DNA of 45,034 nucleotides from NCBI GenBank assembly GCA_938002255.1, contig CALLAL010000014.1:1-45034 (forward strand). Direction: 5' to 3'. This document shows positions 1 through 45,034 of the stretch, piece by piece (within the stretch, counting starts at the first letter, position 1; every line of letters begins with the position of its first letter). Below the pieces are notes generated by a model. It did not search any database. It was not told the DNA's origin and was given only the letters and a program-made list of their open reading frames with translations. The position numbers were made by a program, and so were the translations under genes. This DNA comes from an uncultured bacterium. GTDB taxonomy: Bacteria; Desulfobacterota; BSN033; UBA1163.

Positions 1-215
1 GTCTCTGTCCCGGTATATTTAAATTGTATTCTCGTTAGAGGACGGGTTCCATTAAAACAAGGATTGAAACTGATCTCGTCTGCATGGAGTTTTCTTGCTA
101 TATCAGTTAGAGGACGGGTTCCATTAAAACAAGGATTGAAACAATAATGCTGCATACGCCCTCGCTCAGGTCCATACGGTTAGAGGACGGGTTCCATTAA
201 AACAAGGATTGAAAC
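1..215 (+). CRISPR. CRISPR array, 3' part (three intact repeats)
   Basis: Three identical 37-bp repeats lie at 34-70, 106-142 and 179-215. Each begins GTTAGAGGACGGG and ends CAAGGATTGAAAC. They are separated by spacers of 35 bp (71-105) and 36 bp (143-178). Bases 1-33 are probably the end of another spacer, so the array continues to the left of the window. The ATTGAAAC end is typical of the 5' handle of type I and type III crRNAs. This suggests transcription left to right, with the leader outside the window and this being the old, trailer end. No cas gene is visible here, so the subtype cannot be given. Confidence 0.95.
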
Positions 216-237
216 CGGAACACAGGGGGGAGTGACG

Positions 238-393
238 ATGAGCGAAAAATTTGCGAAACTAATCGAAAAGGAAATCGGAGTTCGGAGGGGAACAAAATGG
301 GTGCAATCATTGCAAAACCAAATTGCTGGGATAGGGAGTGCAAACATTTTCGCGGACTTAAAATGTTCGACCCTGATGACCCATGGTCATTAG
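238..393 (+). CDS. possible 51-aa ORF in the CRISPR insert
   Basis: A short ATG frame of 51 codons is preceded by a G-rich stretch (GGGGGGAG) at a plausible ribosome-binding distance. Its first 20 residues are charged and look protein-like (MSEKFAKLIEKE). After that it overlaps the better-supported frame that starts at 297 by almost 100 bases, and its C-terminal half looks like an out-of-frame reading. It may be the 5' remnant of a phage-type gene that has lost its natural end. Family unknown; coding status doubtful. Confidence 0.25.
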   Translation: MSEKFAKLIEKEIGVRRGTKWVQSLQNQIAGIGSANIFADLKCSTLMTHGH

Positions 394-536
394 TGCCAGT
401 CTGTAAAGCATTCCCTGATGGTATTCCCGATGACATTGCTTACGGGGATAATCTACACTTCACACCTTACCCTGGTGACCGTGGAATCCGTTACGAACCA
501 GTGCAAAAAGGAGGTAAAAATGCAAAAGGAAATTAA
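297..536 (+). CDS. small Cys-containing phage-like hypothetical protein
   Basis: This 79-residue protein starts at an ATG preceded by GGAGGGG at good spacing. It is rich in features of small proteins I associate with phage and prophage regions: an N-terminal CxxxCxxF-type segment (Cys10, Cys15), a later Cys in PVCKAFPDGIPDD, and a PGDRGIRYEP stretch near the end. No function is known to me. The gene lies between the last intact CRISPR repeat and a decayed repeat copy, a place normally occupied by a spacer of about 36 bp. Its 3' end overlaps the start of the next small frame, as in a compact phage operon. The family recognition is from memory and was not checked by search. Confidence 0.55.
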   Translation: MGAIIAKPNCWDRECKHFRGLKMFDPDDPWSLVPVCKAFPDGIPDDIAYGDNLHFTPYPGDRGIRYEPVQKGGKNAKGN

Positions 537-636
537 AGAATTCACTGCTTAGGTTAAAGAATTCAATGAGCATGATTTGACGGTCGTCCATTTTATAAGC
601 ACTGAAACGAGGGATCGTGGCGGAGATATTAGTTAG
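520..636 (+). pseudogene. broken small ORF with in-frame amber codon
   Basis: A start ATG sits behind a good GGAGG (510-514) inside the end of the preceding frame. The reading frame meets TAG at 550-552 after ten codons, then stays open in the same frame for 27 more codons of plausible protein (VKEFNEHDLTVVHF...). It stops at 634-636, inside the decayed CRISPR repeat. The lysine/glutamate-rich segments on both sides of the amber codon (KEIKEF, VKEF) suggest one original gene with a nonsense mutation, cut off at its 3' end by the repeat. TAG ends other genes in this window, for example at 19052-19054, so recoding is not indicated. Confidence 0.45.
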
Positions 637-658
637 AGGATATGTCAAGGATTGACAC
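632..658 (+). repeat. decayed copy of the CRISPR repeat
   Basis: The first nine bases (632-640, GTTAGAGGA) match the 5' end of the repeat exactly. The last thirteen (646-658, CAAGGATTGACAC) match its 3' end with one substitution. The 15-base middle is reduced to five bases, giving 27 bp instead of 37. Degenerate terminal repeats are normal at the trailer end of arrays. The distance from the last intact repeat is not normal: 416 bp against 35-36 bp for the spacers. Confidence 0.8.
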
Positions 659-686
659 AAGCCCACCTGTGAGATAGGTGGGCTTT
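659..686. terminator. strong hairpin after the CRISPR array
   Basis: AAGCCCACCT (659-668) and AGGTGGGCTT (676-685) form a perfect 10-bp stem with a 7-base loop, followed by only a short T run. It lies just past the decayed repeat on one side and beyond the 3' end of the octaheme cytochrome gene on the other. It could end transcription from both directions. The weak T tract lowers confidence in the intrinsic mechanism. Confidence 0.55.
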
Positions 687-743
687 CGGGTGAAGTAGAA
701 GTTTTTCTTTCTCTGATGAAGGGAACTCGGGTGCGGAGGAGGT

Positions 744-2084
744 TCAATTTTTAACGGAGAAGAGAGCTTCGAAGGCTTTCACTCCTTTTTCATAACCTGC
801 CCTGTCGTTTCTCCATTCCGTATGACATCCATTACATGAATTGGGAACCACATTTTTAGGATCCTTTTCAAACATCTCGAGACTGACTCTGGGCCGAATA
901 ATACCAAAATCATGATTATGAATGTCACCTACTTCTGCGGAAGCGGCTGTTTTAACTAAATGGCAAGAGGAACATCGACTGGTGCCTCGGGTTTCAGGCG
1001 CATAGTTATGTTTGGTATGAATTCGGATGGCTGAGGGTGTTGCAAATCTCTTGTCCTTTCCATGACAGGATAGACAGAGAGAATTATTGTGGTCGGCTTT
1101 GGTTAACTGGGATCGGCTGGGTCCTCCATGGGGATTGTGGCAATCGAAACAGAGCACACGAGCATAAAAGTGTTTACTTTTCTGGAAGTCAAGCCACTGC
1201 TGGTGATGAGACTTGGAATGGGCTTGGGGGTCTCCCCACAGTCCGGGTTTAAACTGGTAGTAGTCGGCAAGGGGTTCTCCGAGCTTGTAAGGCTTATTCT
1301 CTTTATCGTTCCAGGGATATTCAAAGATCCCATCAGGAACACTCACCCCTCTTGAATGACACTGACCACAAACTTCAAGCGCTCTTTCATAAGGGAGTTT
1401 CCGCGGGTGAATGATTCTCCCTCTGGTTTTGGGCGATTTGATGTGTTCCGACCCCGGACCATGACATTTCTCACAACCCGTATTCAGTTCCACATATTTT
1501 GACTCGTATCCTGAGTCTATTTTTTTTAACTCGAGTCCCGTGTTATGACATCCAGCGCAACTCATTTCAAAGGATTTTCCAACGGGAGGTTGTTTCAGGC
1601 TACCGTCCTCGTTGTACCAGTAATGTAAATTGTAGGGGACCCACCGGGAAGTCGCCTGGTTCCATTGAAAAGGTAGAAGGTAGTGATGATTTCCAATCTT
1701 AACCTGATAGCGTTGTTTCCAGCCCCACCCTCCGTAGGTTCTTACTACTGGATAAGTGACCTCTTTGTTAGGATCTTTTGCATCCACCAGTATGGCTTGA
1801 TAGACCTGCCCCGGTCCTTCTTCCAATTTGATGATGACTTCTGGAATATTTCCTGCTTTCAGTTTGATCATTCCCTTCCAGTTCACCACGAGAGTATCGT
1901 TCGTGCGACTTAAAATTTGCTGAGATTTATTGTGGAGGGTATCCTTCCACATCTCGTAGATCGAAGGGTGGCAGGACATACATTTTTTTGAGCCGACATA
2001 GGCAGCCTGAGCCAAGGATAAGGAAGGGTTAAAGATGAGAACGAAAAAGGAAAACAGAGAAACGAATAAGGAACGCCCTTTCAT
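744..2084 (-). CDS. octaheme c-type cytochrome, secreted
   Basis: A signal peptide (residues 1-26, hydrophobic, ending SLAQA) is followed by eight CXXCH heme motifs at about residues 35, 176, 204, 239, 312, 337, 371 and 417. The CHGPGSEH segment after the third motif resembles cytochrome c554-type and related multiheme proteins. The protein should be periplasmic and carry electrons. The long stretch between hemes 1 and 2 (residues 40-175) has no heme and looks like a beta-rich domain. The gene has a GGAGG site a few bases before its ATG. It is the last gene of the redox cluster, separated from the pentaheme gene by about 125 bp. It has neither the size nor the motifs by which I would recognise hydroxylamine oxidoreductase or octaheme nitrite reductase. 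Substrate unknown. Confidence 0.9.
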   Translation of the reverse strand: MKGRSLFVSLFSFFVLIFNPSLSLAQAAYVGSKKCMSCHPSIYEMWKDTLHNKSQQILSRTNDTLVVNWKGMIKLKAGNIPEVIIKLEEGPGQVYQAILVDAKDPNKEVTYPVVRTYGGWGWKQRYQVKIGNHHYLLPFQWNQATSRWVPYNLHYWYNEDGSLKQPPVGKSFEMSCAGCHNTGLELKKIDSGYESKYVELNTGCEKCHGPGSEHIKSPKTRGRIIHPRKLPYERALEVCGQCHSRGVSVPDGIFEYPWNDKENKPYKLGEPLADYYQFKPGLWGDPQAHSKSHHQQWLDFQKSKHFYARVLCFDCHNPHGGPSRSQLTKADHNNSLCLSCHGKDKRFATPSAIRIHTKHNYAPETRGTSRCSSCHLVKTAASAEVGDIHNHDFGIIRPRVSLEMFEKDPKNVVPNSCNGCHTEWRNDRAGYEKGVKAFEALFSVKN

Positions 2085-2113
2085 CAGAATGAACCTCCTT
2101 TCGTATCGGAAAT

Positions 2114-2142
2114 AAAAAAAGGGATAAACCGATTGAATCGGT
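2114..2142 (-). promoter_or_regulatory. inverted repeat with T tract upstream of octaheme gene
   Basis: ACCGATT and AATCGGT (2128-2142) form a 15-bp dyad with one central base. On the minus strand it is followed after a few bases by a run of seven T (2120-2114). It stands between the pentaheme gene and the octaheme gene. It could be a weak terminator that attenuates transcription into the last gene, or an operator. The sequence alone does not decide. Confidence 0.35.
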
Positions 2143-2208
2143 ACCCCCCCATTGATTTAAACTCGAATTACCCCTGAACTTTAAATAATACAATAAACCA
2201 TTAGATTT

Positions 2209-3030
2209 TTAGGGATAAGGGATCAACCCTTTTCGCGCGAGAGAGATATGTTCCTCCTTTGGAATATGGGCCTTGTGGCAGCGGGTACAGGATTTTAAAG
2301 CATTCTCCCTGGCGATTTTCCCTCCTTCAGCCGCCTCCTTTCCCATCATCATCTCCTGATACTTTTCTCCAGGGCCATGGCAGGCTTCACACCCCACATT
2401 TTCTTCTTTATAGGTTTTCTGGTCCGGGGTATAACCGGTGGTGTGGCAGGGCGTGCATAAGGTGATATCCTTTTCGGTTCGGATACGGGAAAAGGCGTGT
2501 TTGGCCATGGCGGAGTGCCTCCAGGCCGATACATGCTTTGGATCAAGACCTGCATGACATGCAATGCAAGACTCAGAGCCAGTATAAGCGGCTTCCTCTT
2601 GGATAAAGAAAGGCCTCTCCTTTCGGGCAGCTTCTTCGGGCAAAAGAGGAGCTGTTTTCTCCCAACTTCGGATAAAAGCGACCAATTGGTGGATTTGCTC
2701 CGGATTGAGGGGTCCCCCCTCTCTATCCCCAAGGGCGGTCATTCCAGTACGAGGAATTCCCCTTTCGATCAATTTATAAAGGAGCGCATCTTCCACAGTT
2801 TCGAGATATTTTTTTGAATTGATCGCCCTGATCCTCTTCTGGGCTCCACCTGTTTCTCCGTGACATCGGGCACAATGGGTGAGATAGAGGGCTTTTCCTT
2901 TTTGGGCGGCCTGAGCTTTCATCCGCTCAGTTTCGATTCTGACACGACGGGGTTCAAGAAGCCAGTAGAGACTCAGGAAAAAAGCAATGGCCAGAGTTAA
3001 TAAGGTGGCGAGGAGAATCTTTTTGTCCAT
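2209..3030 (-). CDS. membrane-anchored pentaheme cytochrome c (class I + multiheme fusion)
   Basis: The 273-residue protein starts with an N-terminal membrane helix (about 5-25). A class I cytochrome c domain follows, with CARCH at 53-57 and a probable Met ligand near residue 97 (RTGMTALGD). The C-terminal half has four more heme motifs: CIACH (155), CTPCH (192), CEACH (214) and CTRCH (248), with CHGPGEK as in cytochrome c554-like proteins. It follows the Rieske gene with a gap of only eight bases. It therefore probably takes the place of cytochrome c1 as electron acceptor of the cytochrome b/Rieske complex and passes electrons on to periplasmic carriers. That role is inferred from position and domain make-up. 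Confidence 0.88.
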   Translation of the reverse strand: MDKKILLATLLTLAIAFFLSLYWLLEPRRVRIETERMKAQAAQKGKALYLTHCARCHGETGGAQKRIRAINSKKYLETVEDALLYKLIERGIPRTGMTALGDREGGPLNPEQIHQLVAFIRSWEKTAPLLPEEAARKERPFFIQEEAAYTGSESCIACHAGLDPKHVSAWRHSAMAKHAFSRIRTEKDITLCTPCHTTGYTPDQKTYKEENVGCEACHGPGEKYQEMMMGKEAAEGGKIARENALKSCTRCHKAHIPKEEHISLARKGLIPYP

Positions 3031-3038
3031 TCTTCCTT

Positions 3039-3557
3039 CTAATCTTTAACCATCTGAGAGGGATCAAATTTCTTTCTTTCTACGGGGGCTCCTGTATCAA
3101 TGACCAATTTCTCCTCCACGATTTGAATTTTATAAAGATCTAAAGGACGTGGAGGAGGACCCTCGAGGACCTCTCCATACCGGTTGAACTTGGCTCCGTG
3201 GCAGGGACATTCAAACTTCTTAAGGATTTCGTTCCAGTGGACCACACAATTGAGATGAGTACAAACCGCAGAAAATGCCAAAAACCCTTCATCAGTTTTT
3301 TCGATAAAGACCCTCTCTTTACGGAAATAGACCACTTCGTTCACCTTGAAGTCACTTACCTTTCCTGCAATCAGCACTTTTTCGCCCTTGCTTTCCCTCT
3401 TCCTCGGCCAGAGGAAAGCGAGCGTTCCAAAGATCAATTCACCCATGACGATAATGCCTGCTCCAACCCAGGCATAGCCCATTAGTTTTCGCCGTGAGAT
3501 CGTTCGGTTTGTTGACATCGATGGATCCATTTCTCCGATTCTTTCAGTTGAAATCAC
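3039..3557 (-). CDS. Rieske [2Fe-2S] protein
   Basis: The two cluster-binding boxes are present: CTHLNC (residues 99-104) and CPCHGAKF (117-124). These give the two Cys and two His ligands and the disulfide pair of a high-potential Rieske protein. An N-terminal segment with SRRKLMG and a following membrane helix (about 29-50) looks like an uncleaved Tat signal anchor, as is usual for Rieske subunits. The first possible start is a GTG at 3557. ATG codons at 3530 and 3518 are alternatives, and the ribosome-binding site does not clearly choose between them. The gene follows the cytochrome b C-terminal gene by about 26 bases and precedes the pentaheme cytochrome. This makes a bc-type quinol oxidase set. 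Confidence 0.95.
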   Translation of the reverse strand: MISTERIGEMDPSMSTNRTISRRKLMGYAWVGAGIIVMGELIFGTLAFLWPRKRESKGEKVLIAGKVSDFKVNEVVYFRKERVFIEKTDEGFLAFSAVCTHLNCVVHWNEILKKFECPCHGAKFNRYGEVLEGPPPRPLDLYKIQIVEEKLVIDTGAPVERKKFDPSQMVKD

Positions 3558-3583
3558 AACAGGGGAATCCTCTCAAACAGGGT

Positions 3584-4138
3584 TTACCTCCACGGGAGAA
3601 CAAAATCCCAATTCGCTCCTCTAAAAAGAGATCCAATCAGAGTAAAGATCAGGGCTCCCACGATAAAGGAGGTGAATAAAAGGATCAACACTTTTCGTCT
3701 CTCACCACCGACCAGAATTCGATTGAAAAGAGTCCCCAGTCTTGTTTTAGGTTTTCGGTCGATATAAGGAATTGAGACAAGCCAGAGGATGAGCAGAAGA
3801 GGGATGATGATCCCTGGGATGACCGGCTTGTCCGTGTAATGGATTAATTCCTGGATGCCTGTAAAATACCAGGGGGCTTTACCGGGGTTAGGAGTCACCA
3901 GAGGATTGGCAATGTCTTCAAGGGGTGCATCAAAGAAGAGGGACAGGAGAAAAAGAGCAAGGATAACGGAAAGCGTACAGATGATCATTAGCAGAAAGTA
4001 GTGGGGAAAGGTCTCCACCGTATCCTCTGGAACCTTCTCGACCAGGGGAGAGGTTCCATCCACCAACTCCATCAGACCATACGTTTTGTTAGGATCTTTA
4101 ATAAAAATCTTAGTGCTCTCTTGGGACGTCATAGCCAC
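3584..4138 (-). CDS. cytochrome b C-terminal subunit (subunit IV-like)
   Basis: This 184-residue protein matches the C-terminal half of cytochrome b, corresponding to subunit IV of b6f complexes. It has ANPLVTPNPGKAPWYFTGIQ around residues 77-97, where the PEWY-like quinol-site loop is expected, here as APWYF. Three hydrophobic segments lie at about 47-69, 108-125 and 150-172. The N-terminal about 45 residues are soluble. It directly follows the cytochrome b N-terminal gene and precedes the Rieske gene. It should form part of the Qo site of the complex. Confidence 0.92.
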   Translation of the reverse strand: MAMTSQESTKIFIKDPNKTYGLMELVDGTSPLVEKVPEDTVETFPHYFLLMIICTLSVILALFLLSLFFDAPLEDIANPLVTPNPGKAPWYFTGIQELIHYTDKPVIPGIIIPLLLILWLVSIPYIDRKPKTRLGTLFNRILVGGERRKVLILLFTSFIVGALIFTLIGSLFRGANWDFVLPWR

Positions 4139-4185
4139 CTCAATATCGATTGCAGAACTCCGGACCCATCACGCCAGGTCCTCCG

Positions 4186-4905
4186 TCAAAGGGGATCTGA
4201 AATTCCACCGTCTTTTCTTACCCTCCAGAAGTGAATCGCCATTAAAAGAGCTGTCAAAAAAGGAAGAACGACGCAATGCAATACATAGAATCGAAGCAAT
4301 GCCTCATGGCCCACTTCGTCCGCCCCTAACATAAAGAAGCGAATTTGTTTTCCTATGATGGGCGTATAGCTCATAATCGTTGTCCCAACCGTGATGCCCC
4401 AGTAGGCCAGTTGATCCCAGGGTAGAAGATATCCGGTATAACTCAGGGCAAGGGTGAGAATCAGAAGCAGGATCCCGATGACCCAGTTAAACTCCCTCGG
4501 TGGCCTGTAGGAACGTGTATAGAAGACTCTGACCATATGGAGGAAGACCGTGAGGACCATCCCGTGGGCGGACCAGCGATGGAGATTCCTTAAAATTTTG
4601 CCGTTATAAACGAGGGCGAGAGCCTGCATGTCAAAGTAAGCCCGTTCAATCGAGGGAGTGTAGAGAAACATGAGAAGAAAACCGGTGAGAGTGAGAAGAA
4701 TGAAGAGAAGGCATGAGATCCCCCCGAGACAGAAGGTATAAGAGATACGGAGACCGTGACGTTTCATCTTTACGGGGAAGATGTGGAGAAAAAAGCTATT
4801 AAAGATAAACAGCGATTTTTTTAGATCCGTATCCGGTATTCCGGTCCTGAAAATGGATCGCCACACGGCAGATTCTGAAATGCCCTGAAGGATTCCCTTC
4901 TTCAT
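4186..4905 (-). CDS. cytochrome b N-terminal subunit (b6-like)
   Basis: The protein is 239 residues from the ATG at 4905. That ATG overlaps the stop of the upstream flavoprotein gene (ATGA), so translation is likely coupled. An upstream in-frame extension to 5004 lies inside that gene and was not used. Four transmembrane helices are visible. The two pairs of heme-b histidines are in place: HRW...FLH in the second helix, 14 residues apart, and LHC...AIH in the fourth. [16 protein letters not shown] is the conserved quinol-site segment. Together with the C-terminal subunit and the Rieske protein this makes a split cytochrome b of the b6/subunit IV kind. The coupling to a pyridine-nucleotide flavoprotein gene is unusual. 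Confidence 0.93.
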
Positions 4906-6680
4906 TTTTTCTCTTCCGTATAAAGCCATGACCCCCGATGATACTCTTCCATGGTGATCGCACCAGTGGGACATCGCCGGGCACACAGTCCGCACTGTAT
5001 GCACCTGGATTCATCTTTGATCATCGCAGTGGCATGGTTGAGGTGCGCTGCCTCTTCCCATGACACCCCATAAAGAGATTTCACCAAGTCCGAGAGTTTC
5101 TCATCGGCCTCCATCTCATCCAGCCTTGCCATACGAAGACAAAATTTAGGACAGATGTCAACACACCCGCCGCAGAGGATACATTTGGTTCGATCGAAAA
5201 CGGTAAAGAGATGACATTGGAGGCACCGTTTTGCTTCTGTTTCAGCCTCTTCCTTTGTAAATCCCAGCTCCACCTCTTTTTCAAATTCCCTTCGTTCCTT
5301 GATGGGAAGGGTTTTCATCCTCTGCCGGGGGATCTTTTCCATATCAAGATCGATTTTCACCTCAGGAACTGGCGTAAAGAAAGAGGGAGTTTCCAAAAAG
5401 GTTTCCCCACTTAGATATTGGTGGATAGAAAGAGCAGCTTTCCTTGCATCTGCAATGACGTGGATCACATCCCTGGGACCGGTGACAAAATCTCCCCCAG
5501 CAAAAATGCCTGGGACATTGGTTTCAAATGTCCCAGGATTGACAACCAGCCGATCCCATTTTGAGATTTCAAGACCAATCTCTTCTGGAAGGAAGGAGAT
5601 ATCAGGGGATTGGCTGACCGCCGGTATGAGCAAGTCAATATCGATATCAAATTCTGAGCCCTCAATCGGAACAGGCCTTCGCCGACCATCCCTCTCGGGT
5701 TCTCCTAATCGATTTTTTATGCAACGGATGCCGGATACTCTGACTCCGTCCTTAGAAAGCACTCGAATTGGCTGGGTCAGGTAATAAATTTTGATTCCTT
5801 CTTCTTCCACCTGCTCGAGCTCCCTTGGATCCACTGGCATTTCTTCCCTGGTCCTCCGGTAGAGGATCATAACCTCTTTTGCTCCCAGTCGATGGGAAGA
5901 GCGTGCTGCATCCATGGCAGTGTTTCCCCCACCCACCACCGCCACCTTTGAACCTATGTGGAATTCTTCCTTGAGGTTAACCCTTCTCATAAAGGTGACG
6001 CCATGGATGACTCCCTGAAGATTCTCACCAGGAATTCCCAATGTCTCAGCCTTATGAGCTCCTGCGGCGATATAGACGGCATCATAATTTTTTTTTAAAT
6101 CTTCGAGTTTCATCTCTTTGCCAATAGGAGTCCCTGTCCGAATCTGAACACCCAACTGCCTTACCTCTCGAATGGCTTGATCCACCACTTCTCTCGGAAG
6201 ACGGTAAGGTGGAATTCCCACGTTGAGCATTCCACCCGGCATTTGAAACGATTCGTAAAGAGTAACCCGGTATCCCCATCTTGCAAGATCATTGGCTACG
6301 GTCAGTCCAGAGGGACCTGCCCCGACAATGGCGATGTGTTGTCCTTTTGAACCGAAGGATTGCTTGGATGGGAGAGAGGAGCTTTTATGATCGGCAGAGG
6401 CTCGCTTCAAAGAACAGATGGAGATAGGAGAGTCCATCAGGAGCCCTCGTCGGCACTTCTCCTCACAGGGATGAACGCAGATCCGTCCTAAAATGGCAGG
6501 GAAGAGGTTGTCCTCTCGATTGATTTTGAAGGCACGATCATAATCTTTGTGGATAATGGCTGATATGTATAGAGGAGCACGGGTATGGACCGGACAGGCA
6601 TTCTGGCACCCTATATTCTCCTCAAACCATTGGAGATTCGGGATCTGAATGCGAAATCGAGTCAAACCGTTTTTCCTCAC
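4902..6680 (-). CDS. GltD-like NAD(P)H flavoprotein with two C-terminal [4Fe-4S] clusters
   Basis: The 592-residue protein has the fold of the glutamate synthase small subunit. An N-terminal Cys-rich region (about 25-76: [18 protein letters not shown]) is followed by an FAD dinucleotide motif GAGPSG (119-124), an NAD(P) motif GGGNTA (250-255) and the FAD end motif GIFAGGD (391-397). A ferredoxin-like tail has CxxCxxCxxxC at 500-510 and 560-570. The start is GTG at 6680, overlapping the stop of the cyclic-nucleotide-binding gene (GTGA). The next gene, cytochrome b, overlaps its stop. No glutamate synthase large subunit is nearby. The context points to a subunit that passes electrons between NAD(P)H and the cytochrome b/Rieske complex; the direction of flow is unknown. 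Confidence 0.88.
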
Positions 6681-7150
6681 GGTGTTTTAGGTTTCATCAT
6701 TTTAAAAAGATTCGGAATACCTGCTCTTAACTCATTGAGACGATTAAAATAGATAGAGGCCAACCTCTTCATTATCTCCATTCCGATTCTGGGATCCTCT
6801 TCCATCCTCTTCCTGACCGATTGAGCATCGAAAATGAGTACTTCCGAGGGCTTCAGGCAGTGAGCCGAAACATTGTAACGATAGGGTTCCATCAGGGAGG
6901 CCGTTCCAAAAACGGCACCTTCCTTATCAATTTTTGAAGTCATAAAATCGATCTTCTCCTGGGATATTACAGTCAGATCGATTGCTCCTTTGATCAAGAC
7001 ATAAAGGTGAGTGGCTTTTTCTCCATAGTTAAAAATGGTCTCTTCTGCCGGATAGGATCTGACAACGGATTCGGACAGGAGCAGGGAGAGCCGGGCTTCA
7101 TCCAGATTTCCAAAAAGTTCTGTCTTTTTCAACCACTCTACTGTGACCAT
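6677..7150 (-). CDS. stand-alone cyclic-nucleotide-binding domain protein
   Basis: This 157-residue protein is a single CRP-type cNMP-binding beta-barrel (about residues 6-125), followed by a short helix and tail. No helix-turn-helix follows, so it is not a typical DNA-binding regulator. The start is taken as the ATG at 7150, which has GGAG seven bases upstream; a TTG at 7162 is the other option. Its stop overlaps the GTG of the flavoprotein gene, which implies coupled synthesis. It may be a regulatory subunit of the redox complex. Which nucleotide it binds, if any, cannot be told: the phosphate-binding cassette (around EGAVFGTASLM) lacks the usual Arg. Confidence 0.8.
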   Translation of the reverse strand: MVTVEWLKKTELFGNLDEARLSLLLSESVVRSYPAEETIFNYGEKATHLYVLIKGAIDLTVISQEKIDFMTSKIDKEGAVFGTASLMEPYRYNVSAHCLKPSEVLIFDAQSVRKRMEEDPRIGMEIMKRLASIYFNRLNELRAGIPNLFKMMKPKTP

Positions 7151-7219
7151 CTCGGGCTCCAAAGATTTAGGGCTTCACAATTTAAATCGGCCATCCGTCA
7201 TCTAACATTCGAAAAAGTA

Positions 7220-8377
7220 TTACGGCATTCCTTGATTCAGGTATTCCATCAGATCCACCATCTCCTGTCCATCGATTTTCTGCCAGGAGACTTTTTCCTT
7301 TCTCATCTTTTCGAACATTTCCGGGCCATGATTCCACAGGGTCTGGGCCATAAGAATAGGGGAGACCTTCCCCTTTAACCCCTTCAAATCAAGGGTTTTC
7401 CCTTTGGCATGGCAAAGGTGGCACTGCTTTTTATTAAAAACCATTTTCCCTTTCAAAGGATTTCCAGGTGGGTCAAAGTATCGTTTTGAGAAGAGAAAAG
7501 CCACCAGATCTGCCATCTCTTGTGGAGATAAGAGAGGACGCTCTAACCCCTTCTCTTCAATCTCTTTCCACATCCGGCGAGAGTGATTCCACATGAGTCC
7601 TGCCAGCTGGGTTAATGTTCTGGGAAAATCCTTCTTTTTACTCAGGTCGAGTTCTCCGGAAGGGGTATGGCAAACAATACATCCTTTCTGTGAAAAGAGT
7701 TTTTCCCCTGATCGGGGATCTCCTGGAGACAGATAAATTTTTTCAAAATTGCTGCTCAGGCTCCGGATATAAGCAATAAGGTCGGTCATCTCATTCTCTT
7801 TAAATTCCATCCAGGGTATGCCCTTCTTCTTCATGGCTTGTTCCATCTGAGGTTCGTGATTCCACATCATCTGGGCCCAGAGGATGGGATTGATATACAT
7901 GGCCCAGCGTCCAAGATCCTCTTTTTGCCCTTTTTGGATGGCATGGCATTTCCCACACCCTTTAGCCTCCATCACGGCCTTCCCTCTATTCGGGTCTCCC
8001 GGTTCATCCATGTATCGAATGAAATAGAGAAAGGCGAAGAGATCTGCCATCTCCTTCAAACTCATTTTCTGCAAAGGTAATTTTTGGAAAGACATTTTGC
8101 CCCACATCTCCGGGCCGTGGTTCCACATCAAGGCTGCAAGTTGGGCAGGGCTCACATAAGTTTTCGGCAGGGGTCCAAGGTCAGGGCCTCCCTTTCCTCC
8201 TTCTCCCCATATGGAGTGGCAGATTCCGCATCGCTTTGTTGTAAAAACCTTCCAGCCTTCTTTCACCTCTCCTGGTAGGACGTAACCCGTGCTTTTCTCA
8301 ACCCCGACAGCCTGATTCCATAGAAGGATTCCAACCAAAAACAGGAGAGGAACCGCCAAGATCAAAGATCGCTTCAT
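7220..8377 (-). CDS. tetraheme cytochrome c with four WNH repeats (paralogue 2)
   Basis: An N-terminal hydrophobic segment (5-20) exports or anchors the protein. The rest is four repeats of about 90 residues. Each has a heme motif (CGICH 50, CGKCH 141, CIVCH 233, CHLCH 319), then a WNH motif (85, 172, 263, 348; for example MWNHGPEM), then an EMxDLxxYL helix. Each repeat is like one class I cytochrome c domain. The Met or His of the WNHxPxM box could be the second axial heme ligand, which is an inference. The neighbouring gene at 8438-9619 has the same make-up, so the two arose by duplication. The gene lies between it and the cNMP-domain gene and should act in the periplasm. Confidence 0.88.
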   Translation of the reverse strand: MKRSLILAVPLLFLVGILLWNQAVGVEKSTGYVLPGEVKEGWKVFTTKRCGICHSIWGEGGKGGPDLGPLPKTYVSPAQLAALMWNHGPEMWGKMSFQKLPLQKMSLKEMADLFAFLYFIRYMDEPGDPNRGKAVMEAKGCGKCHAIQKGQKEDLGRWAMYINPILWAQMMWNHEPQMEQAMKKKGIPWMEFKENEMTDLIAYIRSLSSNFEKIYLSPGDPRSGEKLFSQKGCIVCHTPSGELDLSKKKDFPRTLTQLAGLMWNHSRRMWKEIEEKGLERPLLSPQEMADLVAFLFSKRYFDPPGNPLKGKMVFNKKQCHLCHAKGKTLDLKGLKGKVSPILMAQTLWNHGPEMFEKMRKEKVSWQKIDGQEMVDLMEYLNQGMP

Positions 8378-8437
8378 CTCGCCAATCCCTTCTTCGTCGC
8401 TTCATGCCCTATAGGATCATAAGGGAAGGGGACGATT

Positions 8438-9619
8438 CTATTTTTCCAGAGGAGTCCGCAGATATTCGAGAAGATCAGCCATCTCCCCTTTTTTAAAACG
8501 GGGCCAGGGGATTCCTTTTTCAAGGGTCGCTTTACGGATTTCGGCACTATGGTTCCAAATACCTGCGGCGATCTCCATTGGGTTGTTTGTCTTTTGATAT
8601 TTTGAGAGATCAATATGCATGACCTCTCCCCTCTTGCCATCCAGTCCATGACATTTAACACATCCGAGGTCCGAAAACTTTTTCTTCCCTTGAGAGGGGT
8701 TGCCTGGTTCACCCATGAAGTGGAGGAAATAGAGGTAGGCCGTGAGGTCAGCCATCTCTTTTGGTGTAAATTTTGGAATACCGGATTTTGTCTGAGACAT
8801 CTTTGCGAGGACAGCCGGTCCCTTGTTCCACATGGCTGAGGCCACCCGTGTTAAACTCTGGTAATAGGCTTTAGATTTCTTTGAGAGATCCACGCCGCTT
8901 TGAGAAGTTTTCTCCCCGCGGACGGGATGACACTCTCCACACCCTTTGGATAGAAAGGTCTTTTGCCCTTCTCTTGGATTTCCAGGCGTGATGTAGGCGA
9001 TCTCTTTGGGGCCTTTCGCATTTGTCTTGATGAACTCCAGAAGATCAATCATCTCCTGGTCTTTAAATTCTGGCCATTTCAACCCAAGCTGGACCATATT
9101 GGCAATCATGGCGGGGCCATGGTTCCAGATTTCCATGCTTAAAAAAACCGGAGAGATGTTTTGGGGAAAATCATTTAGGCTTGCCTCTCCTCGTTTTCCT
9201 CTTCCCAAAATCGGATGACAGACAATACACCCTTTCTCATGAAAAAGAGATTTTCCCTTGTTGGCGTCCCCGGGTTCATCAAAATATTTGAGAAAATAGA
9301 GATAGGCTGCAATGGCTCCCAATTCTTCCCCCGTAAGATCGGGTTTTAGAATTTTCGCTCTTTCAATCCCTGCTACCATGGAAGGAATATGGTTCCACAG
9401 CTTTGATGCCAGATCGAGCTGGGTATCTCCCAGATCGATCCTTCCGAGATCTGGACCCATCTTGCCTCCCTCTCCCTTTAGCGAATGGCACTTCACACAT
9501 CCCTTATTCACGAAGAGACGAGCTCCCTTGGTTGGATCCTCCGGAAGAATCTGGCTGAAAGTGAATGAGGTCATCAGGAGGAATAAGGCGCCCATCCCCC
9601 CCATAACTTTCTTGATCAT
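8438..9619 (-). CDS. tetraheme cytochrome c with WNH repeats (paralogue 1)
   Basis: The 393-residue protein has a signal peptide (about 1-23) and four tandem cytochrome domains with CVKCH (41), CIVCH (131), CGECH (227) and CVKCH (320). Each is followed by a WNH-type box at 75, 165, 264 and 355. The third is WNK instead of WNH. Linkers of the form EPGDANKGK and EPGNPSQGK separate the domains. GGAGG precedes the ATG. It is the duplicate of the next gene and follows the NrfD gene of the Qrc-like module, with about 130 bp between. That places it as a likely periplasmic electron carrier for that module. Confidence 0.88.
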   Translation of the reverse strand: MIKKVMGGMGALFLLMTSFTFSQILPEDPTKGARLFVNKGCVKCHSLKGEGGKMGPDLGRIDLGDTQLDLASKLWNHIPSMVAGIERAKILKPDLTGEELGAIAAYLYFLKYFDEPGDANKGKSLFHEKGCIVCHPILGRGKRGEASLNDFPQNISPVFLSMEIWNHGPAMIANMVQLGLKWPEFKDQEMIDLLEFIKTNAKGPKEIAYITPGNPREGQKTFLSKGCGECHPVRGEKTSQSGVDLSKKSKAYYQSLTRVASAMWNKGPAVLAKMSQTKSGIPKFTPKEMADLTAYLYFLHFMGEPGNPSQGKKKFSDLGCVKCHGLDGKRGEVMHIDLSKYQKTNNPMEIAAGIWNHSAEIRKATLEKGIPWPRFKKGEMADLLEYLRTPLEK

Positions 9620-9748
9620 AAAGAACCTCCACGTAAAGAAAGCCTGAGTTCTTGTAGAATGGATCGTGACGGAGTTTGGGGTTGATATCGCCCCTTTTCG
9701 ACGGCTTTTATTCCGCCCTCTCCAATCCGAATTCCAAAATTTTATAGC

Positions 9749-11083
9749 TTACTCCACTCCAATTCCAGGGAGATACGTTTTGATTCGCTCCTGGACCTCA
9801 GCCATGGATTTTTCTCTTCCCTCTTGGACCTCCCAGATGGAGACAATGGGAAAGAGTTTGGTGAAGGTCATGTAAAGAAGAATGAAAAAAGAGACACACC
9901 CTGCGAAGACCGACCATTCGACCCATGTGGGTGAATAAAGGACCGTTTCGTTCGGGAGTCGAGGGTGCGTCAGGGTTGGGACAACGATGACATATCGTTC
10001 CAACCACATCCCGATAATAACCGAGATTGATGCGATCAAGGTGCCATAGGGAGTTCGGGTTTTTTGAAAACTGAGAATCGGAAGGGGAATCACAAAACAG
10101 AAGAGGAACATTCCCCAGAAATAAGGGGCAAATCTTCCGGTGAACTTATTCCAGAAGATCGTCATGTGAATGGGTTCCCCCCCGTAGTAGGTGGTGAGAT
10201 ATTCTGTGAAGGTGAAGTAAAACCAGAGAAGGGTCATGACTAAAAGCAAAACCCCCAAATTATTGAAGTGAACAGGCCTGAGGTAATCTTCAAGATGATA
10301 GACTTTCCGGATCAGGTTCATGGCTACGATAAGGGCTGCGATACCGGAGAAGATAGCACCTGCAACAAAATAGGGGCCGAAGATGGCCGTATGCCACATG
10401 GGCTGGATGGTCATGGCAAACACGAAAGAGACAACGGTATGGACAGAAACCGCTATAGGGATCACAAGGATTGCCATGATAGAGATCCCTCTTTCGAGGA
10501 GATGATGTTGTTTTTCCGTCCCTTTCCAACCCAGGGCGAGGATCCGATACAACCATTGATATTTGCCTCCATGGTCTCTCAGAATGGCGATGTCTGGGAT
10601 CAAAGGAAGATACAGATAGATTGAACTGGCAGTGAGATAGACCGTAATACTTGAGACATCCCAGAGAAGAGGAGATTTAAAATGAGGATACTGGAGGATG
10701 TTCAACATTCGGTCCGGTCTTCCAAGATCCATCAGGATGTTTCCAACTCCGAAGAAGAGAACGAGAACCGTAATGACTTCTGCAGAACGGGTGATGGATC
10801 GCCTCCATTCTGCTTTGGCAAGACGAAGAATGGCAGAGATCAGAGTTCCCGCATGGCTGATGCCGATGAAAAAGACGAAGTTCGTGATGTAAACTCCCCA
10901 AAAGATAGGCCTTGCCAACCCGGTTACTCCAAGCCCATTCCGGTATTGGTACATATAGGCCCACGCTGCCCATAAGATCACGGCCAACAGGGAGAAGAGG
11001 GTTACGTAGAAGGCTTTACCCGTTCTCTGAATAGGTTGAAGAAGAATAGCATCTTCTTCGAGTGACATTCTCTTCGGGTCCAT
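9749..11083 (-). CDS. NrfD-family membrane subunit (QrcD/ActC-like)
   Basis: This 444-residue polytopic protein has about ten hydrophobic segments and NrfD/PsrC hallmarks. These include an early WGVYITNFVFFIGISHAG segment and later AVSVHTVVSFVFAM and WLERYVIVVP. NrfD proteins bind quinone and work with a four-cluster Fe-S subunit. The start ATG shares one base with the stop of the Fe-S gene (TAATG), so the two are translationally coupled. The gene order cytochrome, MopB protein, Fe-S protein, NrfD is that of the Desulfovibrio Qrc complex and resembles alternative complex III. The function proposed is exchange of electrons between menaquinone and periplasmic cytochromes. Confidence 0.92.
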   Translation of the reverse strand: MDPKRMSLEEDAILLQPIQRTGKAFYVTLFSLLAVILWAAWAYMYQYRNGLGVTGLARPIFWGVYITNFVFFIGISHAGTLISAILRLAKAEWRRSITRSAEVITVLVLFFGVGNILMDLGRPDRMLNILQYPHFKSPLLWDVSSITVYLTASSIYLYLPLIPDIAILRDHGGKYQWLYRILALGWKGTEKQHHLLERGISIMAILVIPIAVSVHTVVSFVFAMTIQPMWHTAIFGPYFVAGAIFSGIAALIVAMNLIRKVYHLEDYLRPVHFNNLGVLLLVMTLLWFYFTFTEYLTTYYGGEPIHMTIFWNKFTGRFAPYFWGMFLFCFVIPLPILSFQKTRTPYGTLIASISVIIGMWLERYVIVVPTLTHPRLPNETVLYSPTWVEWSVFAGCVSFFILLYMTFTKLFPIVSIWEVQEGREKSMAEVQERIKTYLPGIGVE

Positions 11084-11769
11084 TACATTCCCTCTGAGAG
11101 GTAGATGACTTTTGGTTCGGTTCCAAGGTCCTCGAGCAATTTAAAGGCTCTCCTCTCTCTTGAAAGTTCTGAGACTTTGCTGAAGGGATCATTCAGGTCG
11201 CCAAAATACATCGCTTGACTTGGACAGGCCTGAACGCATGCCGGAATATAATCATCGGGAAGAAGCTCTCGATTTTCTGCCCTGGCTTTCTCCCTTGCCC
11301 GGAGCAACCGGTGGTGGCAAAAAGAACATTTTTCCACAACGCCTTTCTTACGAACCGAAACATCTCGGTTGAGGGACCCTTTCATCTCTTTGGGCCATCG
11401 GGGTTCATACCAGTTAAAACTCCTCACGGTATAAGGGCATGCGGTGGTGCAATAACGACACCCAATGCAGCGGGAATGGATGATTCCTACAATTCCTTCT
11501 TCATTCGCATAGGTGGCCCCTACAGGGCAGACCTTGATGCAGGCAGGATGTTCGCAGTGCATGCAGGGTCTGGGGAGGAGTCTCGCTTTGATATGGGGAA
11601 ATTCTCCTTCGATATAAGGGAGGAGTTCAATCCAATGGATGGTCCGACCCTTGGCTGCTTCTTCCGGTCCAACGATAGCAATATTATTCTCTGCATGGCA
11701 GGCTGCCATACAGGCTTGACATCCAGAACAACGATCGAGATCAATGACCATTCCCCATTTATGCATCAT
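11083..11769 (-). CDS. four-cluster [4Fe-4S] protein (QrcC/PsrB-like)
   Basis: The 228-residue protein has four sets of Cys motifs: CSGCQACMAAC (residues 15-25), CMHCEHPACIKVCP, CIGCRYCTTACP, and CSFC with a distant CVQACP. This is the pattern of DmsB/PsrB/NrfC electron-transfer subunits. It has no signal sequence of its own, so export with the Tat-bearing MopB partner encoded upstream is likely. It is coupled to the NrfD gene by a one-base overlap. About 120 bp separates it from the MopB gene, a stretch in which I see only a 17-codon frame (see 11790-11843). Confidence 0.93.
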   Translation of the reverse strand: MMHKWGMVIDLDRCSGCQACMAACHAENNIAIVGPEEAAKGRTIHWIELLPYIEGEFPHIKARLLPRPCMHCEHPACIKVCPVGATYANEEGIVGIIHSRCIGCRYCTTACPYTVRSFNWYEPRWPKEMKGSLNRDVSVRKKGVVEKCSFCHHRLLRAREKARAENRELLPDDYIPACVQACPSQAMYFGDLNDPFSKVSELSRERRAFKLLEDLGTEPKVIYLSEGM

Positions 11770-11789
11770 TGAAACCTCAAGGCCAAATT

Positions 11790-11843
11790 TCAGAGCTCAA
11801 AGGAATGTCCGATGAGAAAGCGCCAGAAAGGTTCACTCTTCAT
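11790..11843 (-). CDS. possible 17-aa leader-like ORF
   Basis: In the gap between the MopB gene and the Fe-S gene a short ATG frame reads MKSEPFWRFLIGHSFEL and stops. AGGATG lies at a reasonable distance upstream. It is the only sign of coding in this gap. It could be a chance frame, a micro-protein or a remnant. No family recognised. Confidence 0.15.
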   Translation of the reverse strand: MKSEPFWRFLIGHSFEL

Positions 11844-11888
11844 CGATTCATCCTTTGATCGTTGGATTTGATTTGAACGTTGTCATTT

Positions 11889-14261
11889 CTATGCTTTGTA
11901 AATCTTCACCTTTGTCGTTCCCTGTACCGGGAATCCAGTCACCGGATCCAGATGGTCATCAATGAGATGATATGGATTTTCGCCAATTCCTTTTGACCAC
12001 CGACCTCCACCCCGATGGCCCTGACCGAAGGGAATATTGACCACATTGGGCAAGGTTCCTTTGTAATGCCTTGCAATCGCTTTAATCCTGCCTCGCCTGG
12101 ATTCCACCCAGACCCAATCCCCATCGGAGATAGACATCTTCTTAGCGGTTTCAGGATTGATCTCAACCCAGGTCCTCCACCTTTCAAAAAGATGTTGTCC
12201 AACCATGGACTGAAGCCAGGGTTGATTGGCATTTCTTCCTCCGGTGAGGCTGATGGTCCGAAAGACATGGAGGGTAAAGGGATACGGTTGATCTGTCTCT
12301 CCTTGCTTCAAATCTTCCGCGTGGGGAAGCACGTTGGAATCTTTGATTTTTCCTACAGGGAAAAGAGTTTTCTGCGAACCCTGGGCATAGAATTCAAATT
12401 TGTTCGAAGGGGTTCGAAAGACACGACTTCTTTCACCAAAGTCGTAAACCGGGTCCCACCAACCTCCTTTTTCATAAAGAAGGTTTAAAAATTCTTCAAA
12501 GGTTTGGTAGGTGGGGACAGACCATCCTCCTCGTTGAAGAAGGCGAGTCCAGGCTTCATCAAATTGAAGCCCAAAGATATCTCCTCTTTTAGCCTCAAAG
12601 ACCCCTCTGAGGCAGTAAATCATGACCTCTTTGAATTCGTTCCAGGGCAAAGCCTTTTGAATCTGTCCTCCGAGTTCCCTAACGATCTCAAGAAGAAAAT
12701 CCCCTGTGGCCTTTGTCTGGTAGAGAGGAGAAACAACGGGTTGCCGAATGCCCAGGGCAGGAAACCCATTGCTAAGAAAGACAGGATCGTCCTGCCATCG
12801 TTCAAAGGGGGTATGATCAGGAAGCACAAGATCAGAAAATTTGGTTGAATCATCAAGATAGGGAGAAAAGCTTATGATCAAGGGAATTTCCTGAAATGCC
12901 TTGAAGAAATATTCAGGATTCGGATTGGAAAAGAGAGGGTTGGTATAATATAGGAATAGAACTTTGGGCTTATAAGGTTTTCCTGAGATTACGTTTTTTG
13001 CAAAGAGATAGGAAGGGCTTCCAACCCCTTCATTTCTTCCAAAGAGGGGTCTTTGCGAGTTTCCTCGCTGAGCGATCGTATCTTCAGAGAAAGAAGGAAA
13101 AGGCCGGTAAGGTACAGATCGGGGAATTAATAACCCTCCTGGGACGTCAATGCTTCCCACCAATCCATTTAAAACAGAAACAGCCATCTGATGAAAAGGA
13201 CGATCCCGATATCCAATGGCCAGCGAAGGGAGATTGGATGAAAATTCTCTGGCTAACCGGATGATCTGATCGATGGGAACACCGGTTTGTTTGGAGACGA
13301 CTGCGGGTTCATATTCCGAAAGAATAAACTCTTTGAACCCCAGGTGTTCCCGGCCTTCGGAATCTTTCCAGTTTTCAAAGCCGAAGGCCTGTTCAGCAAT
13401 GAACGCTTTGTGATAGAGCCCTTCCTTGAGGATCATGTGGGCTATGCCAAGGGCGAGAACCCCTTCTGTGCCAGGTTGAATGGGAACCCATTCATCTGCT
13501 TTAATACCGGTGGAGGAGAGTCGAGATTCGATCTGAACAAATCTTCCCCGAAGCCCTGGCCTTCCTCTTCGGAAATGGCCATACCCTCTTAACATCTGCA
13601 CCGGGGACCAGAAGGATTCTAAAATCCCTGAGCCAAAAGAGAGGATATACTGAGCCTTTTCAATATCATAGGCCGGAAGATCATAGATACCCTGTGTAAG
13701 CAAGAGGCCTTCAAGGGGTGGATCCTCCCAGCGAAATTGATTATCAATATAATTCGGAGACCCAAAGGCTTTTAGAAAACGTTCCCAAAGGGACCGCATC
13801 AATCCTCTATACCTTCCTCCCAAGACCACCAGTTGATGGGTCTCTCCTTTCTCACGAAGTTCTATTAGGACCTTTGAAACTTGATGGAGTGCTTCTTTCC
13901 AGGAGATGGGTTCAAAATGGCCCTCTCCTCGATTGCCAATCCTTTTCAAAGGAGAGCGGAGGCGATCAGGATCATAAAGGGCCTGAAGCCCGGCAATTCC
14001 TTTTGGGCAGAGCGTTCCTCGATTCAGGGGATGAAGAGGATTCCCAGCGATATTGACAGCCCATCCATCAATCACCCTGACCAGTGTCCCACATCCCCCT
14101 GTACACTGGCCGCAAATGGTTGGAATCCATTTTTCAATTCCTGGGGCGTTGGAGGAGTCGCTCTCTGGCCAGTGCGTCCACTGTACGAAACCACCCCCCA
14201 GGGCCATTGCAACGCCAACCCCTCCTCCCATCTTTAAAAAGTCACGTCGGCTGAACTTCAT
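11889..14261 (-). CDS. MopB-fold (molybdopterin oxidoreductase-like) subunit, QrcB/PsrA-like
   Basis: The 790-residue protein begins with a twin-arginine signal (SRRDFLK, residues 4-10) and is therefore periplasmic. A [4Fe-4S] site follows, with Cys50, Cys53, Cys57 and Cys85 (CGQCTGGC ... LCPKG). The rest is a full-length MopB fold, ending with a C-terminal molydopterin-dinucleotide-binding-like domain (about 670-790). Where PsrA-type enzymes carry the Cys ligand of the metal, after the GSPN box (167-170), this protein has a stretch with Arg177-Trp178 and no Cys or Ser. It may thus be a non-catalytic MopB subunit, as in Qrc and alternative complex III. Asp residues nearby (173, 180) leave some doubt. 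The pentaheme cytochrome gene precedes it and the Fe-S and NrfD genes follow. Confidence 0.9.
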   Translation of the reverse strand: MKFSRRDFLKMGGGVGVAMALGGGFVQWTHWPESDSSNAPGIEKWIPTICGQCTGGCGTLVRVIDGWAVNIAGNPLHPLNRGTLCPKGIAGLQALYDPDRLRSPLKRIGNRGEGHFEPISWKEALHQVSKVLIELREKGETHQLVVLGGRYRGLMRSLWERFLKAFGSPNYIDNQFRWEDPPLEGLLLTQGIYDLPAYDIEKAQYILSFGSGILESFWSPVQMLRGYGHFRRGRPGLRGRFVQIESRLSSTGIKADEWVPIQPGTEGVLALGIAHMILKEGLYHKAFIAEQAFGFENWKDSEGREHLGFKEFILSEYEPAVVSKQTGVPIDQIIRLAREFSSNLPSLAIGYRDRPFHQMAVSVLNGLVGSIDVPGGLLIPRSVPYRPFPSFSEDTIAQRGNSQRPLFGRNEGVGSPSYLFAKNVISGKPYKPKVLFLYYTNPLFSNPNPEYFFKAFQEIPLIISFSPYLDDSTKFSDLVLPDHTPFERWQDDPVFLSNGFPALGIRQPVVSPLYQTKATGDFLLEIVRELGGQIQKALPWNEFKEVMIYCLRGVFEAKRGDIFGLQFDEAWTRLLQRGGWSVPTYQTFEEFLNLLYEKGGWWDPVYDFGERSRVFRTPSNKFEFYAQGSQKTLFPVGKIKDSNVLPHAEDLKQGETDQPYPFTLHVFRTISLTGGRNANQPWLQSMVGQHLFERWRTWVEINPETAKKMSISDGDWVWVESRRGRIKAIARHYKGTLPNVVNIPFGQGHRGGGRWSKGIGENPYHLIDDHLDPVTGFPVQGTTKVKIYKA

Positions 14262-14324
14262 CTCCCAATCCTTTACAACGCTTGCTATATTAAGGCGAGC
14301 TCTGCGCTCTCTGCTATGCTGATC

Positions 14325-14819
14325 TTAAACATGACAGGCCAGACAATCGTTGTTTGCCTTTGATTTGGCATGACAATCCATACACCATTTCATGGTCATC
14401 TTCACTAAAGGTTTGACAGGTGGTGTTTCACTCTGCCCGATCTCTCCATGGCATTGACGACAATCCAGTTGGGCGATCCCGACGTGTCTGCGGTGAGAAA
14501 AAAAGATATCCTCAGGCATTTGGTAAAGTCTTTTCCATGAGATTTCTTTCCCATCCTTGTGGTATTGTCTGATCTTCTCTTCGTCCGGGTGTTGGCTCAG
14601 TGGGTCTTTATGGCATTCCAGACAGACGGATAAGGCTGGCATGCCTGAAAAGGTCTGTTCTTTGAAGTGAGCGTGGCAGGTGGTGCACTCGATACCCTGG
14701 TCGTTGTGTTTTTTATGGTTGAAAGAAAGAGGCTGTTCAGATCTGAAACTTGATCCGAGGCTAATCAAAAGAAGGAGAAAGAGGATCCCGATTGCCAGTC
14801 CAATCAGGAAGGATTTCAT
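14325..14819 (-). CDS. membrane-anchored pentaheme cytochrome c (QrcA/cytochrome c7-like)
   Basis: An N-terminal helix (about 3-24) anchors this 164-residue protein. Five heme motifs follow: CTTCH (45), CLECH (66), CRQCH (120), CMDCH (146) and CLACH (159). Extra histidines in FNHKKH and FSHRRH are in the positions of the sixth heme ligands in cytochrome c3/c7-type domains, so the hemes are probably bis-His. It sits 63 bp upstream of the MopB gene, where qrcA lies in Desulfovibrio, although QrcA there has six hemes. It would connect the membrane complex to soluble cytochromes. Confidence 0.9.
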   Translation of the reverse strand: MKSFLIGLAIGILFLLLLISLGSSFRSEQPLSFNHKKHNDQGIECTTCHAHFKEQTFSGMPALSVCLECHKDPLSQHPDEEKIRQYHKDGKEISWKRLYQMPEDIFFSHRRHVGIAQLDCRQCHGEIGQSETPPVKPLVKMTMKWCMDCHAKSKANNDCLACHV

Positions 14820-14891
14820 CCGTATGTCCTTTTAGCTTTGAAATCCCCCCTGAGACTCTTTTATAACAGCCCTTCAAACAAAATTCAACCA

Positions 14892-16187
14892 TTATTTTTT
14901 AATTTTGTATAGCGATGCGGTTGCCTCTAATGTTTTTCTTGTGATGACCCCTTTTTCATATTCAATATGGCTGAATTCCCCTGTTTCTATTGGAAGGGCT
15001 ACTTTCATCAACAAGGTGAAAATAAAAAAGCCCGTGGCCCAGATTCCGAAAGAGACCATGAGCTCAACCAGGTTGGGAACGTACTCATGTATTTCTCCGA
15101 GGGGATCCGGGACAAATCCTGGGATGACAAACCCAGGCCCTTTTTCAATCCAGACCCCGACGATGATGAGAAGGCAACCCAGATTAAGCGTACTCAACCG
15201 TTTTCTCGTTGGTGGAATTAAAAAAAGGAAGAAGGCGGTGACATTCATGGCCATGGCAGCCCAAATCCAAGGAACCAAGGCGTTGTGGTGATGGAGCCCC
15301 TCAAAAAGATACTTGAAGGAAGCGATATGAACTGTATTGGAATAATATTCTTTGAAGATCTCTGCTCCAAGAAGGAAGAGATTGAGGAACATGGCGTAGG
15401 CGATCAACTCTGCAATTTTAAAGAGAGCCTTATCCTCCAGATGTATCGAAGAGACCTTTCGAATGATTTGAAAGATGATGATGATGATGGCAGGTCCTGA
15501 ACAGAAAGCACTGGCAAGAAATCGAGGAGCGAGAATCGAGGCGTTCCAGAAGGGGCGAGCGGCAAGACCATTGTAAAGGAAGGCGGTCACGGTATGGATT
15601 CCGACCGCCCAAGGAATGGAGAGAAGGATGAAAGGCAGGATGAACTTCCAGTTCGGTTCTCTCCGATAATAGAATTTGACCAAGAGGTAGATGGGAATAA
15701 AGAGATTCAGAAGCAGATAGCCATTCAAGACAATGACATCCCAGGCGAGAAGGGAAGTAGGGAAGTTCATGGATCCAATAAAAGGAATCATATGCCATAC
15801 CCGATCGAGTCTACCGAGATCGACCATGACAAAGAGGATAGCCATGATGATGGAGGAAGCTGCAAAGAGTTCTCCGAGCACGACGATCTCTTTAATGGGT
15901 TTGAATTGATAGATATAAGAAGGAATAACGAGGAGTACAGCGGCTGCCGCCATGCCCACAAGATAAGTGAAGTTGGCAATGTATAGACCCCATGAGACCT
16001 GATCGGTCATGTTCGTTTCGATCAGTCCCATCTCATGTTGTTTCCAATAAAAGAGGAAACCCACAACCATGATCGCGAGAAGAGATAAACACCAGGCATA
16101 GTAGATTTTACTTCCGTGGGTGACCAGGGTGAGGGTCTGTCTGTAGAAATGCCAAGTCTCTCTCAGCGTTTCCCTAATCGGTTTCAT
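14892..16187 (-). CDS. NrfD-family membrane subunit (DsrP/HmcC-like)
   Basis: The 431-residue protein has about ten transmembrane segments. NrfD features include WGLYIANFTYLVGMAAAA early on, IHTVTAFLYNG in the middle and, near the end, the GFVPDPLGEIHEY segment known from DsrP-type proteins. It is a different subfamily from the NrfD at 9749-11083. It follows its Fe-S partner with a gap of eight bases. Quinone binding and exchange of electrons with the Fe-S subunit are the expected roles. Confidence 0.92.
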   Translation of the reverse strand: MKPIRETLRETWHFYRQTLTLVTHGSKIYYAWCLSLLAIMVVGFLFYWKQHEMGLIETNMTDQVSWGLYIANFTYLVGMAAAAVLLVIPSYIYQFKPIKEIVVLGELFAASSIIMAILFVMVDLGRLDRVWHMIPFIGSMNFPTSLLAWDVIVLNGYLLLNLFIPIYLLVKFYYRREPNWKFILPFILLSIPWAVGIHTVTAFLYNGLAARPFWNASILAPRFLASAFCSGPAIIIIIFQIIRKVSSIHLEDKALFKIAELIAYAMFLNLFLLGAEIFKEYYSNTVHIASFKYLFEGLHHHNALVPWIWAAMAMNVTAFFLFLIPPTRKRLSTLNLGCLLIIVGVWIEKGPGFVIPGFVPDPLGEIHEYVPNLVELMVSFGIWATGFFIFTLLMKVALPIETGEFSHIEYEKGVITRKTLEATASLYKIKK

Positions 16188-16195
16188 CTGCAGTC

Positions 16196-17101
16196 CTATG
16201 ATTCGAAGAAATAGTAAAATTTGGGTTCTGTATTTAAGTCCTCTTTGAGTCGGAAGACCCTTTTTCGTTCAATGATGTAACGTATTTCGCTTTTGGGGTC
16301 GAGGAGATTACCAAATTTTCTGGATCCTGTGGGACAGGCTTCCACACAGGCAGGATATCGGCCTTCTCTCACCCTTTGAATACAGTAGGTACACTTCTCC
16401 ACCGCACATTTCATTCGGGGTCGATTTCCAAGATAGTGGACATTTGGATTGACTTCATCTTTGGGTAGATTGGGCTCAGCCCAGTTAAAGACCCTTCCTT
16501 TATAAGGGCACGCAGCGATACAATACCGGCATCCAATGCACCAGTTATAGTCTACGACGACAATCCCATCAGGCTCCTGCCAGGTGGCATGAATGGGGCA
16601 TACCTTGACACAGGGAGGATTCTGGCACTGCTGGCACTGAACAGGAAGATAGACGAATCCTTTTTCCGGGACGGTCTCCGGGGCATAATAATGTTCTGAG
16701 TCTTCGAGATTGATCAAATTTCCTCTTTTCAATCTTAGGACTCGAATCCAGTGAAGCTGTCGGGCATATCGGGAATGATTGTTCTCTTGCACACAGGCGT
16801 AAACACATCTCCGACATCCGATGCACCGTGACAATTCCAGACCATAACCCCAGAGGGTTTCGGGGAGTGCCGCTTTGGTGCTGATCTGGAATTTTTTCCC
16901 GTACTGTTCAAAGTATCGCTTTTCCAGTTTGGCAATGACCTGCTTCTTTTCCTCTTCTGTCATCTCGAGGAAATGTTTCTGAAGAAAGTCCTCTATTTCA
17001 TCTTTGGAACAGGACGACAGTATGGGAAGAGACATGCTGGCAAGGGTCGTCAGCGTAAGATGTCGGAGGAATTCTCTGCGCGTATAGTGTTTATTTTTCA
17101 T
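16196..17101 (-). CDS. Tat-exported four-cluster [4Fe-4S] protein, possible lipoprotein
   Basis: The start is taken as the ATG at 17101, which overlaps the end of the cytochrome gene by 11 bases; a much longer frame up to 17395 would run inside that gene. The 301-residue protein begins with a twin-arginine signal (TRREFLRH, residues 7-14) and has LSSC at 28-31, which fits a lipobox. After a coiled, charged segment (32-75), four sets of Cys motifs follow: CIGCRRCVYAC, CQQCQNPPCVKVCP, CIGCRYCIAACP, and CTYC with CVEACP. It is the electron-transfer subunit of the cytochrome/Fe-S/NrfD module and resembles DsrO and HmcB types. Lipid attachment is inferred. Confidence 0.9.
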   Translation of the reverse strand: MKNKHYTRREFLRHLTLTTLASMSLPILSSCSKDEIEDFLQKHFLEMTEEEKKQVIAKLEKRYFEQYGKKFQISTKAALPETLWGYGLELSRCIGCRRCVYACVQENNHSRYARQLHWIRVLRLKRGNLINLEDSEHYYAPETVPEKGFVYLPVQCQQCQNPPCVKVCPIHATWQEPDGIVVVDYNWCIGCRYCIAACPYKGRVFNWAEPNLPKDEVNPNVHYLGNRPRMKCAVEKCTYCIQRVREGRYPACVEACPTGSRKFGNLLDPKSEIRYIIERKRVFRLKEDLNTEPKFYYFFES

Positions 17102-17612
17102 TTCTTCGATCCGTTGGCCGAAACGGAGGTGGTTCTGGAACCAACTTTTTAAATTTAGGTTCGTGGGGATCATGACAGTGGGCACAGAGCAGATAGTTTC
17201 GCTTTCCAGTTCCCATAAAAAATCCTGTCCTTTTTCCGTGAATCCCTGCTTTCCAGTCCCTGTAAAGGTTTCCGTGGCATTCTCCACAGAGTCTGTGACT
17301 TTCAGTAAAATCAATGAGTTCTCCGTTATAGAGCCTGAGTTTATCCCGGTCTTTTGCATCATGACAGTCGAGACACCAGCGCATGCTCTCTGCATGATGC
17401 ATCCGGATGTTGGTATGTTCTTCTTTTAATTCCCTCTTTTTTCGGTTGAGTTTCATGGAGGCATGACAGGAGCTGCAAGGGAAGATTCCTTCTGTGAAAG
17501 GCGGAGGAGAAACAGGGAATTCCTGACTGGCTGCACCTACGAAGGTGGCTATGACAATTCCTGTAAATAGAAGGCCAATGGCCAGGCAAGGCCTATTTAG
17601 CTGAGAAAACAA
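17091..17612 (-). CDS. tetraheme cytochrome c, first gene of the redox cluster
   Basis: The 173-residue protein starts at TTG (17612) behind GAGGG at good spacing; no in-frame ATG lies near. An N-terminal hydrophobic helix (about 9-27) is a signal or anchor. Four heme motifs are CSSCH (46), CLDCH (80), CGECH (109) and CAHCH (143). The HH pair at 72-73 and other His residues could be distal heme ligands. PPPFTEGIFPCSSCH and CHGNLYRDW are segments I associate with small cytochromes next to Fe-S/NrfD genes. As first gene of the minus-strand cluster it is probably read from the promoter in 17613-17813. Confidence 0.88.
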   Translation of the reverse strand: MFSQLNRPCLAIGLLFTGIVIATFVGAASQEFPVSPPPFTEGIFPCSSCHASMKLNRKKRELKEEHTNIRMHHAESMRWCLDCHDAKDRDKLRLYNGELIDFTESHRLCGECHGNLYRDWKAGIHGKRTGFFMGTGKRNYLLCAHCHDPHEPKFKKLVPEPPPFRPTDRRNEK

Positions 17613-17813
17613 TATTTCCCTCTATTTGAGAACTGTAAGTTTGGAACGGTAAGGACCACGAGATGTTGCGGTTCAAAAAAAAGAGTCCCTATCGCAACAT
17701 AAAAAAACATAACAAAAAAGGATCTTGATTGCAAGGTGATGAGGTTTGATCCCATTTCTCCGCCAACCCTTAGGCAACTTGCAAAGGTATCTCTGGTATG
17801 ATACGTTCCAATC
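17613..17813. promoter_or_regulatory. divergent promoter region with 8-bp inverted repeat
   Basis: This 200-bp gap separates the minus-strand redox cluster from the plus-strand comB gene, so both promoters must lie here or nearby. ATGTTGCG (17663-17670) and CGCAACAT (17693-17700) are perfect inverted copies 22 bases apart, about 50-90 bp before the first cytochrome gene. This suits an operator or an RNA hairpin in the leader. The repeat is flanked by A/T-rich tracts. For comB, a TATGAT (17797-17802) lies only 12 bp before the ATG. I see no matching -35 box at 17-bp spacing. Confidence 0.45.
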
Positions 17814-18560
17814 ATGAGAATCGATTTTCAATGCCTTCCTTTAACCCTTGATCCCTCATTCCTTTCCCAACGAACCGTGGTCGTCATTGATGTTCTTCGG
17901 GCGACCTCTGTCATCGTCCAGGCACTTTCTCAGGGAGCTCTTGAGATTATTCCCGTGATGACTGTGGAAGAGGCTTTCAGCAAGGCAAAATCATATTCTT
18001 CAGGATCCACTCTCCTGGGAGGAGAACGAGGGAGTCGTAAGATTGAAGGGTTCGATTTTGGGAACTCTCCAAGAGAATATACCGCTGAGCGGGTTAAAGG
18101 GAAGCGATTGATTCTGACCACCACGAATGGGACCAGGGCTTTTCATGCGGTGTCTGGGGGAAAAGAGATTATCGCAGGGAGTTTTTTCAATCTCAGTGCA
18201 TCCGCGAAGCGATGCCTTGAACTTGGGAGTGATCTTCTGATCTATCCTTCAGGAGATGAAGGAAGATTTTCCCTGGAAGATTCCGTTTGTGGAGGGATGC
18301 TGATAGATCGGATTATCAGGCAGAATGCGCATAGATCAAACCTGACCGATGCCAGTCAATCCGCCTACCTACTTTATCAACGATTTAAAGACAATCTGGT
18401 GGAGGCCTTAAGGCTCTCAACCCATGGACAGGACCTGGTTGCACGAGGATTCGAAGAGGACTTATCCGTCTGCGTCCAGGTCGATCTGACAGATGTGGTC
18501 CCTGTTTTTCGAGAAGGGGTGATTCGAGCCTTTCCCATCCCATCAAAAAAAGAGAGGTGA
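17814..18560 (+). CDS. comB: ComB-family 2-phosphosulfolactate phosphatase
   Basis: The 248-residue protein has the ComB family pattern: VVVIDVLRATSVIVQAL (residues 21-37), LLGGERGSRKIEGFDFGNSP (67-86), LTTTNGTRA (100-108) and SLEDSVCGGMLIDR further on. The family enzyme removes phosphate from 2-phospho-3-sulfolactate in coenzyme M biosynthesis. Many bacteria without that pathway also have a member, so the true substrate here is open. No comA or comC is visible. The ATG at 17814 has no recognisable ribosome-binding site. The gene starts a plus-strand run that continues into the NimA-like gene, 23 bp downstream. Confidence 0.85.
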   Translation: MRIDFQCLPLTLDPSFLSQRTVVVIDVLRATSVIVQALSQGALEIIPVMTVEEAFSKAKSYSSGSTLLGGERGSRKIEGFDFGNSPREYTAERVKGKRLILTTTNGTRAFHAVSGGKEIIAGSFFNLSASAKRCLELGSDLLIYPSGDEGRFSLEDSVCGGMLIDRIIRQNAHRSNLTDASQSAYLLYQRFKDNLVEALRLSTHGQDLVARGFEEDLSVCVQVDLTDVVPVFREGVIRAFPIPSKKER

Positions 18561-18583
18561 TTAAAGATAAAAGAGGAGAAAGC

Positions 18584-19054
18584 ATGCGAAGGCCTGAGCG
18601 AAGCATCAAAGAAAGAGAGACGATGGAATCCATACTGAAAAGAGTGGCTGTTGGTAGAATGGCGACGGTCAATCGAGAGGGGGTTCCTGTGATCAAGCCT
18701 GTCAATTTCCTCTACTGGAATCAAAAACTGTATATTCACTCCTCCTATCAGGGGGAGAAGATAGAGCATATCCATCAAGGAAGTCCTGTTGGTTTCGAAC
18801 TGGATGAACCGATTGGGTACGCCCCCTCGACCGGACCGGCTTGCATGGCAGGGTATTTCTATCGAAGTATCATTATCAAGGGTAGAGCTACTCTTTTGGA
18901 AGATCGTGAGCAGAAGGAAACGATTCTCAATCGTATGATGGAAAAGTATCAACCCGAGGGAGGATATGGTGCCATTTCGAAAGAGACCTTGGAGAAGACA
19001 GCTTTGATTGAAATCTCCATTGAAGAGATGACCGGAAAAGAGAGATTGGGTTAG
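18584..19054 (+). CDS. pyridoxamine-phosphate-oxidase-fold flavoprotein (NimA-like)
   Basis: The start is the ATG at 18584 with GAGGAG six bases upstream; a GTG at 18557 gives a nine-residue extension that is less likely. The 156-residue protein has the split-barrel FMN-binding features of the NimA/PPOX-like group: VGRMATVNREGVPVIKPVNF (residues 23-42), LYIHSSYQGEK (49-59) and a central GYFYRSIIIKGRA. Members bind FMN or heme and some reduce nitroimidazoles; the substrate here is unknown. It ends in TAG, and the next gene begins at the following base. Confidence 0.82.
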   Translation: MRRPERSIKERETMESILKRVAVGRMATVNREGVPVIKPVNFLYWNQKLYIHSSYQGEKIEHIHQGSPVGFELDEPIGYAPSTGPACMAGYFYRSIIIKGRATLLEDREQKETILNRMMEKYQPEGGYGAISKETLEKTALIEISIEEMTGKERLG

Positions 19055-20188
19055 ATGAAGACCTCCATTTCAATTGTCAAATGTCAGACCTATGAGCCCA
19101 AAGAGGTCCAGAGAGCACTCCGTTTATCTATCGATCTCATAGGAGGAATAGACTCGTTTATTAAAAGGGGAGACCGTGTCCTCCTCAAGCCCAATCTTCT
19201 CTATGGAAAGGGGCCAGAGAAGGCAGTGACCACCCACCCTGCGATTGTTCGAGGGATGATCGAAATGGTGAAAGAGCAAGGAGGAGTCCCCGTGCTTGGG
19301 GACAGTCCCGGAATGGGTCATGCGGTATCCGTTGCTCACAAGGCAGGCATTAAAGAGGTAGCGGATGCGTTAGGGTGCCCCATTGTTGAATTTAACAGGC
19401 CTGCCTTGCCGTCAGGGAGGAAAGGAAATTTTTTTAAAAACATTGAAATTGATCAAACCGTCTTGGAAGCCGATGTTGTAATCAACCTCCCAAAATGGAA
19501 GACCCACGCTCAGATGCTTCTCACTCTGGGAGTGAAGAACCTCTTCGGGTGCATTCCGGGGCCAAGAAAAGCCATGTGGCATCTCAAAGCAGGAAGAGAC
19601 CCCCTTGTCTTTGCTAAAATCCTGGTGGATGTTTATCAGCTCATTCGGCCCACATTAACGATTTTGGATGGCGTTGTGGGCATGGAGGGCAATGGTCCCA
19701 ACAGTGGGGATCCCATTTCCCTTGGGTTAGTGCTGGCGAGCCCTGACCCTTTAAGCCTTGATCAGGTTGTTTGTGATCTTCTTGGAATTTCGCGAAAGTC
19801 TCTTTGGACCAATCGTGTTGCTTTAGAACAGGGTTTGGGAATGGAGGGTCTGGAGGTGAAGGGCGAAACCCTCGAAGACGTAAAGATTCAGCGCTTCAAA
19901 CTGCCCCGTTTAAGCCGGGTGGATTGGTATTTGCCTGGGTTTCTAAAAAAGGGATTACTCAACGCCCTCCAGGCCAAACCTGGAATTGCAAGGGAGAAAT
20001 GCACACACTGCCATCAATGTGTGAAGATTTGCCCACCTCAAGCTCTTCAAGATGATTCAAAAGGATTAAGGCTCGATGACCGTCAGTGCATTCGGTGTTT
20101 CTGCTGTCAGGAAATCTGTCCGGAAGGAGCCATTTTCATCCAACCCGGTTGGGTCACACGCGTCATAGGGAAAAGGACCAAAGAGTAA
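19055..20188 (+). CDS. DUF362 protein with C-terminal 2x[4Fe-4S] ferredoxin domain
   Basis: The 377-residue protein has the DUF362 domain (about 1-300), with LLKPNLLYGK, TTHPAIVRGMIEM and VINLPKWKTHAQ...LGVKNLFGC motifs. A ferredoxin-like tail follows with CTHCHQCVKICP (about 317-328) and CIRCFCCQEICP (347-358). The role of DUF362 proteins is not established. The clusters imply electron transfer. It begins directly after the stop of the NimA-like gene and is probably in the same operon. Another DUF362 protein with a different domain order is encoded 0.9 kb downstream on the other strand. Confidence 0.88.
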   Translation: MKTSISIVKCQTYEPKEVQRALRLSIDLIGGIDSFIKRGDRVLLKPNLLYGKGPEKAVTTHPAIVRGMIEMVKEQGGVPVLGDSPGMGHAVSVAHKAGIKEVADALGCPIVEFNRPALPSGRKGNFFKNIEIDQTVLEADVVINLPKWKTHAQMLLTLGVKNLFGCIPGPRKAMWHLKAGRDPLVFAKILVDVYQLIRPTLTILDGVVGMEGNGPNSGDPISLGLVLASPDPLSLDQVVCDLLGISRKSLWTNRVALEQGLGMEGLEVKGETLEDVKIQRFKLPRLSRVDWYLPGFLKKGLLNALQAKPGIAREKCTHCHQCVKICPPQALQDDSKGLRLDDRQCIRCFCCQEICPEGAIFIQPGWVTRVIGKRTKE

Positions 20189-20247
20189 GTGTAAAATTTT
20201 TTCGCCATGCAATAAGCCCTATGGGCTTTGCGGGTTTAAAGGAAGCC

Positions 20248-21006
20248 ATGCGGAACATTAAACTGTTGATTGAATATGATGGGACGAACTATTCCGGCTG
20301 GCAACTTCAACTCCAAAAGCCTACCATTCAGGGAACCATTGAAGAGAAATGGAAGCAGATCACGGGAGAGAAGATCCATCTCATCGGGTCTGGAAGGACG
20401 GATGCCGGTGTTCACGCAATAGGTCAGGTTGCCCATTTTAAAACCCAGAGTCTCCTGAGTTTGCAAGCTATTCAGAGGGCGTTAAACAGCCTCCTCCCTC
20501 CTGATATCGTGATCAAAGAGGTGAAGGAGATGGAGTCTGATTTCCACGCCCGGAAGATGGCGACACGTAAGGTCTATGAGTACCGAATCCTTAATACTCC
20601 CTTGCCGTCCGTATTTCATCGAGGGTATGTTTGGCATATCCCCCAACCTTTGGATTTGGAAAAAGTCAAAAAAGCCACTCAGCTACTGATCGGCAAACAT
20701 GACTTCTCCTCCTTTCGCTCAACCGGGACGCCTACGAAAACAACCCTCCGAGAAGTTTACCGGGCAGCATGGAGGCGAAACCCAAATGGTCTGATACGAT
20801 TTGAGATCGAAGCGAACGGTTTTTTAAAACAGATGGTCAGAGCTATTGTGGGAACGTTGATTGAGGTGGGAAGGGGGAAGATTGCAGTTGAAGATTTTCA
20901 AAAAATCCTTGAAGCAAAGGATAGAAGCAGAGCTGGCCCTACGGCTCCTGCCCAAGGCTTATTTTTGAAGGAAGTGAAGTACAAGAAATCATGGGATATT
21001 GATTGA
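20248..21006 (+). CDS. truA: tRNA pseudouridine(38-40) synthase
   Basis: The protein (252 residues from the ATG at 20248, with AGGA upstream) begins MRNIKLLIEYDGTNYSGWQ, the standard TruA N-terminus. It carries the catalytic Asp in GSGRTDAGVHA (about residues 49-59). RKVYEYRIL and GFLKQMVRAIVGTLIEVG are further TruA signatures. Longer in-frame starts reach into the DUF362 gene and were rejected. The enzyme makes pseudouridine at positions 38-40 of the tRNA anticodon arm. The length is normal. Confidence 0.95.
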   Translation: MRNIKLLIEYDGTNYSGWQLQLQKPTIQGTIEEKWKQITGEKIHLIGSGRTDAGVHAIGQVAHFKTQSLLSLQAIQRALNSLLPPDIVIKEVKEMESDFHARKMATRKVYEYRILNTPLPSVFHRGYVWHIPQPLDLEKVKKATQLLIGKHDFSSFRSTGTPTKTTLREVYRAAWRRNPNGLIRFEIEANGFLKQMVRAIVGTLIEVGRGKIAVEDFQKILEAKDRSRAGPTAPAQGLFLKEVKYKKSWDID

Positions 21007-21024
21007 AGGGGGATCTTCCCCCAT
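21007..21024. terminator. GC-rich hairpin between convergent genes
   Basis: GGGGGA (21008-21013) and TCCCCC (21017-21022) form a six-pair stem with a three-base loop directly after the truA stop and before the end of the convergent DUF362 gene. There is no clear T run on either side. A role as terminator or as a block between convergent transcripts is plausible but not certain. Confidence 0.4.
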
Positions 21025-21048
21025 GAATCCATTATTCTAATCTCCCTC

Positions 21049-22176
21049 TTATATCTTGATTAGCTCGTATTCCCTGGTGCCCAAGCCGATTTCTTCGGCA
21101 TAGGCGAGCTGAATGGTCCAATCCACTTGAGGATAGAGAGCTCGAAATTTATCCCCTCCAGATTGCCAATGCTTGGACAGCTTAGAGAACCGGTTGCCTT
21201 CCTGTTGATTCACCAGGTCCACAGAGGCCTGATCAATCGCCACGGGATCGTCCGAGGCAAGAATTCCAACGTCGTTCACAATAGGGGGATCCGAAAAACC
21301 ATAACAATCGCAGGCAGGGGAGATCTGAGTTAAGAAGTTGAGATAAAGGGTCTTTCCCCTTTTCTTGAAGATTGCGCCATAGGCGTACTCCACCATCTTC
21401 TTCTGGAAGAGAGGGATCGTTTCATTCCACTGGATCTGGATCGCCCCTACTGGGCAGGTTAGAATACACTCTCCGCATCCAATGCATTTCTGGGGGTCGA
21501 TGAAGGCGACAGAAGTTTTGCTTTCTGAGACGGAGGAAATCATGGATAAGGCTCCTGAAGGACACCAGGGAAGGCAGCTTTTACACCCTTTGCAGGCTTT
21601 CGCTTTCACTTTCGGTGAAATATTTGAGTGCTGTTTTAACTTCCCCTCACGGCTTGCGCACCCCATTCCCAGATTCTTCAATGTCCCCCCAAATCCCGAG
21701 AGTTCATGGCCCTTGAAATGGGTGACCCCGATCAAAGCGTCTGCCATGTGGATTGCATGGGCGATGGAAACGGTCTTGAAGATGGGCTGATCAATTTTTA
21801 TGTTGACAGCACTATTTCCTCTCAGACCATCGGCAATGAGGACAGGGGCATTGACCACCGATTCCGTAAAGCCGTGTTCATAGGCTGTGGTAAGATGTGA
21901 AACCGCCTCGCTCCGGGTGCCGATATAGAGGGTATTGGTATCTGTCAGGAAGGGTTTGCCCTTGCATCCCTTCACGCAGTCCACAATTTTACGTAAAAAG
22001 ATAGGCCGGATATAAGCTGTATTTCCCTTTTCCCCAAAATGAAGTTTAATGGCAACTAAATCTCTCTCTTTAATTTTTCCTTTGAGATCGGTTCGTTGAA
22101 GGAGCAGATCGAGCTTATCAAAAAGGGTCTTTTGAGATTCGACTTTCATATCAGAAAAAAATACATTGCTTTTCAT
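21049..22176 (-). CDS. DUF362 protein with internal 2x[4Fe-4S] insert
   Basis: The start is the ATG at 22176 behind GGAGG (six bases); an 18-residue extension to 22230 is less likely. The 375-residue protein has DUF362 motifs: LVAIKLHFGEKGN near residue 43, LTDTNTLYIG, VTHFKGHELSGFGGTLKN and the C-terminal SDDPVAIDQASVDLV. Inserted in the middle is a ferredoxin domain with CKGCKSCLPWCP and CIGCGECILTCP. Its domain order differs from the first DUF362 protein, whose clusters are C-terminal. Function unknown; electron transfer in the cytoplasm is likely, as no signal peptide is seen. Confidence 0.9.
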   Translation of the reverse strand: MKSNVFFSDMKVESQKTLFDKLDLLLQRTDLKGKIKERDLVAIKLHFGEKGNTAYIRPIFLRKIVDCVKGCKGKPFLTDTNTLYIGTRSEAVSHLTTAYEHGFTESVVNAPVLIADGLRGNSAVNIKIDQPIFKTVSIAHAIHMADALIGVTHFKGHELSGFGGTLKNLGMGCASREGKLKQHSNISPKVKAKACKGCKSCLPWCPSGALSMISSVSESKTSVAFIDPQKCIGCGECILTCPVGAIQIQWNETIPLFQKKMVEYAYGAIFKKRGKTLYLNFLTQISPACDCYGFSDPPIVNDVGILASDDPVAIDQASVDLVNQQEGNRFSKLSKHWQSGGDKFRALYPQVDWTIQLAYAEEIGLGTREYELIKI

Positions 22177-22440
22177 CGGTGGCCTCCGTGGTGAAATTCT
22201 AAGAGAATCAAATGGGGGTGTCAATGTCATAGTCCCTGACCGATGGCTTCTGACCTATAGCATCGCTTAGAACCCCCTAAGGATTTAAAAATCTATGAAA
22301 TGGAGAGAGGGCCGACCCATTCATTTTTACAGAAAAAGGAAGAGTTCTTCTAACAAGGATGGGTTGATTTTATTTGGGAAATAGGATAGTTATTATAACT
22401 GTTTCCATATGGATTTGGTGGGCCAAAGAAAGGAGAGAAG
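22177..22440 (+). promoter_or_regulatory. intergenic region with possible EF-G paralogue promoter
   Basis: This 264-bp gap lies between divergent genes. A possible promoter is TTGATT (22364-22369) with TAGTTA (22387-22392) at 17-bp spacing. It overlaps an imperfect AT-rich palindrome AGTTATTATAACT (22388-22400). GGAGAG just before the ATG at 22441 is the ribosome-binding site. Nothing else is recognised in the gap. Confidence 0.3.
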
Positions 22441-24537
22441 ATGAAGCGTTTTGAACCGAACCACATACGGATTATTGGAACTTTTGGTCATGGCGGGGAA
22501 GGGAAAACCTCTCTGGCGGAGGCCATCCTCTTTACGACAGGGGAAAATACACGTTTGGGCCGGGTGGATGACGGTTCTTCTTTAATGGATTTTGAACCTG
22601 AAGAGATCAACCGTAAGATCAGCATCAGCGCCTCCCTTGCCCATTTTGAATGGGAGAAACACCGGTTTTATCTCCTTGATACCCCTGGATATGCAAACTT
22701 CATTGCCGAAGCCAAAGCCTCGATGAGAGTAGTGGATGGGGCTGTTATTGTCATTGGAGGAAACTCTGAGGTCAAAGTCCAAACCGAGACCGTCTGGGGC
22801 TATGCGAATGAATTTGGGGTTCCCAGGATTCTCTATGTTGGTAAAATGGATACAGAACGTGCCGATTTTCTTAAGGTGGTGGCAGAGGTCAAAAAACAGT
22901 TTCCCTCTTTACCAACGGTCCCGGTCCAGCTTCCGATTGGAACGGAAAAAAATTTCCGAGGAATCATTGACCTCATCGAGAAGAAAGCCTATCTTTACCG
23001 TGATGATGGGAGTGGTCAGTTTGAATTGAAAGAGATTCCTGCTGAATTACAGGGGGAGGTAGATCAACTTCGGGAGAAGATGGTTGAAGCCCTCGTTGAG
23101 ATGGACGATCAATTGATGGAGAAATATTTAGAGTCCGGTGAAATGACCAATGAAGAGATCTATCGTTGCCTTCGTAAGGGAGCAATAGAGCGGAGATTGG
23201 TCCCAGCCGTTTGTGGTTCGTCCCTTCGAAACATCGGAATCCAACCCCTTCTGGACCTTATCATCCGGTGTTTTCCCTCACCGCAAGAAAGAGGAGCGGT
23301 TCAGGTTAAAGACCTTAAGACAGGGGAAATGGTCCTGAGAGACCCGAAAGAAGACGGGCCTCTGACAGCCTTTGTCTTTAAAACGATTGCGGATCCCTTC
23401 GCAGGGAAATTGAGCCTTTTCAGGATTTATTCAGGAAGCCTAAATGCCGACTCAACCGTTTACAATTCAAAGAAGGATACCAAGGAGAGAATAGGACAGA
23501 TCTATTTACTGACTGGAAAGAAGCAAAAACCTGTCGGATATGCGAGTGTGGGAGATATGGTCGCTGTAGCCAAACTGAAAGAAACGACCACGGGCGACAC
23601 CTTCAGTGATGAGAAGAATCCAGTGGTCTTTGAGGAGACCAAACTCCCTCAACCGATGATTTCCTATGCCCTTACGCCAAAGTCGAAGGGCGATGAGGAA
23701 AAGATTGCTGCGTCCCTTGCCCGTATCCATGAAGAGGATCCGACCATGATGGTCGGCCGGGATGAACAGACGGGCGAAATCCTTCTCTCAGGGGTGGGAC
23801 AAACTCATGTTGAAGTCATTGTTGAAAAATTGAAGAGAAAATTTGGGGTTGAGGTCAACCTGAGCACGCCCAAAGTTCCTTACAAGGAGACCATCCGAGG
23901 ATCGAAACAAGGGGTGATCTACCGACACAAGAAACAGACAGGCGGTAGAGGGCAGTTTGCAGAGGTCCATTTTGATATCTCTCCTCTTCCGCGTGGGGCA
24001 GGTTTCGAATTTGAGAACGCTCTGGTTGGGATGAATGTCCCGAGAAATTTTGTCCCTGCGGTGGAGAAAGGGATTGCTGAAGCCATGCAGAGTGGCGTTC
24101 TTGCAGGATTTCCTGTGGTGGATGTGAAGGTTCGCTTTTATGATGGCAAATCCCATGAGGTTGATTCTTCGGAAATGGCTTTTAAATTGGCTGCCATCAT
24201 GTGTTTCAAAAAGGGGGTCCAGGAAGCCAATCCTGTTTTGCTTGAACCGATTATGAAGGTCGAGGTCGTCGCGCCCGACGAAAATATCGGTGATGTGATC
24301 GGGGACCTCAATAGCCGTCGGGGCCGAGTGTTAAAAGTCGATGCCAAAGGCAGTTATCAGGTCATTCAAGCCAATGTTCCCATGTCCGAAATGCTCAAAT
24401 ATGCTCCAGATCTCAACTCAAAGACCGGAGGCCGTGGAACGTTTACCATGGAGTTTTCCCACTACGAGGAAGTTCCTGCCCAACTGGCTGAAAAGGTGAT
24501 TGCCCAAGCCAAAAAAGATAAAGAGAAAGAGAGTTGA
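22441..24537 (+). CDS. elongation factor G paralogue (EF-G-like GTPase)
   Basis: The 698-residue protein has the full EF-G domain order. The GTPase has a P-loop GHGGEGKTS at 16-24 and DTPGY at 80-84. A domain II beta-barrel (about 300-390), domain III and domain IV (about 470-590, with KKQTGGRGQFAEV) follow, then domain V. Its P-loop and the RLGRVDDG segment place it in the EF-G-like paralogue group rather than with canonical FusA, which has AHIDAGKTT. The base-recognition motif NKxD appears as GKMD (134-137), so the usual Asn is replaced by Gly. No ribosomal protein genes are adjacent. Its task may be a special step such as recycling or a stress function; this is unknown. Confidence 0.88.
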   Translation: MKRFEPNHIRIIGTFGHGGEGKTSLAEAILFTTGENTRLGRVDDGSSLMDFEPEEINRKISISASLAHFEWEKHRFYLLDTPGYANFIAEAKASMRVVDGAVIVIGGNSEVKVQTETVWGYANEFGVPRILYVGKMDTERADFLKVVAEVKKQFPSLPTVPVQLPIGTEKNFRGIIDLIEKKAYLYRDDGSGQFELKEIPAELQGEVDQLREKMVEALVEMDDQLMEKYLESGEMTNEEIYRCLRKGAIERRLVPAVCGSSLRNIGIQPLLDLIIRCFPSPQERGAVQVKDLKTGEMVLRDPKEDGPLTAFVFKTIADPFAGKLSLFRIYSGSLNADSTVYNSKKDTKERIGQIYLLTGKKQKPVGYASVGDMVAVAKLKETTTGDTFSDEKNPVVFEETKLPQPMISYALTPKSKGDEEKIAASLARIHEEDPTMMVGRDEQTGEILLSGVGQTHVEVIVEKLKRKFGVEVNLSTPKVPYKETIRGSKQGVIYRHKKQTGGRGQFAEVHFDISPLPRGAGFEFENALVGMNVPRNFVPAVEKGIAEAMQSGVLAGFPVVDVKVRFYDGKSHEVDSSEMAFKLAAIMCFKKGVQEANPVLLEPIMKVEVVAPDENIGDVIGDLNSRRGRVLKVDAKGSYQVIQANVPMSEMLKYAPDLNSKTGGRGTFTMEFSHYEEVPAQLAEKVIAQAKKDKEKES

Positions 24538-24559
24538 AGCCATAAGGGACTAAAGTTTG

Positions 24560-24633
24560 AAGTGCCTGCAGTGCCTAAACATCCGTTTATTACTCCTTTC
24601 AACTTTAATCACCTTAGGTTACTTTAGGCACTT
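24560..24633. repeat. intergenic inverted repeat with GTGCCT units
   Basis: The gap between the EF-G paralogue and dtd holds AGTGCCT twice (24561-24567 and 24570-24576). GTGCCTAAA (24571-24579) is the exact reverse complement of TTTAGGCAC (24623-24631). AAGTGCCT at 24560-24567 can pair alternatively with AGGCACTT (24626-24633). It looks like a dispersed palindromic intergenic element or a large hairpin. A terminator role for the EF-G gene is possible. Confidence 0.5.
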
Positions 24634-24641
24634 GGGTTTGA

Positions 24642-25091
24642 ATGATGAAGGCTGTCGTCCAGAGGGTTCAATCGGCTAAGGTTCTGGTGGATGGCCGTAT
24701 CATTGGCAAGATTGATAAAGGTCTGCTCGTTTTCCTCGGTGTAGCCAGGGACGATAACGAAAGCGATCTTGCCTTTCTCGCCTCTAAAATACCTGACCTT
24801 AGAATCTTTGCAGATGCATCTGAAAAGTTTAACCTATCCCTGAAAGAGGTGGGTGGAGAGATTCTGGTTGTCTCCCAGTTTACTCTCTATGGGGACTGCC
24901 GGAAAGGAAGAAGACCCTCTTTTACCGAAGCAGCGGATCCGCTTCTGGCAAAGGACCTCTATGAACGATTCATTCTTCGTTTAAAAGAGCAAGGCATTCC
25001 TGTCCAGACAGGAGAGTTTCAGGCAACCATGGAGGTCCATTTGATCAATGATGGGCCGGTTACCCTGATCCTTGAGAGTAGAAAGGTTTAA
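24642..25091 (+). CDS. dtd: D-aminoacyl-tRNA deacylase
   Basis: The 149-residue protein is a standard-length Dtd. It starts MKAVVQRVQSAKVLVDG from the second of two adjacent ATGs. It has SQFTLYGDCRKGRRPSF (about 79-95), the Ser-Gln-Phe-Thr motif, and NDGPVTLILES near the C-terminus, the motif that faces the active site across the dimer. It removes D-amino acids wrongly charged to tRNA. It is on its own, between the intergenic repeat and the Memo-AMMECR1 gene. Confidence 0.95.
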   Translation: MMKAVVQRVQSAKVLVDGRIIGKIDKGLLVFLGVARDDNESDLAFLASKIPDLRIFADASEKFNLSLKEVGGEILVVSQFTLYGDCRKGRRPSFTEAADPLLAKDLYERFILRLKEQGIPVQTGEFQATMEVHLINDGPVTLILESRKV

Positions 25092-25118
25092 GGTGAAACA
25101 ATCCAGATCCAAAAAAGG

Positions 25119-25159
25119 CTTGACCTGCCTTTGCAGAAATCTCTACCCGGCAGGCCAAG
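25119..25159. terminator. hairpin between dtd and the Memo-AMMECR1 gene
   Basis: CTTGACCTGCC (25119-25129) and GGCAGGCCAAG (25149-25159) pair over eleven positions with one mismatch around a 19-base loop. A T-rich stretch (CTCTTTTCACTTT) follows. It could terminate dtd transcription or fold in the leader of the next gene. TTGACC inside the left arm could also serve as a -35 box; no convincing -10 is seen. Confidence 0.35.
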
Positions 25160-25179
25160 GATGATCCTCTTTTCACTTT

Positions 25180-26688
25180 ATGAAAAAGTGTTTTTTCCTT
25201 TGTATGGCCGTCAGCCTTTTAATTTTAGCCGGTTTTTTTGATGGGGGAGCAGGCTTTGGGTCAAGAAAGGAGAAGGGAATGAAAGAGGTCAGGGAACCTG
25301 CAGTGTCAGGATTGTTTTATTCCGATCGGCCCGAGATCCTTTTAAGGGATGTCAAAACATTTCTATCCAAAGCCAAAAGGGAGAGAGTGGATGGAGAGAT
25401 TGTTGGATTGGTTTCTCCCCACGCCGGCTATATGTATTCGGGGCAGGTGGCCGCCCATGCTTACAAACTCTTGGAGGGAAAACAATTTGATACTGTCATT
25501 GTCGTTGCTCCAAGCCATCGAGTAGATTTTAAGGGAGCTTCACTCTATGACCGGGGAGGGTACCGAACCCCCCTTGGGATCGTTCCTGTCGATGCCGAAT
25601 TATCAAAAAAGATGATGCAGGCTTGGACAGGGATTCGTTATCTTCCAGAGGCTCATCGCCAGGAGCATTCCCTGGAGGTTCAGATCCCCTTTCTTCAAGT
25701 CGTCTTAGAATCCTTTCAACTGATCCCCATCGTGATGGAGCCTTACTGGAGCCTTCAGACCTGCCAGAATCTCGCAAAAGCGATTTCGGATACGGTTCAA
25801 GGAAAGAAGGTTTTGCTCATTGCCAGCACGGATCTTTCTCATTTTCACTCCTACGAGAAAGCGGTTCAATTGGACCAGATCGTTCTGGGCCATCTGGAAC
25901 GTTTTGATACGGACCGATTAGCCCGGGACTTACGGGAAGGGCGGTGCGAGGCGTGCGGTGGGGGCCCTGTGATTACGGTGATGCTGGCCGCCAGGATGTT
26001 AGGAGCCAATCGGAGCCAGGTGCTTGCTTATCAGAATTCAGGGGATGTCACAGGAGATCGTAGCCGTGTGGTGGGGTATGTAGCGGCTGTCTTTTATAAG
26101 ACTCCGGGAGGTAAAGAAAAGATGAAAGAGGAAAAAAGAGTTGGCGTGGATCTGGGATTGAGTGAAGACGACAAGAGGGTTCTTCATCAGATTGCGAAGA
26201 CGGTCATTGAGAACAGGGCCAAAGGCAAACCTCTTCCAGACGTTAAGGTTGATTCCCCTCTCTTGAAAGAGAATCGGGGGGCTTTTGTCACTCTTCATAA
26301 AAGGGGACAACTGAGAGGATGCATCGGATACATTGAGGGAAGGGGGCCTCTTTACCGAACGGTCGAAGAGATGGCTGAAGCGGCTGCCTTTCGTGATCCT
26401 CGTTTTCCTCCTGTGAATGAGAAAGAATTGGACGAATTGGATATAGAGATTTCGGTCTTGACCCCACTTCGGAAGATCATGGATATCAACGAGATCGAAG
26501 TGGGTAAACATGGCCTCTATATCAAAAAGGGCTGGAACTCTGGGCTTCTTCTCCCCCAGGTGGCTACGGAATACGGATGGGATAGAAAAACCTTTCTTGA
26601 GCATACCTGCCAGAAGGCAGGTCTTCCTTCCAATGCCTGGAAGGAGAAGGAGACAGAGATTTACATCTTTTCTGCCGATATCTTTTAA
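25180..26688 (+). CDS. Memo-AMMECR1 fusion (AmmeMemoRadiSam system proteins B and A)
   Basis: Two domains are joined in 502 residues. The N-terminal part (about 36-305) is a Memo-family domain with SPHAGYMYSG, APSH, EHSLEVQIPF, DLSHFHS and CGGGPV, the conserved His and Cys positions. The C-terminal part (about 325-500) is an AMMECR1 domain with LRGCIGYIEG and FRDPRFPPV. The radical-SAM partner of the system is not in this window. The ATG at 25180 adds a hydrophobic N-terminus that looks like a signal peptide (residues 3-20). The ATG at 25279 has a much better ribosome-binding site (GGAG, seven bases upstream) and matches the usual start of Memo proteins. Cytoplasmic location from the inner start seems at least as likely. 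Confidence 0.9.
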   Translation: MKKCFFLCMAVSLLILAGFFDGGAGFGSRKEKGMKEVREPAVSGLFYSDRPEILLRDVKTFLSKAKRERVDGEIVGLVSPHAGYMYSGQVAAHAYKLLEGKQFDTVIVVAPSHRVDFKGASLYDRGGYRTPLGIVPVDAELSKKMMQAWTGIRYLPEAHRQEHSLEVQIPFLQVVLESFQLIPIVMEPYWSLQTCQNLAKAISDTVQGKKVLLIASTDLSHFHSYEKAVQLDQIVLGHLERFDTDRLARDLREGRCEACGGGPVITVMLAARMLGANRSQVLAYQNSGDVTGDRSRVVGYVAAVFYKTPGGKEKMKEEKRVGVDLGLSEDDKRVLHQIAKTVIENRAKGKPLPDVKVDSPLLKENRGAFVTLHKRGQLRGCIGYIEGRGPLYRTVEEMAEAAAFRDPRFPPVNEKELDELDIEISVLTPLRKIMDINEIEVGKHGLYIKKGWNSGLLLPQVATEYGWDRKTFLEHTCQKAGLPSNAWKEKETEIYIFSADIF

Positions 26689-26698
26689 ACCTGTGACG

Positions 26699-26721
26699 TT
26701 ACCATTTAGCAATAATGGTAA
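26699..26721. terminator. hairpin between convergent genes
   Basis: TTACCATT (26699-26706) and AATGGTAA (26714-26721) form a perfect eight-pair stem with a seven-base loop, between the Memo-AMMECR1 gene and the converging end of the Mrp cluster. The stem is AT-rich, so it is a weak terminator candidate for either strand. Confidence 0.4.
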
Positions 26722-26782
26722 TTTAACCCTTTGATGAATCTGAAGAGGTGACTACCTGCTTTTAGGCTATGATTGCCCATCC

Positions 26783-28501
26783 TCAAGAACTGATCAAGTA
26801 GATGAGGCTATAGAAAAAGAGAAAGAGGATGGCAAGCAACACACCCAATCCCATTGGCTTTCGATAGAGATTTTCGTCGTAGTCCTTGGTCCCCCCTTTA
26901 GACGGGTTTTCAATAAAGACGAGAGGATTTTTGCTAAACTGTATAAGGCCCTGGACCTTTCTTGAGCATCCTTCCTGGATGCTTATCCTTAAGCCATGGA
27001 GAGGGCCTTTAAAAAACCAGGCCATCCATTTGAAGGCCATCCTATAGAAATAGTCAAAATCAAGGATGATCCAGGCGTGGGGTGAGAAAGCATTTTTTGC
27101 GAGGATAAATATTAAACCTGTCCAGAGAAAAAGTTGAAAGACACCGAGGACATGGGAGAGGGTGTAGGCGTGGTAGGGCGCAGAGGGATAAGGAAGTATT
27201 GACAAGAGAATGGTCGGATAGAGGCCGAGGGTTAAACAGAGAAGGGCAACAAAAACCATGGCTAAACACATATTGAGGGAGGCTTCTTTTGCTTCGATCC
27301 GATCATTTTTTGCAAAAAACGTGAAGAAACAGAGTTTGGTAAAGGAAAGAAAGGTTCCCACAGAGGCAAGCCTCAGCATCCATTCGAGCCATGGTTGATT
27401 CGACTCCGCCATGGCGGAGAGGAGCATCCCTTTACTGATAAACCCATTGAACCCTGGGGCCCCTGAAATGGAGAGGGAAGCGATGACACAGGTGGCACAG
27501 GTGAACGGCATCTTGGTTGCGAGGCCTCCCAACTCGGTCAATTTTTTCTTTCCAGTCATCTGAATGACAGAGCCCATTCCCATGAAGAGAAGGGTCTTGT
27601 AGAGAAGGTTATTGATCAGGTGGGCGATCCCCCCGTTGGTACTTAAAGCGGTTCCCACTCCAATCCCTGCTACCATGTAGCCAACCTGACTGATAATATG
27701 ATAGGAGATGAGCCTCCGGATGTCATTCTGGAGCAGGGCATAGATGACTCCGAAGAGAGCCATCGCTCCACCCATATAAGCCACCCATTCCGTTCCCGAA
27801 AAACACCTCGCCAGAGCATAGACTCCTGTTTTGGTTGTAAAGATCGAGAGAAAGACACTTCCTGTGGGTGTTCCTTCGGGATACGCATCGGGAAGCCAGG
27901 TGTGAAGAGGAAGGAAGGCTGCATTCAAACCAAAGCCGATGAGGACCAGCCAGGAGGCCAAGGATCCTGCTGGAGATTGGAGGAGAACAGTTTCCGTAGA
28001 GACGACGTGGAGGATGATTCCTGTAAAGAGAATGCAGCCCCCGATGATATGCATGAGAAGGTATCGGAATCCAGCTTCAAGAGAGGCTTTCTCCTTTCGG
28101 TACCAGATCAGAAACGTGGAGGCGATCGCCATGATTTCCCAGAAAAAGAAAAGGCTGAAGTAATCGCCTGAAAAGATAACGCCAAGCGAACTTCCCATAT
28201 AGAGGAGGGCGGCCACCTGTTGCCCATCCTCTTGGACGTGAAGGGAGTAGAGAAGGGCCAACAGACCGATTCCAATAAAGATCATCCCCATGGCCATACT
28301 GAGTCGATCCACATGAAGCAGAATAAGATCGTAGTTTAAAAATCGAATCGTCCAGAATCGCCCTGTCTCAAGCAGAATGAGGTTTCCCAAGCTTAGGAAA
28401 CCGAGGAGAAGGAGATAGACCTGTTTGATCCTTCCTTTCCAAAAGGGGACAAGGAGGGCGCCAAGGAGATAGATGAATCCAGGAGGAATTCCTTTAATCA
28501 T
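26783..28501 (-). CDS. MrpD/NuoL-type antiporter subunit (third large subunit)
   Basis: The start is the ATG at 28501 behind AGGAGG; the longer frame to 28525 overlaps the preceding gene further. The 572-residue protein is polytopic. It has the proton-conducting core of the family: FFFWEIMAIASTFLIW with the conserved Glu, FLPLHTWLPDAYPEGTPTGSVFLS and a conserved Lys region near FTTKTGVYALAR, NDIRRLISYHIISQVGYM, and HLINNLLYKTLLFM. The C-terminal extension (about 430-572) includes a last helix. It resembles hydrogenase-4/Mbh-associated and Mrp large subunits. It is the last gene of the antiporter cluster. Confidence 0.88.
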   Translation of the reverse strand: MIKGIPPGFIYLLGALLVPFWKGRIKQVYLLLLGFLSLGNLILLETGRFWTIRFLNYDLILLHVDRLSMAMGMIFIGIGLLALLYSLHVQEDGQQVAALLYMGSSLGVIFSGDYFSLFFFWEIMAIASTFLIWYRKEKASLEAGFRYLLMHIIGGCILFTGIILHVVSTETVLLQSPAGSLASWLVLIGFGLNAAFLPLHTWLPDAYPEGTPTGSVFLSIFTTKTGVYALARCFSGTEWVAYMGGAMALFGVIYALLQNDIRRLISYHIISQVGYMVAGIGVGTALSTNGGIAHLINNLLYKTLLFMGMGSVIQMTGKKKLTELGGLATKMPFTCATCVIASLSISGAPGFNGFISKGMLLSAMAESNQPWLEWMLRLASVGTFLSFTKLCFFTFFAKNDRIEAKEASLNMCLAMVFVALLCLTLGLYPTILLSILPYPSAPYHAYTLSHVLGVFQLFLWTGLIFILAKNAFSPHAWIILDFDYFYRMAFKWMAWFFKGPLHGLRISIQEGCSRKVQGLIQFSKNPLVFIENPSKGGTKDYDENLYRKPMGLGVLLAILFLFFYSLIYLISS

Positions 28502-28703
28502 AGAAGTCCTCCTGTTTCGATGCAAAGGAGGCGACCAACTTCTTTAGAGCCAGAAGAAGAAGTGCTCCCATTCCTCCGACCATGCTATCGAGCCATGGAA
28601 AGCGATGCCACCAGAAGGGGCCGTGGTTATGTTCCATAAAAAATCCCAGAAGGACAGAGAGTGCCACCAGGGAAAAGAATATTTTTTGAAGGGTCTTTTT
28701 CAT
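28494..28703 (-). CDS. small membrane protein of the Mrp cluster
   Basis: The 69-residue protein has two hydrophobic segments (about 8-22 and 41-56) joined by HNHGPFWWHRFPWLDS, and a charged C-terminus. It starts two bases after the stop of the preceding large subunit (TGAGATG) and overlaps the next one by eight bases. This tight packing supports a real gene that is co-translated with the cluster. It has no family that I recognise with confidence. It may be an accessory subunit joining the two large subunits encoded on either side. Confidence 0.8.
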   Translation of the reverse strand: MKKTLQKIFFSLVALSVLLGFFMEHNHGPFWWHRFPWLDSMVGGMGALLLLALKKLVASFASKQEDFYD

Positions 28704-28704
28704 C

Positions 28705-30210
28705 TCAAGGGACTCCCAGAACGTTTTTGGCTGAAAGCGTTGCTATTTCAAAAAAATGGAAGATCGCATTTGGAAATAATCCCAACACGATAGAACCTAT
28801 CGCACAGATCGCAATGGGAGCAACCATCCAGAGCGATGCTTCATCCACTTGAGGGAATGGATCTCCTGTGGGTTTTTTAAAAAAGGAGTGATAGATGATC
28901 GGGACGAAGTAAGCGATATCGAGTAGCGCACTCCCGAGGAGGACAAAAAGAAAGAGTATCTCCTTTGCTTCGAGAGATCCCAGACAAAGATACCATTTGC
29001 TGATAAACCCGGCCATCGGCGGAATTCCAGAGATGCCAAGTGCGGCAATTGCAAAAGAAGCCATCGTGACGGGCATGGCTTTGCCAATACCATCCAGCTC
29101 ATTCACTTTCTCTTTGTGGGTTTTGACATAGATGGCCCCCGCTACAAAAAAGAGGGTGATCTTCATAAACCCATGCGCCGCTATATGAAAAATACTACCG
29201 GTGATGCCACTTGGAGAGAGCAGGGACGCCCCTAAGATGATGATTGCCAGGTTGTTGATTGTCGAGAAGGCAAGCCTCCGTTTTAGATGATCCTGGGCGA
29301 GGGCAAACATTCCAGAGACAAGGATCGTAAAAGAGGCCATGTAAGCCAGAAGGAGCCAGAGATTTAACTCCGCAAGGAGTTGAGGACCAAAAACGTAAAG
29401 AATCACTCGAAGAACGCAAAAAACGCCTGCTTTGACCACGGCAACAGCATGAAGGAGGGCAGAGACAGGAGTGGGGGCGACCATCGCCGTAGGCAACCAC
29501 TCATGGAGGGGCATCAGTGCGGCTTTCGTTCCAAATCCTATGATAAAGACGAAAAAGATCAATATAAGAAGGGGGTCTGTTCCGTGGCCTTTAAGAAACC
29601 CACCTGCTTTGAAATTGAGGTTGCCTGAGAGGGTATAAGTAAATCCCATGGCCAAGATGATCAGGGTTGCTCCGGTTAGGAGATAGGCCAGATACTTTCT
29701 TCCTCCTGAGATGGCCTCCTCTGTCTCTTTATGGGCTACCAGAGGGAAGGTCGAAACGGTTAAGATCTCATAGAAGATGAAGAGGGTCAGAAGATTTCCA
29801 GCAAAAGCAATGCCAAGGGCTCCGTGAAGGGCGAGGGCAAAACAGAAGAAGAACCTTGTCTGTGAGGCTGATTGAAGGCCTCTCATATATCCGATCGAAT
29901 AGATTGAAGTGGCAATCCAGAGGCAGGAAGCAAGTGTCGCAAAGAAGAGGCCAAAGGAATCGACACGGAACTGAAAAGAAACACCTGGAAAGAGTTCCAC
30001 CAGAGTCCACTCAAGGGTCTTACCCTGAAGGATCGCAGGAATCATCGAGGCAACAATCGAAAATTTGATGACCGAGGCGAGAAGTGTCCATCCCTCTCGA
30101 AGGTTTTTCCGCCTCTCACCTGTTAAAAGAATCAACAGTGCCGCAAGAGCTGAGGTCCCAAGGGCTAAAAGAGGTTTGATTGAAATGGTTCCTTCCAAAG
30201 CAAACTCCAA
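28705..30210 (-). CDS. MrpD/NuoL-type antiporter subunit (second large subunit)
   Basis: The 501-residue polytopic protein has LTLFIFYEILTVSTFPLVAH with the key Glu, KAALMPLHEWLPTAMVAPTP, LLHAVAVVKAGVF with the Lys, QDHLKRRLAFSTINNLAI and HIAAHGFMKITLFF, all marks of the proton-translocating subunits. The MVAPTPVSALLHA form resembles MrpA/NuoL more than MrpD, so it may stand in for the N-terminal part of MrpA. The start is a TTG at 30210 without a clear ribosome-binding site, four bases after the preceding stop. Translation by coupling is likely, and a start somewhat downstream is possible. Confidence 0.87.
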   Translation of the reverse strand: MEFALEGTISIKPLLALGTSALAALLILLTGERRKNLREGWTLLASVIKFSIVASMIPAILQGKTLEWTLVELFPGVSFQFRVDSFGLFFATLASCLWIATSIYSIGYMRGLQSASQTRFFFCFALALHGALGIAFAGNLLTLFIFYEILTVSTFPLVAHKETEEAISGGRKYLAYLLTGATLIILAMGFTYTLSGNLNFKAGGFLKGHGTDPLLILIFFVFIIGFGTKAALMPLHEWLPTAMVAPTPVSALLHAVAVVKAGVFCVLRVILYVFGPQLLAELNLWLLLAYMASFTILVSGMFALAQDHLKRRLAFSTINNLAIIILGASLLSPSGITGSIFHIAAHGFMKITLFFVAGAIYVKTHKEKVNELDGIGKAMPVTMASFAIAALGISGIPPMAGFISKWYLCLGSLEAKEILFLFVLLGSALLDIAYFVPIIYHSFFKKPTGDPFPQVDEASLWMVAPIAICAIGSIVLGLFPNAIFHFFEIATLSAKNVLGVP

Positions 30211-30214
30211 TCCA

Positions 30215-31705
30215 TTAAAAGGATGCTGGAATGGTCAGGTGAATGATGTTTGAGATGATTGTTCCGCTAAATAATCCTAATGAGATCACACCCAGCGTAA
30301 GAACCCAAAGAGGAATCAGAACTATCAGGGGAGCTTCGTCCCTCTTCAGGATAGGCCTTTCTATTCTTTGTTCGTTCCCTGCCTTCCCAAAGTATGCCTT
30401 CTCTATCACTCGGAAAAAAAGTATGGCATTGCAAAGGCTACTGGCGAGCAGAATGGCTGCTGAAAGCCACTGTTTTGCATCAATGGCTCCTAGCACCAGA
30501 TACCATTTGCTGAAGAAACCACAGGTCGGAGGCACTCCAATCACTGAAAGACCAGAGAGAACGAAAGCCGCTGAGGTCAAGGGCATGGTTTGATGAAGTC
30601 CTTGAAGTTGGTCGATCTTTCGAGGCCATCCCTTCAGTGTGATTGCTCCTACAAAAAGGAAAAGACAGGCCATCATCAAACCATCATTCATAATGTGAAG
30701 AATGGCACCAGTCAGCCCGTTTCGATTCCCAAAGCCTATTCCCATAGCGATGTACCCGATTTCAGCGATTAGGACATATCCAAGCATTCTCTTCAGATCC
30801 TTCTGAGCCAATGCGAAAAGGCAGCCAAAGAGGATTCCCAGACCTGCCATCCAGCGAAGCAACAATGCGGCAGGAAGGGTTTCAGTAAAAAAGGTGGGAG
30901 GAAAGACGTTCACCATAACCCGGATCATGACATAAGCCCCCACTTTGGTTGTAAGCGGTGCTACCAAAGTGCTGACTGTAGATGGAGCATAGGTATAGGC
31001 ATCAGGAAGCCAGACATGGAGCGGAAAGAGAGCCATCTTAATCGCAATGCCCACCGAAAAGAAGGCGAAAGCGATCAGGGTAACCTTTGAGGAGAGGAGA
31101 CCGGGGAGAAGCTTGGTCAGGTCTGCCATATTGAGCGAACCGGATTCAATATAGAGGTATCCTACCCCGAGAAGGTAGAAGCAGGCTCCAATTGTCCCAT
31201 AGATCATGTAGTTAAAACTGGCGAAAGGCGCCCCCTCCTCACCAATGGCAATCAACGCATAGCCTGCGAGAGAGGCAATTTCGAGAAAGACATAGAGATT
31301 AAAAAGGTCACCTGTTATGACAATGCCCAGCAATCCGGTGATCTGGAGAAGATAGAGGCAGTAGAAGTAGATTGCCCGCTCCGGGAATTCCCTTTCCACC
31401 ATAGGTTTAGAGGTGATCCCTATGATGAGGCTGATGGTTGAAACAATCAGAAGGACAAATCCATTGAGAGGGTCAATGACGTACTCGATCCCCCACGGGG
31501 GAAGCCATCCGCCCAGACGATAATGGATGCTTCCTTTCCAGAGGACCTCCTCCAGAATCATGAAGGATGAGAGCGTCGTTATACCCAGGACAAAGATCAA
31601 CAAGAGGTAGCAGAGACTTTTTCTCAGCCATCCAAGAAGAATCATCAAAAAAGCGGAGATCAGTGGAACGACGATGATCAGAATGGGGAAAGGAAGGTGG
31701 CTCAT
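30215..31705 (-). CDS. mrpD: MrpD-type antiporter subunit (first large subunit)
   Basis: The 496-residue protein has about 14 transmembrane segments. MrpD features are GDLFNLYVFLEIASLAGYAL, KMALFPLHVWLPDAYTYAPS, VAPLTTKVGAYVMIRV, QKDLKRMLGYVLIAEIGYI and HIMNDGLMMACLF. It lies directly after the MrpC gene, with a four-base overlap. That is the classical mrpC-mrpD order, so this one is the best candidate for true MrpD. It should carry one of the ion-translocation paths of the Na+(K+)/H+ antiporter complex. Confidence 0.92.
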   Translation of the reverse strand: MSHLPFPILIIVVPLISAFLMILLGWLRKSLCYLLLIFVLGITTLSSFMILEEVLWKGSIHYRLGGWLPPWGIEYVIDPLNGFVLLIVSTISLIIGITSKPMVEREFPERAIYFYCLYLLQITGLLGIVITGDLFNLYVFLEIASLAGYALIAIGEEGAPFASFNYMIYGTIGACFYLLGVGYLYIESGSLNMADLTKLLPGLLSSKVTLIAFAFFSVGIAIKMALFPLHVWLPDAYTYAPSTVSTLVAPLTTKVGAYVMIRVMVNVFPPTFFTETLPAALLLRWMAGLGILFGCLFALAQKDLKRMLGYVLIAEIGYIAMGIGFGNRNGLTGAILHIMNDGLMMACLFLFVGAITLKGWPRKIDQLQGLHQTMPLTSAAFVLSGLSVIGVPPTCGFFSKWYLVLGAIDAKQWLSAAILLASSLCNAILFFRVIEKAYFGKAGNEQRIERPILKRDEAPLIVLIPLWVLTLGVISLGLFSGTIISNIIHLTIPASF

Positions 31706-32073
31706 CTTCTCAAATTTAAAATCTCATCCTCTTCAAGGGTATGGTATTTTCGATAGATCAACAAAAGAAGAGCCAAGGCAACTCCAAAGGTAGAGACCAT
31801 GACCACAATAGCGGTGAGCATTAAGACATGGGGGAGGGGATTAATATATTGATTTGCCTGGATGGTCTTAACCCCTTCTTCCACAATAGGGATGGTCGCT
31901 CCCTTTTTTGATCCGATAGAGATAAAAAACAGAATGATGGAGGTTTGAAAAATATTCATCCCGATCAATTTTTTGACCAGATTCTTCTTGGCGATCATCG
32001 CATAGAAGCCAATCATCATCAGGCTGATGTAAATCCAGTAGTTGTATTTCCCAATAATCAATTCTATGGTCAT
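31702..32073 (-). CDS. mrpC: Mrp antiporter subunit C (NuoK-like)
   Basis: The 123-residue protein has three transmembrane helices in the NuoK/MrpC pattern: IGFYAMIAKKNLVKKLIGMN followed by IFQTSIILFFISIG, and NPLPHVLMLTAIVVMVSTFG with the conserved PL-AL-LTAIV box. About 15 extra residues lie between helices 2 and 3, as in MrpC. It overlaps mrpD by four bases and follows mrpB by one base. Confidence 0.93.
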   Translation of the reverse strand: MTIELIIGKYNYWIYISLMMIGFYAMIAKKNLVKKLIGMNIFQTSIILFFISIGSKKGATIPIVEEGVKTIQANQYINPLPHVLMLTAIVVMVSTFGVALALLLLIYRKYHTLEEDEILNLRR

Positions 32074-32074
32074 G

Positions 32075-32518
32075 TTAGTTTTCCGCCTCGGGCGCTGCCA
32101 GATTAAGGAAGATTGATACCATGACAGCCATGACCGTTATCCCTACCCCTACCTCGATGCCGAAAATTCCAATGGAACGAGACTGTATCTCATTGACCGG
32201 AAAAAGAAGATGCAGTTTTCCATAATCGAGATAGTCTCCCCCGAGCAAAAGACAGAGAAAGCCCAGGCCTGCATAAATCATGACCCCCAGGCTACAGAAG
32301 AGAAGGATCATCTTCAGGGGCATTCTCTTCCTTAATTCCTGAAGATCGTGGGAAAGGCAGAGAAGAATGAAGCTTGCTCCCAAAATAACGCCTCCCTGAA
32401 ATCCCCCTCCCGGACTGCTATGGCCATGGGCGATGACATAGAGCCCAAAGACCTGAATGAAAGGGATAAGAAGTCTACAGACCGTTTGAATGATAACGTC
32501 ATAGAAACGTGAAATCAC
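32075..32518 (-). CDS. mrpB: Mrp antiporter subunit B (MnhB-like)
   Basis: The 147-residue membrane protein has the MnhB signature IQVFGLYVIAHGHSSPGGGFQGGVILG (residues 20-47 in part) and a C-terminal GIEVGVGITVMAVM helix. Four hydrophobic segments are seen. It overlaps the MbhE-like gene by four bases. In the Mrp complex this subunit is part of the membrane arm next to the MrpA C-terminal parts. Confidence 0.92.
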   Translation of the reverse strand: MISRFYDVIIQTVCRLLIPFIQVFGLYVIAHGHSSPGGGFQGGVILGASFILLCLSHDLQELRKRMPLKMILLFCSLGVMIYAGLGFLCLLLGGDYLDYGKLHLLFPVNEIQSRSIGIFGIEVGVGITVMAVMVSIFLNLAAPEAEN

Positions 32519-32787
32519 TTTTTCATCCCCCGGAGAAGGAGCAGGCAGGCAATCCCTGCCGTGAAGATGACGGTTGTCTCTCCCAGTGTGTCATAGCCCC
32601 TGTAGTCAGCAAGAACAGAGGTCACCATATTGGGAACCGCTGTTTCATCCACTGTTTTTTCAATATATCTTGGAGAAACATGAAGGCTTGCTGGAGAGGT
32701 GGGATCGCCCCAATCTGGCATGTCCACGGTTCCATAAACGAGAAGCCCACCGGCCAGGCAAACGACAATCAAAGCAATGGCTTTCAA
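32515..32787 (-). CDS. MrpA C-terminal / MbhE-like subunit
   Basis: The 90-residue protein has an N-terminal helix, a loop with DMPDWGDPTSPAS and TSVLADYRGYDTLGETTV (about 56-73), then a second helix. The DYRGYDTLGE box marks the last part of MrpA, which in archaeal membrane hydrogenase clusters is a separate gene (MbhE). Its ATG overlaps the stop of the MbhD-like gene. So MrpA is split here, as in archaeal-type clusters. Confidence 0.9.
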   Translation of the reverse strand: MKAIALIVVCLAGGLLVYGTVDMPDWGDPTSPASLHVSPRYIEKTVDETAVPNMVTSVLADYRGYDTLGETTVIFTAGIACLLLLRGMKK

Positions 32788-33029
32788 TCTTTACTCCTTC
32801 GGGTCATTTTCAATATGGCGACGATGAAGAAAACCGTGCTCACTCCTGCTCCCACAGAGGCTTCCGTAAAAGCCACATCGACTGCCCCCATCTCTGACCA
32901 GAGAAGACACATCAAGAAACTGTAGGCTCCAAAGATGATGGCTGAACTGAGCAGGTCCTTGACCATAATGGAAGCGATGGCACAGATGAGAACGAAGGCA
33001 AGGAAGATCAGATCGATCTGCCAGATCAT
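32784..33029 (-). CDS. MrpA-domain / MbhD-like subunit (DUF4040)
   Basis: The start is the ATG at 33029; the longer frame to 33101 lies inside the MrpG gene and its first 24 residues are charged and unlike the family. The 81-residue protein has three helices and the EMGAVDVAFTEASVGAGVST box (about 44-63) typical of MbhD and of the matching MrpA region. It overlaps the MbhE-like gene by four bases. Confidence 0.9.
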   Translation of the reverse strand: MIWQIDLIFLAFVLICAIASIMVKDLLSSAIIFGAYSFLMCLLWSEMGAVDVAFTEASVGAGVSTVFFIVAILKMTRRSKD

Positions 33030-33030
33030 C

Positions 33031-33360
33031 TTAGATTCCCTTTCCCTTTCCTTCTCGAAGGGGCTTTCCGTCTTTTGTCCAGGGAGGGACCTTCGAATCA
33101 AAAGCCGCTCTTAGAATCGCATGGGTAGCTGTTGGGCTGGTCAAAAAGACAAAGATGGCAATGAAAAGGATTTTAATGCTGGTCAAACTGAGCCCTGTAT
33201 ACATCGCCAGCCCTATAAGAGAAAGAAGGGTTCCGAGGGTGTCACTCTTTCCGGTGGCATGCATTCGAGCATAAAAGTCCGGCAGGCGCAAGAGGCCAAT
33301 GGTTCCCGTCAGATAGAAGAACAAACCCGCGCAGATCAGAAGGATTGCCAAGATCTCCAC
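33031..33360 (-). CDS. mrpG: Mrp antiporter subunit G
   Basis: The 109-residue protein starts at GTG directly after the MrpF stop. It has three helices and the MnhG signature GLLRLPDFYARMHATGKSDT (residues 22-41), then TSPTATHAILRAA. The C-terminal tail after residue 90 is hydrophilic. It ends one base before the MbhD-like gene. Confidence 0.93.
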   Translation of the reverse strand: MEILAILLICAGLFFYLTGTIGLLRLPDFYARMHATGKSDTLGTLLSLIGLAMYTGLSLTSIKILFIAIFVFLTSPTATHAILRAAFDSKVPPWTKDGKPLREGKGKGI

Positions 33361-33627
33361 TTAAAATGCTCCCTTCCGTTGAAAGTACTTGGCTGCGGCA
33401 ATCGTTACAATGAAGTTTAGCAAGGCATAGACCAACGAGATATCGATAAACATATCCGGTCGGCGATAGATGAATCCAATCAGGAGAAGGAGCGTCAGGG
33501 TCTTCGTTCCAATCACGCTCGCTCCAACGAGTCGATTGAAGAGGCCGGGACCGAACACGACTCGATAGAGACATAATAGAACGAAGAGACCGAGAATGAT
33601 GCTGATGGTAATGAAAAAAGATTCCAA
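33361..33627 (-). CDS. mrpF: Mrp antiporter subunit F
   Basis: The 88-residue protein has three helices and the MnhF pattern YRVVFGPGLFNRLVGASVIG (residues 21-40), then PDMFIDISLVYALLNFI. The start is TTG at 33627 with GGAGG seven bases upstream. It follows mrpE by two bases. Confidence 0.93.
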   Translation of the reverse strand: MESFFITISIILGLFVLLCLYRVVFGPGLFNRLVGASVIGTKTLTLLLLIGFIYRRPDMFIDISLVYALLNFIVTIAAAKYFQRKGAF

Positions 33628-33629
33628 CG

Positions 33630-34115
33630 TTATTCCTCCTGATAGATTTGGGCCACCCTTTGCTCCATCTCGCCTGTGAGGAGATCATCTGCCACTTTCT
33701 GATCAATCGCATGGACATAAAAGTATCCCTCATGGATCAGAAGGGTAATGGTTCCTGGCGTTAAGGTGATGGAATTGGCAAAGGTCGTCAGAGGGAGATC
33801 GGATTTCAGTCTGGTTCGAAATCGGACGATGTGAGGATCGATCTTTTCCATCATTTTGGGATGGAGCACCAGAAGAGCCATATGAAGGTTTGCAAGAACA
33901 ATTTGGTAGAGAAGCCATGGAAGATATCTGAAAAAACGGATCCCCTGTAAGAAATGCGCTTGTTTAACCCTCCCCTGGGAAAAGAAGAGGTTTCCTGAAA
34001 TACGAGAGACAAGGGCACAAGAGAAAACTCCAAGGAAGAGATGGAAGAGATCAAAATGACCAGAGAGAAAAATCCAGAAACCAAAAAGAATAAGGAAGGT
34101 TGTTAGAAAAACCAT
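33630..34115 (-). CDS. mrpE: Mrp antiporter subunit E
   Basis: The start is taken as the ATG at 34115 with GGAG seven bases upstream. A TTG at 34181 would add 22 residues that precede the normal MrpE N-terminus. The 161-residue protein has two or three helices at the N-terminus. The soluble MrpE part carries PHIVRFRTRLKSDLPLTTFA and SITLTPGTITL, a strongly conserved MnhE box. It is the first gene of the cluster, whose order E-F-G-D'-E'-B-C-D matches the antiporter part of archaeal Mbh clusters. Confidence 0.92.
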   Translation of the reverse strand: MVFLTTFLILFGFWIFLSGHFDLFHLFLGVFSCALVSRISGNLFFSQGRVKQAHFLQGIRFFRYLPWLLYQIVLANLHMALLVLHPKMMEKIDPHIVRFRTRLKSDLPLTTFANSITLTPGTITLLIHEGYFYVHAIDQKVADDLLTGEMEQRVAQIYQEE

Positions 34116-34237
34116 GGGTATCTCCGATGAACCGGAGCCAAGATTTGAAATGAGTTTATCCAAAAAAAAATTTTTCGTCAACCCCGATGGAGTATTTTGT
34201 GATCAAGGAAATCCAGATTCTCTTTTCCAAAGAGATC

Positions 34238-35671
34238 TTATCCTGCTCCGATCGTTTCGACCCTTTTCCTTAATCCCTCCAGTGCTTCCTCTCTGGTCTT
34301 GATCTTCCCTTCCATCTGCTGTTCGCGGATGAAGTTCAATAGCTGCCCCACGGCTGGTCCTTCACGAACACCTAGGTTCATGACATCGTATCCTGTGACC
34401 AGTTTGGGAGGATGGAGTATTCCTTTTTCTTTAAAACATTTGAGAATCCTTAAGCAATTCCTTTCGACTACCGCATCGATTTGAATGGACAGAATGCCCC
34501 GACTCGCTTCTTTATCTGCAAGGGTGTGAAGAACGAGGAGGGGCGTTTCTTCTCCCATCAATTGAACGAGTCTTTTGAGAGCGGATTCTTTGGTTTCCAT
34601 AGAGAGGTTCAGGATTCTCATATGGTGCCGAATCAGATGGAGGATTCGATGTTGCATCTGGTTTGAAAATTTAAGCCTCTCCATGACCCGTTTAGCCCTC
34701 TCTTCTGAGAAGGACTCATGGTGATAAAAATGGATCTTTCCTTCTTCATCCTGCGAGAAGGTATCCTGTTTCCCAAGATCATGGAAAAGAGAAGCATAAT
34801 AGAGAATGAGACGGTCTTCTGGGTTCAAAGAGAGTGGCGCTTCGTTTAAAGCAACCCATTCTTCGGCCCATGGGATCTTTTGAATCATCTGGATGACATG
34901 AGGGATGACTCTGAGGTGATGGTGTTTGCCCTGGCTAAGCCCTTCCAGCCCTGAAAACTCAGGCATGATGGCCAGAAGCAGCCCCAATTCGTAAAGAGAG
35001 GTGATCCCCAAGCCAGATCGAGGAGAGAGTAGGATACGGTCGAGCTCCATCTTTATCCGTTCACCCGGTACGATTCGAATCAGCTCTTTTTTAGAGGTGA
35101 TTTCTTCTTCCAGAGTGATGTCCATGGTAAATCCTTCAAGGGTGCAGAGGTATCGAATTGCTCTTAACATTCTGAGCGGATCCTGTTCGACGGAATGGGG
35201 TGAAACAGAGCGAAGGATCTTCTCCCTGAGATCGTCAAAGGCTCCCGGAACCGCGTGCCAGGTTTCATCGCGGAGGGAAAAAGCCATCGCATTGATGGTG
35301 AAATCCCTTCGCTGGAGATCCTCTTCAAGGTTCCTCCCCTGTAAAAAGGTCAGGTCGATGGATAATCCTTTCCGAACCATTCGGTAGGTGAGGGTTCCCG
35401 CTTCCTCTTTGCCCACTTTAAAGAAGTGAAATCGAAAGGCCTGCTCAATGACTGGGATAAAAGAAGAACATTCGGCCGGAAGGGCAAAATCGTAGTCCAT
35501 GGTTGGGTGATAGGGGAAAGGAGAGTCCAGGTTAAGAACGAGGTCTCGCAGATACCCTCCTACGAGATAAAGAGAAACTCCTTTCTCCTTGGCAAGGGTT
35601 GAAAGTTTAAGCAGGATGGGATCCTGAAGGACCTTTTTAATGAATCCTTTTTCATCCATTGATGATCTCAC
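34238..35671 (-). CDS. CCA-adding enzyme/poly(A) polymerase family protein with HD domain
   Basis: The 477-residue protein has the class II nucleotidyltransferase head: LVGGYLRDLVL (36-46), the catalytic acidic pair region MDYDFAL (58-64), RRDFTINAMAF, and DPLRMLRAIRYL of the RNA-binding neck. An HD phosphohydrolase domain follows, with YYASLFHDLGK and HHMR. The tail has LVTGYDVMNLGVREGPAVGQLL, found in CCA-adding enzymes. Whether it adds CCA, A or only part of CCA cannot be told from the motifs. The start is GTG at 35671 or, as likely, the ATG at 35659. It is transcribed toward the Mrp cluster, 122 bp upstream of mrpE. Confidence 0.9.
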   Translation of the reverse strand: MRSSMDEKGFIKKVLQDPILLKLSTLAKEKGVSLYLVGGYLRDLVLNLDSPFPYHPTMDYDFALPAECSSFIPVIEQAFRFHFFKVGKEEAGTLTYRMVRKGLSIDLTFLQGRNLEEDLQRRDFTINAMAFSLRDETWHAVPGAFDDLREKILRSVSPHSVEQDPLRMLRAIRYLCTLEGFTMDITLEEEITSKKELIRIVPGERIKMELDRILLSPRSGLGITSLYELGLLLAIMPEFSGLEGLSQGKHHHLRVIPHVIQMIQKIPWAEEWVALNEAPLSLNPEDRLILYYASLFHDLGKQDTFSQDEEGKIHFYHHESFSEERAKRVMERLKFSNQMQHRILHLIRHHMRILNLSMETKESALKRLVQLMGEETPLLVLHTLADKEASRGILSIQIDAVVERNCLRILKCFKEKGILHPPKLVTGYDVMNLGVREGPAVGQLLNFIREQQMEGKIKTREEALEGLRKRVETIGAG

Positions 35672-35843
35672 TCGAATTTCTTTTTGATTCAGCAGGCTCG
35701 TTTACCAGCCAGGCTTCCTTCACTCTTTGATCTCCCTCACGGAATGGTGCAGGAGGCTTTGTTTTCGTTTGATAAAATCTTTGAATTGTGGTAATTTTGC
35801 TTCAGATAAACTTCAGCATAGACGAAGAGAGGAGCCTTGTCAA

Positions 35844-36908
35844 TTGCCTTTGATTCTGAATCGAAGGAAGACCATTCGGGAGGAACTGGAAGAGCAAGAG
35901 AGAAAGGTTCTTTCCCCTTTTGCGACTCTCAGTTCCACAACCAAGGGGCGGATGCGGAAAGAAGAGCCGTGTCCGCTCCGACCGGCATTCCAGCATGATC
36001 GGGATCGTATCATCCATTCTAAATCCTTCAGGAGATTGAAGCACAAGACCCAAGTATTTCTTGCCCCCACCGGAGACCATTATCGGACTCGGATGACTCA
36101 TACCCTCGAGGTTTCCCAAATTGCCCGTACGATTTCTAAAGCCTTGCGATTGAATGAAGATCTCACGGAGGCCATTGCTCTGGGCCACGATCTTGGCCAT
36201 ACGCCCTTTGGTCATGCGGGCGAAGAAACCCTCAATGAGATGGTTCCGGGAGGGTTTAATCATTCCGAGCAGAGTCTAAGGGTAGTGGACCTTCTCGAAA
36301 AGGAGGGGAAGGGATTGAACCTTACCGTTGAGGTGAGAGATGGGATTTTAAAGCATACGAAAGGTAAGGGGGAGATTCTCTGTAAGGAGGCTGCTTGCAT
36401 GGCATCCACCCTGGAGGGGCAGGTGGTCCGCCTGGCCGATATCATTGCTTACATCAATCACGATATTGACGATGCCATCCGGGGTGGGGTCATTGCCCTG
36501 AGAGATCTACCGACCGATTGTATCCAACGCTTAGGGGAGACCCATTCCAAGCGAATCAACACCATGGTGAAGGACGTTGTGTGTGAAACCCTTCGGGTAG
36601 GCGATGGGGCCCTCGCCATTTCTGATGAGATTCATGAGGCCATGTGGACCCTGAGAGACTTCCTCTGGGAGAGGGTTTATGAGAATGAAACGGTCCATTC
36701 CGATTTTCATAAAGCGGCCAAGATTCTAAGGGAGCTTTATCAATATTTTATGGAACAGCCCGAGTCCTTTCTAAAATGGATTGAAAAAGGCGAGCTTTAT
36801 GATTCGTTAGAACGGTGCGTTTCTGACTTTCTTGCGGGGATGACCGATCGCTATGCCTTCAACCTTTATGAAAAACTCTTCCTTCCACTTCCATGGGCAG
36901 CGTTATGA
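35844..36908 (+). CDS. dgt: deoxyguanosinetriphosphate triphosphohydrolase-like HD protein
   Basis: The protein has the HD-domain signatures of dGTPase-like enzymes: [55 protein letters not shown] and [12 protein letters not shown]. No ATG lies near the family's usual N-terminus ([12 protein letters not shown]). A TTG at 35844 with GGAG nine bases upstream gives 354 residues and was chosen. The open frame reaches back to 35727, but that extension is not protein-like for the family. It overlaps the following gene by 16 bases. Confidence 0.9.
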
Positions 36909-38251
36909 CGTTTAGGGAATCCAGAGACCTTCCGCAGGAGAGAGTGGATGTCATCATCCTTGGAGCAGGGGGCAGGGACTTCCATAATTTCAATACGTTC
37001 TACCGGGATCGCCCTGCCTATCGAGTGGTTGCTTTTACGGCAACTCAAATTCCATACATTGCCAATCGGACCTACCCTCCCACCTTGAGCGGACCTCTTT
37101 ATCCAGAAGGAATACCCATCTATCCGGAGGAGGATCTTCCGAGACTACTCTCAGAAAACCCGATCCAACAGGTCGTCTTTTCCTATAGCGATGTTTCCCA
37201 TGAGGAATTGATGGATAAAGCTTCGCTCGTGCTCTCCTATGGGAAACAGTTTATTCTTCTTGGACCCGATCAGACGATGCTGAACAGTCGAGTTCCAGTC
37301 ATTTCTGTTTGTGCGGTGAGGACCGGTTGCGGGAAATCGGTTGTCTCACGAAAGATTGCCTCTCTGTTAAGGCAAAAAGGTATCCAAGTGGCAGTGATCC
37401 GACATCCGATGGCCTATTGTACTTTCGAACCTGTCCTCCGTTTTTCCAACATGAAGGAGGTAGATGAAGGGGCTTGCACACTTGAGGAGAAAGAAGAATT
37501 TGAACCACTGGTGGCGATGGGGTTAACGGTTTATGCAGGTGTGGACTACGGAGAGGTTTTGAAAGCGGCAGAAAAAGAGGCTCAAGTCCTTATCTGGGAC
37601 GGAGGAAATAATGATTTTCCTTTTATCAGACCTGCCCTTGAGATCGTTCTACTCGATGCCTTAAGACCCGGGCATGAAAAATTTTATTACCCCGGGGAAG
37701 TCAATCTTAGAAGGGCCCATCTTCTCATTATTACCAAGGTGAATGAGGGGACGGTAGAATCCTTAAATCAGATACGGAGCAATATTGCTCGGGTCAATCC
37801 TTCCGCTAAGGTGATGGAAGCTGCCTCTTTCATCGATGTCGATCATCCCGAATGGGTGAGAGGAAAGCGGGTGCTGGTCATTGAAGATGGACCTACGATC
37901 ACCCATGGGGGGATGTCTGATGGTGCGGGGGCGTCCCTTGCGAGAAGGTTGACCGCAGAGCTGGTCGATCCAAGACCTTATGCGGTGAGATCTTTAAAAG
38001 TAGTCTATGAACAATATCCTCATATCGGGAATGTTCTTCCAGCGATGGGTTATTCTGAAGAACAGATTCAAGACCTTGAAGAGACGATTCAAAAAGCGAA
38101 TTGCGATTCGGTTGTCATTGCCACTCCCGCCGATCTGAGGAGAAAGATTCGCATCGATCGTCCAACCGTAAGAGTGACCTATGATTTTAAGATTGACCTT
38201 GAGCCCATCCTTAATCCTTTTTTGCGCGTTTGGTTTAATTGGACTGACTGA
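36893..38251 (+). CDS. cyclic 2,3-diphosphoglycerate synthetase-like P-loop protein
   Basis: The 452-residue protein has an N-terminal Rossmann-like part with [20 protein letters not shown] (20-39). A P-loop follows at VRTGCGKS (142-149), after which come [21 protein letters not shown] and [11 protein letters not shown]-like ([13 protein letters not shown]) segments of the family. The archaeal enzyme makes cyclic 2,3-diphosphoglycerate with ATP. Bacterial relatives are common in anaerobes and of uncertain role. The ATG at 36893 lies inside the end of the dGTPase gene, so the two are probably co-translated. Confidence 0.82.
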
Positions 38252-38311
38252 GTCCCTTCAGGTTTTTCATTTCAGGGGCTTTTCATGTTCTTAAAATTTG
38301 AAGCTTGAAGG

Positions 38312-38402
38312 TTGACTTTGGGATTTGCTTGTGATAATGACATAAAATTAAACGTGAACTTGACGTGATCGGGAGGCGACTCCCACCAAAGGAGAGTCTA
38401 CC
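38312..38402 (+). promoter_or_regulatory. promoter and leader hairpin of the pseudo-receiver gene
   Basis: TTGACT (38312-38317) and GATAAT (38333-38338) at 15-bp spacing, the latter with an upstream TG (extended -10), make a plausible sigma-70 promoter. In the leader, GGGAG (38371-38375) and CTCCC (38380-38384) enclose GCGA, a GNRA-type tetraloop. The CTCC of the right arm could instead pair with the GGAG ribosome-binding site (38391-38394). That would permit two alternative folds. Confidence 0.45.
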
Positions 38403-39983
38403 ATGGCCAAAGAGATACTGATCGCCGATTCAGACAAATTGGTGCAGGAGGCGTTTCAAAAAATCTTTGCTACAACCCATATCCATCCTCTGTTTGTGGA
38501 TAATGATGAAGAGGCACTCCTTCGAGGGAAACTTTTCAGACCCGACCTCATGATCGGTGGGAAGGCGTTGTGTCAGGCGGTCAGAGCAGACGAGGAGTTG
38601 AAGGACATTCCCTTTATCATTCTTCTGGATCGCTTTGATTCTCCTTCGGATCAAGAACAGAAACACCTCCGAGCAAACGGAATGATCTCAAGGCCTCCCA
38701 ACGAGGATGAGGTTTTTTCGGCGATCGAACGACTTCACGAAAAAGATATCTCTACAAGCTCGTCAAGGGGACGTTCAGAGAGGGAGTTCAAAGAAAAGCC
38801 CACAGCCTCAGGACAGACAGACTCTGGAACAACCGACGGCCTCTCTTTGGATGATTTAGGAGATATGGAGGAAGAGATCATTGAATTGGTGGACGTGGTG
38901 GAAGAGCCCGAAGAGAGGGTCAGCATTGGTGATTTTACCTTCAAACAAAAGGAGGAGTTGCCTGGAGAGGTTACTTCGATGGAGCTTTGGGAACAAAGTG
39001 AGGAAAGAGAAGAGCCCTCTGAAAAAGAGATCCCTCTTTTCCTCGACGAAAAGGGAGCAGACCTCAAAGAAATTCCTCTTGAGATTGGACAAGAGGTTGA
39101 GAAAGAGGTAACCCAGGAAAAAGAATTATTTGAGAAGATCGAACTTGAAGAGATTCTTCAGAAAATGGAACGATTTCAACCTTCCATCGAAAAAGAATGG
39201 CCTGCAGAGGCAGAGCAAACAGTTTCTCAGGCTATTTCAACGAAACCTCCTGAGGACCAATTTGCAGGACTGGATGAGTTTGAAAAAGCCCTCAAAGGAG
39301 AAGTAAAGGCGGAATCCATGGAGGGAGAACTCCAGCCGTTTTCCATGGAGGAACCCAGTTTGAAGCCTCAAGCCGTTATTGCCCCTGAAGCGCTTACCGC
39401 TGAACAGGGTCTCCAAGAACTTACTGAGGAGGAGTTCCCTGAGATTTTTCTTGAAGAGTTGACCGGAGAACTGGAAAGATTGAAAGAAGAAGAATTGGCC
39501 GAAGAAGAGGTCACCCAACCTGTAGAGGCAGAACCGATTGAGGTTGAAGAGATTTCGCAACTCTTAGCTGAAGAACCCTCGCCGGAGGAGGAAGCAGTTG
39601 AGCAGCTGATTCCTTTGGAAGAGCTTCCTGAAGAAGCAGGGCTTGCTGAGGAGGAGCCCCTTCTTATTGAAGAAGTGGCTCCTCAGTCGATTGAAGCGAC
39701 CGAGATCCCTGTTCCTGCGGTGACTCCAAGCTCCAAAATTTCGCTTGAAGAACTTTCTCCCTCCCTAGTCCAATTGGACCGGAAGATCGAAGAGATCCTT
39801 ACCAGAGAAGTCCAAGTGATGGTCCAGGATTTTGCGACTCGCATTATTCCAGAGATGACGAAACATATGCTTACGCTAACCGTCGAACGGATTGAAGCGA
39901 TGGTGAAAGGGATTGTCCCTGATTTAGCCGAAAAGGCGATTCGGGAAGAGATAGAACGACTTCAGAAGGGAGAAAAGGATTAG
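38403..39983 (+). CDS. pseudo-receiver protein with long acidic linker and C-terminal helices
   Basis: Residues 1-115 have the size and hydrophobic pattern of a response-regulator receiver, with the acidic pair near D9/D11. The phospho-acceptor Asp is replaced (LMIGG at 49-53) and the conserved Lys is missing (ISRPP at 95-99), so phosphorylation is not expected. Residues about 130-450 are very rich in Glu and Pro and probably disordered. The last about 70 residues are helical and end VPDLAEKAIREEIERLQ. The linker and the C-terminal helices resemble the layout of PopZ-type polar scaffold proteins; that is my comparison, not an established homology. The gene lies alone, 160 bp before valS. Confidence 0.75.
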   Translation: MAKEILIADSDKLVQEAFQKIFATTHIHPLFVDNDEEALLRGKLFRPDLMIGGKALCQAVRADEELKDIPFIILLDRFDSPSDQEQKHLRANGMISRPPNEDEVFSAIERLHEKDISTSSSRGRSEREFKEKPTASGQTDSGTTDGLSLDDLGDMEEEIIELVDVVEEPEERVSIGDFTFKQKEELPGEVTSMELWEQSEEREEPSEKEIPLFLDEKGADLKEIPLEIGQEVEKEVTQEKELFEKIELEEILQKMERFQPSIEKEWPAEAEQTVSQAISTKPPEDQFAGLDEFEKALKGEVKAESMEGELQPFSMEEPSLKPQAVIAPEALTAEQGLQELTEEEFPEIFLEELTGELERLKEEELAEEEVTQPVEAEPIEVEEISQLLAEEPSPEEEAVEQLIPLEELPEEAGLAEEEPLLIEEVAPQSIEATEIPVPAVTPSSKISLEELSPSLVQLDRKIEEILTREVQVMVQDFATRIIPEMTKHMLTLTVERIEAMVKGIVPDLAEKAIREEIERLQKGEKD

Positions 39984-40143
39984 GAGATCTTAGCAAAGAG
40001 AATATCTCTGATAGGCTCTTTTAAAAGAGGATCGAGATGAAGCAGGTCGTAAGCGGTTGATGGTCTGGAGTCTTAGGGTTCCAGGAACTGAGCCTTCAGA
40101 GAGCTTCGTTATATTTTTATGAAGGAGGCAGAAGATTGCCATC

Positions 40144-42813
40144 ATGGCTTCAACCCTCTTGGATAAGTCTTATGACCCTCACGAGGTGGAAGGGAAATGG
40201 TATCGTTTTTGGATGGAAAGAAATTATTTCCGGGCAGATGAAAACTCAACCCAAAAAGCCTATTCGATCGTCATCCCCCCTCCAAATGTCACCGGGGTTC
40301 TCCATATTGGACACGCCCTAAACAATACCCTGCAGGACATTCTCATACGGTTTAAAAGGATGGAAGGCTATAACGTCCTTTGGATGCCTGGAACAGACCA
40401 CGCAGGCATTGCCACCCAGAATGTTGTGGAGCGACAACTGATGGAGGAAGGTCTGGATCGACATGTTTTGGGAAGAGACCGATTCATTGAACGGGTCTGG
40501 AAATGGAAGGAGCAATCCGGAGGAACGATCATCAACCAATTAAAAAAGCTTGGGGCATCGTGCGACTGGTCGAGAGAGCGTTTTACGATGGATGCAGGGC
40601 TTTCGGAAGCGGTGAAGGAGGTTTTTATCCGCCTCTATCAGGAAGGATTGATCTACCGGAATCACTATATTATCAACTGGTGCCCTCGCTGTCATACCGC
40701 CCTCTCAGACCTTGAAGTCGAACATGAGGAGATGTCTGGAAAACTCTATTATCTCCGTTATCCTTTTAAAGAAGAGGGTCGCTTTGTCGTTGTGGCCACC
40801 ACACGACCTGAAACGATGCTGGGAGATACAGCCGTTGCAGTTCATCCAGAAGATGATCGGTATCGGGACGATATCGGGGAAAAAGTCATTCTTCCTGTGC
40901 TCCAGAGGGAAATCCCCGTGATTGGGGATCCTTATGTGGATCGAGAATTTGGAACAGGCTGTCTCAAAATTACTCCTGCCCATGATTTTAATGATTTTGA
41001 GATTGGGTTAAAGCACGGGCTTGAACAGATCAAGGTGATTGATGAGGAAGGTCGGATGAATGATCATGCCGGCCCTTATCGAGGCATGGATCGTTTTGAA
41101 TGTCGTGAGAAGATCGTAGAGGACTTTAAGCGAGATGGGGTGCTTATTAAAATAGAAGATTACCATCACAAGGTGGGCCACTGTTACCGATGCAAAACCA
41201 TTGTAGAACCCAATCTTTCACTCCAATGGTTTGTCCGAACCAAACCACTTGCGCAGCCTGCCATTGAAGCCGTGCGAACCGGTCGAACACGGATTATTCC
41301 GGATCTTTGGGAGAAGACCTATTACGAGTGGATGGAGAATATTAAGGACTGGTGTATTTCACGTCAGATCTGGTGGGGACACCGGATTCCTGCCTGGTAT
41401 TGTGAAACCTGTGAAGAGGTGATCGTGGCCAAGGCGGAACCAAGGGTTTGCCCCCGATGTCAGGGACAACGGTTAAAACAAGAGACCGATGTCCTCGACA
41501 CCTGGTTCAGTTCTGCGCTTTGGCCTTTCTCCACCCTGGGATGGCCTCAACCGACTAAGGAACTCGAGGTCTTTTATCCGACCTCTGTCTTGGTGACAGG
41601 GTTTGACATCCTTTTCTTCTGGGTTGCAAGGATGATGATGATGGGGCTGAAGTTTATGGGAGACGTTCCCTTCCGGGATGTTTATATCCATGGGCTGGTC
41701 CGAGATGAGAAGGGTGAGAAATATTCGAAAACGCGCGGAAATGTAGTTGATCCCCTGGAGCTCATCGACCGTTTTGGAGCAGATGCTCTCCGGTTTACCC
41801 TTGCAGCACTCACCATGCCCGGAAGTGATCTGAAACTCTCAGAATCAAGAACAGAGGGCTACCGCCACTTTGCCAACAAGATTTGGAATGCCTCCCGTTT
41901 CGCCCTGATGAACCTCGAGGGAATGGAGCAGGAAAGGGGAGAAAAGATAGCGGCTTTAGAAAACCAAAGCCTTCCCGATCGCTGGATTCGACGGAGACTG
42001 AACGAAACCATTCGGTCCGTTCGAAAGGCTCTTGATGGATATAAATTCCATGAAGCCTGTCACTCTCTTTATCAGTTCATCTGGCATGGGTTCTGTGACT
42101 GGTACCTTGAGATGGCTAAATATTATCTTTATCGGGAAGGAGGTTCCCGGGAAAAAGAGGTTACCCGACAGACGCTTAACGAGGTGTTTGATGCCACCCT
42201 ACGACTCCTCCACCCCTTCATGCCCTTTATCACAGAGGAGATCTGGCAAAAACTCCCTTTCAGAAAAGAGAATGAATCCATTATGGTGGCTGAATATCCT
42301 AAGCCAGATCCTCAATATGACAACTCAGAGGTTGAGGAGGAAATGGGCTGGATCATGGATGTGGTGACAAGCCTTCGAAACATTCGAGGGGAGATGAACC
42401 TTCCCCCCTCCGAACAGCTCTCTGTTTTGATCCGTGCTAAAACAGAGGCGTTGATCCAAAAACTGAAGAGGCAGGCTCCTCTGATTCAGTTTCTTGCCGT
42501 GGCGAATTCGCTGGACATCGGACAAGAGGTGGAAAAGCCTCCTTTTTATGCCTATGCAGTGGTCAATGAAATTGATCTGTTCGTTCCAATGAGCAGGTCT
42601 CGCATGGAAGAAGAAGCTAAAAGGCTACAGAAGGAGATCTCAAAGATTGAAAAGGAAAGCCAGTTTGTCATGAAAAAACTCTCCAATGATCAATTTCTTT
42701 CCAAAGCTCCTCCAGAGGTGGTTCAGGAGGTGACTCTGAAAGCATCAGAGTTTCGAGCTCAGCGGGAAAAACTGCAAGGAAACTTAGAGAGAATAAAAGA
42801 GATGTTGAAGTGA
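40144..42813 (+). CDS. valS: valyl-tRNA synthetase
   Basis: The 889-residue class I synthetase has PPPNVTGVLHIGHALNNT (HIGH motif, about 41-58) and WMPGTDHAGIATQ. The editing domain has TTRPETMLGDTAVAVHP, and CPRCHTALS follows the first part of the catalytic fold. EKYSKTRGNVVDP is the KMSKS-equivalent loop. A C-terminal coiled coil (about 820-885) ends the protein, as in ValS. It charges tRNA-Val. The ATG at 40144 has its nearest strong GGAGG (40124-40128) 15 bases upstream, which is long. An upstream TTG at 40136 is out of frame. No T-box leader was found in the 160 bp before it. Confidence 0.97.
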   Translation: MASTLLDKSYDPHEVEGKWYRFWMERNYFRADENSTQKAYSIVIPPPNVTGVLHIGHALNNTLQDILIRFKRMEGYNVLWMPGTDHAGIATQNVVERQLMEEGLDRHVLGRDRFIERVWKWKEQSGGTIINQLKKLGASCDWSRERFTMDAGLSEAVKEVFIRLYQEGLIYRNHYIINWCPRCHTALSDLEVEHEEMSGKLYYLRYPFKEEGRFVVVATTRPETMLGDTAVAVHPEDDRYRDDIGEKVILPVLQREIPVIGDPYVDREFGTGCLKITPAHDFNDFEIGLKHGLEQIKVIDEEGRMNDHAGPYRGMDRFECREKIVEDFKRDGVLIKIEDYHHKVGHCYRCKTIVEPNLSLQWFVRTKPLAQPAIEAVRTGRTRIIPDLWEKTYYEWMENIKDWCISRQIWWGHRIPAWYCETCEEVIVAKAEPRVCPRCQGQRLKQETDVLDTWFSSALWPFSTLGWPQPTKELEVFYPTSVLVTGFDILFFWVARMMMMGLKFMGDVPFRDVYIHGLVRDEKGEKYSKTRGNVVDPLELIDRFGADALRFTLAALTMPGSDLKLSESRTEGYRHFANKIWNASRFALMNLEGMEQERGEKIAALENQSLPDRWIRRRLNETIRSVRKALDGYKFHEACHSLYQFIWHGFCDWYLEMAKYYLYREGGSREKEVTRQTLNEVFDATLRLLHPFMPFITEEIWQKLPFRKENESIMVAEYPKPDPQYDNSEVEEEMGWIMDVVTSLRNIRGEMNLPPSEQLSVLIRAKTEALIQKLKRQAPLIQFLAVANSLDIGQEVEKPPFYAYAVVNEIDLFVPMSRSRMEEEAKRLQKEISKIEKESQFVMKKLSNDQFLSKAPPEVVQEVTLKASEFRAQREKLQGNLERIKEMLK

Positions 42814-42906
42814 GATAAATTTGTTAGGGTATGAGACCTAAGGGGAATAGGGTCTTTACGCCTTTCCCGTTGGGTCTAACACGTCGTCAAACAGGAGATT
42901 TGACCG

Positions 42907-43185
42907 ATGAAGATGGATATCGAGAAAGTAGCCAGGCTGGCACGAATCAACTTAAGTGAAGAGGAGAAGAAAACATTTGGAAACCAACTGGAACAGATCC
43001 TGCTCCACATGGAACAATTAAATCGGCTTGACACTTCAGGAGTGGAACCCACCTCCCATGCCATTCCTGTAGTCAATGTTTTTAGGGAGGATGAGGTTCG
43101 AAGTTCGACTCCCAGAGAGAAAATCCTAAACACTTCACCTGCTCAGGAAGAAGGGCATTTCAAGGTTCCAAGAATCATCGAATAA
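42907..43185 (+). CDS. gatC: Asp-tRNA(Asn)/Glu-tRNA(Gln) amidotransferase subunit C
   Basis: The 92-residue protein begins MKMDIEKVARLARINLSEEEK, the standard GatC start. It has LNRLDTSGVEPTSHAIPVVNVFREDEV in the middle, which wraps around GatA in known structures. GGAG lies upstream of the ATG. gatA follows 57 bases after its stop. GatC stabilises GatA in the tRNA-dependent amidation of Asp-tRNA or Glu-tRNA. Confidence 0.95.
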   Translation: MKMDIEKVARLARINLSEEEKKTFGNQLEQILLHMEQLNRLDTSGVEPTSHAIPVVNVFREDEVRSSTPREKILNTSPAQEEGHFKVPRIIE

Positions 43186-43242
43186 GCCGAAGGAAGGATC
43201 CCTTGATTGTGTGGTCCTACCACGTTCCATCAAGAGGAATTC

Positions 43243-44706
43243 ATGACGATTCACGAGTTAACCATTCACCAGCTTCATGACCTTTTAGCTAAAAAAGAGG
43301 TGACTGCGAGGGAAGTGACCGAGGCCCTTTATAATCGGATCAGGGTGGTGGAAGGGCAGGTCCAAGCCTATCTCATGTTGACCGAAGAAGAAGCTTATCG
43401 ACAGGCGGATGCAGTGGATCAAAAGATCCGTCGAGGCGAGGCGATTGGAGAGCTCGAAGGCATCCCTATCGGCCTTAAAGATATTCTCTGTACAGAAGGG
43501 ATTCAAACGACTTGCGGATCCAAAATCTTAAAAGGATATATTCCGTTTTATGATGCAACAGTCATTAAAAAATTGAAAGAAAAGGGGACGATCTTCCTCG
43601 GAAAATTGAATATGGACGAATTCGCCATGGGATCCTCGACAGAGAATTCAGGATTTCAGATTACCCGAAACCCCTGGGACTTAAAATGTATCCCTGGCGG
43701 ATCGAGCGGTGGTTCCGCAGCAGCGGTTGCTGCTGATGAATGTATTGCTGCCGTTGGAACGGATACGGGAGGATCCATTCGGCAGCCTGCCTCGTGTTGC
43801 GGCGTTGTGGGGCTGAAACCCACCTACGGCCGGGTCTCACGATATGGATTAATTGCCTTTGCTTCATCCCTTGATCAGGTCGGTCCAATAACCAAGGATG
43901 TAGAGGATTGTGCCATCCTCCTTGGAGGAATCAGTGGTTTTGACCCAATGGACTCGACCTCGGTCAATATCGAGGTTCCTGATTACAAGTCGTTCCTGAT
44001 TAAAAACATTAAAGGGATTCGAATTGGCATCCCGAAGGAGTATTTTATTGAAGGAATGGACGAGGATGTTGAAAAGTCCGTTCAAGGGGCAATTGATCTC
44101 TTAAGCCAATCAGGTGCCGAAATTCGGTCGATTTCACTTCCCCATACTCCATATGCCGTAGCCGTCTATTACATCCTTTGCACCGCTGAAGCCAGTTCAA
44201 ATCTTGCCCGTTATGATGGTGTCAAGTATGGTTTCCGCTCGAATCACTATGACGATCTTCTGGAAATGTACAGCCGAACCCGAGCAGAAGGGTTTGGCAA
44301 AGAAGTAAAACGCAGAATCATCTTAGGAACCTATGTGCTCTCTGCAGGCTATTACGATGCCTACTATCGAAAAGCTTCACAGGTTAGAACCCTTATGAGA
44401 GAAGATTTCAGAAAAGCCTTTGAAGAAGTGGAGGTCATCGTGACTCCCACAGCACCTACCCCAGCTTTCCAGATTGGGGAAAAAGTAGAGGATCCCCTTC
44501 AAATGTATCTCTCCGATATCTTAACCATACCGGTCAATTTAGCTGGAATTCCTGCCCTCTCTCTACCCTGTGGATTCAGCCGGAAAGGATTACCGATCGG
44601 ACTTCAGATCATGGGAAAACATTTCGACGAAGGAACGGTGTTAAGGGTCGCCTACACGTTTGAACAGTCCACCGATTATCACCTGAAAAAACCACCGATC
44701 ACTTAA
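43243..44706 (+). CDS. gatA: Asp-tRNA(Asn)/Glu-tRNA(Gln) amidotransferase subunit A
   Basis: The start is the ATG at 43243 with GAGG six bases upstream; a TTG at 43207 would add 12 residues. The 487-residue amidase has the Ser-cis-Ser-Lys triad in context: the Lys in [10 protein letters not shown] (about 71-80), then [15 protein letters not shown] with the cis-Ser, and [16 protein letters not shown] with the nucleophile Ser. [20 protein letters not shown] is a GatA hallmark. It releases ammonia from glutamine for amidation of mischarged tRNA. gatB is not in the window and may be located elsewhere. Confidence 0.96.
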
Positions 44707-44767
44707 ACCGGTCGATAAAATCCTATTGATTTAATTTAAAAATCCATATCGCTTCCTTTAAAAGATT

Positions 44768-45034
44768 TCAATCAGTCATTTCCTTCAGCCATTCAAGGTA
44801 GGAAGAAGAACCTTCGGTGATGGGGAGGGCGATGATTTCAGGAACAGAGTAGGAGTGGAGGGACTTCACCTTTTTCTCTAATGCATCAAAGTTCTGTTTT
44901 TGGGTCTTGATGAACAATACCCACTCCTTTTCATCCCAGATCTTTCCCTCCCATCGGTAGATGGATCGGATGGGCGAAAGGATGTTCACGCAGGCAGCTA
45001 AACGGGCTTCCACAAGGGCGTTAGCAATGTTGAC
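44768..45034 (-). CDS. cutA: CutA1-family protein, 5' end cut by window edge
   Basis: The visible 88 codons run from the window edge (VNIANALVEARLAACVNI) to the stop at 44768. The conserved LVEARLAACVNI, IYRWEGKIWDEKEWVLFIKT and HSYSVPEIIALPITEGSSSYLEWL segments are those of CutA1, a small trimeric protein linked to divalent metal tolerance, though its role is not settled. About 15-20 N-terminal residues lie beyond the window. It converges on gatA with about 60 bases between; no clear terminator was found there. Confidence 0.93.
   Translation of the reverse strand, partial: VNIANALVEARLAACVNILSPIRSIYRWEGKIWDEKEWVLFIKTQKQNFDALEKKVKSLHSYSVPEIIALPITEGSSSYLEWLKEMTD

Follow-up and report, generated by a model that had tools for sequence, protein, structure and literature searches.

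The trailer end of the array and its flank

The window, by which we mean the whole 45,034-nt stretch of DNA analysed here, is contig C14 of the source genome taken from its first base, and its positions 1–658 are the trailer end of a CRISPR array (Table 1). Because the window begins at base 1 of the contig, which cuts the array, the leader side is not assembled. The three intact 37-nt repeats are mutually identical and regularly placed, the spacers between them are unique and of uniform length (35 and 36 nt), and no further exact copy of the repeat exists in the source genome. After the third repeat come 416 nt and then a fourth, decayed repeat, which starts with GTTAGAGGA and ends with CAAGGATTGAcAC: its first nine bases are exact, its last thirteen carry one change, and its middle is short by 10 nt net. 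We scanned both strands of the window for the two repeat ends in order, with up to 1 + 2 mismatches, and obtained four sites, namely the three intact repeats and the decayed one; the same both-ends scan of 60 shuffles of the remaining 44 kb gave no sites. In a generic gapped alignment with cheap gaps the decayed repeat scored 14.3 against 15.0 for the best unrelated tile, which is not exceptional, and its identity therefore rests on the anchored ends and on its position. No further hidden repeats were found inside the 416-nt stretch. A sequence-only reading of this DNA had described three intact repeats with 35–36 bp spacers, then 416 bp, then a decayed 27-bp repeat, and both the coordinates and the both-ends scan agree with that description.

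Table 1. Features at the array end of the window (positions in nt).
Feature	Position	Strand	Remarks
Partial CRISPR spacer	1–33	+	Cut by contig end
CRISPR repeat, perfect 37-mer	34–70	+	
Spacer, 35 nt	71–105	+	No match in related phage loci
CRISPR repeat, perfect 37-mer	106–142	+	
Spacer, 36 nt	143–178	+	No match in related phage loci
CRISPR repeat, perfect 37-mer	179–215	+	
Phage-derived segment in spacer position, 416 nt	216–631	+	Homology ~306–631; 216–296 without homologue
ORF1	238–393	+	ATG after GGGGGGAG; 51 aa if read to the stop at 391–393; no homologue
ORF2, 79 aa, intact	297–536	+	Small phage head-module protein (phrog_33375)
ORF3, first 37 codons of a phage prohead protease	520–636	+	Stop in the decayed repeat
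In-frame TAG in ORF3, codon 11	550–552	+	GAG/GAA (Glu) in relatives; nonsense decay
Decayed terminal CRISPR repeat, 27 nt	632–658	+	Both ends kept
Inverted repeat GCCCACCT...AGGTGGGC	661–683	+	Read from sequence; not reported by the consensus scan; possible terminator
Multihaem cytochrome gene flanking the trailer	744–2084	−	Chromosomal; relatives in several genus mates

The only other array that we found with the same repeat belongs to Deltaproteobacteria bacterium RBG_16_49_23 (hereafter G003). It has 82 repeat copies, one of them with a single mismatch, and adjoins cas6b, cas1, cas2 and cas4, a type I-B arrangement; its 81 full spacers average 36.4 nt (sd 1.15, range 34–41). The terminal repeat of that array is also decayed, but differently from that of the window, and the two arrays have no spacers in common. 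A multihaem cytochrome relative lies about 7 kb beyond its trailer end, in the same relative orientation as in the window, where the gap between array and cytochrome gene is 85 bp. The inverted repeat in this gap might terminate transcription between the array and the gene that converges on it. In G003 the intervening DNA (contig C27, about 23.6–29.3 kb; loci L061/L027) includes a Bro-N-like antirepressor gene that immediately follows the decayed terminal repeat.

In the assembled part of the source genome we found neither Cas6b nor a type I-B cas1, and its only Cas1 is encoded on contig C39, beside a different repeat and together with Cas2 and a primase-polymerase. Since Cas6b was not found and the sole Cas1 belongs to another array, the window array, which is type I-B-like, is either orphaned or has its cas genes in the unassembled part of the genome. 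That 3.7-kb contig (G000:C39:1-3706, L062) carries Cas1, Cas2, a TPR-primase with an AEP-TOTE domain and the second array, whose repeat is GTGTGAGAGAATGACCTGATGAATAAGGGATTGAGAC.

Some further observations concern related arrays. At least five of the about 82 spacers of the G003 array (L027) span a ribosome-binding site and start codon in the sense orientation (e.g., AAAAAGGAGGAAACAAACATG...), which perhaps reflects the PAM or an acquisition bias for phage gene starts. In the reversed locus, the two spacers that precede the repeats at 6002 and 6736, ten units from each other, show a one-base difference (AGGGC[T/C]GCCCTTGAAGCCGAGGCTGCCGGTGAGAAGG); either they were captured independently from phage variants, or one spacer was duplicated and a copy then mutated. 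In another genome (G038:C4, L163:1747-2660), two isolated repeats of the same family stand 840 bp apart around a RelE/ParE-like toxin and its antitoxin, adjoining an array with another repeat; we considered this as a second long insert and did not count it, as it is a toxin–antitoxin pair whose flanks are not flush with the repeats.

Reading frames and phage relatives of the segment

The segment holds three compact, small open frames, each behind a ribosome-binding site. ORF1 overlaps ORF2 in all but its first ~20 codons; relatives of ORF1 were sought as a test of the left border, and none were found. ORF2 matches the phrog_33375 profile (E 2.3e-7) and has more than 80 relatives in IMG/VR viral contigs. 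Its differences from relatives cluster at third codon positions (44 of 77), the bias that selection in phages would leave on diverging genes. A protein search of genome_contigs returned no relative of ORF2, and a phylum-wide search returned distant ones only.

The 37 N-terminal residues of ORF3 share 62–78% amino acid identity with proteins of IMG/VR contigs, for example in L051, where the full-length homologue is a Caudovirus prohead protease (PF04586 and phrog_80). The fragment itself is too short for a Pfam match and is devoid of the catalytic domain, as it ends ahead of the region matched by PF04586 (residues 80–162 of the L051 protein). A tblastn search of the INPHARED phage collection with ORF3 gave no match. 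Its stop is a TAG at 634–636, inside the decayed repeat. At codon 11, where the window has an earlier in-frame TAG, six of the six relatives checked have GAG or GAA. Recoding of TAG by the phage was considered and set aside, a GAG-to-TAG point mutation being simpler given the GAG/GAA codons in the six relatives' proteases. As judged from these codons, the nonsense mutation most likely arose after capture, because a phage needs its prohead protease; such timing fits the oldest, trailer-end position of the segment and the eroded repeat beside it. Both the compact frames and the ending of the last one inside the decayed repeat had been noticed from the sequence alone, and both observations hold; the TAG at codon 11 went unremarked.

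The nonsense codon also bears on whether the locus is an assembly artefact, in which the assembler would have joined the array and a phage contig at a repeat. We consider this very improbable. The genome is a draft of 59 contigs, this contig has its first base within the array, and identical repeats are easily misjoined. However, the right junction meets a decayed repeat that differs from the other copies, and beyond it lie chromosomal genes that the genus conserves; a left junction taken from another repeat copy would still put the segment after a repeat; and a replicating phage should not carry a nonsense codon in this gene.

In the related phages the gene order is MuF-like head protein, ORF2 (sometimes fused to it) and prohead protease, and the order of ORF2 and ORF3 in the segment agrees. 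One IMG/VR contig (L145/L166) aligns with window positions 315–631 in a single contiguous match (64% over 322 nt, E 2e-31), which implies no internal rearrangement within that stretch. At the right border the same contig has 31 of 36 identical bases up to position 631 and 4 of 27 beyond it, and the other phage relatives fall from 20–27 of 36 before the border to 3–7 of 27 after it. By these alignments, the phage sequence stops either where the repeat begins, at its first base, or one base earlier. In this closest phage contig (L166:3243-5192), the MuF head protein carries the ORF2 domain as a fusion and is apparently interrupted by an intein; a 235-aa frame on the opposite strand inside the intein-like insert (4155–4862) may be a homing endonuclease.

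At the left border the segment directly follows a perfect repeat, but its positions 216–296 are without homologue. Their anatomy is phage-like, a stop codon being followed by a purine-rich tract and a start codon, though this does not prove their origin. An ordinary spacer could hide in these left 80 nt, and one may imagine a two-step patchwork in which 216 to ~251 is an old ordinary spacer to which a phage piece was added by illegitimate recombination or end joining, with loss of a repeat. This seems unlikely to us, for the ribosome-binding site and start of ORF1 lie within 216–251 and the frame continues past it, and a random junction is not expected at the right repeat border, where the phage identity reaches the last base. 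We read 216–631 as a colinear piece of the head-morphogenesis module of a tailed phage, on homology for 306–631 and presumably also for 216–305. The phage origin proposed from the sequence alone is thus borne out over ~306–631, by protein families and by a contiguous phage-contig match ending at the repeat border, and is without a homologue to support it over 216–296. In all, phage DNA takes the place of a spacer here, at about 11 times the usual length (416 nt against the mean of 36.4 nt and sd of 1.15 in the G003 array).

The other explanation offered by the sequence-only reading, a mobile fragment inserted into the last spacer, is not supported: the segment shows no terminal inverted repeats, no target-site duplication, no integrase, transposase or other mobility gene, and no leftover spacer on its right side. 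The cited literature describes viral single repeat units as well as prophages integrated into CRISPR loci, so that one can also envisage a prophage remnant, or a phage-borne mini-array of one repeat unit that was recombined into the array of the host. The fragment consists of internal head genes and not of an attachment region. A search for prophages with a full prohead protease in the source genome and its genus found only the segment itself, and exact matching of the 31-nt core of the repeat and of the decayed repeat, each against the IMG/VR viral contigs, gave no match. We regard this group of explanations as the least probable of all, with hardly any chance of being correct.

Routes of entry into the array

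We hypothesize that the segment entered by homologous recombination, incoming phage DNA having crossed over with one or two old spacers derived from that phage. We hold this reading tentatively, at a little less than an even chance, and favour it over one oversized acquisition by Cas1–Cas2, a serious but less probable contender. The last 36 nt of the segment (596–631) would have started out as a normal spacer targeting the protease gene, and recombination there would have brought the adjacent phage DNA into the array in register. The right border would be fixed at the repeat because the parental spacer ends there. On the left side, the phage DNA would have been joined to the third repeat either by a further crossover, at a different spacer derived from that phage (216–251), or by a single crossover and a subsequent deletion. 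The segment is decaying, with the nonsense codon in ORF3 and the eroded terminal repeat as its marks. Its two ends share no direct repeat, so the locus is not a simple insertion by one crossover that kept both copies of the spacer.

Recombination with old spacers accounts for the exact right border without Cas1–Cas2 breaking its length rule, and recombination between spacers and phages has a precedent (Varble 2019, as cited in PMC8616872 and PMC10434264). Several points weigh on the other side. A nucleotide search of the INPHARED collection with the segment returned nothing above chance, and since no phage of high nucleotide identity to it was found in the collections searched, the putative parental spacers and their PAMs are not visible. 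Homologies of 36 nt recombine inefficiently, and a double crossover would have to use two. Among the visible spacers of the array no other one matches a related phage, and the left 80 nt are only presumed to be phage DNA. Finally, one oversized acquisition would yield the identical final anatomy in a single step.

Such an acquisition would be abnormal. Cas1–Cas2, with or without trimming by Cas4, would have captured an untrimmed phage fragment of ~416 bp. Separate integrase complexes would have joined its two 3′ ends, one to each end of the first repeat, with the usual duplication of the repeat, much as a casposase would do. The flush right border, a putative flush left border and the flanking repeats would then come from one event, and the related array in G003, with the same repeat, carries cas4–cas1–cas2. 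Against this stands the Cas1–Cas2 ruler, which determines spacer length (PMC13034035) and would have to be broken; the reported effects of Cas4 on length are small, its loss lengthening spacers somewhat, by nucleotides and not tenfold (PMC9419969). All 81 full G003 spacers measured stay within 34–41 nt, and the assembled source genome has no type I-B cas1 or cas6b.

The locus suggests that virus DNA can enter CRISPR arrays in pieces far longer than normal. The case is one locus in one draft genome. We would expect no immunity from the segment, which should be useless as a guide because processing at the repeats would leave a spacer of ~416 nt, about 400 nt too long. There is likewise no reason to think that translation of ORF2, which is known here from its sequence, matters. 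If inserts of this kind recur, either arrays exchange DNA with the phages that they target, the memory being the landing site, or the length rule of the integrase can fail. Gene-sized phage inserts would be missed because array-finding tools and PCR-based adaptation assays select units of normal size. It is less likely than not, though worth stating, that the CRISPR integrase of this lineage inserted the untrimmed ~416-bp phage fragment as one unit with both ends exactly at repeats. If it did, spacer integration would not be strictly length-limited in vivo, and the event would amount to a casposase-like pasting of gene-sized DNA into an array.

Comparison with known systems

Our literature search found no description of a gene-sized phage insert in an array, which is weak evidence given that it covered open-access literature. 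An ordinary type I-B spacer resembles the segment in being phage DNA between two repeats, flush on the right side and in sense orientation to the phage genes; unlike it, the segment measures 416 nt and not 34–41, holds an intact gene with its ribosome-binding site and would give no normal crRNA. Decayed trailer repeats that produce apparent long spacers (CRISPRDetect, PMC4869251) share with our case the degenerate terminal repeat at the oldest end of the array, but here the long stretch is coding phage DNA without hidden repeats.

Two further cases involve phages. Prophage integration into CRISPR loci of S. pyogenes (Varble et al. 2021, cited in PMC10434264) also places phage DNA inside an array; there it is an integrated prophage, whereas the fragment here is 416 nt of internal sequence with neither an integrase nor an attachment site. 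In the recombination reported between spacers and phages in staphylococci (Varble 2019), phage DNA is likewise joined to a CRISPR locus at a spacer. In that system the array moves into phage particles or phages, whereas at the locus described here a short piece of phage would stay in the array.
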